Assembly: GCF_004023625.1 (NCBI RefSeq)
Contig: NZ_RPDJ01000014.1
Coordinates: 1 to 64,000 of the forward strand
Origin: Streptomyces cavernae
GTDB lineage: Bacteria; Actinomycetota; Actinomycetes; Streptomycetales; Streptomycetaceae
Direction of reading: 5' to 3'
DNA length: 64,000 nucleotides
Part shown: in pieces, positions 1-64,000 of the stretch
Layout: each line of letters starts with the position of its first letter
Numbering within the stretch: the stretch's first letter is position 1
Program-made: the position numbers and the translations under genes
The notes under the pieces: generated by a model
The model's input: only the letters and a program-made list of their open reading frames with translations
What the model was told of the DNA's origin: nothing
Databases searched by the model: none

Positions 1-38
1 CCGCCCGGCCATTTTCGCGCCTTCCAACCCCGTGTCAT

Positions 39-82
39 GGGCGGCGATGGGTCACCGAAGTACGGGTGACCCGTCGCCGCCC
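39..82. terminator. Strong bidirectional hairpin at the left edge
   Basis: Positions 39-56 pair with 65-82 over 18 bp, with one U-G wobble (48/73) and an 8-nt loop. There is no T-run, as usual for Streptomyces terminators. It probably ends transcription from a gene left of the window and insulates narK. Confidence 0.7.
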
Positions 83-401
83 GCTTGCTCTGCTCGCTGA
101 CTCCGCGCGCGGTGAACCAGGATGCGGGACCGATCGGGAGCAAGGCCTCCGGCGCAGGTGAGCAAGGCCGTCCGTGCCGCAGTGAGTAGCGTCTCAACCG
201 GGATCGCGCCGTCCGGCCGCCCCGGTGCTTCGTCCCATGTCAGGATGCTCAGCAAGCCCGTCCCAGGATTCTTCCTCACGGGCGACCCGGCGCTCAGGTG
301 AGAGCAAAGTTCCCTTCCGGTCACCCACAGCCACAGCACGGAAACGCGTGCTCCCTACCTTCGGGAACGTCGCGGTAGCCGGAAATGCGTGGAGGCGTGA
401 G
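83..401 (+). other. Upstream region of narK, no clear motif
   Basis: This 319-bp leader separates the hairpin from narK. I looked for a GlnR box (gTnAc-n6-GaAAc spacing) and for clear -35/-10 pairs and found none convincing. Isolated GGAAAC and GGAAAT words near 340-385 do not have the right spacing. An open frame extends upstream of 402 but lacks a ribosome-binding site and family-like sequence. Confidence 0.4.
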
Positions 402-1784
402 ATGACTGCCCCAGTCAGTGGTACAGCCCCGAGCAGGGGTGGTCGGTGGATCGAGGAGTGGGATCCGGAGAACGAGCAGTTCTGGAAGGAGACCGGTGAG
501 AAGGTCGCCCGCAGGAACCTGATCTTCTCGGTGCTCTCAGAGCACATCGGGTTCTCCATCTGGACGCTGTGGTCCGTGATGGTGCTCTTCATGGGCCCCG
601 AGTACGGGCTCACCCCGGCCGACAAGTTCTTCATCGTGTCGATGGCGACACTGGTCGGCGCGATCGTCCGCATCCCCTACACCTTCGCGGTCGCCATCTT
701 CGGCGGGCGGAACTGGACGATCGTCTCCGCGAGCATGCTGCTCCTGCCGACGATCGCCGCCTTCATCTTCATGGAGCCCGGCACCTCGTTCACCACCTTC
801 CTGCTGTGCGCGATGCTCGCCGGTGTCGGTGGCGGCAACTTCGCCTCGAGCATGACCAACATCAACGCGTTCTTCCCCCTCAGGAAGAAGGGGTGGGCGC
901 TGGGGCTCAACGCCGGCGGCGGCAACATCGGTGTGCCGGTCGTGCAGCTCGTGGGTCTCGGTGTCATCGGTGCCAGTGCGGGGCCGCGGGTGCTGCTCGG
1001 GATCTACATCCCGTTCATCATCATCGCCGCAGTCCTCGCCGCGGTGAAGATGGACAACATCGCGCACATGAAGAACGACACCGGCGCGGCCAAGGAAGCC
1101 GTCAAGGACGCGCACACCTGGATCATGTCCTTCCTCTACATCGGGACGTTCGGGTCGTTCATCGGCTACAGCTTCGCCTTCGGCCTGGTGCTGCAGACGC
1201 AGTTCGGCCGTACGCCGCTGCAGGCCGCTTACGTCACCTTCATCGGCCCGCTGCTCGGTTCGCTGATCCGGCCCGTGGGCGGTGCGCTCGCCGACCGGTT
1301 CGGCGGCGCGAAGATCACGCTGTGGAACTTCGTCCTCATGGCCTTCGCCACCGGCATCATCGTCATCGCGTCGATGCAGAAGTCGCTGCCGCTGTTCACC
1401 ACGGCGTTCATCGCGCTGTTCGTGCTCACCGGCCTCGGCAACGGCTCCACGTACAAGATGATCCCGGGCATCTTCCAGGCCAAGGCCGCCGCCAAGGGGC
1501 TGGAGGGTGAGGAGGCCGCCTCGTACGGACGGCGGCTGTCCGGGGCCTCGATGGGCATCATCGGAGCAGTGGGTGCGCTCGGCGGACTCGGTATCAACCT
1601 CGCCTTCCGTCAGTCCTTCCTGACCGTGGGCTCCGGGACGGGCGCCTTCATCTCCTTCCTCGCCTTCTACGGGCTCTGCTTCGCGGTCACCTGGGCTGTA
1701 TACCTTCGCAAGCCGAACGCGGAAGCTCAGGCCAAGGCTTCTGCATCGGAAGCAAAGCCGCAGCTCAGCTACGCCGAGGTGTGA
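402..1784 (+). CDS. narK: Nitrate/nitrite transporter of the MFS (NarK family)
   Basis: This 460-residue inner-membrane carrier moves nitrate or nitrite, either exporting nitrite or importing nitrate. The two nitrate-signature motifs of the nitrate/nitrite porter family are visible. One is a glycine-rich GGGNFASSM segment in the first half, followed by NAGGGNIG. The other is GLGNGSTYKMIPGIF in the second half. Hydrophobic helices fill the protein except for a soluble N-terminus of about 45 residues. The start at ATG 402 is preferred over the longer open frame from 225, whose extra residues look non-coding; GGAGG lies 9-10 bases upstream. nnaR follows on the same strand after a terminator, which fits a nitrate assimilation locus. 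From memory it corresponds to SCO2959. Direction of transport cannot be told from sequence. Confidence 0.9.
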   Translation: MTAPVSGTAPSRGGRWIEEWDPENEQFWKETGEKVARRNLIFSVLSEHIGFSIWTLWSVMVLFMGPEYGLTPADKFFIVSMATLVGAIVRIPYTFAVAIFGGRNWTIVSASMLLLPTIAAFIFMEPGTSFTTFLLCAMLAGVGGGNFASSMTNINAFFPLRKKGWALGLNAGGGNIGVPVVQLVGLGVIGASAGPRVLLGIYIPFIIIAAVLAAVKMDNIAHMKNDTGAAKEAVKDAHTWIMSFLYIGTFGSFIGYSFAFGLVLQTQFGRTPLQAAYVTFIGPLLGSLIRPVGGALADRFGGAKITLWNFVLMAFATGIIVIASMQKSLPLFTTAFIALFVLTGLGNGSTYKMIPGIFQAKAAAKGLEGEEAASYGRRLSGASMGIIGAVGALGGLGINLAFRQSFLTVGSGTGAFISFLAFYGLCFAVTWAVYLRKPNAEAQAKASASEAKPQLSYAEV

Positions 1785-1810
1785 CGTAACACGCCTGACA
1801 TCGAGTTGAA

Positions 1811-1842
1811 CCGAGCCTGTCACTCACCGTTGACAGGCTCGG
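1811..1842 (+). terminator. narK terminator hairpin
   Basis: Perfect 12-bp stem (1811-1822 with 1831-1842) and an 8-nt loop, 26 bases after the narK stop codon. It separates narK from nnaR, suggesting that nnaR has its own promoter in 1843-1962. Confidence 0.8.
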
Positions 1843-1962
1843 TCGACCGCTGTGCGCCAGTGCACAGAGCCGCAAACTGTCCCCGACCCTGGTCCGCACA
1901 GAGCCGCACTCAAGCCCCTGCCCCAGACCCAGAGGACACCACTCGAGCCCGGGACGAGAGCC

Positions 1963-3108
1963 ATGTACCACGAACAGCAGCAACACGGTCCCCTGTCGGG
2001 GTTCACCGTCGGAGTGACGGCGGCACGCCGGGCCGACGAACTCGGCGCCCTGCTCCAGCGGCGGGGCGCCGCAGTCCTGCACGCGCCCGCCCTGCGTATC
2101 GTGCCACTCGCCGACGACAGTGAACTGCTCGCCGCCACGAAGGGCCTGCTCGCCCAGGCACCCGACATCGTGGTCGCCACCACAGCCATCGGTTTCCGCG
2201 GCTGGATCGAGGCCGCCGACGGGTGGGGACTGGGTGAGGAACTGCTGAACCAGCTCCGCAGCGTGGAACTGCTCGCCCGCGGACCGAAGGTCAAGGGCTC
2301 CATCCGGGCCGCCGGGCTCACCGAGGAGTGGTCACCGTCCTCCGAGTCGATGGCCGAGGTGCTCGACCGGCTGCTGGACCACGGCGTCGAGGGGCGCCGG
2401 ATCGCGGTCCAGTTGCACGGCGAACCGCTGCCCGGGTTCGTGGAGGCGCTGCGCGAGGGGGGAGCGGAGGTCGTCGGCGTTCCCGTGTACCGGTGGATGC
2501 CGCCGGAGGACATCGGGCCGGTCGACCGGCTGCTCGACGCCACCGTGAGCCGTGGCCTCGACGCGGTGACCTTCACCAGCGCGCCCGCCGCCGCCTCCCT
2601 GCTCTCCCGCGCCGAGGAGCGCGGAATGCTGCCCGAACTGCTCGACGCCCTCCGCCACGATGTGCTGACCGCCTGCGTGGGGCCGGTCACCGCCCTGCCG
2701 TTGCAGGCGCGCGGCATCGACACCGTCCAGCCCGACCGGTTCCGGCTCGGGCCGCTGGTCCAGCTGCTCTGCACCGAACTCCCCAGCCGGGCCCGGACGT
2801 TGCCGATCGCGGGGCACCGGGTGGAGATCCGCGGGCACGCGGTGATGGTGGACGACGCACTGCGTCCCGTACCGCCCGCCGGGATGTCGCTGCTGCGGGC
2901 CCTGTCGAAGCGGCCGGGATGGGTGGTGGCCCGCTCCGACCTGCTGCGGGCGCTGCCCGGGTCGGGCCGTGACGAGCACGCGGTGGAGACGGCGATGGCC
3001 CGCCTGCGCACTGCCCTCGGCACGCCCAAGCTGATCCAGACGGTGGTCAAGCGCGGCTACCGGCTGGCCCTGGACCCCGCTGCGGACGCCAAGTACGCCG
3101 ACATGTGA
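1963..3108 (+). CDS. nnaR: Nitrate assimilation regulator NnaR (HemD-like domain plus winged helix)
   Basis: This 381-residue protein joins a uroporphyrinogen-III synthase (HemD)-like domain, about residues 10-265, to an OmpR/PhoB-type winged helix, about 284-372. The winged helix shows the ending QTVVKRGYRLAL. That architecture and position beside narK match NnaR of S. coelicolor (SCO2958 from memory), a DNA-binding activator that works with GlnR on nitrate/nitrite assimilation genes. It is unlikely to be the housekeeping HemD, because it is not in a heme operon and carries a DNA-binding domain. Start ATG 1963 is chosen because the frame upstream to 1852 is proline/arginine-rich filler lacking HemD similarity. 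The HemD-like part may sense a tetrapyrrole or siroheme-related ligand; that is inference. Confidence 0.87.
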   Translation: MYHEQQQHGPLSGFTVGVTAARRADELGALLQRRGAAVLHAPALRIVPLADDSELLAATKGLLAQAPDIVVATTAIGFRGWIEAADGWGLGEELLNQLRSVELLARGPKVKGSIRAAGLTEEWSPSSESMAEVLDRLLDHGVEGRRIAVQLHGEPLPGFVEALREGGAEVVGVPVYRWMPPEDIGPVDRLLDATVSRGLDAVTFTSAPAAASLLSRAEERGMLPELLDALRHDVLTACVGPVTALPLQARGIDTVQPDRFRLGPLVQLLCTELPSRARTLPIAGHRVEIRGHAVMVDDALRPVPPAGMSLLRALSKRPGWVVARSDLLRALPGSGRDEHAVETAMARLRTALGTPKLIQTVVKRGYRLALDPAADAKYADM

Positions 3109-3439
3109 ACCGTGCCACCGGGGCGTCAGCCATGCCCTCCGTCCTGCGCCGGGTGATACGGCGGCGGCTGAGCCGTGGGCGTGCGTTACCGATGACCGCG
3201 CATGTCACCGTGACGTACGCAGGTCACCGATGACACGCGGTCGCTGATGTCCCGAGACGCCCGGGCCCTGGCTCCCCGGAATGTGCGACCGAACACGCGG
3301 CCTTCCGCACGCGGCCTTCCCGGTACGCCTCCGGGAGGGCACTGTAGGGATACGGACTCCGGGCGGCCCCGGGCGGCCTTCGCGCCGGCAACCCCTCGGC
3401 CCGACCCTGCGGCGGTAACCCCAAGGCGGTGACAGGCAC
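3109..3439. other. 331-bp intergenic region
   Basis: No gene is supported here. It holds a near-perfect tandem duplication of CACGCGGCCTTCC around 3295-3323 and repeated ACCGATGAC words at 3189-3234. A possible -10 (TAGGGAT) near 3346-3352 could serve the CGNR gene at 3440. Short in-frame ORFs here are arginine/proline-rich and unconvincing. Confidence 0.4.
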
Positions 3440-4048
3440 ATGGCACTGGGTACGGCCACGACCGCGACTACGACGCCCACGGCCCCGTACGAGATGCGGT
3501 TCGACTCCGGGCGGATCTGTCTGGATCTCGTCGCCACCACGCATCCCGAGGAACGGCTCGGCTCCGTGGAGCGGTTGAGGTTCTGGATCATGAGGGCCGG
3601 GCTGATACCGGCCGGGACCTCGCTCGCGGCGGTCGGCCCCGAGTGGCTGGTCGCCTTCTGCGAACTGCGCGGACACGTCGAACAATTGGTGTGCGGCGAA
3701 CTCGACGGCCGGCCCGCCGACGCCGCCCTCAACCGGGTCAACGGGCTCGCGATGTACCGGACGCCCGCGCCTCGCGCGGTCCGCACGGACGACGGAACCC
3801 TGTTGAGGAGGCTGCACGCCCCGCCCGGTTGTGCGGAACTGCTCGCCGTGGTTGCCCGTGACGCCGTCGAACTGCTGACGGACCCGGTGGCCCGGGCCGG
3901 CCTGCGCCAGTGCGAGGGGGACAACTGCCCCATCGTGTACCTCGACACGTCCCGGGGCCGCCGTCGGCGGTGGTGCTCCAGCGAGGTGTGCGGCAACCGG
4001 GAACGGGTGGCCCGGCACCGGCGGCGGGCGGCGCTCGCCCGGGCGTAG
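3440..4048 (+). CDS. CGNR zinc-finger protein (ABATE domain)
   Basis: This 202-residue putative stress-response transcription regulator has an N-terminal ABATE-like domain (about residues 15-150). A C-terminal CGNR zinc finger follows: Cys157 and Cys162, then WCSSEVCGNR and a basic stretch near residue 190. The CGNR finger is generally thought to bind DNA with zinc held by the four cysteines; all four are present. The start ATG 3440 has a weak GGCGGTGACAGG upstream. It stands alone upstream of sigU, with no operon partner. A role in regulating its neighbours is possible but not shown. Confidence 0.8.
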   Translation: MALGTATTATTTPTAPYEMRFDSGRICLDLVATTHPEERLGSVERLRFWIMRAGLIPAGTSLAAVGPEWLVAFCELRGHVEQLVCGELDGRPADAALNRVNGLAMYRTPAPRAVRTDDGTLLRRLHAPPGCAELLAVVARDAVELLTDPVARAGLRQCEGDNCPIVYLDTSRGRRRRWCSSEVCGNRERVARHRRRAALARA

Positions 4049-4467
4049 TGAGCGGGCCACCGGAACACCTCGGCACCCCGTCGAAAGCGGCACGGTCGAC
4101 CGGCTGAGCCGGCGTCAGGCGTGCCCCGCGGGAGAGGCGAGTCGGCGTCAAGCGCCCCGCACGGGTCGGTGAGTGGGCTCGAGAGGGTCCGAGGCGGTCT
4201 GACCCGGGGTTTTGTACATATTGTTCTCGGCCCTCGGTGTTTGCCGCCGGGGGCAGAGTCGTGCCGCCTGAGGCGGAGCGGTGACAGGGGAAACCTGCCC
4301 GTCAAATCACCCAAGCAGGAACAGAACCACCCGTCTCAGGGGCCTCAAACATCCGATTTCTCGATTCTCTGAACTTCTCTCAGAATCTCTTGAACACAGA
4401 CACGTCCGTACGCGTATCCGGATGTGAGCGACCGACTCGGGGGAACCCCCGGACACCGGAGGTAGGC
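4049..4467 (+). other. 419-bp region upstream of sigU
   Basis: No gene is supported. A rare AT-rich patch lies at about 4210-4230, followed by GGGGAAACC near 4278 and GGAACAGAACC near 4318. Both resemble ECF -35 elements, but I find no -10 at normal spacing. It is a plausible site for sigU autoregulation. A TTG at 4390 opens the sigU frame early but lacks a ribosome-binding site. Confidence 0.35.
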
Positions 4468-5046
4468 GTGCGCAAGGATCCAGCCGTGGCTGATGAACGC
4501 ACTCCGAGGGCCCGACATCGAATGTCCCAGCAGCCCTCGGAACCAGACGAGGAACTGATGCGTGCCCTGTACCGGGAGCATGCGGGTCCGTTGCTCGCCT
4601 ATGTGCTGCGGCTTGTCGCGGGGGACCGGCAGCGTGCCGAGGACGTCGTGCAAGAGACGCTCATCCGTGCCTGGAAGAATGCCGGTCAGCTCAACCGAGC
4701 TACCGGTTCCGTTCGACCCTGGCTGGTGACGGTCGCCCGACGCATCGTCATCGACGGACACCGCAGCCGGCAGGCCCGGCCGCAGGAGGTGGACCCGTCG
4801 CCGCTGGAGGTCATTCCTGCGGAGGACGAGATCGACAAGGCACTGTGGCTGATGACACTGTCGGACGCACTGGAAGACCTGACCCCTGCCCATCGCGAGG
4901 TCCTGGTCGAAACGTATTTCAAAGGGCGTACCGTCAATGAGGCAGCCGAGACTCTCGGCATACCCAGTGGCACGGTGCGTTCACGAGTGTTCTACGCGCT
5001 TCGCTCGATGAAGCTGGCGCTGGAGGAGCGGGGGGTGACGGCATGA
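4468..5046 (+). CDS. sigU: ECF RNA polymerase sigma factor SigU
   Basis: This 192-residue group 4 sigma factor has region 2 at about residues 30-100 (AEDVVQETLIRAW is the region 2.2 signature). Region 4 lies at about 135-186, with a helix-turn-helix containing IPSGTVRSRVFYALR. GTG 4468 is chosen as start because GGAGG at 4458-4462 sits 5 bases upstream. The stop overlaps the next gene by ATGA, so sigma and anti-sigma are translationally coupled. From memory it matches SCO2954 (sigU), whose overactivity blocks aerial growth in S. coelicolor. It is held inactive by RsuA at the membrane until an envelope-derived signal arrives. Confidence 0.87.
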   Translation: MRKDPAVADERTPRARHRMSQQPSEPDEELMRALYREHAGPLLAYVLRLVAGDRQRAEDVVQETLIRAWKNAGQLNRATGSVRPWLVTVARRIVIDGHRSRQARPQEVDPSPLEVIPAEDEIDKALWLMTLSDALEDLTPAHREVLVETYFKGRTVNEAAETLGIPSGTVRSRVFYALRSMKLALEERGVTA

Positions 5047-5819
5047 ACACGTTCCAACGGGGGCCCAGCGAGATTCACGAGACGGTCGGCGCTTACGCGC
5101 TCGGCATTCTCGACGACGCCGAGGCCACACAGTTCGAGGCACACCTCGCCACCTGCGAGTGGTGCGCCCAGCAACTGGACGAGCTGGCCGGCATGGAGCC
5201 GATGCTCGCCCAACTCGCCGATCTGCCCTCGGCCCACGGCGGCACACCGGCGCTCGGCGAACAGCTCGCGGCCCGGCCGAGCCAGCGGCTGTCGGACCGG
5301 CTGGCCGTCGAGGTGACGAACCAGCGCGCCAAGAAGAGCCGGCGCAACTTCTTCATGCTCGCCGCCTCGGCGGTGCTGGGCCTCGGCGGTGTTGCGGGCG
5401 GATTCGCCGCGGCATCCGGCGGCGACAGCGGCTCGAATCCCCCGGTGGCCGGCAGCAGCGCGCAGAAGGACTTCACCACCCTCTCGGACAAGGCCACCGC
5501 GACCGACCCCACCACCAAGGTCAGCGCCACCGTCGCCATGGCGTCGCGCCCCTGGGGCACCCAGACGGTCGTGGAGCTGAGCAACGTCGAGGGACCGAAC
5601 AAGTGCGCACTGGTTGCCGTGAGCAAGAACGGCACCCGGGAGACGCTCTCCTCATGGGCCGTTCCCAAGTGGGGCTACGGCCTCGCGAACGCCACGGACG
5701 AGCGCGGCAGGTCCCCGCTCTACGTGAACGGCGGCGCCGCGATGAGCATGAACGAGATCGACCACTTCGAGGTCGTGAGCCTCGAGGACGACAAGAAGCT
5801 GGTGACGGTGGACGTCTGA
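5043..5819 (+). CDS. rsuA: Anti-sigma factor RsuA (ZAS domain, membrane anchored)
   Basis: This 258-residue anti-sigma factor has an N-terminal zinc-binding anti-sigma (ZAS) motif: His near residue 13, then HLATCEWC around residues 33-40. A linker and one membrane helix at about 102-124 (FFMLAASAVLGLGG) follow. The C-terminal extracytoplasmic domain of about 130 residues is of the RskA/anti-sigma-K type. It overlaps sigU by 4 bases. It should bind SigU at the membrane and release it upon regulated proteolysis or zinc/thiol change. The cysteine pair suggests possible redox sensitivity, which is inference. Confidence 0.86.
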   Translation: MNTFQRGPSEIHETVGAYALGILDDAEATQFEAHLATCEWCAQQLDELAGMEPMLAQLADLPSAHGGTPALGEQLAARPSQRLSDRLAVEVTNQRAKKSRRNFFMLAASAVLGLGGVAGGFAAASGGDSGSNPPVAGSSAQKDFTTLSDKATATDPTTKVSATVAMASRPWGTQTVVELSNVEGPNKCALVAVSKNGTRETLSSWAVPKWGYGLANATDERGRSPLYVNGGAAMSMNEIDHFEVVSLEDDKKLVTVDV

Positions 5820-5829
5820 GCGAAATCCG

Positions 5830-5848
5830 GAGCGCACTTGTAGCGCTC
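5830..5848 (+). terminator. Small hairpin after rsuA
   Basis: GAGCGC at 5830-5835 pairs with GCGCTC at 5843-5848 over a 7-nt loop, 10 bases after the rsuA stop. It is weak as a terminator and could equally be an operator. Confidence 0.35.
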
Positions 5849-5861
5849 ACGTAGCCTCCAT

Positions 5862-5913
5862 GGGCCCCCTTCGCGTACGGTTGACGGCTGCATTGCACGT
5901 CAGAAGGGGGCCC
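5862..5913 (+). promoter_or_regulatory. Inverted repeat covering the helD ribosome-binding site
   Basis: An 11-bp perfect inverted repeat (5862-5872 with 5903-5913, 30-nt loop) spans the helD leader. Its right arm contains the purine-rich ribosome-binding site just before GTG 5915, so an mRNA starting upstream of 5862 would fold the site into a stem. A TTGACG at 5881-5886 lies in the loop without a matching -10. Confidence 0.5.
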
Positions 5914-5914
5914 G

Positions 5915-8275
5915 GTGGCCGCTCAGCACGCCGCGCACGCCACGGTCGATTCGACCCGCGACCGTGAGATCAGCGTCGAACAGACGCATCTCGACCGGGT
6001 CTACCGGCGCCTCGAGGAGAAGATCCACGAGGCGGAGTTCCTCATGCGCGACGCCGCCCAGCGCGGCCAGGTCGGCACGCCGGGGGCGCTCGCGGAGCGG
6101 GACGCGCAGGTCTTCCGCGCCGGGATCCATCTCAACCGGCTGAACAACGAGTTCGAGGACTTCCTGTTCGGCCGGATCGACCTTCTTCCCGGCAAGGACG
6201 GGAAGAAGGGGCCCGACGGCGCGTACACCGCGGTGGAACCGGCCGAGGGCGCCGTCCGAGCCGACAGCACGGCCGACATCGCGGAGACCCTGCACATCGG
6301 GCGCATCGGGGTCCTCGACGCCGACTACGCACCCCTGGTGATCGACTGGCGCGCGCCCGCCGCCGCCCCCTTCTACCGCTCCACCCCGGTCGACCCGGGG
6401 CGCGTCGTACGCCGCCGCGTGATCCGCTCCAAGGGACGCCGGGTGCTCGGTGTCGAGGACGACCTCATGCGGCCCGAGCTGACGGCGTACCTCGACGGCA
6501 GCGAACTGCCGGTGATCGGCGACGGCGCGCTGATGGCCGCGCTGGGCCAGGCCCGTACGCACACGATGCGGGACATCGTCGCGTCCATCCAGGCCGAGCA
6601 GGACCTGGTGATCCGGGCCCCCGCCGCTTCCGTGACCTATGTGGAGGGCGGCCCCGGCACCGGCAAGACGGCGGTGGCGCTGCACCGGGCCGCGTACCTG
6701 CTCTACCAGGACCGCCGCCGGTACGCGGGCGGCATCCTGATCGTCTCGCCCACCCCCCTGCTGGTGGCTTACACCGAAGGCGTCCTGCCCTCGCTCGGCG
6801 AGGAGGGCCAGGTCGCGATCCGGGCGCTCGGGTCCCTGGTCGACGGCGCGGAGGCCACGCTGTACGACGCGCCGGCGGTGGCGCGCGTCAAGGGTTCGTA
6901 CCGGATGCTGAGGGTGCTGCGGAAGGCGGCGCGGGGAGCTCTGGAGACCCCGCCCGAGGCGCCCGCGCAGCTCGCCCTCGGCGAGGACGACGAACCGGCC
7001 GCCCCCGCGCTCGCCCTCGCCGGGACCGGAACGCCCACCCGGCTCCGGGTGGTCGCCTTCGGTCGCCGTCTGGAGCTTCAGGACGAGGAACTCACCCGCA
7101 TCCGCCGGTCCGCGCTCAGCGGCACCGCCCCCGTCAACCTGCTGCGGCCCCGGGCCCGCAGGCTGCTCCTCGACGCGCTCTGGGAGCAGTCCGGCGCCGC
7201 CGGCCGGCACACCGACCCGGAACTCGCCGCCGAACTGCGTTCCTCCTTCGACGAGGACATCACCGCCGAGGACGACTTCATCGCGTTCATGGACGCCTGG
7301 TGGCCCGAGCTGACGCCCCGCGGCGTCCTGGCCGCCATGGCGGACGAGCGACGGCTGGGGCGTTGGGCGCGGCGCGAGCTCAACCCGGGCGAGGTGCGCC
7401 GTGTCGCCCGCTCGCTGCGGCGCGACGGGCTGACCGTGCACGACGTGGCCCTGCTCGACGAGCTCCAGGCGATCCTCGGCGTCCCGGCCCGTCCGCGGCG
7501 CAAGCGCGAGGCGGACCCGCTGGACCAGCTCACCGGCCTCGAGGAGCTGATGCCGGTGAGGGAGGAGTCCCAGCGCGAACGCGCCGAACGGCTCTCCCAG
7601 GAACGGGTGGAGTACGCGCACGTCATCGTGGACGAGGCCCAGGACCTCACGCCCATGCAGTGGCGGATGGTCGGCCGCAGGGGACGGCACGCCACCTGGA
7701 CCGTGGTCGGCGACCCGGCCCAGTCGTCGTGGTCGGACCCGGACGAGGCCGCGGAGGCCCGCGACGAGGCCCTCGGCACCCGCCCCCGCCGCCGCTTCAC
7801 CCTCACCGTCAACTACCGCAACCCGGCGGAGATCGCCGAACTGGCGTCGAAGGTGCTGGCCCTGGCCATGCCCGGCTCGCCGTCACCGTCCGCGGTCCGC
7901 TCGACGGGAGTACGACCGCGGTTCGCCCCCGTACGGGACTCCCTCGCGGCGACCGTACGGGCGGAGGCCGCACGGCTGCTCGACCAGGTGGACGGCACCG
8001 TGGGTGTGGTCGTCGCCATGAACCGGCGCGCGGAGGCGGCGCGCTGGCTCGCCGGGCTCGGCGACCGAGTGGTGGCGCTGGGCAGCCTGGAGGCGAAGGG
8101 ACTGGAGTACGACGCGACGGTCGTCGTCTCGCCCGCGGAGATCGCCGACGAGTCGCCGGCCGGCCTCAGGGTGCTGTACGTGGCGCTGACTCGTGCGACC
8201 CAGCAGCTGACGGTCGTCTCGGCGGACCGGGACGAGCCGGACGCGAACGGCGTGCCCGATCTGCTGAGGGACTGA
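5915..8275 (+). CDS. helD: HelD-family RNA polymerase-associated helicase
   Basis: This 786-residue UvrD/Rep-like ATPase is of the HelD group, which pulls stalled RNA polymerase off DNA and can confer rifamycin tolerance. The N-terminus (residues 12-60) is a predicted coiled coil, as in HelD proteins that reach into the polymerase channels. Walker A GGPGTGKTA lies at about 245-255, the DEAQD Walker B at about 572, and motif VI YVALTRATQQL at about 754. A large insertion sits between the two halves of the ATPase. Start GTG 5915 follows GAAGGGGG. It is monocistronic, with a hairpin downstream. I see no rifamycin-associated element upstream, so a dedicated HelR resistance role is not supported. 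Confidence 0.83.
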   Translation: MAAQHAAHATVDSTRDREISVEQTHLDRVYRRLEEKIHEAEFLMRDAAQRGQVGTPGALAERDAQVFRAGIHLNRLNNEFEDFLFGRIDLLPGKDGKKGPDGAYTAVEPAEGAVRADSTADIAETLHIGRIGVLDADYAPLVIDWRAPAAAPFYRSTPVDPGRVVRRRVIRSKGRRVLGVEDDLMRPELTAYLDGSELPVIGDGALMAALGQARTHTMRDIVASIQAEQDLVIRAPAASVTYVEGGPGTGKTAVALHRAAYLLYQDRRRYAGGILIVSPTPLLVAYTEGVLPSLGEEGQVAIRALGSLVDGAEATLYDAPAVARVKGSYRMLRVLRKAARGALETPPEAPAQLALGEDDEPAAPALALAGTGTPTRLRVVAFGRRLELQDEELTRIRRSALSGTAPVNLLRPRARRLLLDALWEQSGAAGRHTDPELAAELRSSFDEDITAEDDFIAFMDAWWPELTPRGVLAAMADERRLGRWARRELNPGEVRRVARSLRRDGLTVHDVALLDELQAILGVPARPRRKREADPLDQLTGLEELMPVREESQRERAERLSQERVEYAHVIVDEAQDLTPMQWRMVGRRGRHATWTVVGDPAQSSWSDPDEAAEARDEALGTRPRRRFTLTVNYRNPAEIAELASKVLALAMPGSPSPSAVRSTGVRPRFAPVRDSLAATVRAEAARLLDQVDGTVGVVVAMNRRAEAARWLAGLGDRVVALGSLEAKGLEYDATVVVSPAEIADESPAGLRVLYVALTRATQQLTVVSADRDEPDANGVPDLLRD

Positions 8276-8352
8276 CGCGGATGTCTCTGAGCACTGGCCC
8301 GGATGTCGTGAAGTACGGACCCGGATGTCCGGGACCGACCGGGTCCTGTGAG

Positions 8353-8376
8353 GTGCCGGCCCGGCGGTTCCGGCAC
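8353..8376 (+). terminator. helD terminator candidate
   Basis: GTGCCGG (8353-8359) pairs with CCGGCAC (8370-8376) around a 10-nt loop, 78 bases after helD. Between stop and hairpin, GGATGTC occurs three times at about 21-bp spacing (near 8279, 8300 and 8322). Confidence 0.5.
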
Positions 8377-8414
8377 GTCCCGGTACCCCGCAAGATGAAC
8401 TCTCGGTACGGGAA

Positions 8415-8442
8415 TTGCCTTACGGGGATCGTTTGTTACCGT
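8415..8442 (+). promoter_or_regulatory. Promoter for the candidate small RNA
   Basis: TTGCCT (8415-8420) and TACCGT (8437-8442) are separated by 16 bases, a fair match to the HrdB-type promoter. The predicted start, about 8448-8450, coincides with the first base of the 14-bp closing stem of the downstream RNA. Confidence 0.5.
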
Positions 8443-8446
8443 TGAC

Positions 8447-8585
8447 GTGGCACCGGCTCGATCCAAGCCCCCGGGCCCAACCTTAGTCGCTTCGAGCGAC
8501 CACTTGCCGCGAGGCGAGCATGGCGGGTCGGTGCCACTGAACCTCTGAGAGGGGTCCACGTCACCAGGTGACGTGGACCCCTCTC
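8447..8585 (+). ncRNA. Candidate structured small RNA between helD and malic enzyme
   Basis: A compact fold is visible. A closing stem of 14 bp pairs 8447-8460 with 8524-8537, including two G-U wobbles. Inside it are a C-rich stretch (8463-8482) and hairpin A (8486-8491 with 8495-8500). Hairpin B (8503-8508 with 8513-8518) is closed by a GCGA tetraloop. The RNA ends in an 18-bp terminator at 8547-8585. A promoter fits just upstream, giving a transcript of about 137-139 nt with no credible ORF. The C-rich loop could pair with G-rich Shine-Dalgarno sequences (inference). I cannot assign it to a known RNA family. Confidence 0.65.
8547..8585 (+). terminator. 18-bp perfect terminator hairpin
   Basis: Positions 8547-8564 pair perfectly with 8568-8585 around a 3-nt loop. 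It ends the candidate small RNA, well before the malic enzyme start at 8776. Confidence 0.85.
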
Positions 8586-8612
8586 GTCTGTCCCAAGTGA
8601 GCCGGATTCTCC

Positions 8613-8629
8613 GTGGCACCCGGTGCCAC
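8613..8629. promoter_or_regulatory. Palindrome upstream of malic enzyme
   Basis: GTGGCAC-CCG-GTGCCAC is a perfect 7-bp inverted repeat. The same arms close the small RNA stem (8447 onward and ending 8537). A second inverted repeat, GCGAAC/GTTCGC, follows at about 8634-8650. Either could be an operator for the malic enzyme gene. Confidence 0.45.
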
Positions 8630-8775
8630 CTGCGCGAACAATACGTTCGCAATCCGGGGCGGTTACCACGTACTCCGCGGTAGGTGCGACGATCGGGGAA
8701 CGTCTCGGCGCGATCGCGCCCCGTTAGGCGTACACGCTCCACAGTGACAGACGGTGAAAGCAGAGGAAGTCGGCC

Positions 8776-10209
8776 ATGGCAACGGCGCCCAGCGTGTCCT
8801 ACTCGATGACGGTTCGCCTGGAGGTGCCCGCGAGCGGAACCGCGGTCTCCCAGCTCACCACGGCCGTCGAGTCCTCCGGCGGCTCGGTCACCGGCCTCGA
8901 CGTGACCGCCTCCGGTCACGAGAAGCTGCGTATCGACGTCACCATCGCCGCCAGCTCCACCGCGCACGCCGACGAGATCGTGGGCAAGCTGCGCACCATC
9001 GAGGGCGTCACGCTCGGCAAGGTCTCCGACCGTACGTTCCTGATGCACCTCGGCGGCAAGATCGAGATGGCCTCCAAGCACCCCATCCGCAACCGTGACG
9101 ACCTCTCCATGGTCTACACGCCCGGTGTGGCCCGCGTCTGCATGGCGATCGCCGAGAACCCCGAGGACGCCCGCCGCCTCACCATCAAACGCAACTCCGT
9201 CGCGGTCGTGACGGACGGCTCCGCCGTCCTCGGCCTCGGCAACATCGGTCCCAAGGCCGCCCTGCCCGTCATGGAGGGCAAGGCGGCCCTCTTCAAGCGG
9301 TTCGCGGGCATCGACGCCTGGCCGCTGTGCCTGGACACCCAGGACACCGACGCCATCGTCGAGATCGTCAAGGCGATCGCCCCCGGGTTCGCCGGCATCA
9401 ACCTCGAGGACATCTCCGCCCCGCGCTGCTTCGAGATCGAGGCCCGGCTGCGTGAGGCCCTCGACATCCCCGTCTTCCACGACGACCAGCACGGCACCGC
9501 GATCGTGGTCCTCGCCGCCCTGACCAACGCCCTCCGCGTCGTGGGCAAAGCGATCGGCGACGTCCGGGTCGTGATGTCCGGCGCGGGCGCGGCCGGCACG
9601 GCCATCCTCAAGCTGCTCATCGCCGCCGGCGTCAAGCACGCCGTGGTGGCCGACATCCACGGTGTGGTGCACGCGGGCCGCGAGGACCTCGTGGAGGCCG
9701 CCCCGGACTCGCCGCTGCGCTGGATCGCCGACAACACCAACCCCGAGGGCGTCACCGGCACCCTGAAGGAGGCCGTGCGCGGCGCCGACGTGTTCATCGG
9801 CGTCTCGGCTCCGAACGTGCTCGACGGCGATGACGTGGCGGCCATGGCGGACGGCTCCATCGTGTTCGCGCTCGCGAACCCGGACCCCGAGGTCGAGCCG
9901 GCGGTCGCCCGTCAGACGGCGTCGGTCGTGGCCACCGGCCGCTCCGACTTCCCGAACCAGATCAACAACGTCCTGGTCTTCCCGGGCGTCTTCCGCGGCC
10001 TGCTCGACGCCCAGTCGCGCACGGTCAACACGGAGATGATGCTCGCCGCCGCGACCGCGCTGGCGGACGTGGTGACGGAGGACGAGCTGAACCCGAACTA
10101 CATCATCCCGAGCGTCTTCAACGACAAGGTCGCGGGTGCGGTCGCGGGTGCGGTTCGCAACGCCGCGAAGGCCGCGGGAGCGGCAGCCGGCTCAGGCACG
10201 GGCTCCTGA
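8776..10209 (+). CDS. NAD-dependent malic enzyme with N-terminal ACT-like domain
   Basis: This 477-residue cytosolic enzyme decarboxylates malate to pyruvate with reduction of NAD, feeding acetyl-CoA and storage lipid. Residues 1-85 resemble an ACT-type regulatory domain. The malic enzyme catalytic core follows (YTPGVA near 114, NLEDI and HDDQHGTA at about 235-242). The nucleotide-binding domain has SGAGAAGTAILKLL near 275. AGAGGAAG precedes ATG 8776 at good spacing. It stands alone, with the small RNA and palindromes upstream. From memory it is SCO2951, the NAD-type enzyme of S. coelicolor. The ACT domain suggests allosteric control by a small ligand. Confidence 0.9.
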   Translation: MATAPSVSYSMTVRLEVPASGTAVSQLTTAVESSGGSVTGLDVTASGHEKLRIDVTIAASSTAHADEIVGKLRTIEGVTLGKVSDRTFLMHLGGKIEMASKHPIRNRDDLSMVYTPGVARVCMAIAENPEDARRLTIKRNSVAVVTDGSAVLGLGNIGPKAALPVMEGKAALFKRFAGIDAWPLCLDTQDTDAIVEIVKAIAPGFAGINLEDISAPRCFEIEARLREALDIPVFHDDQHGTAIVVLAALTNALRVVGKAIGDVRVVMSGAGAAGTAILKLLIAAGVKHAVVADIHGVVHAGREDLVEAAPDSPLRWIADNTNPEGVTGTLKEAVRGADVFIGVSAPNVLDGDDVAAMADGSIVFALANPDPEVEPAVARQTASVVATGRSDFPNQINNVLVFPGVFRGLLDAQSRTVNTEMMLAAATALADVVTEDELNPNYIIPSVFNDKVAGAVAGAVRNAAKAAGAAAGSGTGS

Positions 10210-10357
10210 GCGTCGACGGGGCCGTATCCTGGGGGCTGTCACCCCGGACCCCGCAGCGGTCCGGCCGTGGCCTCGTCCGCGGTCGCCTCGTCCGCGATCG
10301 TATGGGCGGGGCGTCGGCGGAGCCGGTCCCGGGGCGATCGTGACCACCGCGACGTCG

Positions 10358-10429
10358 GTGGTCCGTGACCAGGCCACCACAGTGGTTTGTGAGCAGGCCA
10401 CTGCTGTGGTTTGTGACCACTGCCACGGC
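10358..10429 (+). repeat. Three 24-bp tandem repeats upstream of hupA
   Basis: Three imperfect 24-bp copies start at 10358, 10382 and 10406, each beginning GTGGTYYGTGA. They lie in the 549-bp gap between malic enzyme and hupA. A small hairpin CCGCCC-TTTA-GGG follows near 10469. Nothing else in the gap is gene-like. Confidence 0.75.
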
Positions 10430-10758
10430 GGGCCCGCGCGGCGCGTCGCGGAGTGTGGCGGTCGAAACCGCCCTTTAGGGTGGCGGGCACACACCCGAAG
10501 ATCCTGCGGTCCGCTGCCGGGAGCGAGCGGAGTGTCACCAGTTCGAGGCAGTGGCGCTTTTCGTGTGACTCCCAGGGGTGCCGGATTGGCTTTCCCGCCG
10601 CAGGTGGGGGCAGGATGCGTCTCTGGGCGCGAGGGTCCGCCAAGGACCCGGGTCCGGGGACCGCCGATGGCCCTGGCAGCATCGGCTTCGCTGTGCCCAA
10701 ACATGCGGCTCCGCCGCGTGGCACGCCTCAACGGCAAGATGAACACGGGAGTAACAAC

Positions 10759-11040
10759 ATGAACCGCAGTGAGCTGGTGGCCGCGCTGGCCGACCGCGCC
10801 GAGGTGACCCGCAAGGACGCCGACGCCGTGCTGGCCGCGTTCGCCGAGACCGTCGGCGAGATCGTTGCCAAGGGCGACGAGAAGGTCACCATCCCCGGCT
10901 TCCTGACCTTCGAGCGCACCCACCGTGCGGCGCGCACCGCGCGCAACCCGCAGACCGGTGACCCGATCCAGATTCCGGCGGGCTACAGCGTCAAGGTCTC
11001 GGCGGGCTCCAAGCTGAAGGATGCCGCCAAGGGCAAGTAA
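10759..11040 (+). CDS. hupA: Nucleoid protein HU
   Basis: This 93-residue histone-like HU protein bends DNA and compacts the nucleoid. It shows the family sequence through GFLTFERTHRAARTARNPQTG (split here as GFLTFERTHR then AARTARNPQTG), the DNA-embracing beta-arm, and lacks the long lysine-rich tail of the sporulation paralogue HupS. Start ATG 10759 gives the standard HU length; the frame upstream is filler. A very strong hairpin ends the gene 65 bases downstream. From memory it is SCO2950 (hupA), the HU expressed in vegetative growth. Confidence 0.95.
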   Translation: MNRSELVAALADRAEVTRKDADAVLAAFAETVGEIVAKGDEKVTIPGFLTFERTHRAARTARNPQTGDPIQIPAGYSVKVSAGSKLKDAAKGK

Positions 11041-11105
11041 GCCCCGGGCACACGGGCCCCCGGGTCGGACCGATCCCCGGGCACGAGAGCCGCATCACAA
11101 GCGCC

Positions 11106-11146
11106 GGTGGGGCGGTACCCGAGTCGAACTCGGGTACCGCCCCACC
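11106..11146. terminator. 19-bp bidirectional terminator between hupA and murA
   Basis: Positions 11106-11124 pair perfectly with 11128-11146 around a CGA loop, followed on the plus strand by CCTTGTTTTG. It lies between convergent hupA and murA and can serve both. Confidence 0.9.
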
Positions 11147-11151
11147 CTTGT

Positions 11152-11240
11152 TTTGTGCCGGCTCGTGTCCGGCCCGGCTGCTTGTGCCGGCTCCTGTTGC
11201 TTTGTGCCGGCTCGTGTCCGGCTGCTCGGTGCCGGCTGCT
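11152..11240. repeat. Direct repeats between hupA and murA
   Basis: A 22-bp word beginning TTTGTGCCGGCTCGTG occurs identically at 11152-11173 and 11201-11222, with partial copies (TTGTGCCGGCTC, GGTGCCGGCTG) between and after. It sits between the terminator and the murA stop. Confidence 0.75.
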
Positions 11241-11270
11241 GCGCAGCCCGCCGCTGAGGGCGTGTTCCTG

Positions 11271-12617
11271 TCAGCCGAGGGCCTTGCCGGGCAGCTCCAC
11301 CTTCGCCCCGAGCTCCACGAGCTTCTCCATGAAGTTCTCGTAGCCCCGGTTGATCAGGTCGATGCCGTGCACCCGGGACGTGCCCTGCGCCGCCAGCGCC
11401 GCGATCAGATACGAGAAGCCGCCGCGCAGGTCGGGGATGACCAGGTCGGCGCCCTGCAGCCGGGTCGGGCCCGACACCACCGCGGAGTGCAGGAAGTTGC
11501 GCTGCCCGAAGCGGCAGTCGGAGCCGCCGAGGCACTCGCGGTAGAGCTGGATGTGCGCCCCCATCTGGTTGAGCGCCGAGGTGAATCCGAGCCGGGACTC
11601 GTACACCGTCTCGTGGATGATCGACAGCCCCGTGGCCTGGGTGAGGGCGACGACCAGCGGCTGCTGCCAGTCGGTCTGGAAGCCCGGGTGGACGTCCGTC
11701 TCCAGGGCGATGGACTTGAGCTGGCCGCCGGGGTGCCAGAAGCGGATGCCGTCGTCGTCGATCTCGAAGGCGCCGCCCACCTTCCGGAAGGTGTTCAGGA
11801 AGGTCATCATCGAGCGCTGCTGGGCGCCCCGGATGTAGATGTTGCCCTCGGTCGCCAGCGCCGCCGACGCCCAGGAGGCCGCCTCCAGCCGGTCCGGGAG
11901 CGCCGCGTGGGTGTAGCCGCCGAGTTTCTCGACGCCCGTGACGCGGATGGTGCGGTCGGTGTCCATCGCGATGATGGCGCCCATCTTCTGCAGCACGCAG
12001 ATGAGGTCCTCGATCTCCGGCTCGATCGCCGCGTTCGAGAGTTCCGTCACACCCTCCGCGAGGACCGCTGTGAGCAGCACCTGCTCGGTGGCGCCCACCG
12101 ACGGGTAGGGCAGCCGGATCTTGGTGCCGCGCAGCCGCCGCGGGGCCTCCAGGTACTGGCCGTCGGCACGCTTCTCGATCTTCGCGCCGAACTGCCGCAG
12201 CACCTCGAAGTGGAAGTCGATCGGCCGGCCGCCGATGTCGCAGCCGCCCAGACCCGGGATGAAGGCGTGCCCGAGCCGGTGCAGCAGCGGGCCGCAGAAC
12301 AGGATCGGGATGCGCGAGGAGCCCGCGTGGGCGTCGATGTCGGCGACGTTCGCGCTTTCCACGTGCGACGGGTCGAGCACCAGCTCACCGGGGTGTTCCC
12401 CGGGCCGGACCGTCACTCCGTGGAGCTGGAGAAGCCCACGGACCACGCGGACGTCGCGGATATCGGGGACGTTGCGCAGTCGACTTGGCGCGCTGCCGAG
12501 CAGGGCGGCGACCATGGCCTTCGGCACGAGGTTCTTCGCACCGCGGACACGGACCTCGCCCTCCAGGGGGGTTCCGCCATGGACAAGCAGTACGTCATCA
12601 ACGTCGTTGACGGTCAT
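11271..12617 (-). CDS. murA: UDP-N-acetylglucosamine 1-carboxyvinyltransferase
   Basis: This 448-residue MurA transfers enolpyruvate from PEP to UDP-GlcNAc, the first committed step of peptidoglycan synthesis in the cytosol. RVRGAKNLVPKAMVAALL at the N-terminus is the substrate-binding KN motif, and the two-domain repeat fills the rest. The catalytic loop reads GGCDIGGRP with Cys126. The fosfomycin-reactive cysteine is therefore kept, unlike the Asp variant of mycobacteria. It is transcribed alone, convergent with hupA. From memory it is SCO2949; S. coelicolor has a second murA elsewhere. Confidence 0.92.
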   Translation of the reverse strand: MTVNDVDDVLLVHGGTPLEGEVRVRGAKNLVPKAMVAALLGSAPSRLRNVPDIRDVRVVRGLLQLHGVTVRPGEHPGELVLDPSHVESANVADIDAHAGSSRIPILFCGPLLHRLGHAFIPGLGGCDIGGRPIDFHFEVLRQFGAKIEKRADGQYLEAPRRLRGTKIRLPYPSVGATEQVLLTAVLAEGVTELSNAAIEPEIEDLICVLQKMGAIIAMDTDRTIRVTGVEKLGGYTHAALPDRLEAASWASAALATEGNIYIRGAQQRSMMTFLNTFRKVGGAFEIDDDGIRFWHPGGQLKSIALETDVHPGFQTDWQQPLVVALTQATGLSIIHETVYESRLGFTSALNQMGAHIQLYRECLGGSDCRFGQRNFLHSAVVSGPTRLQGADLVIPDLRGGFSYLIAALAAQGTSRVHGIDLINRGYENFMEKLVELGAKVELPGKALG

Positions 12618-12937
12618 GAATCTCGCGTTCCGATGAGATGGGCAGGGGCAAGGGGAAAGGGTAGTCGCGTCACACCCCCCTTCCGTAAGCCCGCGTTGCC
12701 CTCAGCCACGTCATAGATTTGCCACAACACGACCCGCGCCCGGTCGGCCACACCGCGTCACGAGACGATGCACGCGCCCGTCGTGCCTCCCTGCGCCGGT
12801 CCGTTCCCCGCCGCCCGCCCCTCGGACCGGGTCCCACCAGCGCGGTCGTCGCATGGGCGGTCCGATTCCCGGGCGCATTCACTCACTGACCCCGATTGCC
12901 TCCCCATGAGCGGGGAAGATGCGGGATCATGTCTGGC
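12618..12937. other. 320-bp divergent gap murA/YqgE
   Basis: This region lies between the divergent murA and YqgE genes and must hold both promoters. I see no long hairpin, repeat or gene. GGGGAAGA at 12912-12919 may be the ribosome-binding site of the plus-strand gene. Confidence 0.4.
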
Positions 12938-13507
12938 ATGACCGAGGTGTCCTCGCTCACAGGGCGGTTGCTCGTGGCAACACCCGCCCTGGCGGACCCG
13001 AATTTCGACCGCGCGGTGGTGCTCCTCCTCGACCACGACGAGGAGGGCTCGCTCGGCGTCGTCCTCAACCGCCCCACGCCGGTGGACGTGGGGGACATCC
13101 TGGAGGGCTGGGCGGACTACGCGGGCGAGCCCGGTGTCGTCTTCCAGGGCGGTCCGGTCTCGCTCGACTCGGCACTCGGTGTGGCGGTGATCCCCGGCGG
13201 CTCGGCCGAGCGCGCGCCGCTCGGCTGGCGGCGGGTGCACGGCGCGATCGGTCTCGTCGACCTGGAGGCGCCACCGGAGCTGCTCGCCGCGGCGCTGGGT
13301 TCGCTCAGGATCTTCGCGGGCTACGCGGGCTGGGGCCCGGGCCAGCTGGAGGACGAGCTGACGGAGGGGGCGTGGTACGTGGTCGAGTCGGAGCCCGGCG
13401 ACGTATCCTCGCCGGCCCCGGAGCGGCTGTGGCGCGAGGTCCTCAGACGCCAGCGCAACGAGTTGGCGATGGTCGCCACGTACCCCGACGACCCTTCGCT
13501 GAACTGA
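12938..13507 (+). CDS. YqgE/AlgH family protein (DUF179)
   Basis: This 189-residue protein belongs to the widespread YqgE/AlgH family, whose molecular function is unknown. The opening SLTGRLLVATPALADPNF with VVLLLDHDEEGSLGVVLNRP is diagnostic. It is cytosolic, with no signal peptide. Two ATG starts are possible (12929 and 12938); 12938 gives the usual MTEVSSLTG start. It is followed at 29 bases by the DUF3039 gene, probably in one transcript. Confidence 0.87.
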   Translation: MTEVSSLTGRLLVATPALADPNFDRAVVLLLDHDEEGSLGVVLNRPTPVDVGDILEGWADYAGEPGVVFQGGPVSLDSALGVAVIPGGSAERAPLGWRRVHGAIGLVDLEAPPELLAAALGSLRIFAGYAGWGPGQLEDELTEGAWYVVESEPGDVSSPAPERLWREVLRRQRNELAMVATYPDDPSLN

Positions 13508-13536
13508 TGTCTGTCAGCTTCAGTACTCTTGCAGTC

Positions 13537-13818
13537 ATGAGCACTCTTGAGCCCGAGCGCGGTACCGGTACGGGGACCCTGGTAGAGCCGACACCGCAGG
13601 TGTCGCACGGCGACGGCGACCACGAGCGCTTCGCCCATTACGTCCAGAAGGACAAGATCATGGCGAGCGCGCTCGACGGCACGCCCGTCGTCGCCCTCTG
13701 CGGCAAGGTGTGGGTCCCCGGCCGCGACCCGAAGAAGTACCCCGTATGCCCCATGTGCAAGGAGATCTACGAATCCATGGGCTCGGGCGGCGACGAGGGC
13801 AAGGGCGGCGACAAGTAA
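13537..13818 (+). CDS. DUF3039 small protein with a cysteine-pair motif
   Basis: This 93-residue actinobacterial protein of unknown function belongs to the DUF3039 family. The C-terminal half carries Cys in VALCGKVWVPGRDP and CPMCKE, so it likely binds zinc as a ribbon. The N-terminal 35 residues are polar and the C-terminus is a glycine/lysine tail. It lies immediately behind the YqgE gene. Confidence 0.82.
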   Translation: MSTLEPERGTGTGTLVEPTPQVSHGDGDHERFAHYVQKDKIMASALDGTPVVALCGKVWVPGRDPKKYPVCPMCKEIYESMGSGGDEGKGGDK

Positions 13819-14021
13819 CGGACCCGTCCACCGGCGGCGGTACGGCCGGTGGCGCGGGCTGCCCGGAAGCGACCTTTTCCCGCGGCTGTGTACGGCCTGC
13901 CCGGAAGCGGCCCCGTTCGTCCCATGGCGGACTTTGGCTCATGAGTGCCCTTCGCCGTTCGCCGGCTCATCGAGCGTCCACGGCATGACCAAGGCGCGCC
14001 GCGTGCGCGGCTGAAAACAGC

Positions 14022-14060
14022 AAGGCCCCGGATGTGCGTTCTCTGCGCGTCCGGGGCCTT
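14022..14060 (+). terminator. Terminator after the DUF3039 gene
   Basis: AAGGCCCCGGA (14022-14032) pairs perfectly with 14050-14060 around a 17-nt loop and is followed by TTTGTG. Confidence 0.85.
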
Positions 14061-14104
14061 TGTGCTGCCCGGGTCGTTGCACGGGCTGCTTCCGGCGGTC
14101 ACAG

Positions 14105-14120
14105 AGTGGTTGAGACCTCT
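14105..14120. promoter_or_regulatory. DasR-responsive element (dre)-like site
   Basis: AGTGGTTGAGACCTCT matches the DasR consensus ASTGGTCTAGACCAST at 13 of 16 positions. It lies 95 bp before the sugar ABC operon that ends in a hexosaminidase, a logical DasR target. The second half-site is imperfect. Confidence 0.5.
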
Positions 14121-14214
14121 TGTCGGGCCGTTCGCCTTCCTTCTAGCCTCCGACGTGTTGTGGAGAGCGAAACAGCCATTGCACACCTTGCAACACTTCT
14201 TCCGAAGGGCTCCG

Positions 14215-15519
14215 ATGAATCTCTCTGCCAGGACCACCGTCTCCCTCGCGGCGCTCCTCGTGGCCGGACTGACCGCCACCTCCTGCGCCCCCGGAACCTC
14301 CGACAACTCCTCGGGCGGTGACGAGAAGAGCGGCACGCTCCGCGTCTGGCTCTTCCAGGAGGTCGACAACACGCCCAAACAGAAGGTCGTCGACTCCGTG
14401 GTCGCCGCGTTCGAGAAGGAGCACGAGGGCACCGAGGTCGAGGTCGAGTACATACCCGTCGACACCCGAGCCGAGCGCATGAAGTCGGCCTTCAACGACC
14501 CCGAGAGCGCGCCGGACATCGTGGAGTACGGCAACACCGACACGGCCGGGTACGTCAACGACGGCGGACTCGCCGACATCACCGAGGAGTTCAAGGCCTG
14601 GAAGGAGGCCGCGGACACCGACCCGACCGCCCAGCAGTCCGTCACCGTCGACGGCAAGATCTACGGCGCGCCGTTCTTCGTCGGGGTCCGCTCCCTGTAC
14701 TACCGCACCGACGTCTTCCAGGAACTCGGCCTCAAGCCCCCCGCCACCATGGACGAGTTGGCGACGACGGCGAAGAAGATCCGCAAGGCCGAGCCGGAGT
14801 TGTACGGGTTCGCGGTCGGCGGTGCGCAGACGTTCGCCGCCCTGCCGTACATCTGGGCCAACGGGGGTGAACTGGCCGAGGAGAGCGGCGGGAAGTACAC
14901 CGCCGCCATCGACAGCGCAGCCGCCCAGAAGGGCATCAAGGCCTTCACCTCCCTCTTCGACGACGACAACTGCCCGGCCGCCAAGTGCGCGAGCATGACC
15001 GGCAACGATGTCGTCACCGCCTTCGCGGCGGGGAAGGCGGGCATGGCCCTCGGCGGTGACTTCAACCACCAAGCGGTGGAGGCGGGGAAGGTCAAGGGCA
15101 AGTACGCCGTGGTGCCGCTGCCGGGTCTGACGGCCGGCTCCATCGCACCCGCTTTCGCGGGCGGCAACAACATCGGTGTCCTGAAGAGCACTTCGCACCG
15201 CACGCTCGCCGTCGACCTGATGGAACAGCTCGCCTCGAAGAAGACCCAGGGCGAACTCTTCGACGCGATGGGCTTCCTGCCGACGTTCAAGAGCGTGCGT
15301 GAAGAGACCGCCACGAAGGAGCCGTTCGTCGCGCCGTTCATCAAGACCCTGGGCGCCGGAACCAAGTTCGTGCCCGCCTCGCCCGCCTGGTCGCAGATCG
15401 ACTCCTCGCTGGTGCTGCCGACCATGTTCCAGGAGATCATCAGCGGCAAGAAGGACGTGGCGGCGGCGTCCGCCGAAGCGGCGAAGAAGATGAACGACGC
15501 GTTCAGCTCCGCGGGGTGA
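14215..15519 (+). CDS. Sugar ABC transporter substrate-binding lipoprotein
   Basis: This 434-residue extracellular binding protein belongs to a CUT1-type carbohydrate importer. A lipoprotein signal with lipobox ending at Cys24 (ATSC) anchors it. The mature part is a family 1 extracellular solute-binding fold with GTLRVWLFQEVDNTPK near its start. It is the first gene of a four-gene operon (binding protein, two permeases, GH20 hexosaminidase). The operon makes N-acetylglucosamine oligosaccharides such as chitobiose the likely substrate (inference from context). No ATPase is encoded here; Streptomyces CUT1 importers usually share MsiK. Confidence 0.87.
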   Translation: MNLSARTTVSLAALLVAGLTATSCAPGTSDNSSGGDEKSGTLRVWLFQEVDNTPKQKVVDSVVAAFEKEHEGTEVEVEYIPVDTRAERMKSAFNDPESAPDIVEYGNTDTAGYVNDGGLADITEEFKAWKEAADTDPTAQQSVTVDGKIYGAPFFVGVRSLYYRTDVFQELGLKPPATMDELATTAKKIRKAEPELYGFAVGGAQTFAALPYIWANGGELAEESGGKYTAAIDSAAAQKGIKAFTSLFDDDNCPAAKCASMTGNDVVTAFAAGKAGMALGGDFNHQAVEAGKVKGKYAVVPLPGLTAGSIAPAFAGGNNIGVLKSTSHRTLAVDLMEQLASKKTQGELFDAMGFLPTFKSVREETATKEPFVAPFIKTLGAGTKFVPASPAWSQIDSSLVLPTMFQEIISGKKDVAAASAEAAKKMNDAFSSAG

Positions 15520-16613
15520 CCCCGATGACCGACAACCCCGTCACGCCCGACCGCAGTGCGACGGCCGAGGCCGATGACGTACCGGTCCGGGCGTACGGCG
15601 AGGTGCCCGTAGCGGTGGCGGATGCTGCGCGCACGCCGGCGGGAGTGCCGTCCGGCGGGCAGGCCGTTCCCCGGAGTGTCCGGGCGGCCGCCCCCGGGAA
15701 GGCGCGGCAGTCGTCCGGGGGCGGCCGGCTGGGGCCGCGTGGGGTGGGCTGGACTCCCTGGGTGTATCTCGCGCCCGCGTTGGTCGTCCTGGGTGCGCTG
15801 CTGGTCTATCCCATCTACCAACTCGGGCTGATCTCGTTCCTGAGGTACACCCAGGCGCAGGTCAGCGGCGGTCGACCCACCACCTTCGAAGGGTTCGGCA
15901 ACTACCGGACCCTCTTCGTCGACGACCAGTTCTGGCAGGTCCTCGGCGCCACCGTGGTGTTCGCGGCGGCCTGTGTCGTGTCGACCCTGGCGGTCGGCTG
16001 TGCGCTGGCCGTGCTGCTGACCCGGGTGCGTGCCCTGCCGAGGCTCGCGCTGATGCTGGCCGCGCTCGGCGCCTGGGCCACACCCGCCGTCACCGGGTCC
16101 ACCGTCTGGCTGTTCCTTTTCGACCCCGACTTCGGCCCCGTCAACCGGCTGCTGGGCATCGGCGACCACTCGTGGACGTACGGCCGTTACAGCGCCTTCG
16201 CGCTCGTCCTGCTCGAGGTGGTGTGGTGCTCCTTCCCGTTCGTGATGGTCACCGTCTACGCGGGCATCCGCGCCGTACCCGTCGAGGTGCTGGAGGCGGC
16301 GGCCCTGGACGGCGCCTCGCAGTGGCGCACCTGGCGCTCGGTGCTCGCGCCGATGCTCCGGCCGATCCTGGTGGTCGTCACCATCCAGTCGGTCATCTGG
16401 GACTTCAAGGTGTTCACCCAGATCTACGTGATGACCAACGGCGGCGGCATCGCCGGACAGAACCTGGTGCTCAACGTGTACGCGTATCAAAAGGCTTTCG
16501 CGTCCTCGCAGTACAGCCTCGGCTCCGCGATCGGTGTCGTGATGCTGCTCATTCTGCTGGCGGTCACCCTGGTCTATTTGCGGCTGCTCCGGCGGCAGGG
16601 GGAGGAACTGTGA
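15516..16613 (+). CDS. Sugar ABC transporter permease (MalF type)
   Basis: This inner-membrane permease has a soluble N-terminal extension of about 85 residues followed by six predicted helices. It carries the EAA motif (EVLEAAALDGASQWRTW near residue 265), which contacts the ATPase. GTG 15516 overlaps the previous stop as GTGA; an in-frame ATG at 15525 is an alternative start. The first 80 residues are low-complexity and variable in such proteins. It pairs with the next permease to form the channel. Confidence 0.88.
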   Translation: MTPMTDNPVTPDRSATAEADDVPVRAYGEVPVAVADAARTPAGVPSGGQAVPRSVRAAAPGKARQSSGGGRLGPRGVGWTPWVYLAPALVVLGALLVYPIYQLGLISFLRYTQAQVSGGRPTTFEGFGNYRTLFVDDQFWQVLGATVVFAAACVVSTLAVGCALAVLLTRVRALPRLALMLAALGAWATPAVTGSTVWLFLFDPDFGPVNRLLGIGDHSWTYGRYSAFALVLLEVVWCSFPFVMVTVYAGIRAVPVEVLEAAALDGASQWRTWRSVLAPMLRPILVVVTIQSVIWDFKVFTQIYVMTNGGGIAGQNLVLNVYAYQKAFASSQYSLGSAIGVVMLLILLAVTLVYLRLLRRQGEEL

Positions 16614-17485
16614 GCCGGTCCGTAGTCGTCACGCGGCCCTCGCTGCTCGCGCGCCTGCGTATCCGGCGGCCCTGGCGGCTGGCCGCGGAGGTCTCCGCGC
16701 TGCTGATCGCGCTGGTGGTCGCCTTCCCGCTGTACTGGATGGCGCTCAGTGCCATCAAACCCGCGGGCGAGATCGAGTCCAGCGAGCCCCGGCCCTGGAC
16801 GCTCGCCCCGAGCCTGGATTCCTTCCGGCGCGTCTTCGAACAACAGGAATTCGGCCGCTACTTCCTCAACAGCGTGATCGTCGCGGGCAGTGTCGTCGTC
16901 GCCTCCGCGTTCATCGCATTCCTCGCGGCCACCGCCGTGACGCGATTCCGCTTCCGTTTCCGTACCACCCTGCTGATCATGTTTCTGGTCGCCCAGATGG
17001 TGCCCGTGGAAGCGCTCACCATTCCGCTGTTCTTCCTCATGCGGGACTTCGGGCAACTCAACACCCTCGGCTCGCTGATCCTGCCTCACATCGCCTTCTC
17101 GCTGCCCTTCGCGATCTGGATGCTGCGCGGTTTCGTGAAGGCCGTCCCGGAGGCGCTGGAGGAGGCCGCCTACATCGACGGCGCCAGCCGTGCGCGGTTC
17201 CTGTGGGGAATCCTGTTCCCGCTGGTTTTCCCCGGTCTCGTCGCGACGAGCGTCTTCTCCTTCATCTCCGCCTGGAACGACTTCCTGTTCGCGAAGTCGT
17301 TCATCATCAGTGACACCTCCCAGTCGACCCTCCCCATGGCCCTCCTCGTCTTCTTCAAGCCGGAGGACACGGACTGGGGCGGCGTCATGGCCGCGTCGAC
17401 CGTGATGACGATTCCGGTTCTGGTGTTCTTCGTACTCGTGCAGCGGCGCCTGGTCTCCGGACTGGGCGGCGCGGTAAAGGACTGA
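16610..17485 (+). CDS. Sugar ABC transporter permease (MalG type)
   Basis: This 291-residue second permease of the importer has six helices and a clear EAA motif, EALEEAAYIDGASRARF, near residue 184. It starts at GTG 16610, overlapping the previous stop as GTGA, with GGAGG just upstream inside the preceding gene. The hexosaminidase gene follows after one base. Confidence 0.9.
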   Translation: MSRSVVVTRPSLLARLRIRRPWRLAAEVSALLIALVVAFPLYWMALSAIKPAGEIESSEPRPWTLAPSLDSFRRVFEQQEFGRYFLNSVIVAGSVVVASAFIAFLAATAVTRFRFRFRTTLLIMFLVAQMVPVEALTIPLFFLMRDFGQLNTLGSLILPHIAFSLPFAIWMLRGFVKAVPEALEEAAYIDGASRARFLWGILFPLVFPGLVATSVFSFISAWNDFLFAKSFIISDTSQSTLPMALLVFFKPEDTDWGGVMAASTVMTIPVLVFFVLVQRRLVSGLGGAVKD

Positions 17486-17486
17486 C

Positions 17487-19127
17487 GTGATCGATCTCAT
17501 TCCGGCCCCGCAAAAGGTCAGTTGGTCGCCGCCCGCCCCTGGTTACGAGAGCCTCGACGCCGATACGCACCTTGAGGCGCGCGCGGGCACCGAGGGTGTC
17601 GCACGCTGGCTGCGGGCGACGCTGGGCGCGGCGACCGGTCTGCCCTTCCCGGACGGGAACCACACCGACAACCGCATCGTGCTGAGCGTCGAGCCGGACC
17701 TGGCCCCCGAGGCGTACCGCGTCGTCATCGACGGGTACGCCCGACGCATCGAGGGCGGCAGCGCCGCGGGCGTCTTCTGGGGCGCCCAGACGTTCCGGCA
17801 GTTGCTCGGCCCCGACGCGTACCGGCGAGCTCCCGTGCGGCCGGGACAGAAGTGGGAACTGCCGAGGGTCACCATCGAGGACGCGCCCCGCTTCCGCTGG
17901 CGCGGCCTCATGCTCGACGTGGCCCGGCACTTCATGCCCAAGGACGGCGTCCTGCGCTACCTCGATCTGATGGCCGCGCACAAACTGAACGTCTTCCACT
18001 TCCACCTCACCGACGACCAGGGCTGGCGCGTCGAGATCAAGCGCCATCCCCGGCTCACCGAGGTCGGCTCCTGGCGGGCCCGCACGAAATTCGGCCACCG
18101 AGCCTCACCACTGTGGGACGAGCGACCGCACGGCGGCTATTACACGCAGGACGACATCCGCGAGATCGTCGCCTACGCCGCCGAGCGGCATATCGCCGTC
18201 GTGCCCGAGATCGACGTGCCGGGCCATTCGCAGGCCGCCATCGCCGCGTACCCGGAACTCGGCAACACCGACGTCATCGACACCACCGCCCTTTCCGTCT
18301 GGGACACCTGGGGCATCAACCCGAACGTACTCGCCCCCACTGACAACACCCTCCGCTTCTACGAAGGAGTTTTCGAGGAGATCCTCGAGCTGTTCCCGGC
18401 GGACGCGGCCCCGTTCTCGTCGTTCGTCCACGTGGGCGGCGACGAGTGCCCCAAGGAGCAGTGGCGGCGCTCGCCGGTCGCTCAGTCGCGCATCAAGGAA
18501 CTCTCACTCGCCGACGAGGACGAGCTGCAGTCCTGGTTCATCCGGCACTTCGACGCCTGGCTCACCGCGCGCGGGCGTCGCCTGATCGGCTGGGACGAGA
18601 TCCTGGAGGGCGGCCTCGCGCCCGGTGCCGCGGTGTCCTCCTGGCGCGGCTACCAGGGCGGCATCACGGCAGCACGGGCCGGCCACGACGTCGTCATGTG
18701 CCCCGAACAGCAGGTCTACCTGGACCACCGTCAGGACGGCGGCGCCGACGAGCCCGTACCCATCGGCTATGTGCGCACCCTGGAGGACGTCTACCGCTTC
18801 GAGCCCGTTCCACCGGAGCTCGCTCCTGAGGAGGCCCGGCATGTGATCGGCACCCAGGCCAACCTGTGGACGGAGGTGATGGAGGACCAGGGCCGCGTGG
18901 ACTACCAGGCCTTTCCGCGGCTCGCGGCCTTCGCCGAGGTCACCTGGAGCGCGCTGCCGCCCCCCGCCGAGCGTGACTTCGCCGGCTTCGAGCGGCGGAT
19001 GGGCGCCCACTACGAGCGTCTCGACGCCCTGGGAGTGGCCTACCGGCCCGCTACGGGACCGCGTCCCTGGCAGCGGCGCCCCGGAGTGCTCGGACGTCCG
19101 ATCGAGGGGGCGCCCCCGAACGTGTGA
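17487..19127 (+). CDS. Beta-N-acetylhexosaminidase, GH20, cytoplasmic
   Basis: This 546-residue glycoside hydrolase family 20 enzyme removes terminal N-acetylglucosamine from chitooligosaccharides. The catalytic Asp-Glu pair is at 319-320 in HVGGDECPKEQW. The N-terminal GH20b-like domain (1-130) and the barrel opening FRWRGLMLDVARHFM are present. There is no signal peptide, so the enzyme is predicted to be intracellular. That fits hydrolysis of sugars brought in by the ABC importer encoded just upstream. The start GTG 17487 is one base after the permease stop. Confidence 0.9.
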   Translation: MIDLIPAPQKVSWSPPAPGYESLDADTHLEARAGTEGVARWLRATLGAATGLPFPDGNHTDNRIVLSVEPDLAPEAYRVVIDGYARRIEGGSAAGVFWGAQTFRQLLGPDAYRRAPVRPGQKWELPRVTIEDAPRFRWRGLMLDVARHFMPKDGVLRYLDLMAAHKLNVFHFHLTDDQGWRVEIKRHPRLTEVGSWRARTKFGHRASPLWDERPHGGYYTQDDIREIVAYAAERHIAVVPEIDVPGHSQAAIAAYPELGNTDVIDTTALSVWDTWGINPNVLAPTDNTLRFYEGVFEEILELFPADAAPFSSFVHVGGDECPKEQWRRSPVAQSRIKELSLADEDELQSWFIRHFDAWLTARGRRLIGWDEILEGGLAPGAAVSSWRGYQGGITAARAGHDVVMCPEQQVYLDHRQDGGADEPVPIGYVRTLEDVYRFEPVPPELAPEEARHVIGTQANLWTEVMEDQGRVDYQAFPRLAAFAEVTWSALPPPAERDFAGFERRMGAHYERLDALGVAYRPATGPRPWQRRPGVLGRPIEGAPPNV

Positions 19128-19397
19128 GGCCGCCCCGGAGGCGGGTGTCCTGAGGCGCCACCCCTGGGACCGTGGACAACGCGCGCAAGGGGCGTCGAAC
19201 AGGGGCAATCGTCCTTCACCGGTGAGGCAGTGGCAAAACGGTCCATCTCATCGGTGAACGGGGCGAATGTCTCCTAGCGGACCCCCGCGTCGGGGTGCTG
19301 CGATGATGTGCCAGAGTTGCCACGTCCGCCCTGTCAGCACGTACCGTACGGCAGCAACAGGTGGGACCAGGTGGGGCAGCGGGAAGGGGCAGCCGGT

Positions 19398-20291
19398 TTG
19401 ACCACGCACGCACCGCAGGCGGCGCAGGCCGTGACGCTGCCGGGCTCGCTGGACGAGGCCGTGGCGGCGCTCGCCGCCATGCCGACGGCCGTGCCCGTGG
19501 CGGGCGGCACCGACCTCATGGCGGCCGTCAACTCAGGGCAGCTGCGACCCGCGGCACTGGTCGGCCTCGGCCGGATCAGCGAGATCCGCGGCTGGCAGTA
19601 CCTGGACGGGCACGCGCTGCTCGGCGCGGGCCTCACACACGCACGCATGGGGCGCCCGGACTTCGCCGCGCTGATCCCGGCGCTGGCCGCCGCCGCGCGC
19701 GCGGCCGGGCCGCCGCAGATCCGCAACGCGGGCACGCTCGGCGGCAACATCGCCGCCGCGGCGCCCACCGGGGACGCGCTGCCGGTGCTGGCCGCCCTGG
19801 AGGCCACGCTGATCATCGCGGGTCCGGACGGCGCCCGCCGTGAGATCCCGGTCTCACACCTGCTGGCGGGCATGGAGATGCTGCGCGGCGGCGAACTGAT
19901 CGGTTTCGTGCGCGTGCCGTTGTTGCACGCGCCACAGGTCTTCCTGAAGGCGACCGGGCGCACCGGTCCCGGGCGCGCGATCGCCTCGGTGGCGCTCGTC
20001 CTCGACCCCGCCCGGCGGGGGGTGCGGTGCGCGGTCGGGGCCATAGCGCCGATGCCGCTGCGGCCCCTGGATGCCGAGCAGTGGGTCGCGCAGCTCATCG
20101 ACTGGGACGGCGGGCGCACCATCGTCCCGGAGGCGCTGAACGCCTTCGGTGACTACGTGGCCGCCGCCTGCATCCCCGATCCGGCCCCCGCCGAGGACGG
20201 GACACCGGGCCAACTGCCGCCCGCCGTACTGCACTTGCGGCGCACCGTCGCCGTACTGGCCCGACGAGCACTGGGGAGGGCGCTGTCGTGA
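19398..20291 (+). CDS. FAD-binding subunit of a molybdenum hydroxylase (CoxM/XdhB type)
   Basis: This 297-residue medium subunit of a xanthine dehydrogenase/CO dehydrogenase-type complex has two FAD-binding signatures: AGGTDLMAAVNSG at about residue 36, and RNAGTLGGNIAAAAPTGD near 109. It passes electrons from the Fe-S subunit to an acceptor. The start chosen is TTG 19398 with GGAAGGGG upstream; the longer frame from 19308 has no convincing site. GTGA overlap with the next gene shows tight coupling. Confidence 0.85.
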   Translation: MTTHAPQAAQAVTLPGSLDEAVAALAAMPTAVPVAGGTDLMAAVNSGQLRPAALVGLGRISEIRGWQYLDGHALLGAGLTHARMGRPDFAALIPALAAAARAAGPPQIRNAGTLGGNIAAAAPTGDALPVLAALEATLIIAGPDGARREIPVSHLLAGMEMLRGGELIGFVRVPLLHAPQVFLKATGRTGPGRAIASVALVLDPARRGVRCAVGAIAPMPLRPLDAEQWVAQLIDWDGGRTIVPEALNAFGDYVAAACIPDPAPAEDGTPGQLPPAVLHLRRTVAVLARRALGRALS

Positions 20292-22075
20292 CCGACGACC
20301 AGCACAGGGGGAACGGGCACGGCCGGACGCCGGGCACGCCCGGTGCCTGGGAGCCCACCGGGGAGTACGACTCCGACGCCACGGCCTTCGTGCAGCTCCC
20401 CGAGGGCGGCGTGGACGAACTGCTCGCCGCGCCCGGTCACGGTTACACGCCGCCACGGATAGAGCAGCCGCTGCCGAACCCCGAGTCGCCGTCCTGGCCC
20501 GCGCCGCCCGCGAACGCGCCGGGCTGGCCCGAGCCCGAGCAGCCCTCCAGGGGCGCTCAGGAGGGCTTCGAGTACCACCCGGGCTCCACGGGCCAGTGGG
20601 ACTTCCCCAACGCCTCACAGGACGCTCCGGCGGACTCCCGGCACGATGCCGCCGAGGCCGCCGGCCAGGACGTCACCGGCCAGTGGTCCATCCCCGTCGC
20701 GGACGGGGACATCCCGGACGAGTCGGGCGAGTTCTCGGCGTCCTCGTTGGCCACCCAGTGGGGCGGCCGGACTCCGCCGGCCACGCTCCCCGGAGGGGCT
20801 GCCGCGCCCTGGGCGGAGGAGATGCGGGCCTGGGTCGCGACGGCCGAGGGCACGTCCCCGGCCGACGTTCCCGAGGAGTCCGGGGTCGTGGAGACCACCC
20901 TCCTCAGGCGCATCCCGGAACGCGGCACGCGCGCGCCGGAGGTGGACGACGACGCCGAACGCCGTCCCACGGACCGCCCCGAAGGGGACGGCCCCGGGCC
21001 GGACGGAGCCTCGGCGAACGCACCCGAAGGGGACGCCTTCGCAACCGACTCGCGCGAAGCGGACCCGCACCACGTGGACCCGCGCCGAGCGAATCGTTAC
21101 GAAGCCCACGCGTACGACGCCGACCGAACCGGTGCCGGCACCTACGGCGACGGCCTTTCGGCGGGTACCGCGAACACCGCGGGCAGCACGGAGGACCGGG
21201 TCGAAACCGCGGCCCCTGAGGAGACGGTTTCCGCGGCTCCCGAAGAAGCCGCCCAGGAGGAGCGCGCCCCCGAGGGCTCCGCTGCCGCCCCCGTTTCCGA
21301 CGACCTCGTGGAGCCCGTTCCCGAAGGTGGCCAGGAAGGGGACCCCGAAGCAGCGCGTTCCGGGACCGATGACGACGCCGACGCCGAAGAGGCGACCCCC
21401 CTCCTCCCCAGGGAGGAACACCCCCTCGCCTCCTACGTGCTGCGCGTCAACGGCATCGACCGGCCCGTCAGCGAGGCCTGGATCGGCGAGTCGCTGCTCT
21501 ACGTACTGCGCGAGCGGCTCGGCCTCGCGGGCGCCAAGGACGGCTGCTCGCAGGGCGAGTGCGGGGCCTGCAACGTCCAGGTCGACGGGCGGCTGGTCGC
21601 CTCCTGCCTGGTGCCCGCGGTGACCACGGCCGGCAGCGAGGTACGCACGGTCGAGGGCCTCGCCGTCGAAGGCCAGCCCTCCGACGTGCAGCGGGCCCTG
21701 GCCCGGTGCGGCGCCGTGCAGTGCGGCTTCTGCGTCCCCGGAATGGCGATGACCGTGCACGACCTGCTGGAGGGCAATCCCGCGCCCACCGACTTGGAGA
21801 CCCGCCAGGCGCTGTGCGGCAATCTGTGCCGCTGCTCCGGCTACCGGGGCGTCCTCGAGGCCGTGCGCGAGGTCGTGGCCGAGCGCGAGGCGCACACCGA
21901 GGCGGAACAGCAGAACACCGAGGAAGCGCGCATCCCGCACCAGGCGGGCCCGGGCGCCGGCGGCGTCAACATCGCCGACCCGGCCGCCTACGAAGACCCG
22001 AACGAGCCCTACAGCGACCCCGAGTCCTACGGTGACCCGCAGGAGCCCTACGGCCAGGACGGAGGCCAGGCGTGA
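20288..22075 (+). CDS. 2Fe-2S subunit of a molybdenum hydroxylase with a long acidic N-terminal extension
   Basis: This 595-residue protein is far longer than the usual 150-200 residue CoxS/XdhC subunit. Residues 1-375 are acidic, Pro/Gly/Glu-rich and probably disordered. The true domain begins near 380. The plant-type ferredoxin cluster motif CSQGECGACNVQVDG...C spans about 419-441. The second 2Fe-2S cluster motif, CGFCVPGM with CGNLCRC, spans about 479-517. A further tail of about 70 residues is rich in acidic and Pro/Tyr repeats. It overlaps both neighbours by GTGA. The extension may be a tether or partner-binding region; no frameshift is needed to explain it. Confidence 0.83.
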   Translation: MTDDQHRGNGHGRTPGTPGAWEPTGEYDSDATAFVQLPEGGVDELLAAPGHGYTPPRIEQPLPNPESPSWPAPPANAPGWPEPEQPSRGAQEGFEYHPGSTGQWDFPNASQDAPADSRHDAAEAAGQDVTGQWSIPVADGDIPDESGEFSASSLATQWGGRTPPATLPGGAAAPWAEEMRAWVATAEGTSPADVPEESGVVETTLLRRIPERGTRAPEVDDDAERRPTDRPEGDGPGPDGASANAPEGDAFATDSREADPHHVDPRRANRYEAHAYDADRTGAGTYGDGLSAGTANTAGSTEDRVETAAPEETVSAAPEEAAQEERAPEGSAAAPVSDDLVEPVPEGGQEGDPEAARSGTDDDADAEEATPLLPREEHPLASYVLRVNGIDRPVSEAWIGESLLYVLRERLGLAGAKDGCSQGECGACNVQVDGRLVASCLVPAVTTAGSEVRTVEGLAVEGQPSDVQRALARCGAVQCGFCVPGMAMTVHDLLEGNPAPTDLETRQALCGNLCRCSGYRGVLEAVREVVAEREAHTEAEQQNTEEARIPHQAGPGAGGVNIADPAAYEDPNEPYSDPESYGDPQEPYGQDGGQA

Positions 22076-24378
22076 CCAACGAGACCGCCACGGCGCCCAG
22101 CGCGGTGCCCGCGCCCGCCGCCGAGCCGGTGCCGCACGGCCTGGGCGTCACGCTGCCGTCCCAGGACGCCCGCGCCAAGACCGAGGGCACCTTCCCGTAC
22201 GCGGCGGACCTGTGGGCGGAGGGGCTGCTGTGGGCTGCCGTACTCCGCTCGCCGCACCCCCGCGCCCGCATCGTGTCGATCGACACCTCCCACGCGCGCG
22301 CGATGCCCGGTGTCCAGGCCGTCGTAACCCACGAGGACGTGCCCGGGAACGCGCTGCACGGACGGGGCACGGCCGACCGGCCCATGTTCGCCTCCGAAGT
22401 GGTCCGCCACCACGGGGAGCCCATCGCCGCCGTGGCCGCGGACCACCCCGACACCGCGCGGATGGCCGCCGCGGCGATCATGGTCGACTACGAGGTGCTC
22501 GACCCGGTGACCGACCCGGAGCTGGCCTTCGAGGCTGAACCGCTGCACCCCGACGGCAACCTGATCCGGCACATCCCGCTGCGCCACGGCGACCCGGACG
22601 CGATCGGCGAGGTCGTCGTCGAGGGCCTGTACCGCATCGGCCGCCAGGACCCCGCCCCGATCGGCGCGGAGGCCGGACTCGCCGTGCCCCGCCCCGACGG
22701 CGGGGTCGAGCTCTACGTCGCCTCCACCGACCCGCACACCGACCGCGACGCGGCCGCCGCGTGCTACGGGCTGGAGCCCGAGCGCGTGAAGATCGTCGTC
22801 ACCGGGGTGCCCGGCGCCACCGCCGACCGTGAAGACCAGGGCTTCCAACTCCCCCTCGGTCTCCTGGCGTTGACCACCGGCCGCCCGGTGAAGCTCAGCG
22901 CGACACGCGAGGAATCCTTCCTGGGGCACGTACACCGGCACCCCACGCTCCTGCGCTACCGCCACCATGCGGACGCCGAGGGCACGTTGGTGAAGGTCGA
23001 GGCGCAGATCCTGCTGGACGCGGGCGCGTACGCGGACACCTCCTCCGACGCCCTCGCCGCGGCGGTCGCGTTCGCCTGCGGACCCTACGTCGTCCCGAAC
23101 GCCTTCATCGAGGGCTGGGCCGTCCGCACCAACAACCCGCCCTCCGGCCATGTGCGCGGCGAGGGCGCGATGCAGGTGTGCGCCGCTTACGAGGCGCAGA
23201 TGGACAAGCTCGCGAAGAAACTGGGCGTGGACCCGGCGGACCTGCGGATGCGCAACGTCATGGCCACGGGGGACATGCTGCCCACCGGCCAGTCGGTGAC
23301 GTGCCCGGCTCCGGTGGCCGAACTGCTGGAGGCCGTACGGGACCACCCGCTGCCCCCGCTGCCCAAGGACACCCCCGAGGACGAGTGGCTGCTGCCGGGC
23401 GGACCGGAGGGCGCGGGCGAACCGGGCGCGGTCCGCCGGGGTGTCGGCTACGGCATCGGCATGGTGCACATGCTGGGCGCCGAGGGCGCGGACGAGGTCT
23501 CCACGGCCACGGTGAAGGTCCATGACGGTGTGGCGACCGTGCTCTGCGCGGCCGTCGAGACCGGCCAGGGCTTCACCACCCTCGCCCGGCAGATCGTCCA
23601 GGAGACCCTCGGCATCGAAGAGGTGCACGTGGCGCCGGTCGACACCGACCAGCCACCGGCGGGCGCGGGCTGCCGCGGCCGCCACACCTGGGTGTCCGGA
23701 GGCGCGGTCGAGCGCGCGGCCAAGATGGTCCGCACCCAGCTCCTGCAGCCCCTCGCGCACAAGTTCGGGATGTCCACCGAACTGCTCCAGATCACCGACG
23801 GCAAGATCACCTCCTACGACGGCGTCCTGTCGACGACCGTCACGGAGGCGATGGACGGCAAGGAACTGTGGGCGACAGCGCAGTGCCGCCCGCACCCCAC
23901 CGAGCCGCTGGACGGCGCCGGGCAGGGCGACGCGTTCGTGGGCATGTCGTTCTGCGCCATCCGCGCGGTCGTCGACGTCGACATCGAGATCGGATCCGTA
24001 CGCGTCGTCGAACTGGCGGTGGCGCAGGACGTCGGCCGGGTGCTCAACCCCGCCCAGATCGCCGCCCGCATCGAGGCCGGCGTGACCCAGGGCGTGGGCG
24101 CGGCCCTCACGGAGAACCTGCGCACGCCGCGCGGCCTGGTACGCCACCCCGACCTGACCGGTTACGCGCTGCCGACCGCGCTCGACGCGCCGGACATCCA
24201 GATCGTGAAGCTGGTCGAGGAACGGGACGTGGTGGCGCCCTTCGGGGCCAAGTCGGTGAGCGCGGTGCCCGTGGTGACGACACCGGCGGCCGTGGCGTCG
24301 GCAGTGCGGGCGGCCACGGGGCGCCCGGTGAACCGGCTCCCGATCCGGCCCCAGGCGGCGGTGGTGACCGGGCAGTGA
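22072..24378 (+). CDS. Molybdopterin-binding large subunit of a molybdenum hydroxylase (CoxL/XdhA type)
   Basis: This 768-residue catalytic subunit carries the molybdenum cofactor and oxidises an aldehyde, purine or other heterocycle; the substrate is unknown. The N-terminal a/b hammerhead domain (about 20-130) is followed by Mo-cofactor segments such as GVPGATADREDQGFQLP, PPSGHVRGEGAMQ and the C-terminal LDGAGQGDAFVGMSF with NPAQIAARIEAG. It lacks the AYXCSFR and AYRGAGR signatures of CO dehydrogenases, so it is not a CO oxidase. It completes the FAD, Fe-S, Mo three-gene operon. Confidence 0.86.
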   Translation: MTNETATAPSAVPAPAAEPVPHGLGVTLPSQDARAKTEGTFPYAADLWAEGLLWAAVLRSPHPRARIVSIDTSHARAMPGVQAVVTHEDVPGNALHGRGTADRPMFASEVVRHHGEPIAAVAADHPDTARMAAAAIMVDYEVLDPVTDPELAFEAEPLHPDGNLIRHIPLRHGDPDAIGEVVVEGLYRIGRQDPAPIGAEAGLAVPRPDGGVELYVASTDPHTDRDAAAACYGLEPERVKIVVTGVPGATADREDQGFQLPLGLLALTTGRPVKLSATREESFLGHVHRHPTLLRYRHHADAEGTLVKVEAQILLDAGAYADTSSDALAAAVAFACGPYVVPNAFIEGWAVRTNNPPSGHVRGEGAMQVCAAYEAQMDKLAKKLGVDPADLRMRNVMATGDMLPTGQSVTCPAPVAELLEAVRDHPLPPLPKDTPEDEWLLPGGPEGAGEPGAVRRGVGYGIGMVHMLGAEGADEVSTATVKVHDGVATVLCAAVETGQGFTTLARQIVQETLGIEEVHVAPVDTDQPPAGAGCRGRHTWVSGGAVERAAKMVRTQLLQPLAHKFGMSTELLQITDGKITSYDGVLSTTVTEAMDGKELWATAQCRPHPTEPLDGAGQGDAFVGMSFCAIRAVVDVDIEIGSVRVVELAVAQDVGRVLNPAQIAARIEAGVTQGVGAALTENLRTPRGLVRHPDLTGYALPTALDAPDIQIVKLVEERDVVAPFGAKSVSAVPVVTTPAAVASAVRAATGRPVNRLPIRPQAAVVTGQ

Positions 24379-24733
24379 GCCCGCATCCGACCGGGGCCGC
24401 GAGGCCACGGCCGTGAAGCCACTGCCGGCGGTGACGGTGTCGGTGTGGCTGTTGGTGGCGGTGACGGCGGCGGGAGTGGCGTCGGCGGGTGGTGGTCGTG
24501 CCGGCCGGGGTGTACCTCACCTGAGGCGCTTGAGGCGCTCCACCTCGCCGCCCGCTACAACCTCGGCGACGACGGCGTCCCCTTGGAGGCGCTCCCACCG
24601 GTCCTGTGGTGGTTCTCACCTGTGGCGGGCATGTTGCGACGGGGCCGTTGTCAGTGGTGGCGCGTAGGGTTCTTGGTGGTGGGAGCGGCCGACGGGGTGC
24701 CGCCCGCCCACAGGACAGTACGCAGGGGGAAGC
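24379..24733 (+). other. 355-bp gap with low-complexity DNA and a possible coding relic
   Basis: The first 100 bases are GTG/GGC-rich low-complexity sequence. At about 24518-24625 one frame reads EALHLAARYNLGDDGVPLEA then LPPVLWWFSP, which looks protein-like but is not framed by a start with ribosome-binding site. It may be a relic of a lost gene. I could not identify it. Confidence 0.35.
24648..24670 (+). promoter_or_regulatory. TTGTCAGTGG-type upstream element of the SUKH gene
   Basis: TTGTCAGTGGTGGCGC followed by GTAGGGT lies 64 bases before GTG 24734. From memory this TTGTCAGTG-N8-TAnGGT pattern recurs upstream of many Streptomyces genes. Spacing between TTGTCA and TAGGGT is 11, too short for a standard -35/-10 pair. 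Confidence 0.45.
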
Positions 24734-25303
24734 GTGAGCATCACGGAAGCCGGAGCGGTGACCGGTGTGACCGACGAGCAGTGGGCGCTGATCGTGGGAC
24801 CGGCCGCCGAACGCGGACGCCGCGGTTCCGGTCCGGCGCAGGCCCTGTCCCACCGGTTCCTCGTCCAGGAGTTCGGCCCGGGCGCCGTGATGCGCTTCGA
24901 GGACGTGGACTTCCCGGCGGAGCTCGTCCATGAGCCCACCCGCTGCTTCCTGCGCGAGACCGGACTCCCGGAGGACGGGTTCCTGTTCCAGTTCGACACC
25001 GACGTTCCACTGCCGACGCTCGCCGAGTACTACGCGGAAGAACGCCCCGGCGAGTTCACCGAGGCGCAACTCCCCGCAGGAACAGGCCGGTTGATACGCC
25101 TGGGCCGACTGGCCGGAGGGCCGACCCCGGTGCTCGACGGGACGACGGGCGCCGTCCACGGCTGGCACGAACAGGACCTCACCCTGAGCCCCCTGAGCAC
25201 CGACATCTCCACCTTCGTGGTCACCCTCTGGCTGCTCCACCGCGGCTGGGGCACCACCCCGCGCCCCGGCGGTCTCGCCGGGAGCGGGCCGTCGTTCGCC
25301 TGA
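24734..25303 (+). CDS. SUKH-4-like immunity-type protein
   Basis: This 189-residue protein resembles the SUKH-4 immunity family. An N-terminal helix pair leads into FPAELVHEPTRCFLRETGLP, then a core ending in a WLL segment. SUKH proteins often protect against contact-dependent or polymorphic toxins, but orphan copies are common in Streptomyces. No toxin, WXG100 or secretion gene is adjacent. It starts at GTG 24734 with AGGGGGA upstream and appears monocistronic. Confidence 0.62.
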   Translation: MSITEAGAVTGVTDEQWALIVGPAAERGRRGSGPAQALSHRFLVQEFGPGAVMRFEDVDFPAELVHEPTRCFLRETGLPEDGFLFQFDTDVPLPTLAEYYAEERPGEFTEAQLPAGTGRLIRLGRLAGGPTPVLDGTTGAVHGWHEQDLTLSPLSTDISTFVVTLWLLHRGWGTTPRPGGLAGSGPSFA

Positions 25304-25386
25304 CCCATCGGCCACATTCCTCGGCCATGCTCAACGCGGACGAGAACTGAGACGCGCACACCCAAGAAACTGAGACGCGCACACAA

Positions 25387-25422
25387 GAAGGGGCTGGCAC
25401 CCGTGTTGGGTGCCGCCCCTTC
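25387..25422. terminator. Bidirectional terminator between SUKH gene and tRNA-Cys
   Basis: GAAGGGGC and GGCACCC pair with GGGTGCC and CCCCTTC around GTGTT, with mismatches between the two stem segments. On the minus strand it is followed by TTGTGTG. It can end both the SUKH transcript and the leftward tRNA transcript. Confidence 0.8.
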
Positions 25423-25446
25423 GTTCTGTCTGGTCGAGCCGGCGGA

Positions 25447-25481
25447 GGCCGTGGCGGGAATCGAATCCGCGTTACTCTCGG
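25447..25481 (-). pseudogene. Truncated 3' half of a tRNA-Cys copy
   Basis: These 35 bases (with two flanking bases) match the 3' part of the intact tRNA-Cys at 29 of 35 positions, covering the T arm and 3' acceptor strand. The acceptor GGCCGTG is intact. The invariant G53-C61 T-stem pair appears lost, and no D or anticodon arm precedes it. It lies 136 bp from the functional gene. It may be a remnant of integration into the tRNA 3' end, or a decayed duplicate. Confidence 0.6.
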
Positions 25482-25581
25482 CGGGCGGAGCCTGCTGTTG
25501 GATTCGGCGCAGGCGAGCCTCTGGGGCGCTTGGGTTCGCGGTCGGCTGGTGGTGTCTGGTCGGCCGCGTGTTGGGCAGTTG

Positions 25582-25653
25582 AGGCCGTGACTGGAATCGA
25601 ACCAGCGTAACTCGCTTTGCAGGCGAGTCCCTGAACCACTCGGGCACACGGCC
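25582..25653 (-). tRNA. tRNA-Cys (GCA)
   Basis: The reverse complement folds as a cloverleaf. The acceptor GGCCGTG/CACGGCC has U73 as expected for tRNA-Cys. The D arm is CCC/GGG. The anticodon stem CTCGC/GCGAG holds loop CTGCAAA, giving anticodon GCA, and the T arm contains GGTTCGATTCC. CCA is not encoded. Confidence 0.9.
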
Positions 25654-25791
25654 AAGTCGGATGGACGCCGGCGGGCTGTCCGTTTCTTCCGAACTCGATG
25701 CATCGACCGTAAGCGGGCCCGATCCGGGGCTCAACCGCTGGCGGTGGGCTGCAACAGGACTGCCATACGCCGTTCATCGCCGTTCATAAAA

Positions 25792-25847
25792 GGGGCCTGG
25801 GGCCAGGAACGGAGCCTGGAGTCAGGAAAGGGCCTGGCGCCAGGTCC
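25792..25847 (+). repeat. Three 18-19 bp tandem repeats upstream of the MFS gene
   Basis: Units start at 25792, 25811 and 25830, each of the form GGnGCCTGGnGnCAGG. They lie 86 bp before the MFS start. CGTTCAT is also duplicated just upstream. Confidence 0.65.
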
Positions 25848-25932
25848 CGCGGAGGTCGTACGACCAAGGTCCGGGGGTGACCCCGACCACGGACAGGGGT
25901 CAACACCATCTTTGCCTCTTACGCTGGCCCGC

Positions 25933-27522
25933 ATGACTGCCCTTGACCCCGGCCAAGCCGGCCCTGACGTCGGCCCTGGCATCGGCTCAGACCAAGTCGC
26001 GGACCCTGATTCGGCCGGACGGGTGAGTGTCCCGGTCGGTGCGGCCGGTGATGGGGGCGAGGGGGTGCTGGGGCGCGGGTACCGGGCGCTGAGCATCGGG
26101 ATCGTATCCGTGGTGCTTCTCATCGCCTTCGAGGCGACCGCCGTCGGCACGGCCATGCCGGTGGCGGCGCGGGAACTGGACGGGGTGGCGCTGTACGCGT
26201 TCGCCTTCTCCGGGTACTTCACCACCAGCCTCTTCGGGATGGTGCTCGCCGGGCAATGGGCCGACCGTACGGGGCCGTTGGGGGCGCTGAGCGCGGGGAT
26301 CGGGGCGTTCGGGGCGGGGCTGGTGCTGGCGGGGACCGCCGGTTCGATGTGGCTGTTCGTGCTCGGCCGGGCCGTGCAGGGCCTCGGCGGCGGACTCGTC
26401 ATCGTCGCGCTGTACGTGGTGGTCGGCCGGGCCTACCCGGAACGGCTGCGGCCGGCCATCATGGCGGCCTTCGCGGCGTGCTGGGTGATCCCGACGGTGG
26501 TCGGCCCGCTCGCGGCGGGCGCCGTCACGGAACACCTCGGCTGGCGTTGGGTGTTCGTGGGTATACCGGTCCTCGTGGTGCTGCCGCTGGCGCTCGCGCT
26601 GCCGCAGATCCGGCGACGGGCGTCGGGTCCGGCCGGCACCGGGGCCGGAGCCCCCACCGGAACCCCCACTGGCGCCGGTGCCGACGCAGAGGCCCACGCA
26701 GGGGCCGGCGCCGGTACGAAAGACGGCGCCTCCGATCGCCGCCGCATCCGGCTCGCGCTCGCCGTCTCCCTCGGCGCCGGGCTGCTCCAGTACGCCGCGC
26801 AGGATCTGCGCTGGGCCTCGCTCGTCCCGGGCGTGCTGGGCGCCGTCCTGCTCGTACCGGCCGTGCGGGGGCTGCTGCCGCGCGGGACGTACCGGGCGGC
26901 CCGCGGGCTGCCCTCGGTCGTGCTGCTGCGCGGTGTCGCGGCCGGGGCCTTCGTCGTGGCGGAGAGCTTCATCCCGTTGATGCTGGTCACCGAGCGGGGG
27001 CTGTCGCCGACGATGGCCGGGTTCTCGCTCGCCGCTGCGGGCGGGAGTTGGGCGCTGGGGTCGTACCTCCAGTCGAGGCCGCGGCTGGAGCCGTACCGGC
27101 AGCGGATGATGTTCGCCGGGATGCTGCTGGTCGCGGTGGCGATCGCGGTCGTGCCGAGCGTGCTGGTGGACGCGGTGCCGGCCTGGTGGACGGTTGCCGT
27201 GGCCTGGAGTTTCGGTACGTTCGGAATGGGGCTGGTGATCTCCTCGACCAGCGTGCTGCTGTTCCAGCTGTCACCGCCCGAGGAGGCGGGGGCGAACTCC
27301 GCCGCGCTGCAGATCTCGGACGGGCTGAGCAATGTGATCCTGCTGGCCGCCAGTGGGGCCGCGTTCGCGGCGCTGGGCGGCGGCGCGATCACCCATTCGG
27401 CCGACGCGGCCTCGGCGAACGGCTCCCATCCGGCGGCGTTCGCCGCGGTGTTCCTGCCGATGGTGGGGGTGGCGTTGATGGGGGCGTGGGTGGCGACGAG
27501 GGTGCAGCCCGCGATGCGGTGA
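25933..27522 (+). CDS. MFS efflux transporter
   Basis: This 529-residue drug/proton antiporter-like pump has a disordered N-terminus of about 50 residues, then about 12-14 helices split by a flexible cytoplasmic loop (Gly/Ala/Thr-rich, about residues 235-270). GQWADRTGPLGAL is the loop 2-3 MFS motif. Substrate is unknown. ATG 25933 is chosen because the upstream frame includes repeats and non-coding sequence. It is transcribed alone. Confidence 0.82.
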   Translation: MTALDPGQAGPDVGPGIGSDQVADPDSAGRVSVPVGAAGDGGEGVLGRGYRALSIGIVSVVLLIAFEATAVGTAMPVAARELDGVALYAFAFSGYFTTSLFGMVLAGQWADRTGPLGALSAGIGAFGAGLVLAGTAGSMWLFVLGRAVQGLGGGLVIVALYVVVGRAYPERLRPAIMAAFAACWVIPTVVGPLAAGAVTEHLGWRWVFVGIPVLVVLPLALALPQIRRRASGPAGTGAGAPTGTPTGAGADAEAHAGAGAGTKDGASDRRRIRLALAVSLGAGLLQYAAQDLRWASLVPGVLGAVLLVPAVRGLLPRGTYRAARGLPSVVLLRGVAAGAFVVAESFIPLMLVTERGLSPTMAGFSLAAAGGSWALGSYLQSRPRLEPYRQRMMFAGMLLVAVAIAVVPSVLVDAVPAWWTVAVAWSFGTFGMGLVISSTSVLLFQLSPPEEAGANSAALQISDGLSNVILLAASGAAFAALGGGAITHSADAASANGSHPAAFAAVFLPMVGVALMGAWVATRVQPAMR

Positions 27523-27554
27523 CACCGAGTGGTACCGCGTAGTACCATCTGCCC

Positions 27555-27752
27555 ATGGCTGGACTGAACCTGCGATTCACGGACGAGGAGCTCGACGCCC
27601 TGCGGGAACGTGCGGCGGCGGAAGGGCGGAGTATGCAGGCCTTCGCGCACGACGCGGTGATCGCTGCCATAAACGAGCACTCGAGACTGTTCAACGAGGC
27701 GGCTGAGCACGTGCTGCAGGCCAGCGCCGAGTTGAACAGGAGGCTTGCCTGA
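27555..27752 (+). CDS. Ribbon-helix-helix antitoxin
   Basis: This 65-residue protein has a beta strand (GLNLRFTDEELDAL) followed by two helices, the CopG/Arc ribbon-helix-helix pattern, and a C-terminal helix that should wrap the toxin. It should bind its own promoter and neutralise the Doc toxin encoded next. Stop and next start overlap by one base (TGATG), typical of a toxin-antitoxin pair. Confidence 0.8.
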   Translation: MAGLNLRFTDEELDALRERAAAEGRSMQAFAHDAVIAAINEHSRLFNEAAEHVLQASAELNRRLA

Positions 27753-28120
27753 TGCACTACCTCACGCTCCCCGAGCTGCTGAACCTCGCGAAGCGGCTCG
27801 GGGCGGACGAGGTGCGAGATTTCGGGCTCCTCGATTCGGCGCTGGCACGGCCCCAGTCGAGTGTGTTCGGACAGGACGCGTATCCGGACGTCTGGCAGAA
27901 GGCGGCGGCGCTGATGGAGTCACTCGCTCGCAACCATGGGCTCGTCGATGGCAACAAGCGCATTGCCTGGTACGCGACCTGGGTTTTCCTGCACATGAAC
28001 GGGCATCCGCTGGATGCGGACTTCGACGTTGACGAAGCTGAGACATTCGTTCTCGACGTCTGCCAGGGCGCGCTGGACGTACCGAAGATCGCGGCGCAGT
28101 TGCCCCGCTTCGCGCGCTGA
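27752..28120 (+). CDS. Doc-type Fic toxin
   Basis: This 122-residue death-on-curing toxin of the Fic superfamily has the motif H-x-x-V-D-G-N-K-R (NHGLVDGNKR) near residues 60-69. This is the Doc variant, with Lys instead of the second Gly of canonical Fic. Doc phosphorylates elongation factor Tu, halting translation. The opening YLTLPELLNLAKRLG is typical of Doc proteins. All key residues (His, Asp, Asn, Lys, Arg) are present, so the toxin looks active. It follows its antitoxin directly. Confidence 0.86.
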   Translation: MHYLTLPELLNLAKRLGADEVRDFGLLDSALARPQSSVFGQDAYPDVWQKAAALMESLARNHGLVDGNKRIAWYATWVFLHMNGHPLDADFDVDEAETFVLDVCQGALDVPKIAAQLPRFAR

Positions 28121-28298
28121 CCTGCCGCGCGATGTGAGCTGAATCCCATCCCGTACGACGCGCCACCGTCGCCCCGCTCACCCCGCCGGGCCACCGATAA
28201 GGTGGCCCGGTTGTCATACGTGCCGCATGCCATGACATGGCTGAGCCGAGCCGCGCCCGGCAGAACAAAGCAGAGCTGCCCGACCCGAACCGGAGACC

Positions 28299-30092
28299 GT
28301 GACTACCACCGCCGCCTCCTCCAACCACCACCTCTCTCCCGCCTTCCCCGGCCGCGCCCCCTGGGGCACGGCCGGCAAGCTGCGTGCCTGGCAGCACGGC
28401 GCCATGGAGAAGTACATCCAGGAGCAGCCGCGTGACTTCCTCGCGGTCGCCACGCCCGGTGCCGGTAAGACCACCTTCGCGCTGACGCTCGCCTCCTGGC
28501 TGCTGCACCACCACGTGGTGCAGCAGGTGACCGTGGTCGCGCCCACCGAGCACCTGAAGAAGCAGTGGGCCGAGGCCGCCGCGCGGATAGGCATCAAGCT
28601 GGACCCGGAGTACAGCGCGGGCCCGCTCGGCAAGGAGTACCACGGCGTCGCCGTCACCTACGCGGGCGTGGGCGTACGGCCCATGCTGCACCGCAACCGC
28701 GTCGAGCAGCGCAAGACCCTCGTCATCCTCGACGAGATCCACCACGCCGGTGACTCCAAGTCCTGGGGCGAGGCCTGCCTGGAGGCGTTCGAGCCCGCCA
28801 CGCGCCGACTGGCCCTGACGGGAACGCCGTTCCGCTCCGACACCAACCCCATCCCCTTCGTCACCTACGAGGAGGGCAACGACGGGATCCGGCGCTCGGC
28901 CGCCGACTACACCTACGGGTACGGGCACGCGCTCGCCGACCACGTCGTCCGGCCCGTCATCTTCCTCTCCTACAGCGGCAACATGCGCTGGCGCACCAAG
29001 GCGGGGGACGAGATCGCCGCCCGGCTCGGTGAGCCGATGACCAAGGACGCCGTCTCCCAGGCCTGGCGCACCGCGCTCGACCCGCGCGGCGAGTGGATGC
29101 CGAGCGTGCTGCGCGCCGCCGACCAGCGGCTCACCGAGGTGAGGAAGGGCATCCCGGACGCCGGCGCCCTCGTCATCGCCTCCGACCAGGACTCCGCGCG
29201 CGCCTACGCCAAGCTGATCCGGGAGATCACCGGGCACAAGGCGACGCTCGTCCTCTCCGACGACGCCGGCGCGTCGGACCGTATCGACGAGTTCAGCAAC
29301 AACGACGACCGGTGGATGGTCGCCGTGCGGATGGTGTCCGAGGGCGTGGACGTACCCCGGCTCGCGGTCGGGGTGTACGCCACCACCATCTCCACTCCTC
29401 TCTTCTTCGCCCAGGCCGTCGGCCGTTTCGTGCGGTCCCGGCGGCGCGGCGAGACCGCCTCCGTCTTCCTGCCGACCATTCCGGATCTGCTCACCTTCGC
29501 CAACGAGATGGAGGTCGAGCGCGACCACGCCCTCGACAAGCCCAAGAAGGAGGTCGAGGAGGACCCGTACGCCGAATCCGAGAAGGAGATGGAGGAGGCG
29601 AACCGGGAGCAGGACGAGGACACCGGCGAGCAGGACATGCTGCCGTTCGAGGCGCTGGAGTCCGACGCCGTCTTCGACCGGGTGCTCTACGACGGCGCCG
29701 AGTTCGGGATGCAGGCGCACCCCGGCAGCGAGGAGGAGCAGGACTACCTCGGCATCCCCGGCCTCCTCGAACCCGACCAGGTCCAACTCCTGCTGCAGAA
29801 GCGGCAGGCACGGCAGATCGCGCACAGCCGCAAGAAGCCGGACGCGGAGGCCGACCTGCTGGAACTGCCCGCAGAGCGGCGGCCGGTGGTCAGCCACAAG
29901 GAGATGATGGAGCTCAGGCGGCAGCTCAACAATCTCGTCGGCGCGTACGTCCACCAGAGCGGCAAACCGCACGGCGTGATCCACACCGAACTGCGCCGGG
30001 TCTGCGGCGGCCCGCCGAGCGCCGAGGCGACGGCCGGGCAGCTGCGGCAGCGGATCGCCAAGGTTCAGGAGTGGGCGACCCGGATGAAGTGA
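28299..30092 (+). CDS. DEAD/DEAH-box superfamily 2 helicase
   Basis: This 597-residue ATPase of the type III restriction/SSL2-like helicase group has Walker A TPGAGKTTFAL at about 50-60 and DEIHH at about 144-148. A motif III-like ALTGTPFRSD and motif VI QAVGRFVRSRR near 372 are also present. The C-terminal third is acidic and charged with no recognised domain. It starts at GTG 28299 behind GGAGA. No nuclease or methylase is adjacent, so a restriction role is not supported. It is well conserved in Streptomyces as a stand-alone gene. Confidence 0.85.
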   Translation: MTTTAASSNHHLSPAFPGRAPWGTAGKLRAWQHGAMEKYIQEQPRDFLAVATPGAGKTTFALTLASWLLHHHVVQQVTVVAPTEHLKKQWAEAAARIGIKLDPEYSAGPLGKEYHGVAVTYAGVGVRPMLHRNRVEQRKTLVILDEIHHAGDSKSWGEACLEAFEPATRRLALTGTPFRSDTNPIPFVTYEEGNDGIRRSAADYTYGYGHALADHVVRPVIFLSYSGNMRWRTKAGDEIAARLGEPMTKDAVSQAWRTALDPRGEWMPSVLRAADQRLTEVRKGIPDAGALVIASDQDSARAYAKLIREITGHKATLVLSDDAGASDRIDEFSNNDDRWMVAVRMVSEGVDVPRLAVGVYATTISTPLFFAQAVGRFVRSRRRGETASVFLPTIPDLLTFANEMEVERDHALDKPKKEVEEDPYAESEKEMEEANREQDEDTGEQDMLPFEALESDAVFDRVLYDGAEFGMQAHPGSEEEQDYLGIPGLLEPDQVQLLLQKRQARQIAHSRKKPDAEADLLELPAERRPVVSHKEMMELRRQLNNLVGAYVHQSGKPHGVIHTELRRVCGGPPSAEATAGQLRQRIAKVQEWATRMK

Positions 30093-30135
30093 CGCCGGCG
30101 GGCCGGGCTGTGTCCGGGTGTCCGGCCGTGACCGT

Positions 30136-30153
30136 CGAATGCCTTTGCATTCG
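30136..30153 (+). terminator. Hairpin after the helicase gene
   Basis: CGAATGC-CTTT-GCATTCG is a perfect 7-bp stem 43 bases after the stop, followed by a CT-rich tract. Confidence 0.65.
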
Positions 30154-30157
30154 CCCT

Positions 30158-30283
30158 CTCCGTGCTGTGACTGTGTCGGGCTCTGTCCGTGCTGTGGTGC
30201 TGTGTCCGCGCTGTGCCCGTGCCGTGTCCGCGCTTTCTCCGTGCTTTCTCCGCACTGTCCACTCTCCGTGTCGCACCTGTGCA
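30158..30283. repeat. Degenerate CTGTGTCCGTG repeat tract
   Basis: About ten loose copies of an 11-12 bp unit (CTGTGTCCGYG, later CTTTCTCCGTG) lie between the helicase and IclR genes. The rest of the 477-bp gap holds the IclR upstream region, including CCGCTGAGCG near 30367, a possible operator half-palindrome. Confidence 0.65.
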
Positions 30284-30569
30284 CGATGAGTGGCAACTCA
30301 GGAACATTCCCGACCAAAGAGGTCGACGTGCGGTAACTCGTGACCGGATTCTGGACAAAGTCTTCCGCTGAGCGAACTGGCTCGCTACTGTCCCGCTACG
30401 CAAACGCCCCGTGGCAGCGCCGCCGCGGAGCGCAGCCGTGAAGCGACTCCGCCCGGGGTGGCCCGGGCCGCTTGCCGATCGGCGGCCTCTGAAGCGCGTC
30501 GCCTACGGGACCGGTGACGCAAGCGCCGCGGACGGGGCCGTCGACCCTCACCACTAAGGAGTGGGCGTC

Positions 30570-31211
30570 GTGACCGCGGAGACCTCTCAGACGCTCGACC
30601 GGGGACTGCGCGTCCTCAAGTTGCTGGCAGACACCGACCACGGGCTGACCGTCACCGAGTTGTCCAACAAGTTGGGCGTCAACCGCACCGTTGTCTACCG
30701 ACTGCTGGCGACCCTCGAGCAGCACGCTCTCGTCCGCCGTGACCTGGGCGGTCGCGCCCGGGTCGGGCTCGGTGTGCTGCGGCTCGGCCGCCAGGTCCAC
30801 CCGCTGGTCCGCGAGGCCGCGCTGCCCGCGCTGCGCGCGCTGGCCGAAGACATCGGGGCGACGGCCCACCTCACCCTGGTCGACGGGAGCGAGGCGCTGG
30901 CCGTCGCGGTCGTCGAACCGACCTGGACGGAATACCACGTCGCCTACCGCGCGGGCTTCCGGCATCCGTTGGACCGGGGGGCCGCCGGCAAGGCCATACT
31001 CGCCGCGCGGCAACAGCCGGTGGGCGACCCCGGATACACGCTGACACACGGGGAGTTGGAGTCCGGCGCGAGCGGCGCCGCGGCTCCGCTGATCGGGGTC
31101 ACCGGGGTCGAGGGCAGCGTCGGGGTCGTGATGCTCGCGGACGCCGTACCCGAGCGGGTGGGCGCCCGGGTCGTCGACGCGGCGCGCGAAGTGGCCGACG
31201 CGCTGCGCTGA
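30570..31211 (+). CDS. IclR-family transcriptional regulator, short
   Basis: This 213-residue regulator has an N-terminal winged helix at about 5-60 (LTVTELSNKLGVNRTVVYRLLATLEQH) and a reduced effector domain. Family members are usually near 250 residues; here the middle of the ligand-binding domain is shortened, between AAGKAILAARQQP and the GV(T/E)G segment. The start is GTG 30570, 8 bases after AAGGAG; an earlier GTG at 30561 overlaps that site. Target genes are unknown. Confidence 0.82.
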   Translation: MTAETSQTLDRGLRVLKLLADTDHGLTVTELSNKLGVNRTVVYRLLATLEQHALVRRDLGGRARVGLGVLRLGRQVHPLVREAALPALRALAEDIGATAHLTLVDGSEALAVAVVEPTWTEYHVAYRAGFRHPLDRGAAGKAILAARQQPVGDPGYTLTHGELESGASGAAAPLIGVTGVEGSVGVVMLADAVPERVGARVVDAAREVADALR

Positions 31212-31323
31212 CGCGTACGGCCCAAGGCGCGGGCGGTTCGGCCGGAGGAGTTACGTGGCGCTGCCCGGCGGTCAGGCGCGACCTGCACGGAGGCGCCGCG
31301 AGGCGTGACGTTACATTGACCTC

Positions 31324-32106
31324 GTGTTCGCTCGTCTCACGCGCCCCCAGGCCGTCGCCGTCTTCGCGGTCCCCGTCGTGGCCCTGCTCGCCACCGCGGT
31401 GCTCGCGCCGCTGCCCTTCTCCGTGGCGGAGCCCGGCACGACGGCGGACGTGCTCGGCGAGAACAAGGGCGACCCGGTGATCACCATCAGCGGCGCGCCC
31501 ACCCGGAAGACCGCCGGTGAGCTGCGGATGACGACCATCCTCGCCACCGGACCGGACGCCCACGTGGGCCTCGCCGACGTCGTCGACAACTGGTTCCGCA
31601 CGGACCGGGCCGTGATGCCGCGCGACGCCGTCTACCCGGCCGGGGACAACGTCAAGGAGATCGAGCGGCACAACCTCCAGCAGATGAAGCAGTCGCAGAA
31701 CTCCGCGACCACCGCGGCGCTCGACTACGTCGGCGAGAAGAACGCCAAGGTCACGCTGAAGCTCGCCGACGTGGGCGGGCCCAGCGCCGGCCTGCTGTTC
31801 TCGCTCGGCATCGTCGACAAGCTGCGGGGCGACGGCAGCGGCGGCGACCTCACCGGCGGTCGCGTCATCGCCGGTACGGGCACGATCGACGACAGCGGCG
31901 AGGTCGGCGCGGTGGGCGGGGTCGCCCTCAAGACACAGGCCGCGAGGCGGGACGGTGCCACCGTCTTCCTCGTCCCGAAGGCCGAGTGCTCCGACGCTGA
32001 GGCCGAACTGCCCAAGGGGCTGCGGCTGATTCCGGTGACCACGCTGAAGGGCGCGGTCGACTCGCTGGTCGCGCTGGAGAAGGGCGGAACGGTTCCGAGC
32101 TGCTGA
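31324..32106 (+). CDS. Membrane-anchored Lon-like (S16) serine protease
   Basis: This 260-residue protein has an N-terminal signal-anchor (residues 8-35) and an extracytoplasmic Lon-type proteolytic domain. The serine sits in DVGGPSAGL (Ser154) and the catalytic lysine is probably Lys203 in GGVALKTQAA. YlbL-type relatives carry a PDZ domain between anchor and protease. Here only about 100 residues separate them, and no PDZ signature was recognised. Start GTG 31324. No ATPase domain, so it is an ATP-independent protease of unknown target. Confidence 0.78.
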   Translation: MFARLTRPQAVAVFAVPVVALLATAVLAPLPFSVAEPGTTADVLGENKGDPVITISGAPTRKTAGELRMTTILATGPDAHVGLADVVDNWFRTDRAVMPRDAVYPAGDNVKEIERHNLQQMKQSQNSATTAALDYVGEKNAKVTLKLADVGGPSAGLLFSLGIVDKLRGDGSGGDLTGGRVIAGTGTIDDSGEVGAVGGVALKTQAARRDGATVFLVPKAECSDAEAELPKGLRLIPVTTLKGAVDSLVALEKGGTVPSC

Positions 32107-32119
32107 GCACGCCCCGAAG

Positions 32120-32190
32120 GGGCGGCGTTCCTGAAGGGCACCTCAAGGGCGGCGTTCCTGACGGCGACCTGAGAGGGGCGGCGTACCTGA
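32120..32190. repeat. Three 27-29 bp repeats between convergent genes
   Basis: GGGCGGCGTTCCTGA or GGGCGGCGTACCTGA begins at 32120, 32147 and 32176, filling the gap between the protease stop and the hpdR stop. Confidence 0.7.
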
Positions 32191-32207
32191 TGGCCTCCTC
32201 AAAGGGG

Positions 32208-32687
32208 TCAGGTCGGATCCCGGTCCTCCGCCGCCTGTTCCACCAGGGGGATGATCCTGAGCGGCACCGGGTTCTCCATGACGATCGCCGTCGAGGCCCG
32301 CACGATGCCGTCGATTCCCACCACCAGGTCGATCACCCGCTGGAGATCGGCGTTGGAGCGGGCCACCAGTCGGCACAGCATGTCGCCGCTGCCGGTGGTC
32401 GTGTGCAACTCCAGCACCTCGGGAACGGTCGCCAGATGCGCCCGTACGTCCGCGCCCTGACCCTGCCGGATCTGCAGCGTCGCGAACGCCGTCACCGGAT
32501 AGCCGATGGCCGCCGGGTCCACCTGGGGCCCGAAACCCCGGACGACCCCCTTCGACACCAGCCGGTCCAGCCGGGCCTGCACCGTGCCGCGCGCCACCCC
32601 GAGCCGTCGGGACATCTCCAGCACCCCGATACGCGGCTCCCGCGCCAGCAGCACGATGATCCGCCCGTCCAGATGATCGATCGCCAT
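32208..32687 (-). CDS. hpdR: Lrp/AsnC-family regulator of tyrosine catabolism
   Basis: This 159-residue protein has an N-terminal helix-turn-helix (residues 5-60, RRLGVARGTVQARLDRLVSKG) and a C-terminal RAM ligand-binding domain. It is divergent from hpd across 133 bp, the arrangement of the HpdR-HpdA pair known in S. coelicolor (SCO2928/SCO2927 from memory). It likely senses an aromatic amino acid or 4-hydroxyphenylpyruvate. Start at 32687. A 12-bp tandem duplication, ACGGTCTCCAAG twice at 32688-32711, immediately precedes the start, and TTGCGCA near 32786 may be part of its operator. Confidence 0.83.
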   Translation of the reverse strand: MAIDHLDGRIIVLLAREPRIGVLEMSRRLGVARGTVQARLDRLVSKGVVRGFGPQVDPAAIGYPVTAFATLQIRQGQGADVRAHLATVPEVLELHTTTGSGDMLCRLVARSNADLQRVIDLVVGIDGIVRASTAIVMENPVPLRIIPLVEQAAEDRDPT

Positions 32688-32757
32688 ACGGTCTCCAAGA
32701 CGGTCTCCAAGGTGAGCATCCTGTACAGAAGGCCTGCCCGGTAGCCCATCCAGCTGA

Positions 32758-33966
<1,209 letters not shown>

Positions 33967-33990
33967 GGTGAGCCCCGCCTGTTCCCGGTT

Positions 33991-35475
33991 TCATCCCTCG
34001 GGCGGCGGCTCGAGTGACGGCTCTCCCAGCGCCTTCAGGGCCTTCTCGGCCCTGGGGGCCAGCAGGGGCGAGAAGTGCGGGTTGAGGCGCAGCGCCTCCG
34101 CCAGATGGCGGCGGGCCGCGCCTTCCCTGTCGAGCGACCGTTCGATCTCGCCGCGGTGGTAGGCGTAGAGCGCGCTGCGCACCCCGCCGCTCTTCTCCTT
34201 GTCCGTCGCCCGCGCGGCGAACTCCAGGGCCTCCTCGTCCCGCCCCGCCCGGTGCAGCGCCCAGCCCAGGGCGTCCGCCACCGCGATCCCGGGCTGCCGG
34301 TCCCACTCGGCCCGCAGCCGTCGTACCGCCTTCGCCGCGTCCCCCTGGTCCGCTTCGAACAGACCTGCGACCAACGTCTCGTTCACCCCGCCGGCGGCCG
34401 ACTCACGCACCCTCTCGCGCAGGGTGTCGTACTGCACGCGGGCCTCCCGGCGCCGACCCAGCGACTCATACAACTCGCCCAGTTCCAGGGCGTATTCGGG
34501 CTCGGGCTGGCGTCGCAGCGCCGTCCGGTACGCGCGCAGTGCCTGCGCGGTGCGGCCCAGGGCCGCCAGCGCCCGCCCCTTCCCGGCGAGCGCCGCCTGC
34601 CGATCGGGGTCGGCCCGCAGCGCCGCCTCGTAATGGCGCAGCGCCCGCCGGGGCTCTCCCCGGTCCCACGCCAGCTGTCCCATCCGGCAGGAGAAGGCCG
34701 CCTCCGCCGCCGCGGTGGACGCCCCCGCCGTGGCGTCCGCGATCGCCGCCTCGGCGTCCTCCCGCCGGCCCCGGTCCCAGTACACCTGCGCCGCTCGCGC
34801 CAGCGCCGACGGTCCGGAGTGCAGGGCCAGCAGCTTGTTCAGCGTGCCGTGCACCGCGTTGTGGTCGCCGAGCCCCTCGTGCGCCTCGATCAGCGCCGCA
34901 TACGACACCCACCGCTCGGGCGCCCCGCGTACCGCCTTCTCCGCCCACCGCCTGGCCGCCGGATAGTCGCGCCGGGCGAGGGCGAGCGCGGCCAGCCCGT
35001 CGTAGGCGTCCCGGTTCCCCCGCGGCAGCACCTCCAGCGAGGTCTCGAGCGCCTTCTCGGCCTTCGGGTAGTACGTGGGCCGCCCCGTCAGGCGCCCCTG
35101 CTCGACATAGGCGGACCCGAGCACCGCCCAGGACCGGGCGTCATCCGGACGGCCCCGCAGATACGCCGTGTAGTCCCCGGTCAGCGCCGCGAGGTCCGAC
35201 AGCGTCGCCGGTGCCCCGGTCCCCACCGCGGTCGCGGCCCGCCCGACGGGCCCGGACGAGGGCGGCACCATGGCCGGTCCTTCCCACTGCACGAACACCA
35301 GCACCCCGCCCAGCAGCACACACCCCGCCCCGGCGATCAGCGCCGACCTGGCAAGACGCGACCGCGGCCGGGGAAGACGCGACCGCGGCCGAGGACGGCG
35401 CGAGCACGACCCGGCGAGACGCGAGCGGGGCGGCGGCGGTACCCGTTCGGTCCGTTCGATGTCCATGCCGCTCAC
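33991..35475 (-). CDS. Tetratricopeptide-repeat membrane protein
   Basis: This 494-residue protein has a basic N-terminus (about 45 residues of Arg/Pro repeats), one membrane helix (ALIAGAGCVLLGGVLVFV), and then at least eight TPR-like units. One example is AALAGKGRALAALGRTAQAL. It probably acts as a scaffold at the membrane with TPRs outside. The Arg/Pro-rich segment contains a repeated RPRSRL. Function is unknown. It ends 24 bases from the hpd stop with no clear terminator between the convergent genes. Confidence 0.8.
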   Translation of the reverse strand: MSGMDIERTERVPPPPRSRLAGSCSRRPRPRSRLPRPRSRLARSALIAGAGCVLLGGVLVFVQWEGPAMVPPSSGPVGRAATAVGTGAPATLSDLAALTGDYTAYLRGRPDDARSWAVLGSAYVEQGRLTGRPTYYPKAEKALETSLEVLPRGNRDAYDGLAALALARRDYPAARRWAEKAVRGAPERWVSYAALIEAHEGLGDHNAVHGTLNKLLALHSGPSALARAAQVYWDRGRREDAEAAIADATAGASTAAAEAAFSCRMGQLAWDRGEPRRALRHYEAALRADPDRQAALAGKGRALAALGRTAQALRAYRTALRRQPEPEYALELGELYESLGRRREARVQYDTLRERVRESAAGGVNETLVAGLFEADQGDAAKAVRRLRAEWDRQPGIAVADALGWALHRAGRDEEALEFAARATDKEKSGGVRSALYAYHRGEIERSLDREGAARRHLAEALRLNPHFSPLLAPRAEKALKALGEPSLEPPPEG

Positions 35476-35564
35476 TGTGCGTCAACACGCCGACGGCTCC
35501 CTGGCACGAAAGCCCCCAGCCTGCGGGGTTCACACCGATGGCCCCCGGGTGCGACCCTCTGATC

Positions 35565-36965
35565 ATGAGCCGTATCGAAGCACCCTCCGATGCCGTCACG
35601 GGCAACCTCGTGGACCGGCTGCTCGCGGGCCTGCCCGCCGGGGCCGTGCTCACCGACCCGGACGTCACCGCCTCCTACGCCAACGACATGGCCAGCTTCT
35701 GCGAAGCGGGCTCCCCGGCGGTGGTGGTGCTGCCCCGCACCGTCGAACAGGTCCAGCACGTGATGCGCGTCGCCACCGAACTGCGCGTCCCGGTGGTCCC
35801 GCAGGGCGCGCGCACCGGCCTGTCGGGCGCGGCGAACGCCTCCGAGGGCTGCATCGTTCTCTCGCTCACCAAGATGGACCGGATCCTGGAGATCAACCCC
35901 GTGGACCGGATCGCCGTCGTCGAGCCCGGCGTCGTCAACGCGGCGCTGTCCCGCGCGGTGAACGAACACGGGCTCTACTACCCGCCCGATCCCTCCAGCT
36001 GGGAGATGTGCACCATCGGCGGCAACATCGGCACCGCCTCCGGCGGGCTGTGCTGCGTGAAGTACGGCGTCACCGCCGAGTACGTCCTCGGTCTGGAGGT
36101 CGTCCTCGCGGACGGACGGCTGATGAACACCGGCCGCCGCACCGCCAAGGGCGTCGCCGGATACGACCTCACCCGGCTCTTCGTCGGCTCCGAGGGATCC
36201 CTCGGCATCGTCACCAAGGCGATCCTCGGGCTGAAGCCGCAGCCGCCGCAGCAACTCGTCCTCGCAGCCGAGTTCGCCTCCGCCACGGCCGCCTGCGACG
36301 CGATCTGCCGGATCATGGCGGGCGGGCACGTCCCCTCGATGCTGGAACTGATGGACCGTACGACGGTGAAGGCCGTCAACGACCTGGCGAACATGGGCCT
36401 GCCGGAGACCACCGAGGCACTGCTGCTCGCCGCCTTCGACACCCCCGACCCCACCGCCGACCTCGCCGCGGTCGGAGCGCTCTGCGAGGCCGCGGGCGCC
36501 ACCCAGGTGGTCCCCGCGGACGACGCCGCCGAGTCCGAACTGCTGCTCCAGGCACGGCGGTTGTCGCTCACCGCGCTCGAAGCGGTCAAGGGCACCACGA
36601 TGATCGACGACGTGTGCGTACCGCGCTCCAGGCTCGGCGAGCTGCTCGAGGGGGTCGAGCGGATCGCGGAGAAGTACGCGCTCACCATCGGGGTCGTGGC
36701 ACATGCCGGAGACGGAAACACCCACCCCACCGTCTGCTTCGACGCCCAGGACCCCGACGAGTGCCGGCGCGCCCGCGAGTCCTTCGACGAGATCATGGGC
36801 CTCGGTCTGGAGCTCGGCGGCACGATTACCGGGGAGCACGGTGTCGGCATCCTGAAGAAGGAGTGGCTCGCTCGTGAGATCGGGCCGGTGGGCGTGGAGA
36901 TGCAGCGGGCCGTCAAGGCGGCCTTCGACCCGCTGGGCATCCTCAACCCGGGCAAGTTGTTCTGA
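35565..36965 (+). CDS. FAD-linked oxidase (glycolate oxidase GlcD/D-lactate dehydrogenase type)
   Basis: This 466-residue flavoprotein of the FAD-binding type 4 family has an N-terminal FAD domain: VVPQGARTGLSGAANAS near 80 and TIGGNIGTASGG near 148. The C-terminal half has the Fe-S-free oxidase domain ending in GILNPGKLF. Candidate reactions are oxidation of D-lactate, glycolate or D-2-hydroxyglutarate. The start ATG 35565 lies in a 90-bp gap from the divergent TPR gene; the longer open frame upstream to 34539 is only a shadow of that gene. Confidence 0.87.
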   Translation: MSRIEAPSDAVTGNLVDRLLAGLPAGAVLTDPDVTASYANDMASFCEAGSPAVVVLPRTVEQVQHVMRVATELRVPVVPQGARTGLSGAANASEGCIVLSLTKMDRILEINPVDRIAVVEPGVVNAALSRAVNEHGLYYPPDPSSWEMCTIGGNIGTASGGLCCVKYGVTAEYVLGLEVVLADGRLMNTGRRTAKGVAGYDLTRLFVGSEGSLGIVTKAILGLKPQPPQQLVLAAEFASATAACDAICRIMAGGHVPSMLELMDRTTVKAVNDLANMGLPETTEALLLAAFDTPDPTADLAAVGALCEAAGATQVVPADDAAESELLLQARRLSLTALEAVKGTTMIDDVCVPRSRLGELLEGVERIAEKYALTIGVVAHAGDGNTHPTVCFDAQDPDECRRARESFDEIMGLGLELGGTITGEHGVGILKKEWLAREIGPVGVEMQRAVKAAFDPLGILNPGKLF

Positions 36966-36995
36966 AGGCCCGTGTCCGCGCGCCGGGACGACCGC

Positions 36996-37078
36996 GCGGA
37001 AACCTTCGAACACTTCGCGGAAACCCTCGAACGCCTCGCGGAACCTCCGAAGGCTTTGCGGAAACCCTCGAACGCTTT
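36996..37078 (+). repeat. Four 20-21 bp tandem repeats
   Basis: Units start at 36996, 37017, 37038 (20 bp) and 37058, each of the form GCGGAAACCYTCGAACnCnTY. They fill the gap between the FAD oxidase stop and the ssgG stop. Confidence 0.8.
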
Positions 37079-37112
37079 CACGTGCGGCACGTCCGACCGT
37101 GAAACGCACGCA

Positions 37113-37523
37113 TCAGGGAGCGAGCAGCTCGGCCAGACCGTCGTCGATGCCGAGCCGCTCGCTCTCGGTGCCCGGCGGAACCAGCCGCAGGGTGCGCTCC
37201 AGCCACGCCGACACCAAAGCGGCGGGCGCCTCCAGCAGCGCGTCGCCGTCGGGTGAGTTGAGCGCCATCATCACGGTGCAGCGGCCCGCGCCCTTGGTGG
37301 GCCACACCCGCACATCACCGCGGCCGCACGGCCGGAACACCCCTTCCACGAGCAGTTCGCGGGCGAACGTCCAGTGGACGGTGTGCTCGGACCCGATGTG
37401 GAAGCTGATGTGGACGGCGTACGGGTCGTCGCTGCGGTAGGTCAGTCTGGCCGGGACGGGGATGCTGTGCTCGGGCGAGAGGACGAGCTCCAGCACCAGG
37501 TCGCGTTCCACCACGGTGTGCAT
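37113..37523 (-). CDS. ssgG: SsgA-like sporulation/cell division regulator SsgG
   Basis: This 136-residue SsgA-like protein belongs to a family unique to morphologically complex actinomycetes that guides septum placement and peptidoglycan processing in sporulation. Diagnostic features are VPARLTYRSDDPYAVHISFH, then WTFARELLVEGV and the acidic C-terminal half. By gene neighbourhood it is SsgG (SCO2924 from memory), which controls correct positioning of septa. It is transcribed alone, with a 237-bp divergent gap to the RDD gene. Confidence 0.88.
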   Translation of the reverse strand: MHTVVERDLVLELVLSPEHSIPVPARLTYRSDDPYAVHISFHIGSEHTVHWTFARELLVEGVFRPCGRGDVRVWPTKGAGRCTVMMALNSPDGDALLEAPAALVSAWLERTLRLVPPGTESERLGIDDGLAELLAP

Positions 37524-37760
37524 GTCGATGCGCTCCCTTTCCTCGTACGGGCCCTGCGGTCGGACCCGTACGAGGAAGAGGGCCTTTGCGACGGAGCATT
37601 ACGCGAGTTCGTGAGGAAATTTTTCCGACCTGTGCGAAGTCGGGGCGCAAGTGTGCCCGGAAAGGGATGGGAACGGTGGGAGTGGCGCAGGGGGTTGGGC
37701 AGGTCTGATAGATGTGGACCCCCCAAAAACAAGCCCTCGAGCAGATACGGGACGACGGAC

Positions 37761-39500
37761 ATGAGCGCCCCAACTCCGGCCCCCGGCGACGACAGGCCCC
37801 GCGAGGGGTACTACCCGGACCCGTCCATTCCTGGATACGTCCGGTACTGGAACGGCGCCGCGTGGGTGCCGGGTACCAGCCGACCGGCGCCGTCCGACGG
37901 CACACCGCTCGCACCACCGGCGGGAGGCGGGGCTCCGGCCGGGTCGGCGGCTCCGGGTGCGTCCGCCGTTCCGGTCGAGGAGACCGGCCCGCACTTCTTC
38001 GACGAGGACCCGCCGGACGCCGGGTTCGGCGCGGCCGAGCCCGCGTTGTCGCGCGCCGAGGCCCAGCACGGGAGCCGGCCGGAACCCGCGTCCGCGTGGG
38101 GCGCCGACCGTTCCCGGCAGTCCGGCTTCGGCGGCGAACAGGACCGCCGGATCTCGTGGGGCTCCCCGCAGGACGACGCGGCACCCGGATCCGACCCGCG
38201 TGTTCCGTCGCCCGCGCGGCCCAGTGACCACGCGGACGGTTCCGCGACGATCGACCCGATGGCACCGGAGGGTCCGGCGGGCGGCTCGGCGGTCTTCCAG
38301 GGGCCGCAGGGGCCGATGCGTCCGGCGGGCGGCGGCAACCCGGCGTTCCCGGACGCCGCGGGCACCTCTGCCACGGCCGGCGCCGGCCCGACGGAGGGCT
38401 CGTCCTCCGGCGCCCCCGCAGCTGCCTCCGCACGCTCCGACGGCTCGGGCACCACCGGCACCTCGGAGATGGGCTCCGGGCCGGCTGAGAGCACCCACGG
38501 TTTCCGTGCGCTCTCCCCGCGCGCGAGGCAGCGGGGCGGGGCGCAGGGCGGGGGCGTGGACGCGGCGGGTGCGCCGGGAGGCCGGGGGGCGCCCGGCGTA
38601 CCGTCGCAGACCGGAGCTTCGGGTCCGGGGCAGCCGTCCGCCTCCGCGATGCAGCAGGGTGCGACGGCGTTCCGCAAGCACAACGACCCCTCGTCGGCGG
38701 CCGACGGCGCCGGCAAGTCCCGGGGCTCGGACAACGCGGGCAGCTCCAGGGGTTCGGGTGGCACGGGCAGCTCCGGCCGCACCGGCGGTTCCGGTGGCGT
38801 CGGCGGCTCCGGAGCCGGCGCGGGCCTGCGACCGGGCCTGGTGGGCGGGGTCTCCGCGCCGGAGAACGAAACGCCCATGGCCACCGGTGCCGGTGGCGGC
38901 CAGCCCTCCTGGGCCCAGCAGGTGCACCGGCTCGCCGACAACAGCGCCGAGGAGCGACCCGCGCCCTGGAAGCCGCCCCGGGAGGACCCGTTCCTCGCCG
39001 CGGCCCGCGCCCAGGCCGCCGCACGCCCCGCCGCGCTCGGCAGACGCGTCGCGGCCAGGCTCATCGACACCCTGGTGCTCGCCGTGGTGACCGGGGCCGC
39101 GGCGGTGCCCCTCGTGGGCAAGGCCGTGGACCACATCGACGCGAAGATCGAGGCGGCCAAGCGTTCCGGGGAGACCGTCACGGTCTGGCTGCTGGACGGC
39201 ACCACCGGCACCTACCTCGGCATCGTCCTGGGCGTGCTGGTGGTCTTCGGAGTCCTCTACGAGGCCCTGCCCACCGCGAAATGGGGCCGCACCCTCGGCA
39301 AGAAGCTGTGCGGGCTGCACGTTCAGGACATCGAGGACCACGAGAGCCCGACCTTCGGCGCGGCACTGCGCCGGTGGCTCGTCCTGGTGCTGCCGGGGCT
39401 GCTGGTGGTGGGAGTCGTCGGCGTTCTGTGGTGCCTGATCGACAAGCCGTGGCGGCAGTGCTGGCACGACAAGGCGGCCCATACGTTCGTGGCGAGCTGA
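37761..39500 (+). CDS. RDD-family membrane protein with DUF2510 domain
   Basis: This 579-residue protein has an N-terminal DUF2510 domain (residues 12-45, YYPDPSIPGYVRYWNGAAW) and a low-complexity middle of about 350 residues rich in Gly/Ser/Ala/Pro. A C-terminal RDD domain follows (about 425-575, opening LGRRVAARLIDTLVLAVV) with three membrane helices. RDD proteins may act as transporters, but the function is unresolved. Start ATG 37761 is chosen to begin just before DUF2510. A second RDD gene follows on the same strand after a repeat-filled gap. Confidence 0.82.
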   Translation: MSAPTPAPGDDRPREGYYPDPSIPGYVRYWNGAAWVPGTSRPAPSDGTPLAPPAGGGAPAGSAAPGASAVPVEETGPHFFDEDPPDAGFGAAEPALSRAEAQHGSRPEPASAWGADRSRQSGFGGEQDRRISWGSPQDDAAPGSDPRVPSPARPSDHADGSATIDPMAPEGPAGGSAVFQGPQGPMRPAGGGNPAFPDAAGTSATAGAGPTEGSSSGAPAAASARSDGSGTTGTSEMGSGPAESTHGFRALSPRARQRGGAQGGGVDAAGAPGGRGAPGVPSQTGASGPGQPSASAMQQGATAFRKHNDPSSAADGAGKSRGSDNAGSSRGSGGTGSSGRTGGSGGVGGSGAGAGLRPGLVGGVSAPENETPMATGAGGGQPSWAQQVHRLADNSAEERPAPWKPPREDPFLAAARAQAAARPAALGRRVAARLIDTLVLAVVTGAAAVPLVGKAVDHIDAKIEAAKRSGETVTVWLLDGTTGTYLGIVLGVLVVFGVLYEALPTAKWGRTLGKKLCGLHVQDIEDHESPTFGAALRRWLVLVLPGLLVVGVVGVLWCLIDKPWRQCWHDKAAHTFVAS

Positions 39501-39535
39501 TCCCGGGGACGGTCTGCTCGGGGTCTCGTCCGTTC

Positions 39536-39790
39536 AGGTGCCGGTCTGCTCCGGGTCCGGTCCGCTCTGCTCCGGGTCCGGGCTGTTCGGGGTCTGGTCT
39601 GTTCCGGGTCCGGGCTGTTCGGGGTCTGGTCTGTTCCGGGTCCGGTCTGTTCGGGGTTCCGGTCTGTTCGGGTTCCGGTCTGCTCCGCTCCGGTCCGGTC
39701 TGTTCGGGTTCCGGTCTGATGGGGGTCCGGGCTGCTCGAGGCCGGGTTCGTTCGTGGTCCGGTCTGCTCCGGGCGGGGTCCGTCTCCGCC
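39536..39790 (+). repeat. Dense tandem repeat array between the two RDD genes
   Basis: About 250 bp of an imperfect unit close to GGTCTGTTCGGGTTCC occurs as many overlapping copies. A 31-bp stretch around 39583-39645 is repeated almost exactly. No start codon or ribosome-binding site makes it coding. It covers most of the 371-bp gap. Confidence 0.85.
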
Positions 39791-39871
39791 GGATCCGGTC
39801 CATGGATCTGGTCTACTCCGGACGGCTGCGCGCCGGATGCGGAGCCGGGCAGTTCGCGGTCGACTCGGGCC

Positions 39872-40564
39872 ATGAGCACCGAACCGCCGCCGGGCTCCGG
39901 GGAACCGGAGGAGGACCCGTTCCGGAAGAAGCCGCCGCCCGAGCAGAACGGCACCCCACCTCCGGGAGGCGGCCCCGGCGGTCCTGGTCCCCCTGGCGGT
40001 CTTGGTGGTCCCGGTGCCCCGGGCGGGCCTGGTGCCCCTGGCGGTCCTGGTGGTCCCGGCGCCCCGGGAGCCCCCGGCGGCCCCTACGACACCGGTGCCC
40101 CGGATCCCCTCGCCGGTATGCCCCCACTCGCGGACGGCGTCAAGCGTGTCCTCGCGCGCATCATCGACATGCTGATCGTCGGCATCGTGGTCGGCCTGCT
40201 GTCGTGGGGCGTCGGGACGATGGAGTGGGACGTCGACCCGGACAGGGTCGATTACGGCAGTTCGCTCGGGCAGTCCGTGATCGCCGCCGTCCTCTACACG
40301 GCGTACGACACCGTCCTGATCGCCAGGACGGGCCAGACCGTGGGCAAGAAGTTGCTGAACATGAGGGTGGCCCGCCTCAGCGACGGCGCCAACCCCGACT
40401 GGGGCAGCTCCCTCCTGCGCGCCGCCGTGCTGTGGATCCCGTTCGCGTTCTGCTGTGCCTGCGTCTGGACCGCGATTTGCGGCGGTTGGAGCTTCTTCGA
40501 CCGGCCGTACAAGCAGGGCCTGCACGACAAGGCGGGCAGGACGGTGGTGGTCAGCACGGTGTGA
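39872..40564 (+). CDS. RDD-family membrane protein with collagen-like N-terminus
   Basis: This 230-residue protein has a proline-rich start and a run of Gly-X-Y triplets (about residues 32-75, such as GPGAPGGPGAPGGPG). The RDD domain (about 90-225, RVLARIIDMLIVGIVVGLL) has three membrane helices. It is shorter than the preceding RDD protein and lacks DUF2510. Start ATG 39872 follows a weak site. It may share a transcript with the upstream RDD gene, although the repeat array intervenes. Confidence 0.8.
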   Translation: MSTEPPPGSGEPEEDPFRKKPPPEQNGTPPPGGGPGGPGPPGGLGGPGAPGGPGAPGGPGGPGAPGAPGGPYDTGAPDPLAGMPPLADGVKRVLARIIDMLIVGIVVGLLSWGVGTMEWDVDPDRVDYGSSLGQSVIAAVLYTAYDTVLIARTGQTVGKKLLNMRVARLSDGANPDWGSSLLRAAVLWIPFAFCCACVWTAICGGWSFFDRPYKQGLHDKAGRTVVVSTV

Positions 40565-40622
40565 GCGGCCGGGCTCCGGCACGGGAACAAGCTGGGCGGA
40601 ACATTCGGATGCGGGCGCAAAA

Positions 40623-40658
40623 AACCGGCGAACCCCGGAAGCGGCGGGTCCGCCGGTT
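40623..40658 (-). terminator. Terminator between convergent genes, with U-tract for the minus gene
   Basis: AACCGGCG-A-ACCC pairs with GGGT-C-CGCCGGTT. On the minus strand it is followed by six T residues, unusual for Streptomyces. It ends the small membrane protein gene and also the RDD gene. Confidence 0.85.
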
Positions 40659-40674
40659 CAGCATCGCGCGGCGA

Positions 40675-40986
40675 TCACGCACTCTCGCGCAACGGCTCCG
40701 GCGCGGTGGAGGCGGACGCCGAGGCCGGCGCCGAGCCGGCGGAGACCGTGGGCCGCCGCAACGGAAGCTGCTGGGCCGCCACGGACCCGGCCCCCGTCCG
40801 CACCGCCGTCGCCCGCCTGGGCGAAGGAACCGTCAGGGCGACGAGCAGCCCCAGCGCGAGCCCCGACACCGCGACGACCGCGATCCCAAGCGTCGAACTC
40901 GTCTGCGACAGCAGCAACATGGCGAGAGTGGCAAGGATGACGGTGCACGAACCGTAGGCGAGCTGTGCGACAGTCGGACGAGGCAT
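40675..40986 (-). CDS. Small two-helix membrane protein, unknown function
   Basis: This 103-residue protein has two membrane helices (about residues 8-26 and 32-52) and a cytoplasmic tail rich in Ala, Ser, Arg and Pro. AAGGA precedes the start. A GGGGGAGACCCCC hairpin in the mRNA lies just before that site (41007-41019 on the plus strand). I recognise no family. A strong U-tract terminator follows. It is preceded by a large non-coding leader. Confidence 0.68.
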   Translation of the reverse strand: MPRPTVAQLAYGSCTVILATLAMLLLSQTSSTLGIAVVAVSGLALGLLVALTVPSPRRATAVRTGAGSVAAQQLPLRRPTVSAGSAPASASASTAPEPLRESA

Positions 40987-41595
40987 GGCGTATCAGTCCT
41001 TGAGATGGGGGTCTCCCCCCGTGCCTCTCGCGATGGGGGAGGTGTGGACAGAAATGGGGGTTCACGACAACGCTGGTCGACTTAGCTGAAGCGCGCCAAC
41101 AAAAGACTCTAGACGGCTGCATGCCCTTCCGGAACGAAGAGTAAGCGTGACCTAACCCACGGGCCAGGTGCACGGGGGGCGCACGGGTTCATGACGTCCA
41201 GCAAGTGGACTGTGCGGCGCGCCGGTCGGGGGAGCGGTCAGGCGCCGGTCGAGCGCCCGTCCGCGCCCTCTCCGGTGGCGATCCGGAGGGCGGCGGCCGG
41301 CTGAGCGCCGAGCCGGACCGATCACGATTTCCGGGAGCCCCCGCGGCCCGGCGAACCCGCGGCGGACCCCACGGAAGGCGCCCGGACAACTGACACCGGC
41401 AGCCGAATGAAGATCATCCACGCGGTCCGGAGCGGCTCGAGGATCACCGCCCGGGTCGGCCGCTCCCTGAATTGGCTGACGTAACGGCAGGTCAGAGCAT
41501 GATCGGCCGGGACCCCCTGGCGGGTCGCGGCCGATCGTGTTTAGGTGCCTCCTGTTGGCTTCTTATTGACACCGGGCGCACGGGGGTGTGACTTC
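40987..41595. other. 609-bp intergenic region
   Basis: It holds the promoter side of the minus-strand membrane protein gene, including a TCTAGA near 41108. A GC-rich stretch (41160-41400) has no convincing gene; a minus-strand frame at 41152-41421 is Arg/Pro-rich filler. The hairpin at 41501-41536 is also in this region. Confidence 0.4.
41501..41536. terminator. Strong hairpin before the small hypothetical gene
   Basis: GATCGGCCG (41501-41509) and GACCC (41511-41515) pair with GGGTC and CGGCCGATC (41522-41536), with one G-G mismatch and a 6-nt loop. TTTAGG follows. Confidence 0.7.
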
Positions 41596-41952
41596 ATGGC
41601 CGCAGGAGGCTTCTGCAAGCTGCCGAACGGGACGGTGGTGGTGGCGCTGGTACTGCCCGCGCCCAGCGCCGCACCGGGCGGCTCGGGGACCGTGGGCGAG
41701 GGCCAGGTCCGTGTGCTCGTGCACGCGGCGAACCGCGCCCGCGCGCTGACCCGGCTGCGCAACCTCGGCCTGCGCGCCGTCTACCTCCGCGGCAACGCTG
41801 CCCCGCCGACCCCCGACGAGGTCACCGCGGTCCTGCACCACCCGGACGGCCTGATATGGCGCACGGCCCCGGAGTCCCCGACGACGACGGCGGAGCTGTG
41901 GCACCCGATCAGAGCGCTGCTCAGACAGGGCGCGACCGCCCGGCGGTACTGA
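41596..41952 (+). CDS. Conserved hypothetical small protein
   Basis: This 118-residue protein opens MAAGGFCKLPNGTVVVALVL and continues with a basic central helix (VHAANRARALTRLRNLGLR) and a C-terminal WRTAPESPTTTAELWHPIR segment. It has no signal peptide or full membrane helix. No family is recognised. ATG 41596 is preferred to an earlier start at 41545; no good ribosome-binding site is seen at either. The sequence looks protein-coding by its third-position GC, but function is unknown. Confidence 0.6.
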   Translation: MAAGGFCKLPNGTVVVALVLPAPSAAPGGSGTVGEGQVRVLVHAANRARALTRLRNLGLRAVYLRGNAAPPTPDEVTAVLHHPDGLIWRTAPESPTTTAELWHPIRALLRQGATARRY

Positions 41953-41984
41953 CGGCGAGGGCGCCCACGTGGGGAAGGCGGAGG

Positions 41985-42572
41985 TCAGGCCAGCACCGGC
42001 TTGCCGGACAGCTCCACCCCGGCCTGCCTGAGCTCCTCGAGCGCCTTCTCCGTGGTCTCCTCGGCGACCCCCGCCGTGAGGTCCAGCAGCACCTGCGTAC
42101 GGAACCCCTCGCGGGCGGCGTCCAGAGCGGTGGCCCGTACGCAGTGGTCGGTGGCGATGCCGACCACGTCCACCTCGTCGATCTCCCGGGCCCGCAGCCA
42201 GTCGCCGAGCGGGACGCCGTTCTCGTCGACCCCCTCGAACCCGCTGTAGGCCGCCGCGTACGCCCCCTTGTCGAAGACGGCGTCGATCGCCCCGGAGGCG
42301 ACCGCCGGAGCGAAGTTCGGGTGGAAGCCGACGCCCTCGGTGCCCGCCACGCAGTGCGCGGGCCAGGAGTGGACGAAGTCGGGCTGACTGGCGAAGTGGT
42401 TGCCGGGCGCGATGTGGTGGTCCCGGGTGGCGACGACATGCCGGTAGCCGGCGGGCGCCTGCCCGATCAGCTCGGTGATCGCGGCGGCCACATCGGCACC
42501 CCCGGCCACCGCGAGGCTGCCGCCCTCGCAGAAGTCGTTCTGCACATCTACGACGATCAAGGCGCGACGCAT
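41985..42572 (-). CDS. pncA: Nicotinamidase
   Basis: This 195-residue cytosolic amidase converts nicotinamide to nicotinate and ammonia in NAD salvage. The catalytic triad is visible: Asp9 in ALIVVDVQNDF, a Lys in the FDKGAY segment, and Cys144 in ATDHCVRATALDA. Metal-binding residues lie in DHH near 51-53. GAAGGA precedes the start. It lies 264 bp downstream of pncB on the same strand, so nicotinamide feeds directly into nicotinate phosphoribosyltransferase. Confidence 0.93.
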   Translation of the reverse strand: MRRALIVVDVQNDFCEGGSLAVAGGADVAAAITELIGQAPAGYRHVVATRDHHIAPGNHFASQPDFVHSWPAHCVAGTEGVGFHPNFAPAVASGAIDAVFDKGAYAAAYSGFEGVDENGVPLGDWLRAREIDEVDVVGIATDHCVRATALDAAREGFRTQVLLDLTAGVAEETTEKALEELRQAGVELSGKPVLA

Positions 42573-42836
42573 GGTCGTTGTCCTTCAGCTTGACAAAGGT
42601 TCGGCTAGGAGGTGCGGGCCCGGCCGTTTGTCCGAGCCTAGAGACTTCACGTCCATTGCGGGAGGGGGCACCCAACTGGTAGTGGGGCGCGCTGCCGTTG
42701 CATTCCCCCTCGTCGCCGGTTCATTCGCCCCGGTCCGGAGGGTGGCCGGAGCCCTACCCGTGCGGACCGGGGCGGCCCTGCGTCCGCCGGGCGCGGCGCG
42801 CGGCCTGTGCGCCCCGGTCGCGCGCCCGCGCTCGTC

Positions 42837-44165
42837 CTAGAGGTATTCCGTGGGAATGACGGCCTCCCCGCTCGAGAGCTGGGTCGCCGAGATCGGCAGG
42901 TTGCCCCGGGCCGCCGCGTGCCGGTCGCGCACCACGTCCAGGGGTTCGCGGCCGAGGACCTGGCCGCCCTTTATCAGCTCCACCAGCAGCTGACGCTCCT
43001 GGAGCTCCGCCGGGACGGGCCCCGTGCCGATCACCTCGGCCTCCGCCACGCCGTACTCGTCGAGCCGCCGTGCGGCCCATTTGCGCCCGCCCTGGGAGGT
43101 CTTGCCGCCCGTGCTCTTCTTGGCCACCGGAACCAGCGGAGCCCTGGGGTCCGCCGACTCCGCACGTGCCACCAGCTTGTAGACCATCGAAGACGTCGGA
43201 TGGCCGGATCCCGTCACCAGCCGGGTGCCCACGCCGTACGCGTCCACGGGCGCCGCCGCCAGCGAGGCGATCGCGTACTCGTCCAGGTCGGAGGTGACGA
43301 CGATCTTCGTGCCGGTCGCGCCCAGCTCGTCCAGCTGCTGCCGGACCCGGTGGGCCACCAGCAGCAGGTCCCCCGAGTCGATCCGGACGGCGCCCAGCTC
43401 GGGCCCGGCCACCTCGACCGCCGTGCGCACCGCCTCGGCCACGTCGTAGGTGTCCACCAGCAGCGTCGTGCCCCGGCCCAGGGCCCTCACCTGGGCGGTG
43501 AACGCGTCCCGCTCGCGGTCGTGCAGCAGGGTGAACGCGTGTGCGCTCGTGCCGACGGTCGGGATCCCGTACCGGAAGCCGGCCGCCAGGTCGGAGGTGG
43601 AGGTGAATCCGCCCACGTACGCGGCCCGGGAGGCCGCCACCGCCGCGAGTTCGTGGGTGCGCCGGGCACCCATCTCGATCAGCGGACGGTCCCCGGCCGC
43701 CGAGGACATCCGGGACGCGGCCGCCGCGATCGCCGAATCGTGGTTGAGGATGGACAGGACGACCGTCTCCAGCAGCACGCACTCGGCGAACGAGCCCTCC
43801 ACCCTGAGGATCGGCGAGCCCGGGAAGTACACCTCGCCCTCGGGATAACCCCAGACGTCCCCGCCGAAGCGGTAGGAGGCCAGCCACTCGAGCGTCGGCT
43901 CGTCCACGATGTTCCGCTCGCTCAGAAAGCCCAGTACACCCTGGTCGAAGCGGAAGTTCTCGACGGCGTCCAGGACGCGCCCGGTGCCCGCGACCACGCC
44001 GTAGCGCCGGCCCTCCGGCAGTCTCCGGGTGAAGACCTCGAAGACCGAGCGCCGGTCGGCGGTACCCGCCTTCAGGGCGGCCTCCAGCATCGTCAGCTCG
44101 TAGTGGTCCGTGAAGAGAGCCGTGGACGGGACGTCCACCGGCAGTCCAAGGTCCGCAGTGTTCAT
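42837..44165 (-). CDS. pncB: Nicotinate phosphoribosyltransferase
   Basis: This 442-residue enzyme joins nicotinate and PRPP to form nicotinate mononucleotide in NAD salvage. It shows the N-terminal LFTDHYELTMLEAALKAG, and FEVFTRRLPEGRRYGVVAG. The phosphoribosyl segment near residues 230-260 contains DTYDVAEAVRTAVEV and VRIDSGDL. Start at 44165 is chosen over the longer frame beginning 44300, which has no site. It is divergent from clpS across 110 bp and is followed by pncA. Confidence 0.92.
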   Translation of the reverse strand: MNTADLGLPVDVPSTALFTDHYELTMLEAALKAGTADRRSVFEVFTRRLPEGRRYGVVAGTGRVLDAVENFRFDQGVLGFLSERNIVDEPTLEWLASYRFGGDVWGYPEGEVYFPGSPILRVEGSFAECVLLETVVLSILNHDSAIAAAASRMSSAAGDRPLIEMGARRTHELAAVAASRAAYVGGFTSTSDLAAGFRYGIPTVGTSAHAFTLLHDRERDAFTAQVRALGRGTTLLVDTYDVAEAVRTAVEVAGPELGAVRIDSGDLLLVAHRVRQQLDELGATGTKIVVTSDLDEYAIASLAAAPVDAYGVGTRLVTGSGHPTSSMVYKLVARAESADPRAPLVPVAKKSTGGKTSQGGRKWAARRLDEYGVAEAEVIGTGPVPAELQERQLLVELIKGGQVLGREPLDVVRDRHAAARGNLPISATQLSSGEAVIPTEYL

Positions 44166-44275
44166 AACAGGAATGTTAACCGCAATCTCGTCACTCTGAC
44201 GATTTCTGCTGCGCGTGTGCGTGCTCACATTCAGCCACCGGCTCGTTTGTGCGACCCGGGGTCCTAAGTGGCAGC

Positions 44276-44593
44276 ATGGGCCGTGTGACGGCTCCCGCAC
44301 CCCTAGAGATCGAAAAGACCGAGTCGGCGGAGGAGTCCTTCGCCGTACCCGAGCCCGATGTCCCGTGGGTGACCATCGTCCACAACGACCCGGTCAACCT
44401 GATGAGCTATGTGACGTACGTCTTTCAGACGTACTTCGGCTACTCCAAGGACAAGGCCACCAAGCTCATGCTCGACGTCCACCACAAGGGCAGGGCTGTC
44501 GTCTCCACCGGGACTCGGGAGGAGATGGAACGCGACGTGCAGGCCATGCACGGCTACGGCCTGTGGGCCACCCTCCAGCAGGACCGCAAGTAG
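44276..44593 (+). CDS. clpS: ATP-dependent Clp protease adaptor ClpS
   Basis: This 105-residue adaptor delivers N-degron substrates to ClpAP/ClpCP. The core [21 protein letters not shown] is the substrate-binding part, and [10 protein letters not shown] with [13 protein letters not shown] completes the fold. The N-terminal 30 residues are the flexible arm. Starts at ATG 44276 or GTG 44285 are both possible. DUF2017 follows after 55 bases, the usual actinobacterial pairing. Confidence 0.92.
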
Positions 44594-44648
44594 CAGCACT
44601 CCGCAAGCAGCCCTCCTCACAGCCGGCCGGAAGCAGCGAACTCACTCC

Positions 44649-45254
44649 ATGCCAGGACACTTCGAACCGACCTCCGGCGGCGGCGCCGCCGTCGCGCTCG
44701 ACGAGGTCGAGATCTCCATCATCCGCTCGCTGGCCGTGCAGCTCCTGGAGCTGATCGGCCCCGGTCCGGCGGAGGGTGCCCCCGAGGACCCGCTCGCCGA
44801 ACTGTTCGCCGAGGGTCCGAGCGAGCCGCCGAAGGACCCGGTGCTCAGGCGGCTCTTCCCCGACGCCTACGGCGGTCCCGGCGGCGAACCGGTCCCCCCC
44901 AAGGAGGCCGAGGAGCAGCACGCGCACTCCGCGGAGTTCCGCCGCTTCACCGAGAACGATCTGCGGGCCGGTAAACGCGACAACGCCCTCGCGGTGATCC
45001 GCTCCCTGGACGCGCTCACCACCGCGGGCAACGGCGGCGCGGTCCTCGAACTGTCCGCCGAGGAATCCGTGCAGTGGCTCGGCGCACTCAACGACCTGCG
45101 TCTGGCCATCGGCGCCCGTCTGGAGATCGCCGACGAGGAGGACACCGACCTGCTCTACCGGCTGCCGGACGAGGACCCGCGCAAGCCCATGGTGATGGCC
45201 TACCTCTGGCTGGGCGGGCTCCAGGAGACGCTCGTCGAGACCCTGATGCCCTGA
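44649..45254 (+). CDS. DUF2017 protein
   Basis: This 201-residue actinobacterial protein of unknown function belongs to the DUF2017 family. It has LDEVEISIIRSLAVQLLELI near its start and a helical, acidic middle. A conserved C-terminal segment around DEDPRKPMVMAYLWLGGLQE follows. It is soluble, and its gene lies directly behind clpS in many actinomycetes, suggesting a link to ClpS-dependent proteolysis (inference). Confidence 0.85.
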   Translation: MPGHFEPTSGGGAAVALDEVEISIIRSLAVQLLELIGPGPAEGAPEDPLAELFAEGPSEPPKDPVLRRLFPDAYGGPGGEPVPPKEAEEQHAHSAEFRRFTENDLRAGKRDNALAVIRSLDALTTAGNGGAVLELSAEESVQWLGALNDLRLAIGARLEIADEEDTDLLYRLPDEDPRKPMVMAYLWLGGLQETLVETLMP

Positions 45255-45265
45255 CCCGCCGAGAG

Positions 45266-45350
45266 CCTGACGCCCCGGTCTGTCGGAGAACGGCCGCTGT
45301 CCGGACTTCCTGACGCCCTGGCCTGTCGGGGAACGCCGCTGTCCGGACAT
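45266..45350 (+). repeat. Tandem duplication of 42-43 bp after the DUF2017 gene
   Basis: Two adjacent copies (45266-45308 and 45309-45350) share CCTGACGCCC at the start and CCGCTGTCCGGAC near the end, with a few changes. They begin 11 bases after the stop codon. Confidence 0.8.
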
Positions 45351-45402
45351 GTCCCCGTTGGGGCATGTCTCTCTTCGGGCGGTGGCAAATCGGGACATGT
45401 CC
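45345..45402. promoter_or_regulatory. GGACATGTCC palindromes upstream of the amino acid permease
   Basis: Two perfect GGACATGTCC palindromes (45345-45354 and 45393-45402) flank an imperfect one, GGGCATGTCT (45361-45370). Centres are 16 and 32 bp apart. Another palindrome, GTGGCG-TG-CGCCAC, lies at 45504-45517. The first group is a candidate operator cluster. Confidence 0.5.
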
Positions 45403-45712
45403 GCTCTCGCGTTCGCTCAGAGGACGCTCAAATCCGGATAACGATCACGTCACCGCGACCGCGTCCTATGCGGCGCCCGATGTCCTTTTGTCCGGTTCTC
45501 CTTGTGGCGTGCGCCACGAGTCGCTGAGTCGATCAATGTTTTCGGCGTGATAAATCTTCACGACCGCCTGCCGGGACCACCCATGTCCCCGCAGGGGCGC
45601 CACCGAGCCGGCCACCGCCGGTCTGGCAGGACTCCGTCACATCCGGGGGGATCGGGACCCGATCCGAGGCCGACGAACGGCCCGGGTCGGCATGGAGAAA
45701 GGCGCACCACAC

Positions 45713-47167
45713 ATGACCTCAGCGCAGGTCGACAGTCAGTACGACGACGGCAATGAGGCCGTGGGCGGCGACGCCCCCGAAGAGGGGTACGAGCGCGGGC
45801 TCGGCAGCCGTCAGGTCCAGATGATCGCGATCGGCGGCGCCATCGGCGTCGGCCTCTTCCTGGGGGCCGGGGCGAACATCGCCAAGGCCGGGCCCAGTCT
45901 CATCCTGATGTACGCCCTCGCGGGCGCGATCGTCTTCTTCATCATGCGGGCCCTCGGCGAACTGCTCCTCTACCGCCCCGTCTCGGGCTCCTTCGCGGAG
46001 TACTCCCGGGAGTTCCTCGGCCCGTTCTTCGGCTACTTCACCGGCTGGACGTACTGGCTGATGTGGGTGGTCACCGGCATGGCCGAGCTGACCGCCGCCG
46101 CGATCTACGTCAACTACTGGTTCCCCGCGGTCCCTCGGTGGGTGACCGCACTGGCGTTCCTGCTGATCCTCTTCGTGGCCAACCTGATCTCGGTGAAGCT
46201 GTTCGGCGAGATCGAGTTCTGGTTCTCGATGGTCAAGGTCACCGCCCTGATCGGCATGATCGTCATCGGCCTGGGCGTGCTCACCTTCGGCTTCAGCGCC
46301 GCCGGCGACACCGCCGCAGTCTCCAACCTCTGGGCCTTCGACGGCTTCTTCCCCAAGGGCGTCGGCTCCTCCCTGATGACCCTGCAGGGCGTGATGTTCG
46401 CCTACCTCGCCGTCGAACTGGTCGGCGTCACCGCCGGTGAGTCGGAGAACCCCGAGAAGACGCTCCCCAAGGCGATCAACACCCTGCCCTGGCGTATCGC
46501 CCTGTTCTACGTCGGCGCCCTCACCGTCATCCTCTGCGTGGTGAAGTGGACCGAGTTCGCGCCCGGTGTGAGCCCCTTCGTCGCCGCCTTCGCCAAGATC
46601 GGCATCCCGGCCGGCGCGGGCATCGTCAACTTCGTGGTCCTCACCGCGGCCCTGTCCTCCTGCAACTCCGGCATGTACTCCACCGGCCGGATGCTGCGCA
46701 ACCTCGCGGAGAGCGGCGAGGCACCCAAGGCCTTCACCCGCCTCTCGGCCACCAAGACCCCGGCCGTCGGCATCACCCTCTCCACCGCCTTCATGGGCAT
46801 CGGCGTGGTCCTCAACTACATCGTCCCGGAGAAGGCTTTCGGCTACGTCACCTCCGTCGCCACCGCCGCCGGCATCTGGACCTGGTTGATGATCCTGATC
46901 AGCCACGTCCTGTACCGCCGCGCGGTCGACGCGGGCCGACTGCCCGCCTCCTCCTTCCCCGCCCCCGGCGGCACGGTGTGCAGCTGGATCGCCATCGCGT
47001 TCCTGGTCTTCGTCACCGGTCTGATCGCCTACGACGCAGACTCCCGCATCTGCCTGTTCGTCATGGCGGGCTGGGCCGCCGCGCTGGCAGTCGGCTGGGC
47101 ACTGCTCAAGGCGAAGAACCCCGAGGTCACCCAGCGCCGGGACCCGGACCTCGAGAAGGTCGGCTGA
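45713..47167 (+). CDS. Amino acid permease (APC family, GABA permease-like)
   Basis: This 484-residue importer has about 12 helices. The first carries the amino acid transporter signature GGAIGVGLFLGAG, and later NSGMYSTGRMLRNLAE is shared with the AnsP/GabP/ProY branch. The start is ATG 45713, preceded by GGAGAAAGG; an ATG at 45692 overlaps that site. It has a 25-residue acidic N-terminus. Substrate is not determinable. It is transcribed alone and ends in a strong terminator. Confidence 0.87.
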   Translation: MTSAQVDSQYDDGNEAVGGDAPEEGYERGLGSRQVQMIAIGGAIGVGLFLGAGANIAKAGPSLILMYALAGAIVFFIMRALGELLLYRPVSGSFAEYSREFLGPFFGYFTGWTYWLMWVVTGMAELTAAAIYVNYWFPAVPRWVTALAFLLILFVANLISVKLFGEIEFWFSMVKVTALIGMIVIGLGVLTFGFSAAGDTAAVSNLWAFDGFFPKGVGSSLMTLQGVMFAYLAVELVGVTAGESENPEKTLPKAINTLPWRIALFYVGALTVILCVVKWTEFAPGVSPFVAAFAKIGIPAGAGIVNFVVLTAALSSCNSGMYSTGRMLRNLAESGEAPKAFTRLSATKTPAVGITLSTAFMGIGVVLNYIVPEKAFGYVTSVATAAGIWTWLMILISHVLYRRAVDAGRLPASSFPAPGGTVCSWIAIAFLVFVTGLIAYDADSRICLFVMAGWAAALAVGWALLKAKNPEVTQRRDPDLEKVG

Positions 47168-47243
47168 CCAGGCGCGAGTAAAGACGTACGAGCGCCGCAG
47201 AGGTGATCCGGGCCGTCCGGCCCGAGGCGCGCGTCCGGCATGT

Positions 47244-47280
47244 GGGCAATCCCGTACCAACCCTCGGTACGGGATTGCCC
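47244..47280 (+). terminator. Permease terminator
   Basis: GGGCAATCCCGTACC (47244-47258) pairs perfectly with 47266-47280 around a 7-nt loop, followed by TTCTGCTT. Confidence 0.9.
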
Positions 47281-47300
47281 TTCTGCTTATCCTGACGCTC

Positions 47301-47723
47301 ATGCTGACCATCACCCAGGCGCTCGTCGACCAGATCGTCGCCCACGCCCGCCAGGACCACCCCGACGAGGCGTGCGGCGTGGTCGCCGGCCCGGCCGGCT
47401 CCGACCGCCCCGAGCGCTTCGTCCCCATGCTCAACGCCGCCCGTTCGCCCACCTTCTACGAGTTCGACTCCGGCGATCTGCTGAAGCTGTACCGCGAGCT
47501 GGACGACCGCGACGAGGAGCCGGTGATCATCTACCACTCCCACACGGCGACCGAGGCGTACCCGTCCCGCACGGACATCTCGTACGCGAACGAGCCCGGT
47601 GCGCACTACGTCCTGGTCTCGACGGCGGACACCGACGACGCCGGCCCCTTCCAGTTCCGCTCCTTCCGGATCGTCGAGGGAGAGGTGACGGAGGAGGAGG
47701 TCAAGGTCGTGGAGGCGTACTGA
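47301..47723 (+). CDS. mec: JAMM/MPN metalloprotease, Mec-type CysO-cysteine peptidase
   Basis: This 140-residue zinc peptidase of the JAB1/MPN family has the JAMM residues Glu23 (DEACG), His79 and His81 (HSH), Ser89 and Asp92 complete. In M. tuberculosis the homologue Mec+ cuts cysteine off the CysO-cysteine adduct, completing thiocarboxylate-based cysteine synthesis. Here it lies just upstream of a Cys leader peptide, cysO and cysM. It may also trim the CysO tail. The start is 20 bases after the permease terminator. Confidence 0.88.
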   Translation: MLTITQALVDQIVAHARQDHPDEACGVVAGPAGSDRPERFVPMLNAARSPTFYEFDSGDLLKLYRELDDRDEEPVIIYHSHTATEAYPSRTDISYANEPGAHYVLVSTADTDDAGPFQFRSFRIVEGEVTEEEVKVVEAY

Positions 47724-47811
47724 CCAGGGGAGTCCCGCAGTTCGGTCAGAATTCATCCAGTATGTGAGATCACACCCTGGGACCCCGAACGGGAATCGAT
47801 ACCATGAGCGC

Positions 47812-47907
47812 ATGGTTACCCACGACGTGAGCGACAAGACGCCGGGCATGCTGCTCGTGGCGCGGCTGCACGTCGACCTGTGCAGGCTCGCCAGCGCCAT
47901 CTGTTGA
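47812..47907 (+). CDS. Putative cysteine leader peptide upstream of cysO-cysM
   Basis: This 31-residue ORF ends LHVDLCRLASAIC with two Cys codons, the second being the last codon before the stop. A shorter start at ATG 47848 gives 19 residues. Arg-Leu-His-x-Asp-Leu-Cys leaders upstream of sulfur assimilation genes are widespread in actinobacteria. They are thought to sense Cys-tRNA by stalling. It lies 131 bases before cysO. No ribosome-binding site is obvious at 47812, so it may be translated leaderless or from 47848. Confidence 0.75.
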   Translation: MVTHDVSDKTPGMLLVARLHVDLCRLASAIC

Positions 47908-48038
47908 CGCACCCCGCGCCGGCGCCCTGCCGCCGTAGGCCCGTGGCCGCGGCGCGAGTCCGCCCGCACCTCCTGAAGCTGTTCCGCGCTGCCGTGCGCC
48001 CACCGACCTTCTCGACTCTTCCGACAGGAGCCGCAACC

Positions 48039-48317
48039 ATGGCCATCGAGGTCCGCATCCCCACCATCCTCCGCCAGTACACCGACGGTCAGAAGGCGGT
48101 GGAGGGCAACGGGGACACCCTCGCCGATCTCTTCGCCGACCTCGAGACCCGGCACACCGGCATCCACGCGCGCATCGTCGACGGCGGTGAACTGCGCCGC
48201 TTCGTCAACGTCTACCTCAACGACGAGGACGTCCGCTTCCTGGAAGGCATCAACACCAAGGTCGCGGACGGCGACAACGTCACGATCCTGCCGGCCGTGG
48301 CCGGCGGCATGTCCTGA
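48039..48317 (+). CDS. cysO: CysO-like sulfur carrier protein (ThiS/MoaD fold)
   Basis: This 92-residue ubiquitin-like carrier delivers sulfur, as a C-terminal thiocarboxylate, to CysM for cysteine formation. MAIEVRIPTILRQYTDGQK and NVYLNDEDVRFLEG are typical. The C-terminus reads AVAGG-MS: the essential Gly-Gly (89-90) is followed by Met-Ser, which must be removed before activation. The neighbouring JAMM protease is the obvious candidate. GACAGGAG precedes ATG 48039. cysM follows after 16 bases. Confidence 0.88.
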   Translation: MAIEVRIPTILRQYTDGQKAVEGNGDTLADLFADLETRHTGIHARIVDGGELRRFVNVYLNDEDVRFLEGINTKVADGDNVTILPAVAGGMS

Positions 48318-48327
48318 TCGGTCCTGA

Positions 48328-49284
<957 letters not shown>

Positions 49285-49691
49285 CTCCCGGGCCCGCCGG
49301 CCCTGGGGTCCCGCGTGTCGGTCGAGAGAGGCCGGGGGCGACCCGGGGGCAGGCCGTGGAGAAGCCGGGGACGATCCGGGGAGGAGCGGGGGACGAGCCG
49401 GGGGCGAGCCGTGGAGAAGCCGGGAGCTTGACGGGGGGACGGGCAGGGGCGCGGGGGTGAAAAGCGACCAATCCGACATACCCGGCGTAGGCTCGTACGG
49501 AACCGCGAGCCACGCCGAGAAGCCCGGGCGCAGCAGCCGACTTCCATCGAACCGGTGACAGCACAGGTGAGTTCGCCCACAACGGCCCCTGCCGGAGGAG
49601 CGACGCACCCTTTTGCGCCTTACGCTCGACGAACCGCACGACCCCCGTTTTCCTTATCTCCACTTCACGCCAGCGCGGAGGTTCCAGCTCT
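49285..49691 (+). repeat. GC-rich gap with GCCGTGGAGAAGCCGGG repeats
   Basis: GCCGTGGAGAAGCCGGG occurs at 49353-49369 and 49408-49424 within a degenerate GGGGACGA-rich tract (49315-49440). The remaining 250 bases must contain the promoter of the MBL gene; no terminator or gene is visible. Confidence 0.6.
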
Positions 49692-50444
49692 ATGAAGCTC
49701 ACCGTCGTCGGCTGCTCGGGGTCGTTCCCGTCCGCGGAATCGGCCTGCTCGAGCTACCTCGTAGAGGCCGACGGCTTCCGGCTGCTCCTCGACATGGGCA
49801 ACGGCGCCCTCGGCGAGCTACAGCGCCACTGCGGTCTCTACGACCTCGACGCGATCTTCCTCAGTCATCTGCACGCCGACCACTGCATCGACATGTGCGC
49901 GTACTTCGTGGCGCGCTACTACCGCCACGACGGCGGTCGCTGCGCCCCGATCCCGGTCTACGGACCCGAGGGCACCGAGCAGCGCCTGACCACGGCCTAC
50001 GCCGACACTCCCTCGGCGTCCTCCATGAGCGAGGTCTTCGACTTCCACACCGTCAAGCCGAGCACCTTCGAGATCGGCCCCTTCACGGTCCACACCGAAC
50101 GCGTGCGCCATCCCGTGGAGGCGTACGCGATCCGGATCGAGCACGGCGGACGGTCGCTGACGTACTCCGGAGACACGGGCGTGAGCAGCGCCCTGGAGGA
50201 ACTCGCGCAGGACACCGATCTGTTCCTCTGCGAGGCCGCGTTCACGCACGGCAAGGAGAACATCCCGGACCTGCACCTCAACGGGCTGGAGGCCGGCGAG
50301 ACCGCCACCCGGGCCGGGGCCCGCCGACTGGTGCTCACCCACATTCCGCCGTGGACGGACCCCCAGGTCAATCTGGCGGACGCCCGGGCCGCGTACGCCG
50401 GCCCGGTGGAGCTGGCGGCGCCGCGCACGACGTACGAGATCTAG
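49692..50444 (+). CDS. MBL-fold metallo-hydrolase (RNase Z-like)
   Basis: This 250-residue metallo-beta-lactamase-fold hydrolase has the metal motif SHLHADHCID (His59-His64), YSGDTG for the bridging Asp, and LTHIPPW near the C-terminus. The opening LTVVGCSGSFPSAESACSSY is typical of stand-alone phosphodiesterase/RNase Z-like proteins. Substrate unknown. It is transcribed alone and followed by a 16-bp hairpin. Confidence 0.85.
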   Translation: MKLTVVGCSGSFPSAESACSSYLVEADGFRLLLDMGNGALGELQRHCGLYDLDAIFLSHLHADHCIDMCAYFVARYYRHDGGRCAPIPVYGPEGTEQRLTTAYADTPSASSMSEVFDFHTVKPSTFEIGPFTVHTERVRHPVEAYAIRIEHGGRSLTYSGDTGVSSALEELAQDTDLFLCEAAFTHGKENIPDLHLNGLEAGETATRAGARRLVLTHIPPWTDPQVNLADARAAYAGPVELAAPRTTYEI

Positions 50445-50581
50445 GCCTGCCGGCCCGGCACTCGGGCACACCCCCCTCCGCGCAGGCATCCCGGCCCTCG
50501 GTCCCCAGCGCGGGCATCCCGGCTCTCGGGCCCGGCGCAAGTACCCCGACCGGCGGCCCCGGGGGCGTACCCGAAGACATG

Positions 50582-50618
50582 CGAAGGCCCCCTCAGCCGA
50601 GCGCTGAGGGGGCCTTCG
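50582..50618. terminator. 16-bp bidirectional terminator (MBL gene and nagE2)
   Basis: Positions 50582-50597 pair perfectly with 50603-50618 around CGAGC. It lies between the convergent MBL and nagE2 genes. Confidence 0.9.
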
Positions 50619-50650
50619 CGGTGAGCCCTACAGGGACGGGACGGGTGGGC

Positions 50651-51901
50651 TCACGCCTTGGTCAGGTCCTCGACCTCCTCCTCGGGCTCGCGGCCCGGGG
50701 TGGTGAGGTTGAACTTGACGATGGCGAACCGGAAGACGAAGTAGTAGATCGCGCCGAACACCAGACCGATCGGGATGATCAGCCAGGGCCTTGTGGCGAG
50801 GTTCCAGTTCAGGGCGTAGTCGATCGCACCGGCGGAGAAGGTGAAGCCGGCGTGTACGCCGAGCGCCCAGGTGACCGCCATGGACAGGGCGGTGAGCACC
50901 GCGTGGATCGCGTACAGCAGCGGCGCGATGAACATGAACGAGAACTCGATCGGCTCGGTCACACCGGTCACGAAGGAGGTCAGCGCCACCGAGAGCATCA
51001 GACCCATGACGGCCTTGCGGCGCTCGGGGCGGGCCGTGTGCGCTATGGCGAGCGCGGCGGCCGGCAGACCGAACATCATGATCGGGAAGAAGCCCGTCAT
51101 GAACTGTCCGGCGGTCGGGTCACCGGCGAAGAAGCGGTTCAGGTCGCCGTGGATGACCTCGCCCGCGGCGTTCTTGAAGTCACCGATCTGGAACCAGGAG
51201 ACGGCGTTCACGAACTGGTGCATGCCGATCGGGATCAGCGCGCGGTTGATCAGACCGAACAAGGCCGCACCCACGGCGCCGAGGCCGGTGATCCACTCGC
51301 CGAAGTTGGAGATGACCTCACCGATCGGCTCCCAGACCAGGCCGAAGAAGACGCCCGCGAGGGTACCGACGAAGGCCATGATGATCGGGACGAGCCGGCG
51401 GCCGTTGAAGAAGCCGAGCCAGTCGACCAGCTTGGTGCGGTGGAACTTCTGCCACAGCACGGCGGACAGCAGACCCATGATGATGCCGCCGAGGACACCG
51501 GGGTTGTTGTAGGTGGCGGCGACGTCCGCGCCATCCTGGATCTTGGCCTCGGTAACGGGGAAGGCCTTGAGGACATTGCTGTAGACGAGGAATCCGACCA
51601 GGGCCGCGAGTGCGGTGGAGCCGTCCGACTTCTTCGCGAAGCCGATCGCGACGCCGACGCAGAAGAGCAGCGGCAGGTTGTCGAAGACGGCGCCGCCCGC
51701 GGTCGCGAAGACGGAGGCGACCTTCGGCCAGCCGAGTCCGTCGGCGCCGAACACGTCGGGCTGACCGAGTCGCAGCAGGATGCCCGCCGCCGGAAGCACG
51801 GCGATGGGGAGCTGCAGGCTGCGGCCGATCTTCTGCAGGCCCTGGAACAGGCCGGATCCCCACTTCTTCGCGGGGGCCGCCGTGGCTGTGGCGGTGCTCA
51901 T
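50651..51901 (-). CDS. nagE2: PTS N-acetylglucosamine transporter subunit IIC
   Basis: This 416-residue membrane component of the GlcNAc phosphotransferase system imports and, with IIB, phosphorylates GlcNAc. Sequence KIGRSLQLPIAVLPAAGILLRLG opens the PTS EIIC domain. HQFVNAVSWFQIG and the FVTGVTEPIEFSF signature carry the sugar-binding region. GGAGG lies 6 bases before the start. It is divergent from nagF, and the promoter region carries two DasR-like operators. In S. coelicolor NagE2 (SCO2907 from memory) is the GlcNAc permease. Confidence 0.93.
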   Translation of the reverse strand: MSTATATAAPAKKWGSGLFQGLQKIGRSLQLPIAVLPAAGILLRLGQPDVFGADGLGWPKVASVFATAGGAVFDNLPLLFCVGVAIGFAKKSDGSTALAALVGFLVYSNVLKAFPVTEAKIQDGADVAATYNNPGVLGGIIMGLLSAVLWQKFHRTKLVDWLGFFNGRRLVPIIMAFVGTLAGVFFGLVWEPIGEVISNFGEWITGLGAVGAALFGLINRALIPIGMHQFVNAVSWFQIGDFKNAAGEVIHGDLNRFFAGDPTAGQFMTGFFPIMMFGLPAAALAIAHTARPERRKAVMGLMLSVALTSFVTGVTEPIEFSFMFIAPLLYAIHAVLTALSMAVTWALGVHAGFTFSAGAIDYALNWNLATRPWLIIPIGLVFGAIYYFVFRFAIVKFNLTTPGREPEEEVEDLTKA

Positions 51902-51917
51902 GGTGCCTCCAAGGGGG

Positions 51918-51950
51918 CGTGGTCTACACCACTCAGTGGTGTAGACCATG
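51918..51950. promoter_or_regulatory. Two abutting DasR operators forming a 29-bp palindrome
   Basis: dre-like sites at 51918-51933 (14 of 16 matches to ASTGGTCTAGACCAST) and 51935-51950 (13 of 16) are inverted copies. Positions 51920-51933 and 51935-51948 form a perfect 14-bp inverted repeat with one central base. It lies 17 bp before the nagE2 start on that strand. DasR is the GlcNAc-6-phosphate-responsive repressor. Confidence 0.8.
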
Positions 51951-52242
51951 TTGTAGCACGGTGAAGGCCAGATAAGGAACCCATCAATTTGTCGCGATTG
52001 GATTACCGGTCGAATGACTCCCAACGGGACGAATCACCAACCGATGTCCGCGCGTCTGAGCGCCCCCCTCCGCCAGAGGAGCGCCAACTGCCGTCCGTCG
52101 ACGGCGCATTGCGGTACGGGTGGGGTGTGCGGGCAGCCGGTCGACAGCCGGGCGGTTTGTCGGCACTGTGTCGATGCCCCGCGCGAGACCGGCCGTCCAC
52201 TGTGCGCACCGGTGGCGCAGCCGGGTTTCGCGCGCACCCGAC

Positions 52243-52258
52243 TGTGGTGTAGACCAGT
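52243..52258. promoter_or_regulatory. DasR operator upstream of nagF
   Basis: TGTGGTGTAGACCAGT matches the DasR consensus at 14 of 16 positions, 44 bp before the nagF start. The region between this and the nagE2 operators (51951-52242) holds no gene or other motif I can support. Confidence 0.75.
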
Positions 52259-52302
52259 GCTACGAGGGACCCATCACGTCCTGGAGCATCAGGGAGAAAG
52301 AC

Positions 52303-52536
52303 ATGGCCACCAAGGCTGAGAAGATCGTCGCCGGACTGGGCGGCATCGACAACATCGAAGAGGTCGAGGGCTGTATCACCCGACTGCGCACCGAGGTCAT
52401 CGACGCGTCGAAGGTCGACGACGCTGCGCTCAAGGCCGCCGGCGCCCACGGAGTGGTGAAGATGGGCACGGCGATCCAGGTGGTCATCGGTACGGACGCG
52501 GACCCGATCGCGGCCGAGATCGAAGACATGATGTGA
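52303..52536 (+). CDS. nagF: PTS N-acetylglucosamine-specific subunit IIB
   Basis: This 77-residue EIIB protein transfers phosphate from EIIA-Crr to the sugar carried by the IIC subunit. Cys24 in VEGCITRLR is the phosphorylation site. GLGGIDNIEEV and KMGTAIQVVIG are typical. AGGGAGAA precedes ATG 52303. Unlike S. coelicolor, no second IIC gene (nagE1) follows: rph comes next. Confidence 0.92.
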   Translation: MATKAEKIVAGLGGIDNIEEVEGCITRLRTEVIDASKVDDAALKAAGAHGVVKMGTAIQVVIGTDADPIAAEIEDMM

Positions 52537-52573
52537 CCCGTGACGTGATGTGACGCGATGTGACCTGGCGTCG

Positions 52574-52605
52574 AGGCCCCGTTCCGCTCATCCGGAACGG
52601 GGCCT
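52574..52605 (+). terminator. nagF terminator
   Basis: AGGCCCCGTTCCG pairs perfectly with CGGAACGGGGCCT around a 6-nt loop, 38 bases after the nagF stop, and is followed by TCG. Confidence 0.88.
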
Positions 52606-52631
52606 TCGCCGCAACGGATAGGCTCGTCGCC

Positions 52632-53363
52632 ATGTCTCGAATCGACGGCCGTACGCCCGAACAGCTCCGCCCCGTCACCATCGAACGCGGCTGGAGCAAG
52701 CACGCCGAGGGCTCCGTCCTCGTCTCCTTCGGCGACACCAGGGTCTTCTGCACCGCCTCCGTCACCGAGGGCGTCCCGCGCTGGCGCAAGGGCAGCGGGG
52801 AAGGCTGGGTCACCGCCGAGTACGCGATGCTGCCCCGCTCCACCAACACCCGCGGCGACCGCGAATCGGTCAGGGGCAAGATCGGAGGCCGTACGCACGA
52901 GATCAGCCGCCTCATCGGACGCTCCCTGCGCGCGGTCATCGACTACAAGGCCCTCGGCGAGAACACGATCGTCCTCGACTGCGATGTCCTCCAGGCCGAC
53001 GGCGGCACCCGCACCGCGGCGATCACCGGTGCCTACGTCGCACTCGCCGACGCCGTCGCCTGGGCACAGGCCAGAAAACTCGTGAAGGCCGGCCGCAAGC
53101 CCCTCACCGGCACCGTCTCCGCCGTCTCCGTCGGCATCGTCGGCGGCGTGCCCCTGCTCGACCTCTGCTACGAGGAGGACGTCAAGGCCGAGACGGACAT
53201 GAACGTCGTCTGCACCGGCGACGGACGCTTCGTCGAAGTCCAGGGCACCGCCGAGGCGGAACCCTTCGACCGCAAGGAACTCACCGCCCTGCTCGACCTC
53301 GCCGTCGCGGGCTGCGACGAACTCGCGCAGTTGCAGCGGGCGGCGCTCGAAGCAACCGCGTAG
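52632..53363 (+). CDS. rph: Ribonuclease PH
   Basis: This 243-residue phosphorolytic 3' exoribonuclease trims tRNA precursors. The family signature and catalytic segments are present ([14 protein letters not shown] start, [34 protein letters not shown] split around its centre). ATG 52632 begins the known length. It is followed by a repeat array, a small secreted protein, then rdgB, the usual rph-rdgB neighbourhood. Confidence 0.95.
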
Positions 53364-53395
53364 CGGGAGTTCGCGTTCTAGTCCTATAAGACATC

Positions 53396-53500
53396 GTCCT
53401 GGACCAAGGCAACGTCCTGGACCAAGGCAACGTCCTGGACCAAGGCAACGTCCTGGACCAAGGCAACGTCCTGGACCAAGACAACGTCCTGAACCACAAC
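53396..53500 (+). repeat. Five 18-bp tandem repeats after rph
   Basis: GTCCTGGACCAAGGCAAC occurs as four perfect copies from 53396, with a fifth copy (one change) at 53468 and a degenerate 15-bp copy at 53486. No spacers separate the units. The frame shared with the downstream gene is open but has no start codon. Confidence 0.92.
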
Positions 53501-53647
53501 GTCCTGAACGACGTCAAAGACAAGGCTTCTCAGCAAGCCGACGGCGCACGGGCGGGACCGTGCGCCGAAGAGTGCACGGGCCGGCCCCGTGCACCCAGGG
53601 CGCACGGCCGGACCGTGCGTACCGTCCACACGGGGAGGAACCGTTCC

Positions 53648-54037
53648 ATGGCCGCTCGCCGGCGCCGTACCGCCGCACTCGCTGTCACCGCCGTGCTCGT
53701 CGCCCTTCCGGCGGCGGTCGGCTGCGCCGCCGTCGACAAGGCACTGGACTGCGTCCAGACCGCCGAAACGATCGCCGACAGCGTCACCGACCTCCAGCAG
53801 GCCGTGGAGAACGCGGCGAACGACCCGACGCAGACCACCGAGGCGCTCGACTCCATCGACAAGAACCTCGACACGATCGGCGACAAGACGGACAACGCCG
53901 ACATCAACAAGGCCGTCGACGACCTCCAGAAGGCAGTCACCAACGTCCGCGACGCCGTCAAGAACGGCGACGAGACCCCCGACATCAGCCCGGTCACGGA
54001 CGCGGCGGGCGAGCTGACGAAGGTCTGCACGCCGTAA
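53648..54037 (+). CDS. Small secreted or lipid-anchored helical protein
   Basis: This 129-residue protein has an N-terminal signal peptide with Arg-rich start (MAARRRRTAALAVTAVLVAL) and a possible lipobox ending at a Cys (AVGC) near residue 26. The mature part is helical and acidic, with repeated Asp/Thr/Lys segments likely to form a coiled coil. GGGGAGGAA precedes ATG 53648 well. No family is recognised. It lies between rph and rdgB but is probably transcribed on its own. Confidence 0.7.
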   Translation: MAARRRRTAALAVTAVLVALPAAVGCAAVDKALDCVQTAETIADSVTDLQQAVENAANDPTQTTEALDSIDKNLDTIGDKTDNADINKAVDDLQKAVTNVRDAVKNGDETPDISPVTDAAGELTKVCTP

Positions 54038-54079
54038 CTCCCCGGCCGGCGCGGGGTCCGGCCCGGGATACTGGTGCGC

Positions 54080-54682
54080 ATGACCCGCCTGATCCTCGCC
54101 ACCCGCAACACCGGAAAGCTCACCGAGCTGAGGGCCATCCTCGCCGACGCAGGTCTCACCCACGACCTCGTCGGCGCGGACGCCTACCCCGACATCCCCG
54201 ACGTCAAGGAAACCGGCGTCACCTTCGCCGAGAACGCCCTGCTGAAGGCCCACGCACTCGCCCGGGCGACCGGACTGCCCGCCGTGGCGGACGACTCCGG
54301 CCTCTGCGTCGACGTCCTGAACGGCGCCCCCGGCATCTTCTCGGCCCGCTGGTCCGGCCGCCACGGCGACGACAGGGCCAACCTCGAACTCCTGCTGGCC
54401 CAACTCTCCGACATCGCCGACGAACACCGCGGCGCCCACTTCGCCTGCGCGGCGGCACTCGCCTTGCCGGACGGGACGGAGCGGGTCGTGGAGGGCCGGT
54501 TGATGGGCACGCTGCGCCACGCTGCCGTGGGTACGAACGGCTTCGGCTACGACCCGATCCTGCAGCCGGAGGGCGAGACGCGGACGTGCGCCCAGCTGAC
54601 GCCCGAGGAGAAGAACGCGATCAGCCACCGGGGGAAGGCGTTCCGGGCGCTGGTGCCGGTGGTCCGGGAACTGCTCGGATGA
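54080..54682 (+). CDS. rdgB: Non-canonical purine NTP pyrophosphatase (RdgB/HAM1)
   Basis: This 200-residue cytosolic enzyme hydrolyses ITP, dITP and XTP, keeping damaged purines out of DNA and RNA. The start LILATRNTGKLTELRAILA contains the TxNxxK motif. VTFAENALLKAHALA and DDSGLCVDVLNGAPGIFSARW are the metal and purine sites. NGFGYDPIL is the last motif. ATG 54080 follows TGGTGCGC. Confidence 0.95.
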   Translation: MTRLILATRNTGKLTELRAILADAGLTHDLVGADAYPDIPDVKETGVTFAENALLKAHALARATGLPAVADDSGLCVDVLNGAPGIFSARWSGRHGDDRANLELLLAQLSDIADEHRGAHFACAAALALPDGTERVVEGRLMGTLRHAAVGTNGFGYDPILQPEGETRTCAQLTPEEKNAISHRGKAFRALVPVVRELLG

Positions 54683-54693
54683 ATCCGATGCAT

Positions 54694-54780
54694 TGGTGCG
54701 GCCGGAGGGACTCGAACCCTCACGGGTGTTACCCCACTGGGACCTAAACCCAGCGTGACTGCCAATTCCACCACGGCCGC
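54694..54780 (-). tRNA. tRNA-Leu (TAG), CCA encoded
   Basis: The reverse complement folds with acceptor GCGGCCG/CGGCCGC. The anticodon loop is TTTAGGT in stem CTGGG/CCCAG, giving anticodon TAG (leucine). It has a long variable arm as in leucine tRNAs and T arm GAGGGTTCGAGTCCCTC. The 3' CCA is encoded at 54694-54696. Confidence 0.95.
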
Positions 54781-54824
54781 CTGCCGTCCGGTCATGTTAC
54801 TGGCCGGACGGCCTCCACCGGACC

Positions 54825-55292
54825 TCAGATTCCCAGATCCTTGATGATCTTGGCGACATGGCCCGTCGCCTTCACGTTGTACAGGGCCCGCTCCACCTTG
54901 CCCTCCTCGTCGACGACCACCGTCGAGCGGATGACGCCGACCACCGTCTTGCCGTAGAGCTTCTTCTCGCCGAAGGCGCCGTAGGACTCCAGGACCCCCT
55001 TGTCGGGGTCGGCGAGCAGGGTGACCTTCAGGGATTCTTTGTCGCGGAACTTCGCGAGCTTCTCCGGCTTGTCGGGGGAGATGCCGATGACGTCGTAGCC
55101 GGCGCCCGCCAGCACTTCCAGGTTGTCGGTGAAGTCGCAGGCCTGCTTGGTGCAGCCGGGGGTCAGGGCCGCCGGGTAGAAGTAGACGATGACCTTACGG
55201 CCCTTGTGGTCGGCCAGGGAGACCTCGTTGCCGTCCGCGTCGGGCAGCGTGAAGGCGGGGGCGGTGTCGCCGGGCTGGAGTCGTTCGCTCAT
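54825..55292 (-). CDS. bcp: Thioredoxin-dependent thiol peroxidase (Bcp/PrxQ)
   Basis: This 155-residue peroxiredoxin reduces peroxides via thioredoxin. The peroxidatic Cys47 sits in LTPGCTKQACDF with resolving Cys52, the PrxQ arrangement. VIVYFYPAALTPGCTKQ (truncated here) is diagnostic. It has no signal peptide. It is on the minus strand beside tRNA-Leu. Confidence 0.93.
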   Translation of the reverse strand: MSERLQPGDTAPAFTLPDADGNEVSLADHKGRKVIVYFYPAALTPGCTKQACDFTDNLEVLAGAGYDVIGISPDKPEKLAKFRDKESLKVTLLADPDKGVLESYGAFGEKKLYGKTVVGVIRSTVVVDEEGKVERALYNVKATGHVAKIIKDLGI

Positions 55293-55417
55293 CGGTACCT
55301 CACGTGGGTCGGTTGAAGAACGAGCGTAATGGGGGTGCCGGGGGTGCGAGCAGGCGGTTAGCTGACAGACTGTCCGGCAGAAACCTTCAGACCCGATACG
55401 ACCACGGAGGCAGCGCG

Positions 55418-55756
55418 GTGTCGGAAACGTCGAGCACGCCGGATTCCAGGACTCCGGCGCAGATCGAGGCGGACATCAAGCGGCGCCGGGAAACCCTCGC
55501 CGACACGCTCGACGAGATCGGCGCCCGGGTGCACCCGAAGACGATCATCGGCGATGCCAAGGCCAAGGTCGTCTCCAACATCGACCACACGCTCGGCCGC
55601 GCGTACGTGGGCGCCAACCGCTTCGTCACCGACGTCCGGGGCCAGCTGGTGTCGGAGAACGGCACGCCGCGGCTGGAGCGGATCGTGCCGGTGGCGCTGG
55701 TGGTGGTGGGGCTGGTCGGACTGCTCACGGTGAGCGGCCGTCGCCGCAGGCGCTGA
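55418..55756 (+). CDS. DUF3618 membrane protein
   Basis: This 112-residue protein has the DUF3618 segment near the N-terminus (PAQIEADIKRRRETLADTLDEI) written here as PAQIEADIKRRR plus ETLADTLDEI. An amphipathic middle and one C-terminal membrane helix (VPVALVVVGLVGLLTV) with a basic end follow. CGGAGG precedes GTG 55418. Function is unknown; actinobacterial homologues are common near bcp and groES-like genes. Confidence 0.83.
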   Translation: MSETSSTPDSRTPAQIEADIKRRRETLADTLDEIGARVHPKTIIGDAKAKVVSNIDHTLGRAYVGANRFVTDVRGQLVSENGTPRLERIVPVALVVVGLVGLLTVSGRRRRR

Positions 55757-55819
55757 ACACTCCGCCCCCTGAGGGGGCCGCCCGCCGACGTGTGGGCGAA
55801 AGGCAGGTAAGTTCGGGGC

Positions 55820-56161
55820 GTGAGCGAGAAGACCCACCACGACAAGTTGCCCATCCGGATGCTGCACGACCGAGTGCTGGTGCGGCAGGACACGAACGAG
55901 GGCGAGCGGCGGTCCGGCGGCGGCATCCTGATCCCCGCCACGGCGGCGGTCGGCCGACGCCTGGCCTGGGCGGAGGTCGTCGCGGTCGGGCAGAACGTAC
56001 GGACCGTGGAGCCGGGCGACCGCGTCCTGTACGACCCGGAGGACCGCGCCGAGGTCGAAGTGCGCGGGATCGCCTATGTGCTGATGCGCGAACGCGACCT
56101 GCACGCCGTGGCCGCCGACCGCTTCGAGGGTTCCGAGGACTCCACCGGTCTGTACTTGTGA
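55820..56161 (+). CDS. GroES-like co-chaperonin, orphan
   Basis: This 113-residue GroES-fold protein has IRMLHDRVLVRQD at its start and the SGGGILIPATAA mobile loop. VEPGDRVLYDPED follows. It differs from the housekeeping 10-kDa GroES in having both termini extended, and no groEL lies adjacent. It may be a second co-chaperonin for one of the multiple Streptomyces GroELs. Start GTG 55820 follows AAGGCAG. Confidence 0.82.
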   Translation: MSEKTHHDKLPIRMLHDRVLVRQDTNEGERRSGGGILIPATAAVGRRLAWAEVVAVGQNVRTVEPGDRVLYDPEDRAEVEVRGIAYVLMRERDLHAVAADRFEGSEDSTGLYL

Positions 56162-57030
56162 CGAGCCGGGGTGCCGCTTTTGCGGTGCCCTGGGTGCCGT
56201 TCGTTCTGGGGCGCCGGGCGCCGTTTGTGACGAGCTGGCCGGGGCGTCGGCGGGCCGGTGCGTCCGTGAGGCGCGGGCCGTGCGTCCGTGCGCACGCCGG
56301 GCCGGGGCGCCCGTGCGTCGCCGCGGCAGCGGGCCGGTGCGTCGCTGCGGCAGCGGGCAGGTGTCCGTGAGGTGGGTGCCGGGTGCCGGGTGCGGGTTTG
56401 CTGACGACAGGGCTCTGAAGGCCTGCGATCAAGGCCGGTCAAGGGCCCCGGTCAAGGGCCCCGGGCACCGGGGCCGGGCGGGAGGCCTCGACGCCGCGGG
56501 GCCTTCCCAAGGCCGCGAGGCCCTTCGGGGCCGCGGGCCGGGTACGAGCCTCGACGCTGTGTGCATCTCCCGGGGCCGCGGGGGCTTCGCGGGGGCCGCG
56601 GGCCCGGCCCGAAGTCTGAGGCGGGTGCCTCGAGCCCCGGACCGGTGCCGCTCGCGCCAGGCGTACGTCTCCACGGCGAGCAATGCCGCGCGCAGTGCCG
56701 GGGACCCGGTCCGCCCTGAGTCGATAGGGGCGGCTCTGGGGGGAGGGCGCGGGTCCCGCGGCGGCGGTGGTGCTGCGAAACCCGGCCCTCGGCCCGGACC
56801 GGCCCCGGCCCGGTCCGACCCCGGGCCCGGTCCGCCCTCGGCCCCGGCCCCGGTCCCGGCCGGCCGGCCGGATGAGCCTTCGGGGCCCAGCCTGGTCCGC
56901 CCTCGGCCCGGGATCGGTCCGGTCCGCCCTCGGCCCGGGCCCGGTCCGGCCCGGTCCGCCCTTGGCCCCGGCCCGGCCCCGGTCCGGTCCCGGGCGGCCG
57001 GATCAGCCGCTGGGGCCCAGGCCGGACCGA
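56162..57030. other. 869-bp gap of GC-rich simple repeats
   Basis: No gene is supported. It is built of repeated CCGGTCC, GGCCCGG, GGGGCCGCGGGG and GGTGCGTC words, including CGGGCCGGTGCGTCCGTG near 56252 and 56275. From 56780 to 57000 GGTCCGCCCTCGGCCC recurs four or more times. The frames open through it are Pro/Arg-rich. The region is the 3' side of the PBP gene and of the GroES gene (convergent). Confidence 0.6.
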
Positions 57031-60000
57031 TCAGCCTTGGGAGCCCAAGCCGTTCAGCGGGGCTCCGCCGTCCGCACCGCCGTCCGTTCCGGGGTCGTCG
57101 CCGGTCTGGCCGCCGTTCTCCGTGCCGTCCGTCGTGCCGCCGTCGGCGGTGCCGCCCGCGTCCCCCGTGCCGGCTGTGTTCCCCGCGCCGTCGTCGGGGT
57201 CGACCGGGGCGCCGGTGGGGTCGGTTCCGCCGTCCGTCTGGCCCGGGTCGGCGCCCGGGTCCTGCTCCGGCGCGTCCTGCTCCGGCGGGACCTCACCGGT
57301 ACCACCGTTGTCCTGACCGGCCGTACCGGTGTCCTGCTCCGGGTCGGGGGCGACCGGCGGCACGGCCCACTCCTCGGCTCCGTCCTGGAGCTGGAGGTTG
57401 AAGTCCTTGGCGTCTCTGCCCTCGAGCGCCTCCCGTGTGTACTGCGCCCAGATCTGCGCCGGGTACCCGCCGCCGTTGATCCGGGCCTGGCCCAGCGCCC
57501 CGTACAGCGGGGTCTGCTTGCCGCTCACCGGGTCCTGGCCCATGACGGAGATGACGGTGGCGAGATCGGGCGTGTAGCCCGCGAACCAGGCCGCCTTGTC
57601 CTCCTCCGCGGTACCGGTCTTGCCCGCGGCGGGCCGCCCGGCGGCCTGCGCGGCGGTGCCGGTGCCGCCGTCGACCACGCTCCGCAGTACGGAGGTCGTG
57701 GTGTCGGCCGCCTCCCGGGTGACAGCCTGCGTGGTCCGCTGCTCCGGCAGCTGCACCTCCTGGCCGTTCTTGGTGACCTTCGCGACCAGCGTGTACGTGC
57801 CGTGCTCGCCGTGGTTGGCGAGCGTCGCGTACGCCTCCGCCATGTCGAGGACGCTCGCGGTGGCGGTACCCAGCGCGATGGACGGGTACGGGTTGAGGTC
57901 CGGGGTGTTCTCGGGCAGGCCCAGATCGAGTGCGGTCTGCTTGACCTTCTCCGGGCCGACATCCACGGCCATCTGCGCGTACACGGAGTTCACGGACTTG
58001 TCGGTCGCGGTGCGCACGCTGATGTCACCGTACGAGGCCTGGTCCTCGTTCTCGGGCGCGTACGTGGGACCGTTCCAGCCCTGGACGGGGCGGACGTTGC
58101 TGCCGTCGTAGATCGTGTTCGGGGTGATCGGGACGCCGTTCTGGGTGGTCGAGGCGTTCTGCACCGCCGAGGTGAAGACGAACGGCTTGAACGTCGAGCC
58201 GACCTGGTAGTCGCGGCGGGTGGCGTTGTTGACGTACTGCTTGGTGTAGTCGATGCCGCCGTACATCGCGACGACCTTGCCGGTGGCCGGGTCGATGGAG
58301 ACGCCGCCGACGCGTACGTTCCGGTCCACCTTGTTGTTCTTCTTGTCGAGGTTGTCCATCACCTGCTCGTCGACGGCCTTCTTGAGGGCCTTCTGCTTCT
58401 TCGGCTGGATCGTGGTGGTGATGCGGTAGCCGCCGCCGGTCTCGAACTCGGCCTCGTCGACGATCTTGTTGCTGATCAGGTAGTCCTTGACGGCCTCCAC
58501 CAGGTAGCCGCGCTGTCCGGACAGTGCTCCGGAGGTCTTGGCCGGCCTGGGCGTGGGGAACTTCATGTCGGCGTGCTCGGCGGCCGTCAGCCACTTCTCC
58601 TTGACCATGCCGTCCAGGACGTAGTTCCAGCGGGCCTTCGCCGCGCGTTCGTTCTCCGGGTGGGCGATCACGTCGTACTCGCTGGGGGCGTTCAGCAGAG
58701 TCGCGAGGTAGGCGCCCTGGGCGGTGTTCAGGTCCTCGGCGTCGATGCCGTAGTAGGCCTGTGCCGCGGCCTGGATGCCGTAGGCGTTGCGACCGAAGAA
58801 GCTGGTGTTGAGGTAGCCCTCGAGGATCTCGTCCTTGGTCTTCTGCCGGTCGAGCTTGATGGAGATGAAGAACTCCTTCGCCTTCCGGGTGACGGTCTGC
58901 TCCTGGCCCAGGTAGTAGTTCTTCACGTACTGCTGGGTGATCGTCGAGCCGGACTGCTTGCCCTTGCCGGTGGCGGTGTTCCAGGCGGCGCGGAGCATCG
59001 CCTTGACGTCGACCGCGGACTCGGAGTGGAAGTCACGGTCCTCGGCGGCGAGCACGGCCTGCTGGACGGACTTGGGGATCTGCGTCAGCGACACGTTCTC
59101 CCGGTTTACCTCGCCGTCGCGGGCCAGCTGGGAGCCGTTGGCGAACAAGTAGACGTTGCTCTGCTTGGTCGCGGCGGCGTTCGCGGGCGGGATCTTGACC
59201 AGGTAGTAGCCGAGCGCGAACAGGCCGATCAGGAGCATCGCGCTGATGATGAAGCTGCCCAGCACGAACCGCCAGGTGGGCACGAGCCTGCGCCAGCCCG
59301 TGCGCTTGGGCCGGGACTTCTTCTTGGGGGGCGTGGGCGCCGGAGGGGTGTATTCCGGGGTCGGCCGGGCGGTGTGAGGCCCCGGGGTGTGGGTGCCCGG
59401 CGGAACCATGGGAGTAGCTGATGCCCCTGGAACGGTCGGGGCGAGATGGGGTACTGGGGCCATCCTTGCTGTGGCGGCCGCCGCGGACGAGGCCGCCGAG
59501 GCTCCTCTCGGGGCCCCGGTCGGTCCGCTGAGGGCCTTTCCGAGGTTCAGGGTGCTGGTGGGGTCCCTGGGGATCCGATTGACAGCGGCGAGGACCGTCG
59601 TGTCCGTGTCGGTCTCCGCGGCGCTTTTTTCGGTCTTGTCGGGTTGGTCGGATTTGGCGGGGGTGCGGTCGGGGCCCGAACCGGGAGTCGGCGTCGGAGT
59701 CGGGCCGGCCGGAGCCGGGCGGGTCGGAGTCGGGCCGACTGGAGTCGGGCCGTCCGGATTCCGGCCGGCCGGAGTCGCCGGAGCCCGGCTGGGTGCTCCG
59801 GGGCTCTTGCCGCGGCTCCCCGGGCGGTCCTCGCCCGCCCGGAAGGCCGACGGGTCCGTGCCGGACTCGCCGGGGCGCCTGCCCGGGCTCTTGGGCTCCT
59901 GGGGGGTGTGTTCCCGGGCCTTGCCCGTACCCACCGGGGTCCCACCGGAGGCGTCGGTCGCCTTGGGGGCGGAGTCTCGGGTGGTCGGGCCGGAACCGCC

Positions 60001-60831
60001 GGCGGTCGGGCTGACTGGTCCGGGGGTCGGGCCGGATGCGCTGGAGGGCGGGCCGGCGGCAACTCCGTAGGGCCTGCCGGACGCTCCCGGGGGCGTGTCG
60101 GACGCGCTGCTGGACCCGCTGGGCGCGCGGGTGGCTTTGGCCGGTTCTCCGGCGGTCTCGGAGGGCTCTCCGGCTGCCCTGACGGGTTCTTCGGCTCTCT
60201 TGGCGGGTTCTCCCTGGGCGCTGGGGCGTTCTCCCTGGGCCCTGGCGGGTTCTCCGAGGGCCTTGGTGGGTTCTCTGAGGGCCCTGGTGGATTCTCCGGC
60301 GGAGCGCGCGGTTTCTCGGCCGGACGGAGCCGACGGAGCGGATGGGGCGGACGGAGCCGACGGGGCGGACGGGGCGGACGGGCCGGTTGGGCCGGTCGGA
60401 CGCGCGGAGGGACCGGATCCTCCGGGGGGTGTGGCGGAGCCGCGAGAGGCCTCGAGGGAAGCGCGGGTCGTCGGGTCGGACCCACTGTTGGGCCGGTCGG
60501 TCGCGCGGGTCGTCGGGTCGGACCCACTGTTGGGCCGGTCGGTCGCACCGGTCGTCGGGCCGGACTCCTCCTCGGTCGGGTCGGACTCGCCGGTGGTCGT
60601 GCCGGACTTGCCGGCCGTCGCAGCGGAAGCGTCGGCGTCGGCGGTCCTGCCGGATTCAGTGGGAGTCCTGCCGCGGTCCCCCTGGTTGTCGCCGGGTTCT
60701 CCCGGCCCACCGCGGTCCCCCCGGTCGTCGCCGGGGTGCCCCTGGTTCGGGTTCGCACCGGGTCCCCCCGGAACCGCGTCCGGCTCCCTGGGCGGTCGGC
60801 CCCGGGGCGTCTGCTGCGGCTCGTTGCTCAT
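57031..60831 (-). CDS. Bifunctional transglycosylase/transpeptidase (class A PBP) with long disordered tail
   Basis: This 1266-residue protein is about 550 residues longer than a usual class A PBP. Residues 1-515 are Pro/Ser/Gly/Glu-rich and cytoplasmic with many near repeats. One membrane helix lies at about 520-545. The GT51 transglycosylase follows, with EDRDFHSES near 594 and GSTITQQYVKN. The transpeptidase has STFKPF near 880, SVNSVYAQ near 950 and KTGTAEE near 1068. The C-terminal 115 residues are acidic Gly/Thr/Asp-rich. Catalytic motifs are intact, so it should build peptidoglycan outside the membrane. It is transcribed alone; from memory SCO2897. Confidence 0.9.
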   Translation of the reverse strand: MSNEPQQTPRGRPPREPDAVPGGPGANPNQGHPGDDRGDRGGPGEPGDNQGDRGRTPTESGRTADADASAATAGKSGTTTGESDPTEEESGPTTGATDRPNSGSDPTTRATDRPNSGSDPTTRASLEASRGSATPPGGSGPSARPTGPTGPSAPSAPSAPSAPSAPSAPSGRETARSAGESTRALREPTKALGEPARAQGERPSAQGEPAKRAEEPVRAAGEPSETAGEPAKATRAPSGSSSASDTPPGASGRPYGVAAGPPSSASGPTPGPVSPTAGGSGPTTRDSAPKATDASGGTPVGTGKAREHTPQEPKSPGRRPGESGTDPSAFRAGEDRPGSRGKSPGAPSRAPATPAGRNPDGPTPVGPTPTRPAPAGPTPTPTPGSGPDRTPAKSDQPDKTEKSAAETDTDTTVLAAVNRIPRDPTSTLNLGKALSGPTGAPRGASAASSAAAATARMAPVPHLAPTVPGASATPMVPPGTHTPGPHTARPTPEYTPPAPTPPKKKSRPKRTGWRRLVPTWRFVLGSFIISAMLLIGLFALGYYLVKIPPANAAATKQSNVYLFANGSQLARDGEVNRENVSLTQIPKSVQQAVLAAEDRDFHSESAVDVKAMLRAAWNTATGKGKQSGSTITQQYVKNYYLGQEQTVTRKAKEFFISIKLDRQKTKDEILEGYLNTSFFGRNAYGIQAAAQAYYGIDAEDLNTAQGAYLATLLNAPSEYDVIAHPENERAAKARWNYVLDGMVKEKWLTAAEHADMKFPTPRPAKTSGALSGQRGYLVEAVKDYLISNKIVDEAEFETGGGYRITTTIQPKKQKALKKAVDEQVMDNLDKKNNKVDRNVRVGGVSIDPATGKVVAMYGGIDYTKQYVNNATRRDYQVGSTFKPFVFTSAVQNASTTQNGVPITPNTIYDGSNVRPVQGWNGPTYAPENEDQASYGDISVRTATDKSVNSVYAQMAVDVGPEKVKQTALDLGLPENTPDLNPYPSIALGTATASVLDMAEAYATLANHGEHGTYTLVAKVTKNGQEVQLPEQRTTQAVTREAADTTTSVLRSVVDGGTGTAAQAAGRPAAGKTGTAEEDKAAWFAGYTPDLATVISVMGQDPVSGKQTPLYGALGQARINGGGYPAQIWAQYTREALEGRDAKDFNLQLQDGAEEWAVPPVAPDPEQDTGTAGQDNGGTGEVPPEQDAPEQDPGADPGQTDGGTDPTGAPVDPDDGAGNTAGTGDAGGTADGGTTDGTENGGQTGDDPGTDGGADGGAPLNGLGSQG

Positions 60832-61028
60832 GTTGTGCCGGACTCCCGTTTCACTGATACATCCGTACGTCGCCGTACGCCTTCCGCGTCCCCCGATGTC
60901 AAGACTGTCGCATCCGGCGAATCGTTCCCAACTCGCGCCGCGCGCCCCCTTGAAAAATGCGTGGCACGGGGGGTTGACCGACCGCTAGCCTCTTTCCCTT
61001 TGCTCGGAACGGCGGAAAAGGCGGCGAG

Positions 61029-61838
61029 ATGCGGGCAGGCCGGTTGTACGCGGCCGTGGCGGCGGGTGGCTTCCGACGGTACGCGACCTACCGGGCGGCG
61101 ACCGCCGCGGGGATATTCACCAACACCGTCTTCGGCCTGATCCTGGCGTACACGTACGTCGCGCTGTGGCAGGAGCGGCCCGGACTCGGGGGCTACGACC
61201 AGGCGCAGGCGCTGACCTACGTCTGGGTCGGTCAGGCGCTCCTCACCGTGACCAGCGTGGGCGGAGGCGGTTTCGAGGAGGAACTGATCGAACGCATCCG
61301 TACGGGTGATATCGCCGTCGACCTGTACCGTCCCGCCGACCTCCAGCTGTGGTGGCTGGCCGCGGACGCGGGACGGGCGGCCTTCCAACTGCTGGGCAGG
61401 GGAGTGGTCCCGATGGTGTTCGGGGCGCTGGTCTTCGACCTGGCGCTGCCCACCGGCCCACTGCCCTGGCTCGCCTTCCTGGTGGCGGTCGCCCTGGGTG
61501 TGGTGGTCAGCTTCGCGATCCGCTATCTGGTCGCGCTGTCCGCGTTCTGGCTGCTGGACGGCGCGGGGATGGCGCAGCTGTCCTGGCTCGCCGGGCTGTT
61601 CTTCTCCGGGATGCTGCTCCCGCTGAACGTCTTCCCGGGCGCGCTGGGCGAGATCGCCCGGGCCCTGCCCTGGTCGGCCCTGCTCCAGGTCCCCGCGGAC
61701 GTCCTGCTGGGCACGCACACCGGCCTCGGCCTGCTGAACGCCTATGTCTTCCAGGCGGCCTGGGCGGTGGGGCTGCTCGGTGTGGGACGGCTGGTGCAGT
61801 CGGCGGCCACCCGACGGGTGGTGGTCCAGGGTGGCTGA
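61029..61838 (+). CDS. ABC-2 type exporter permease (first)
   Basis: This 269-residue permease has six membrane helices. Homologous actinobacterial trios (two permeases, one ATPase) have been proposed to export viologen-like or drug compounds. Its N-terminus reads YAAVAAGGFRRYATYRAAT. GGCGAGATG at 61022-61031 gives a weak ribosome-binding site. The next permease starts within its last codons (overlap at 61831-61838). Confidence 0.85.
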   Translation: MRAGRLYAAVAAGGFRRYATYRAATAAGIFTNTVFGLILAYTYVALWQERPGLGGYDQAQALTYVWVGQALLTVTSVGGGGFEEELIERIRTGDIAVDLYRPADLQLWWLAADAGRAAFQLLGRGVVPMVFGALVFDLALPTGPLPWLAFLVAVALGVVVSFAIRYLVALSAFWLLDGAGMAQLSWLAGLFFSGMLLPLNVFPGALGEIARALPWSALLQVPADVLLGTHTGLGLLNAYVFQAAWAVGLLGVGRLVQSAATRRVVVQGG

Positions 61839-62946
61839 CGACACGGACACGACCCGTCCGACCCCAGGCAGCGGCCGGGCTCACAGCAGTGGCGCGGCTC
61901 CCAGCAGCGGCCGGGACGTAGACAGTGGCCGGGACGTAGGCAGTGGCTGGGGCGCAGGCAGTGGCCGGGGCGCAGGCAGTGGCCGGGGCGCAGGCAGTGG
62001 CCGGGACGTAGGCAGTGGCTGGGGCGCAGGCAGTGGCCGGGGCGCAGGCAGTGGCCGGGACGTAGACAGTGGCCGCGGGGCAGGCAGCGGCCGGGCCCCA
62101 GGCAGCTCCGAAGCTGCCGTGGTCGGCGCCCCGTACGGTGGCCTGCGCGGTTCGCTGAGCGCGTACCGCATGATCGCCGCCATGTGGATCCGCTCCACCA
62201 TGGCCTACCGCACCTCCTTCGCGATCACCGCCTTCGTCAACTTCGCGGTGACCGCCTTCGACTTCCTGGCCATCCTGCTGATGTTCGCCCAGGTGGACCG
62301 GCTCGGCGGCTACTCGCTGGGTGAGATCGCCCTCCTGTACGGGTGCACCAGCACCTCCTTCGGGCTCGCGGACCTCGCGATCGGCTCGATGGACCGGCTC
62401 GGCCGGCGGGTGCGCGACGGGACGCTCGACGCCCTCCTCGTGCGCCCCGCGCCGGTGCTCGCACAGGTCGCCGCCGACCGCTTCGCGCTGCGCCGGCTCG
62501 GGCGGGTCACCCAGGGAGTGCTCGTCCTCGCGTACGCGTTCGCGGTCCTGGACATCTCCTGGACCCCCGCCAAGGCACTGCTGATCCCGGTGATGCTGCT
62601 CAGCGGGGCGGCCATCTTCGGCGCGGTGTTCGTCGGGGGCGCGGCCTTCCAGTTCGTCGCGCAGGACGCCTCCGAGGTACAGAACGCCTTCACCTACGGC
62701 GGCAACACGCTCCTGCAGTACCCACCGACCGTCTTCGCCAAGGACATCGTGCGCTCGGTGACCTTCGTGCTGCCACTGGCCTTCGTCAACTGGCTGCCCG
62801 CGCTGTATGTGCTGGATCGGCCCTACCCCCTCGACCTGCCGCACTGGACGGCGTTCCTGCCGCCGCTGGTGGCGGCGGGCTGCTGCGCGCTCGCCGGGGC
62901 CGCGTGGCGCGTGGGGCTTCGTTCGTACCGGAGTACAGGGAGTTAG
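61831..62946 (+). CDS. ABC-2 type exporter permease (second) with hexapeptide-repeat tail
   Basis: This 371-residue protein has an N-terminal cytoplasmic tail of about 100 residues made of hexapeptides such as SGRDVG, SGWGAG and SGRGAG. A six-helix permease core begins near residue 105 with YRMIAAMWIRSTMAYR. Start GTG 61831 overlaps the preceding gene. The tail is encoded by an 18-bp tandem repeat, likely variable between strains. It forms the exporter with the neighbouring permease and ATPase. Confidence 0.86.
   Translation: MADDTDTTRPTPGSGRAHSSGAAPSSGRDVDSGRDVGSGWGAGSGRGAGSGRGAGSGRDVGSGWGAGSGRGAGSGRDVDSGRGAGSGRAPGSSEAAVVGAPYGGLRGSLSAYRMIAAMWIRSTMAYRTSFAITAFVNFAVTAFDFLAILLMFAQVDRLGGYSLGEIALLYGCTSTSFGLADLAIGSMDRLGRRVRDGTLDALLVRPAPVLAQVAADRFALRRLGRVTQGVLVLAYAFAVLDISWTPAKALLIPVMLLSGAAIFGAVFVGGAAFQFVAQDASEVQNAFTYGGNTLLQYPPTVFAKDIVRSVTFVLPLAFVNWLPALYVLDRPYPLDLPHWTAFLPPLVAAGCCALAGAAWRVGLRSYRSTGS
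61903..62100 (+). repeat. 18-bp coding tandem repeat in the second permease
   Basis: Eleven consecutive 18-bp units (GGCAGTGGCCGGGGCGCA-like) run in frame from 61903 to 62100, with degenerate units upstream. A higher-order duplication is visible: the order GRDVG, GWGAG, GRGAG recurs twice. Confidence 0.9.
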
Positions 62947-62953
62947 TCGGCAA

Positions 62954-63961
62954 GTGAGTCAGTCAGCAAAAATGAGTCAGCCAGCAGTGGACAGCGACAG
63001 TCAGGACTTCATCGAACTCGACCGGGTGGAGAAGGTCTTCGACGTACGCAAGAAGACCGGGTTCCTGCGGAGCGAGCGGCATGAGGTGCGGGCCGTGGAC
63101 TCCATCTCCTTCACCGTGCCGCGCGGCGAAATGGTCGGTTACATCGGGCCGAACGGCGCGGGCAAGTCGACCACCATCAAGATGCTGACCGGCATCCTCA
63201 CCCCGAGCGGTGGGCGGCTGCGGGTCGCGGGCATCGACCCGTCCCGTGAACGGATCCGGCTCGCGCACCGCATCGGCGTCGTGTTCGGCCAGCGGACCAC
63301 CCTGTGGTGGGACCTCCCGCTCATCGACTCGTACCGACTGATGCACCGTATGTACCGCATCCCGAACGCCCGTTACGCCGAGAACCTCGACCGGTGCGTA
63401 GAACTCCTCGATCTCGCCGAACTGCTGGACAGGCCGGTACGGCAACTCTCCCTCGGCCAGCGGATGCGCGGGGACATCGCCGCCGCGCTGCTGCACGATC
63501 CGGAGGTGCTCTACCTCGACGAACCGACCATCGGACTCGACGTCATCAGCAAGGCGAAGGTACGGGAGTTCCTGCGCGATCTGAACGCCGAACGCGGCAC
63601 CACGGTGCTGCTCACCACCCACGACCTTCAGGACATCGAGCAGTTGTGCCGACGGGTGATGGTCATCGACCACGGGCGGCTGATGTACGACGGTCCGCTC
63701 AGCGGGCTGCACGAGGTGGGGGAGAGCGAGCGCATGCTCGTCGTCGACCTGGAGCGCGAACTGCCGCCCCTGACGGTGGAGTCGGCGCGCGTGGTGAAGG
63801 TGGAGGGGCCGCGGCAGTGGCTGGCGTTCCCGGCGGCGCAGTCGGCGGCGCCGCTGGTGGCGCGGATCGCCCAGGCGTATCCGCTGGTGGACCTGTCGGT
63901 GCGGGAGCCGGACATCGAGGCCGTGATCGCGAAGATGTACGCGGACCGGGCCACCGCGTAG
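62954..63961 (+). CDS. ABC-2 exporter ATP-binding protein
   Basis: This 335-residue ATPase has Walker A GPNGAGKSTT near 65-74, the ABC signature LSLGQRMRGD near 165, and Walker B VLYLDEPTIG near 185. Its C-terminal regulatory part of about 80 residues is common in drug-export ATPases. GTG 62954 is chosen; ATG 62972 is also possible, because the first 18 bases (GTGAGTCAGTCAGC) are nearly duplicated as ATGAGTCAGCCAGC. It starts 8 bases after the second permease and completes the exporter operon. Confidence 0.87.
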   Translation: MSQSAKMSQPAVDSDSQDFIELDRVEKVFDVRKKTGFLRSERHEVRAVDSISFTVPRGEMVGYIGPNGAGKSTTIKMLTGILTPSGGRLRVAGIDPSRERIRLAHRIGVVFGQRTTLWWDLPLIDSYRLMHRMYRIPNARYAENLDRCVELLDLAELLDRPVRQLSLGQRMRGDIAAALLHDPEVLYLDEPTIGLDVISKAKVREFLRDLNAERGTTVLLTTHDLQDIEQLCRRVMVIDHGRLMYDGPLSGLHEVGESERMLVVDLERELPPLTVESARVVKVEGPRQWLAFPAAQSAAPLVARIAQAYPLVDLSVREPDIEAVIAKMYADRATA

Positions 63962-64000
63962 GGCTTGCCGCGTAGTCTCGCGGGCCGTGTCCTCGTAGGC

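What the first reader, a model, noticed from the sequence alone, without database searches (positions are those of the whole stretch)
25447..25653. Truncated tRNA-Cys half near an intact tRNA-Cys
The 3' 35 bases of tRNA-Cys are repeated, diverged, 136 bp away in the same orientation. Integrative elements that target tRNA 3' ends leave such duplications, so this may be an old attachment scar or a decayed duplicate tRNA. The spacer contains no recombinase.
Basis: partly seen in the sequence, partly recalled or inferred. Interest (0 to 1): 0.5.

Follow-up and report, generated by a model that had tools for sequence, protein, structure and literature searches.

The report
Decayed tRNA-like gene with element scar
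The half tRNA beside tRNA-Cys is the worn-out end of an odd tRNA-like gene whose decoding loop is replaced by a folded hairpin that some other Streptomyces keep intact, and it is joined to what looks like a small leftover of a departed mobile element.

Summary
Bases 25445-25481 repeat the 3' end of tRNA-Cys (25581-25653, minus strand) at 28 of 33 positions, and 5000 shuffles never reached the alignment score. Two things overlap here.

(1) The half is the 3' part of a near full-length relic (25447-25543) of a tRNA-Cys paralogue, here called Cys2*, in which a structured insert of about 27 nt replaces the anticodon loop. Cys2* occurs in 30 of 392 Streptomyces genomes and in 16 of 297 genomes of the family, in three genera. 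The insert hairpin has compensatory changes in 3 of 4 pairs, and the insert differs about a third as much as 4-fold sites. The window's copy is decayed.

(2) The terminator-like hairpin and two CGTCTCAGT repeats behind it match the integrase end of AICE-type elements that sit at this tRNA-Cys in relatives. An attachment scar is likely, although no integrase or distal att copy remains.

This tRNA-Cys is a second copy; a canonical one lies elsewhere. The function of Cys2* is inferred, not shown.

The parts
25581..25653 (-). intact tRNA-Cys(GCA), a second copy ('Cys2')
   Evidence: ARAGORN and Rfam RF00005, 61.4 bits; the canonical tRNA-Cys is in a Gly-Cys-Val cluster on another contig of the same genome
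   Evidence: BLAST to copies in relatives, models R1 and R2 (R1 and R2 were built with this copy included), alignment A3; no Rfam hit up to E 5 in 25340-25580
25483..25508 (-). insert core (alignment positions 36-61), with the 5' side and loop of hairpin P3
   Evidence: alignment A3 and pair counts; in the window one of the four P3 pairs is broken
25387..25422 (-). terminator-like hairpin behind the half copy
   Evidence: inverted repeat read; aligns with the flank of tRNA-Cys in relatives
25369..25377 (-). first CGTCTCAGT repeat
   Evidence: exact match; also found behind tRNA-Cys where elements sit
25346..25354 (-). second CGTCTCAGT repeat
   Evidence: exact match
25327..25350 (+). possible remnant of the integrase end (ATG..GAG AAC TGA)
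   Evidence: reading against the integrase end of G033; too short to be significant, and tblastn found no integrase in the window locus

Best explanation
The feature is a composite relic. (a) The 'half tRNA' is the 3' part of a decayed Cys2*, a tRNA-Cys paralogue of Streptomycetaceae. Its body looks like tRNA, but its anticodon arm is extended: stems CTC/GAG and CCTGC/GCGGG, a conserved strand GCNGCAUCCAUCA, then a covarying hairpin. In better-preserved genomes it lies beside tRNA-Cys, most often just upstream, and probably makes a tRNA-like RNA that cannot decode. (b) The terminator-like hairpin and two CGTCTCAGT repeats behind it are the integrase-side end of an AICE-type element that used this tRNA-Cys as attachment site and was lost by deletion. 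Shown: homology to Cys2*, its conservation and covariation, elements at this tRNA in relatives, similarity of the window's flank to their integrase end. Inferred: that an element once stood in this very lineage, that Cys2* is transcribed and processed like tRNA, and that it acts as a regulatory or decoy RNA through its exposed strand.
For: BLAST of the region hit insert-bearing copies in G016, G033 and G020 (E 1.9e-18, 1.2e-15, 2.6e-14). Cys2* in 30 of 392 Streptomyces genomes, 16 of 297 family genomes in three genera and at 26 places in GTDB species genomes. Insert arm paired in 98.3% of cells, 19 double-change cells against 4.6 in shuffles, 0 of 500 as high. In G782, of another genus, the hairpin has other letters and still pairs. 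Insert core differs at 0.134 against 0.338 for 4-fold sites. Elements: distal 3' half in 10 of 65 loci and the integrase in 10 of 65; AICE-type proteins in G038. Window flank aligns to four integrase-side ends at 67-78, shuffle maximum 30. Repeats go with element signs: 14 of 21 loci against 1 of 44.
Against: No integrase and no distal att copy in the window. Six other loci besides the window have repeats but no other element sign. Terminators of element-free loci resemble the window's too (G427 scores 55). None of the six other downstream Cys2* loci shows the repeats. Single-sequence folds of five copies are no better than shuffles. A loose promoter pattern was found in 33 of 65 loci and not in the window. 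Presence on the tree is scattered, hardly more clustered than shuffled labels.
Confidence: 0.75

Rival explanations
1. Pure attachment scar: the 3' half was left by an element, and the likeness of the spacer to a tRNA 5' half with insert is chance.
For: Elements use this tRNA in relatives; the flank behind the half resembles their integrase end.
Against: The insert and 5' part align with Cys2* of many other genomes and the gapped alignment to tRNA-Cys beats all 5000 shuffles.
Confidence: 0.05
2. Plain decayed duplicate: Cys2* is a non-functional tandem copy in all genomes, and no element was ever in the window; hairpin and repeats are ordinary flank.
For: Copies are often lost or damaged; single-sequence folds are unremarkable; repeat-bearing loci without element signs exist (7 of 21, the window included).
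Against: Compensatory changes within the insert, which cannot come from the ordinary tRNA; low divergence of the insert; strong association of repeats with elements.
Confidence: 0.17
3. Cys2* works as DNA: a decoy or alternative attachment site whose altered anticodon loop blocks or diverts element integration.
For: The att core of the elements starts at the anticodon loop, exactly where the insert lies; where both genes and a recognisable element are present, the element signs found lie behind ordinary tRNA-Cys (e.g. G033, G016, G282, G283).
Against: A decoy needs no conserved RNA-like hairpin with compensatory changes. The window's own scar lies behind Cys2*.
Confidence: 0.15
4. The insert is an intron and Cys2* becomes a working tRNA-Cys after splicing.
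For: In 7 of 40 carriers Cys2* has no ordinary copy beside it.
Against: I see no cut that restores the loop CTGCAAA. A canonical tRNA-Cys is present in all five lone-Cys2* genomes tested. Splicing of so small an insert is not known in bacteria (recalled).
Confidence: 0.03

Closest known systems
AICEs, actinomycete integrative and conjugative elements (PMC3218068 and PMC9513070, passages read)
   Same: Tyrosine integrase, integration at a tRNA 3' end, direct repeats, use of tRNA remnants as sites, decay to remnants; relatives of the window have such elements at this tRNA-Cys.
   Different: The window has no element, only a flank that resembles the integrase side. The word 'Cys' does not occur in the main text of either paper; their site tables were not seen, so the site is not claimed as new.
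Bacillus cereus tRNA-Other, a pseudo-tRNA beside a genomic island (PMC3399842, passages read)
   Same: A tRNA-like gene beside an island, not used in translation.
   Different: tRNA-Other has a Trp anticodon and was tested by deletion; Cys2* has its anticodon loop replaced by a hairpin-bearing insert and has not been tested.
Non-decoding tRNAs used in peptidoglycan synthesis (recalled; mentioned in the introduction of PMC3399842)
   Same: tRNA paralogues kept for a role outside translation.
   Different: Those keep an ordinary anticodon arm (recalled); nothing here links Cys2* to aminoacylation.

Membership tests
Functional tRNA (RF00005) | Cloverleaf with a 7-nt anticodon loop | tested here: not met
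   The loop is replaced by an insert in all 40 aligned copies. Two of seven non-window copies pass the Rfam cut-off; the window copy gives no hit up to E 5.
Functional tRNA (RF00005) | Acceptor and T arms pair | tested here: met
   In A2 (30 copies) acceptor 91.8% and T arm 98.7% of cells paired; window copy 5 of 7 and 4 of 5.
Non-decoding tRNA-like RNA (pseudo-tRNA with a role) | Stable transcript with a function | not testable with these tools
   Only conservation and covariation are available.
AICE (elements of relatives) | Tyrosine integrase, att repeats at a tRNA 3' end | tested here: met
   G038 and G018: full-length integrase between tRNA-Cys and distal 3' half.
AICE (elements of relatives) | FtsK/SpoIIIE-type transfer protein and replication protein | tested here: inconclusive
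   FtsK_SpoIIIE just over the cut-off in G038 (25.4 against 24 bits) and in G018 (28.2); no replication protein named among the nine proteins scanned, eight of them from these two elements.
AICE in the window | Integrase gene and two att copies around an element | tested here: not met
   No integrase match and no distal 3' half in the window locus.
AICE attachment scar | tRNA 3' half joined to the integrase-side flank of the element | tested here: met
   Alignment scores 67-78 against shuffle maximum 30, two CGTCTCAGT repeats at 69 and 92 bases; the half itself belongs to Cys2*, so the join is indirect.

The most novel reading that the evidence does not exclude
Cys2* is an undescribed family of non-decoding tRNA-like RNAs of Streptomycetaceae. 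It would be made and trimmed like tRNA-Cys, with an exposed conserved strand (GCNGCAUCCAUCA) and a covarying hairpin in place of the anticodon, and be kept by selection for a regulatory or decoy role at a tRNA locus that AICE-type elements repeatedly invade.
Probability: 0.55. Interest if true: 0.75.

Novelty: new variant of a known kind. Interest (0 to 1): 0.5.

Why it matters
A gene that keeps the tRNA body but swaps its decoding end for a covarying hairpin would be a natural non-coding RNA on a tRNA scaffold, in antibiotic producers where deletion and small-RNA sequencing are routine. It also warns that half tRNAs near tRNA genes may be relics of such paralogues and not only integration scars. 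The relatives give a graded series of element decay at one tRNA, with intervals from 14.6 kb to 0.8 kb and then scars.

Tried and rejected
Alternative helix CTCGC/GCGAG with a 17-nt loop: 96.5% of cells paired but 2 double-change cells, reached by 11 of 500 shuffles, against 19 cells and 0 of 500 for the extended arm; not excluded, less supported. ARAGORN's naming of Cys2* as tRNA-Gly, -Glu or -Arg differs between copies and was taken as an artefact. A deletion running into the SUKH-4 gene: dropped, because G420, G322, G157, G254 and G285 have similarly short matches ending at the same place. Plasmid or phage carriage: no match to one Cys2* copy (G236) in either collection. Outside the family: only the window's own genome among 394 of the class at E 1e-10. 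Single-sequence folding: z -1.73, -0.75, -0.76, +0.23, -0.47 for five copies. The double changes TTC/GAA in stem P1 may come by gene conversion with the neighbouring tRNA (G351's ordinary tRNA has them), so the structural case rests on hairpin P3 inside the insert. Papers: searches listed none; some searches listed papers, of which I read passages of four; none of what I saw describes an insert-bearing tRNA-Cys. The library lacks most subscription journals.

Full report
Observation. The window has one tRNA-Cys(GCA), at 25581-25653 on the minus strand. Its 3' end is repeated at 25445-25481 in the same orientation, 136 bp away, with 28 of 33 identical positions from GAG to CGGCCTC. A gapped alignment extends through the tRNA 5' half, with a 24-nt gap after CTGC in the anticodon loop (10, 12 and 4 nt blocks around the letters AAAGC, as the aligner drew it). 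Its score of 56 was not reached in 5000 first-order shuffles (maximum 38.5), and the next best place in the window scored 34.5.

The half is part of a longer relic. BLAST of the 381-bp region against 100 relatives hit, in G016, G033 and G020, a second copy beside the ordinary tRNA-Cys over query 238-314, which includes the insert (E 1.9e-18, 1.2e-15, 2.6e-14). These copies have a nearly intact tRNA-Cys 5' half, an insert of about 27 nt in place of most of the anticodon loop, and a 3' half. I call them Cys2*. A sequence model (R1, seven copies, the window's included) found Cys2* at 58 bits or more in 30 of 392 Streptomyces genomes, the window's own counted; the remaining listed hits, ordinary copies, reach 45.5 or less. 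A structural model (R2) found it at 74 bits or more in 16 of 297 genomes of the family, in three genera (g1, g146, g153), the remaining hits at 70 or less, and only in the window's genome among 394 of the class at E 1e-10. These scans use strict filters and can miss weak copies. An exact pattern of the insert gave 26 stretches in GTDB species genomes, 25 of Streptomyces and one of Streptantibioticus, each with tRNA-Cys-like sequence on at least one side. That pattern requires the insert to be conserved, so it says nothing on conservation, and some of these are the same genomes as G handles, so the counts must not be added.

Arrangement. In the 40 carriers examined, Cys2* is upstream of tRNA-Cys within 400 bp in 24, downstream in 7 (the window included), without an ordinary copy in 7, and 3.6-3.8 kb upstream in 2. 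Of the 30 rows of alignment A2, 27 had the MFS gene and 28 the xanthine-dehydrogenase-like gene in the fetched stretch, so the locus is the same. For five of the seven lone carriers a whole-genome search found no ordinary copy of this tRNA. All eight genomes tested with a pattern, those five and the window's included, have a canonical tRNA-Cys elsewhere: seven in a Gly-Cys-Val cluster, one (G320) on a contig that ends after it. So the tRNA-Cys of the window is a second copy. A loose promoter-like pattern stood upstream in 33 of 65 loci and not in the window, so transcription is assumed.

Conservation and structure. Over 429 genome pairs, 4-fold sites of the two flanking genes differ at 0.338 on average, the anticodon arm plus insert at 0.106, the insert core at 0.134, the 5' part at 0.142 and the 3' part at 0.153. 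After dropping six copies that I judged divergent (window, G003, G027, G320, G285, G351), 272 pairs give 0.330, 0.075, 0.099, 0.082 and 0.127. In 40 aligned copies (A3) the extended arm pairs in 98.3% of cells with 19 double-change cells (shuffled mean 4.6, 0 of 500 as high; slid versions at most 2); further pair types do not exceed shuffles (404 of 500). Hairpin P3 carries most of this: AU in 26 and GC in 13 copies at one pair, and rarer changes at two others. In G782 (genus g146) the hairpin reads GCGGCC-TGGC-GGCCGC where most read GCGAGC-TCC-GCTCGC, and still pairs. Cells are not events, and the 13 copies may reflect few changes, but G782, G935 and G958 carry further, different double changes. 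The bottom of the hairpin can instead pair with the 5' strand (stem P2 against P3x); both versions fit. The competing helix is less well supported. Folds of five single copies were not clearly better than shuffles. On a tree of the flanking gene (52 loci, 36 carriers, chosen in favour of carriers) presence needs at least 12 changes, against 14.0 for shuffled labels, 77 of 500 as low. The tree cannot tell gain from loss; because the insert is shared across three genera I prefer an old origin with many losses.

The window copy is decayed. Of the pairs, the acceptor stem keeps 5 of 7, D 2 of 3, T 4 of 5, P1 3 of 3, P2 3 of 5, P3 3 of 4 and P3x 2 of 2 (P2 and P3x compete). Rfam finds nothing in 25340-25580 up to E 5, while two of seven other Cys2* copies pass the tRNA cut-off.

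Element scar. In 8 of the 20 relative loci fetched (chosen partly because one search showed distal hits) a second 3' half lies 0.8-14.6 kb downstream. A tyrosine integrase of one family lies in that interval in five of the eight: full length in G038 and G018, incomplete or in pieces in G040, G033 and G046. G282, G283, G335 and G922 also match this integrase, and G004 keeps only a C-terminal piece. Proteins of the 14-kb G038 element match integrase, HTH_17, FtsK/SpoIIIE and GntR/UTRA families, which fits an AICE; the FtsK match is only just over its cut-off and no replication protein was named. Most distal copies are preceded by ACAAACCTGCAAAGCGAG, that is, the shared att sequence starts at the anticodon loop. 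On the integrase side the tRNA is followed by a hairpin and CGTCTCAGT repeats; in G038 the integrase stop codon lies in a repeat. Behind the window's Cys2* come a similar hairpin and CGTCTCAGT twice, 69 and 92 bases on. This flank aligns with the integrase sides of G046, G024, G038 and G012 at 78, 71, 70 and 67 (shuffle maximum 30). Among 65 loci repeats occur in 21, of which 14 show integrase or distal half; of 44 without repeats, 1 does (Fisher p 2.5e-8, not corrected for kinship or for the choice of loci). Against this: terminators of some element-free loci or distal copies also resemble the window's (G040 distal 62, G427 55), and 7 repeat-bearing loci, the window's and G012 among them, show no other sign. 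A possible remnant of the integrase end at 25327-25350 is too short to count.

How the two fit. If elements cross over in the anticodon loop, integration into Cys2* would have replaced its insert, which is still there. So the flank may have come by recombination between 3' halves, or the element end may be older than the present order of genes. The data do not decide. None of the six other downstream Cys2* loci has the repeats.

Known systems. AICE integration at tRNA 3' ends, use of tRNA remnants, accretion and decay are described (PMC3218068 and PMC9513070, passages read). Neither main text holds the word 'Cys'; the site tables were not seen, so the site is not claimed as new. The nearest precedent for a non-decoding tRNA at an island edge that I found is B. 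cereus tRNA-Other (PMC3399842, passages read). PMC9262613 (passages read) describes a different new Streptomyces tRNA near a possible integrative element. Searches for an insert-bearing or pseudo-tRNA of this kind showed none in this library.

Verdict. In the window this is a small relic. It leads to a conserved and, as far as I could see, undescribed tRNA-like gene family. My own odds: Cys2* identity about 0.93, element scar about 0.8, functional RNA about 0.55. I did not change them after checking.

Noticed in passing
window 24734-25303: The gene next to the locus matches SUKH-4 immunity proteins (PF14435, 103.5 bits); in many relatives it is about 415 aa long, here 189 aa and matching only residues 212-357 of the G003 form.
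   Followed up: partly
L101 (G157) and L102 (G254), oriented 3567-7208 and 4136-7994: Cys2* and the ordinary tRNA-Cys are separated by about 3.6-3.8 kb, with no match to the integrase; what lies between was not examined.
   Followed up: no
L045 (G027) 2299-2554: Two Cys2* copies in tandem, about 160 bp apart, with the intervening sequence repeated too. G208, Streptantibioticus rubrisoli and Streptomyces sp. CoH27 also have two copies.
   Followed up: no
L050 (G057), oriented 2073-2147 and 4765-4839: Two complete tRNA-Cys genes 2.7 kb apart, with related genes (family F12) behind each, as if the locus had been duplicated.
   Followed up: no
L124 (G183) and L197 (G273): These two are close sisters on the flanking-gene tree, yet one has Cys2* and the other does not: a recent loss or gain that could show the mechanism.
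   Followed up: no
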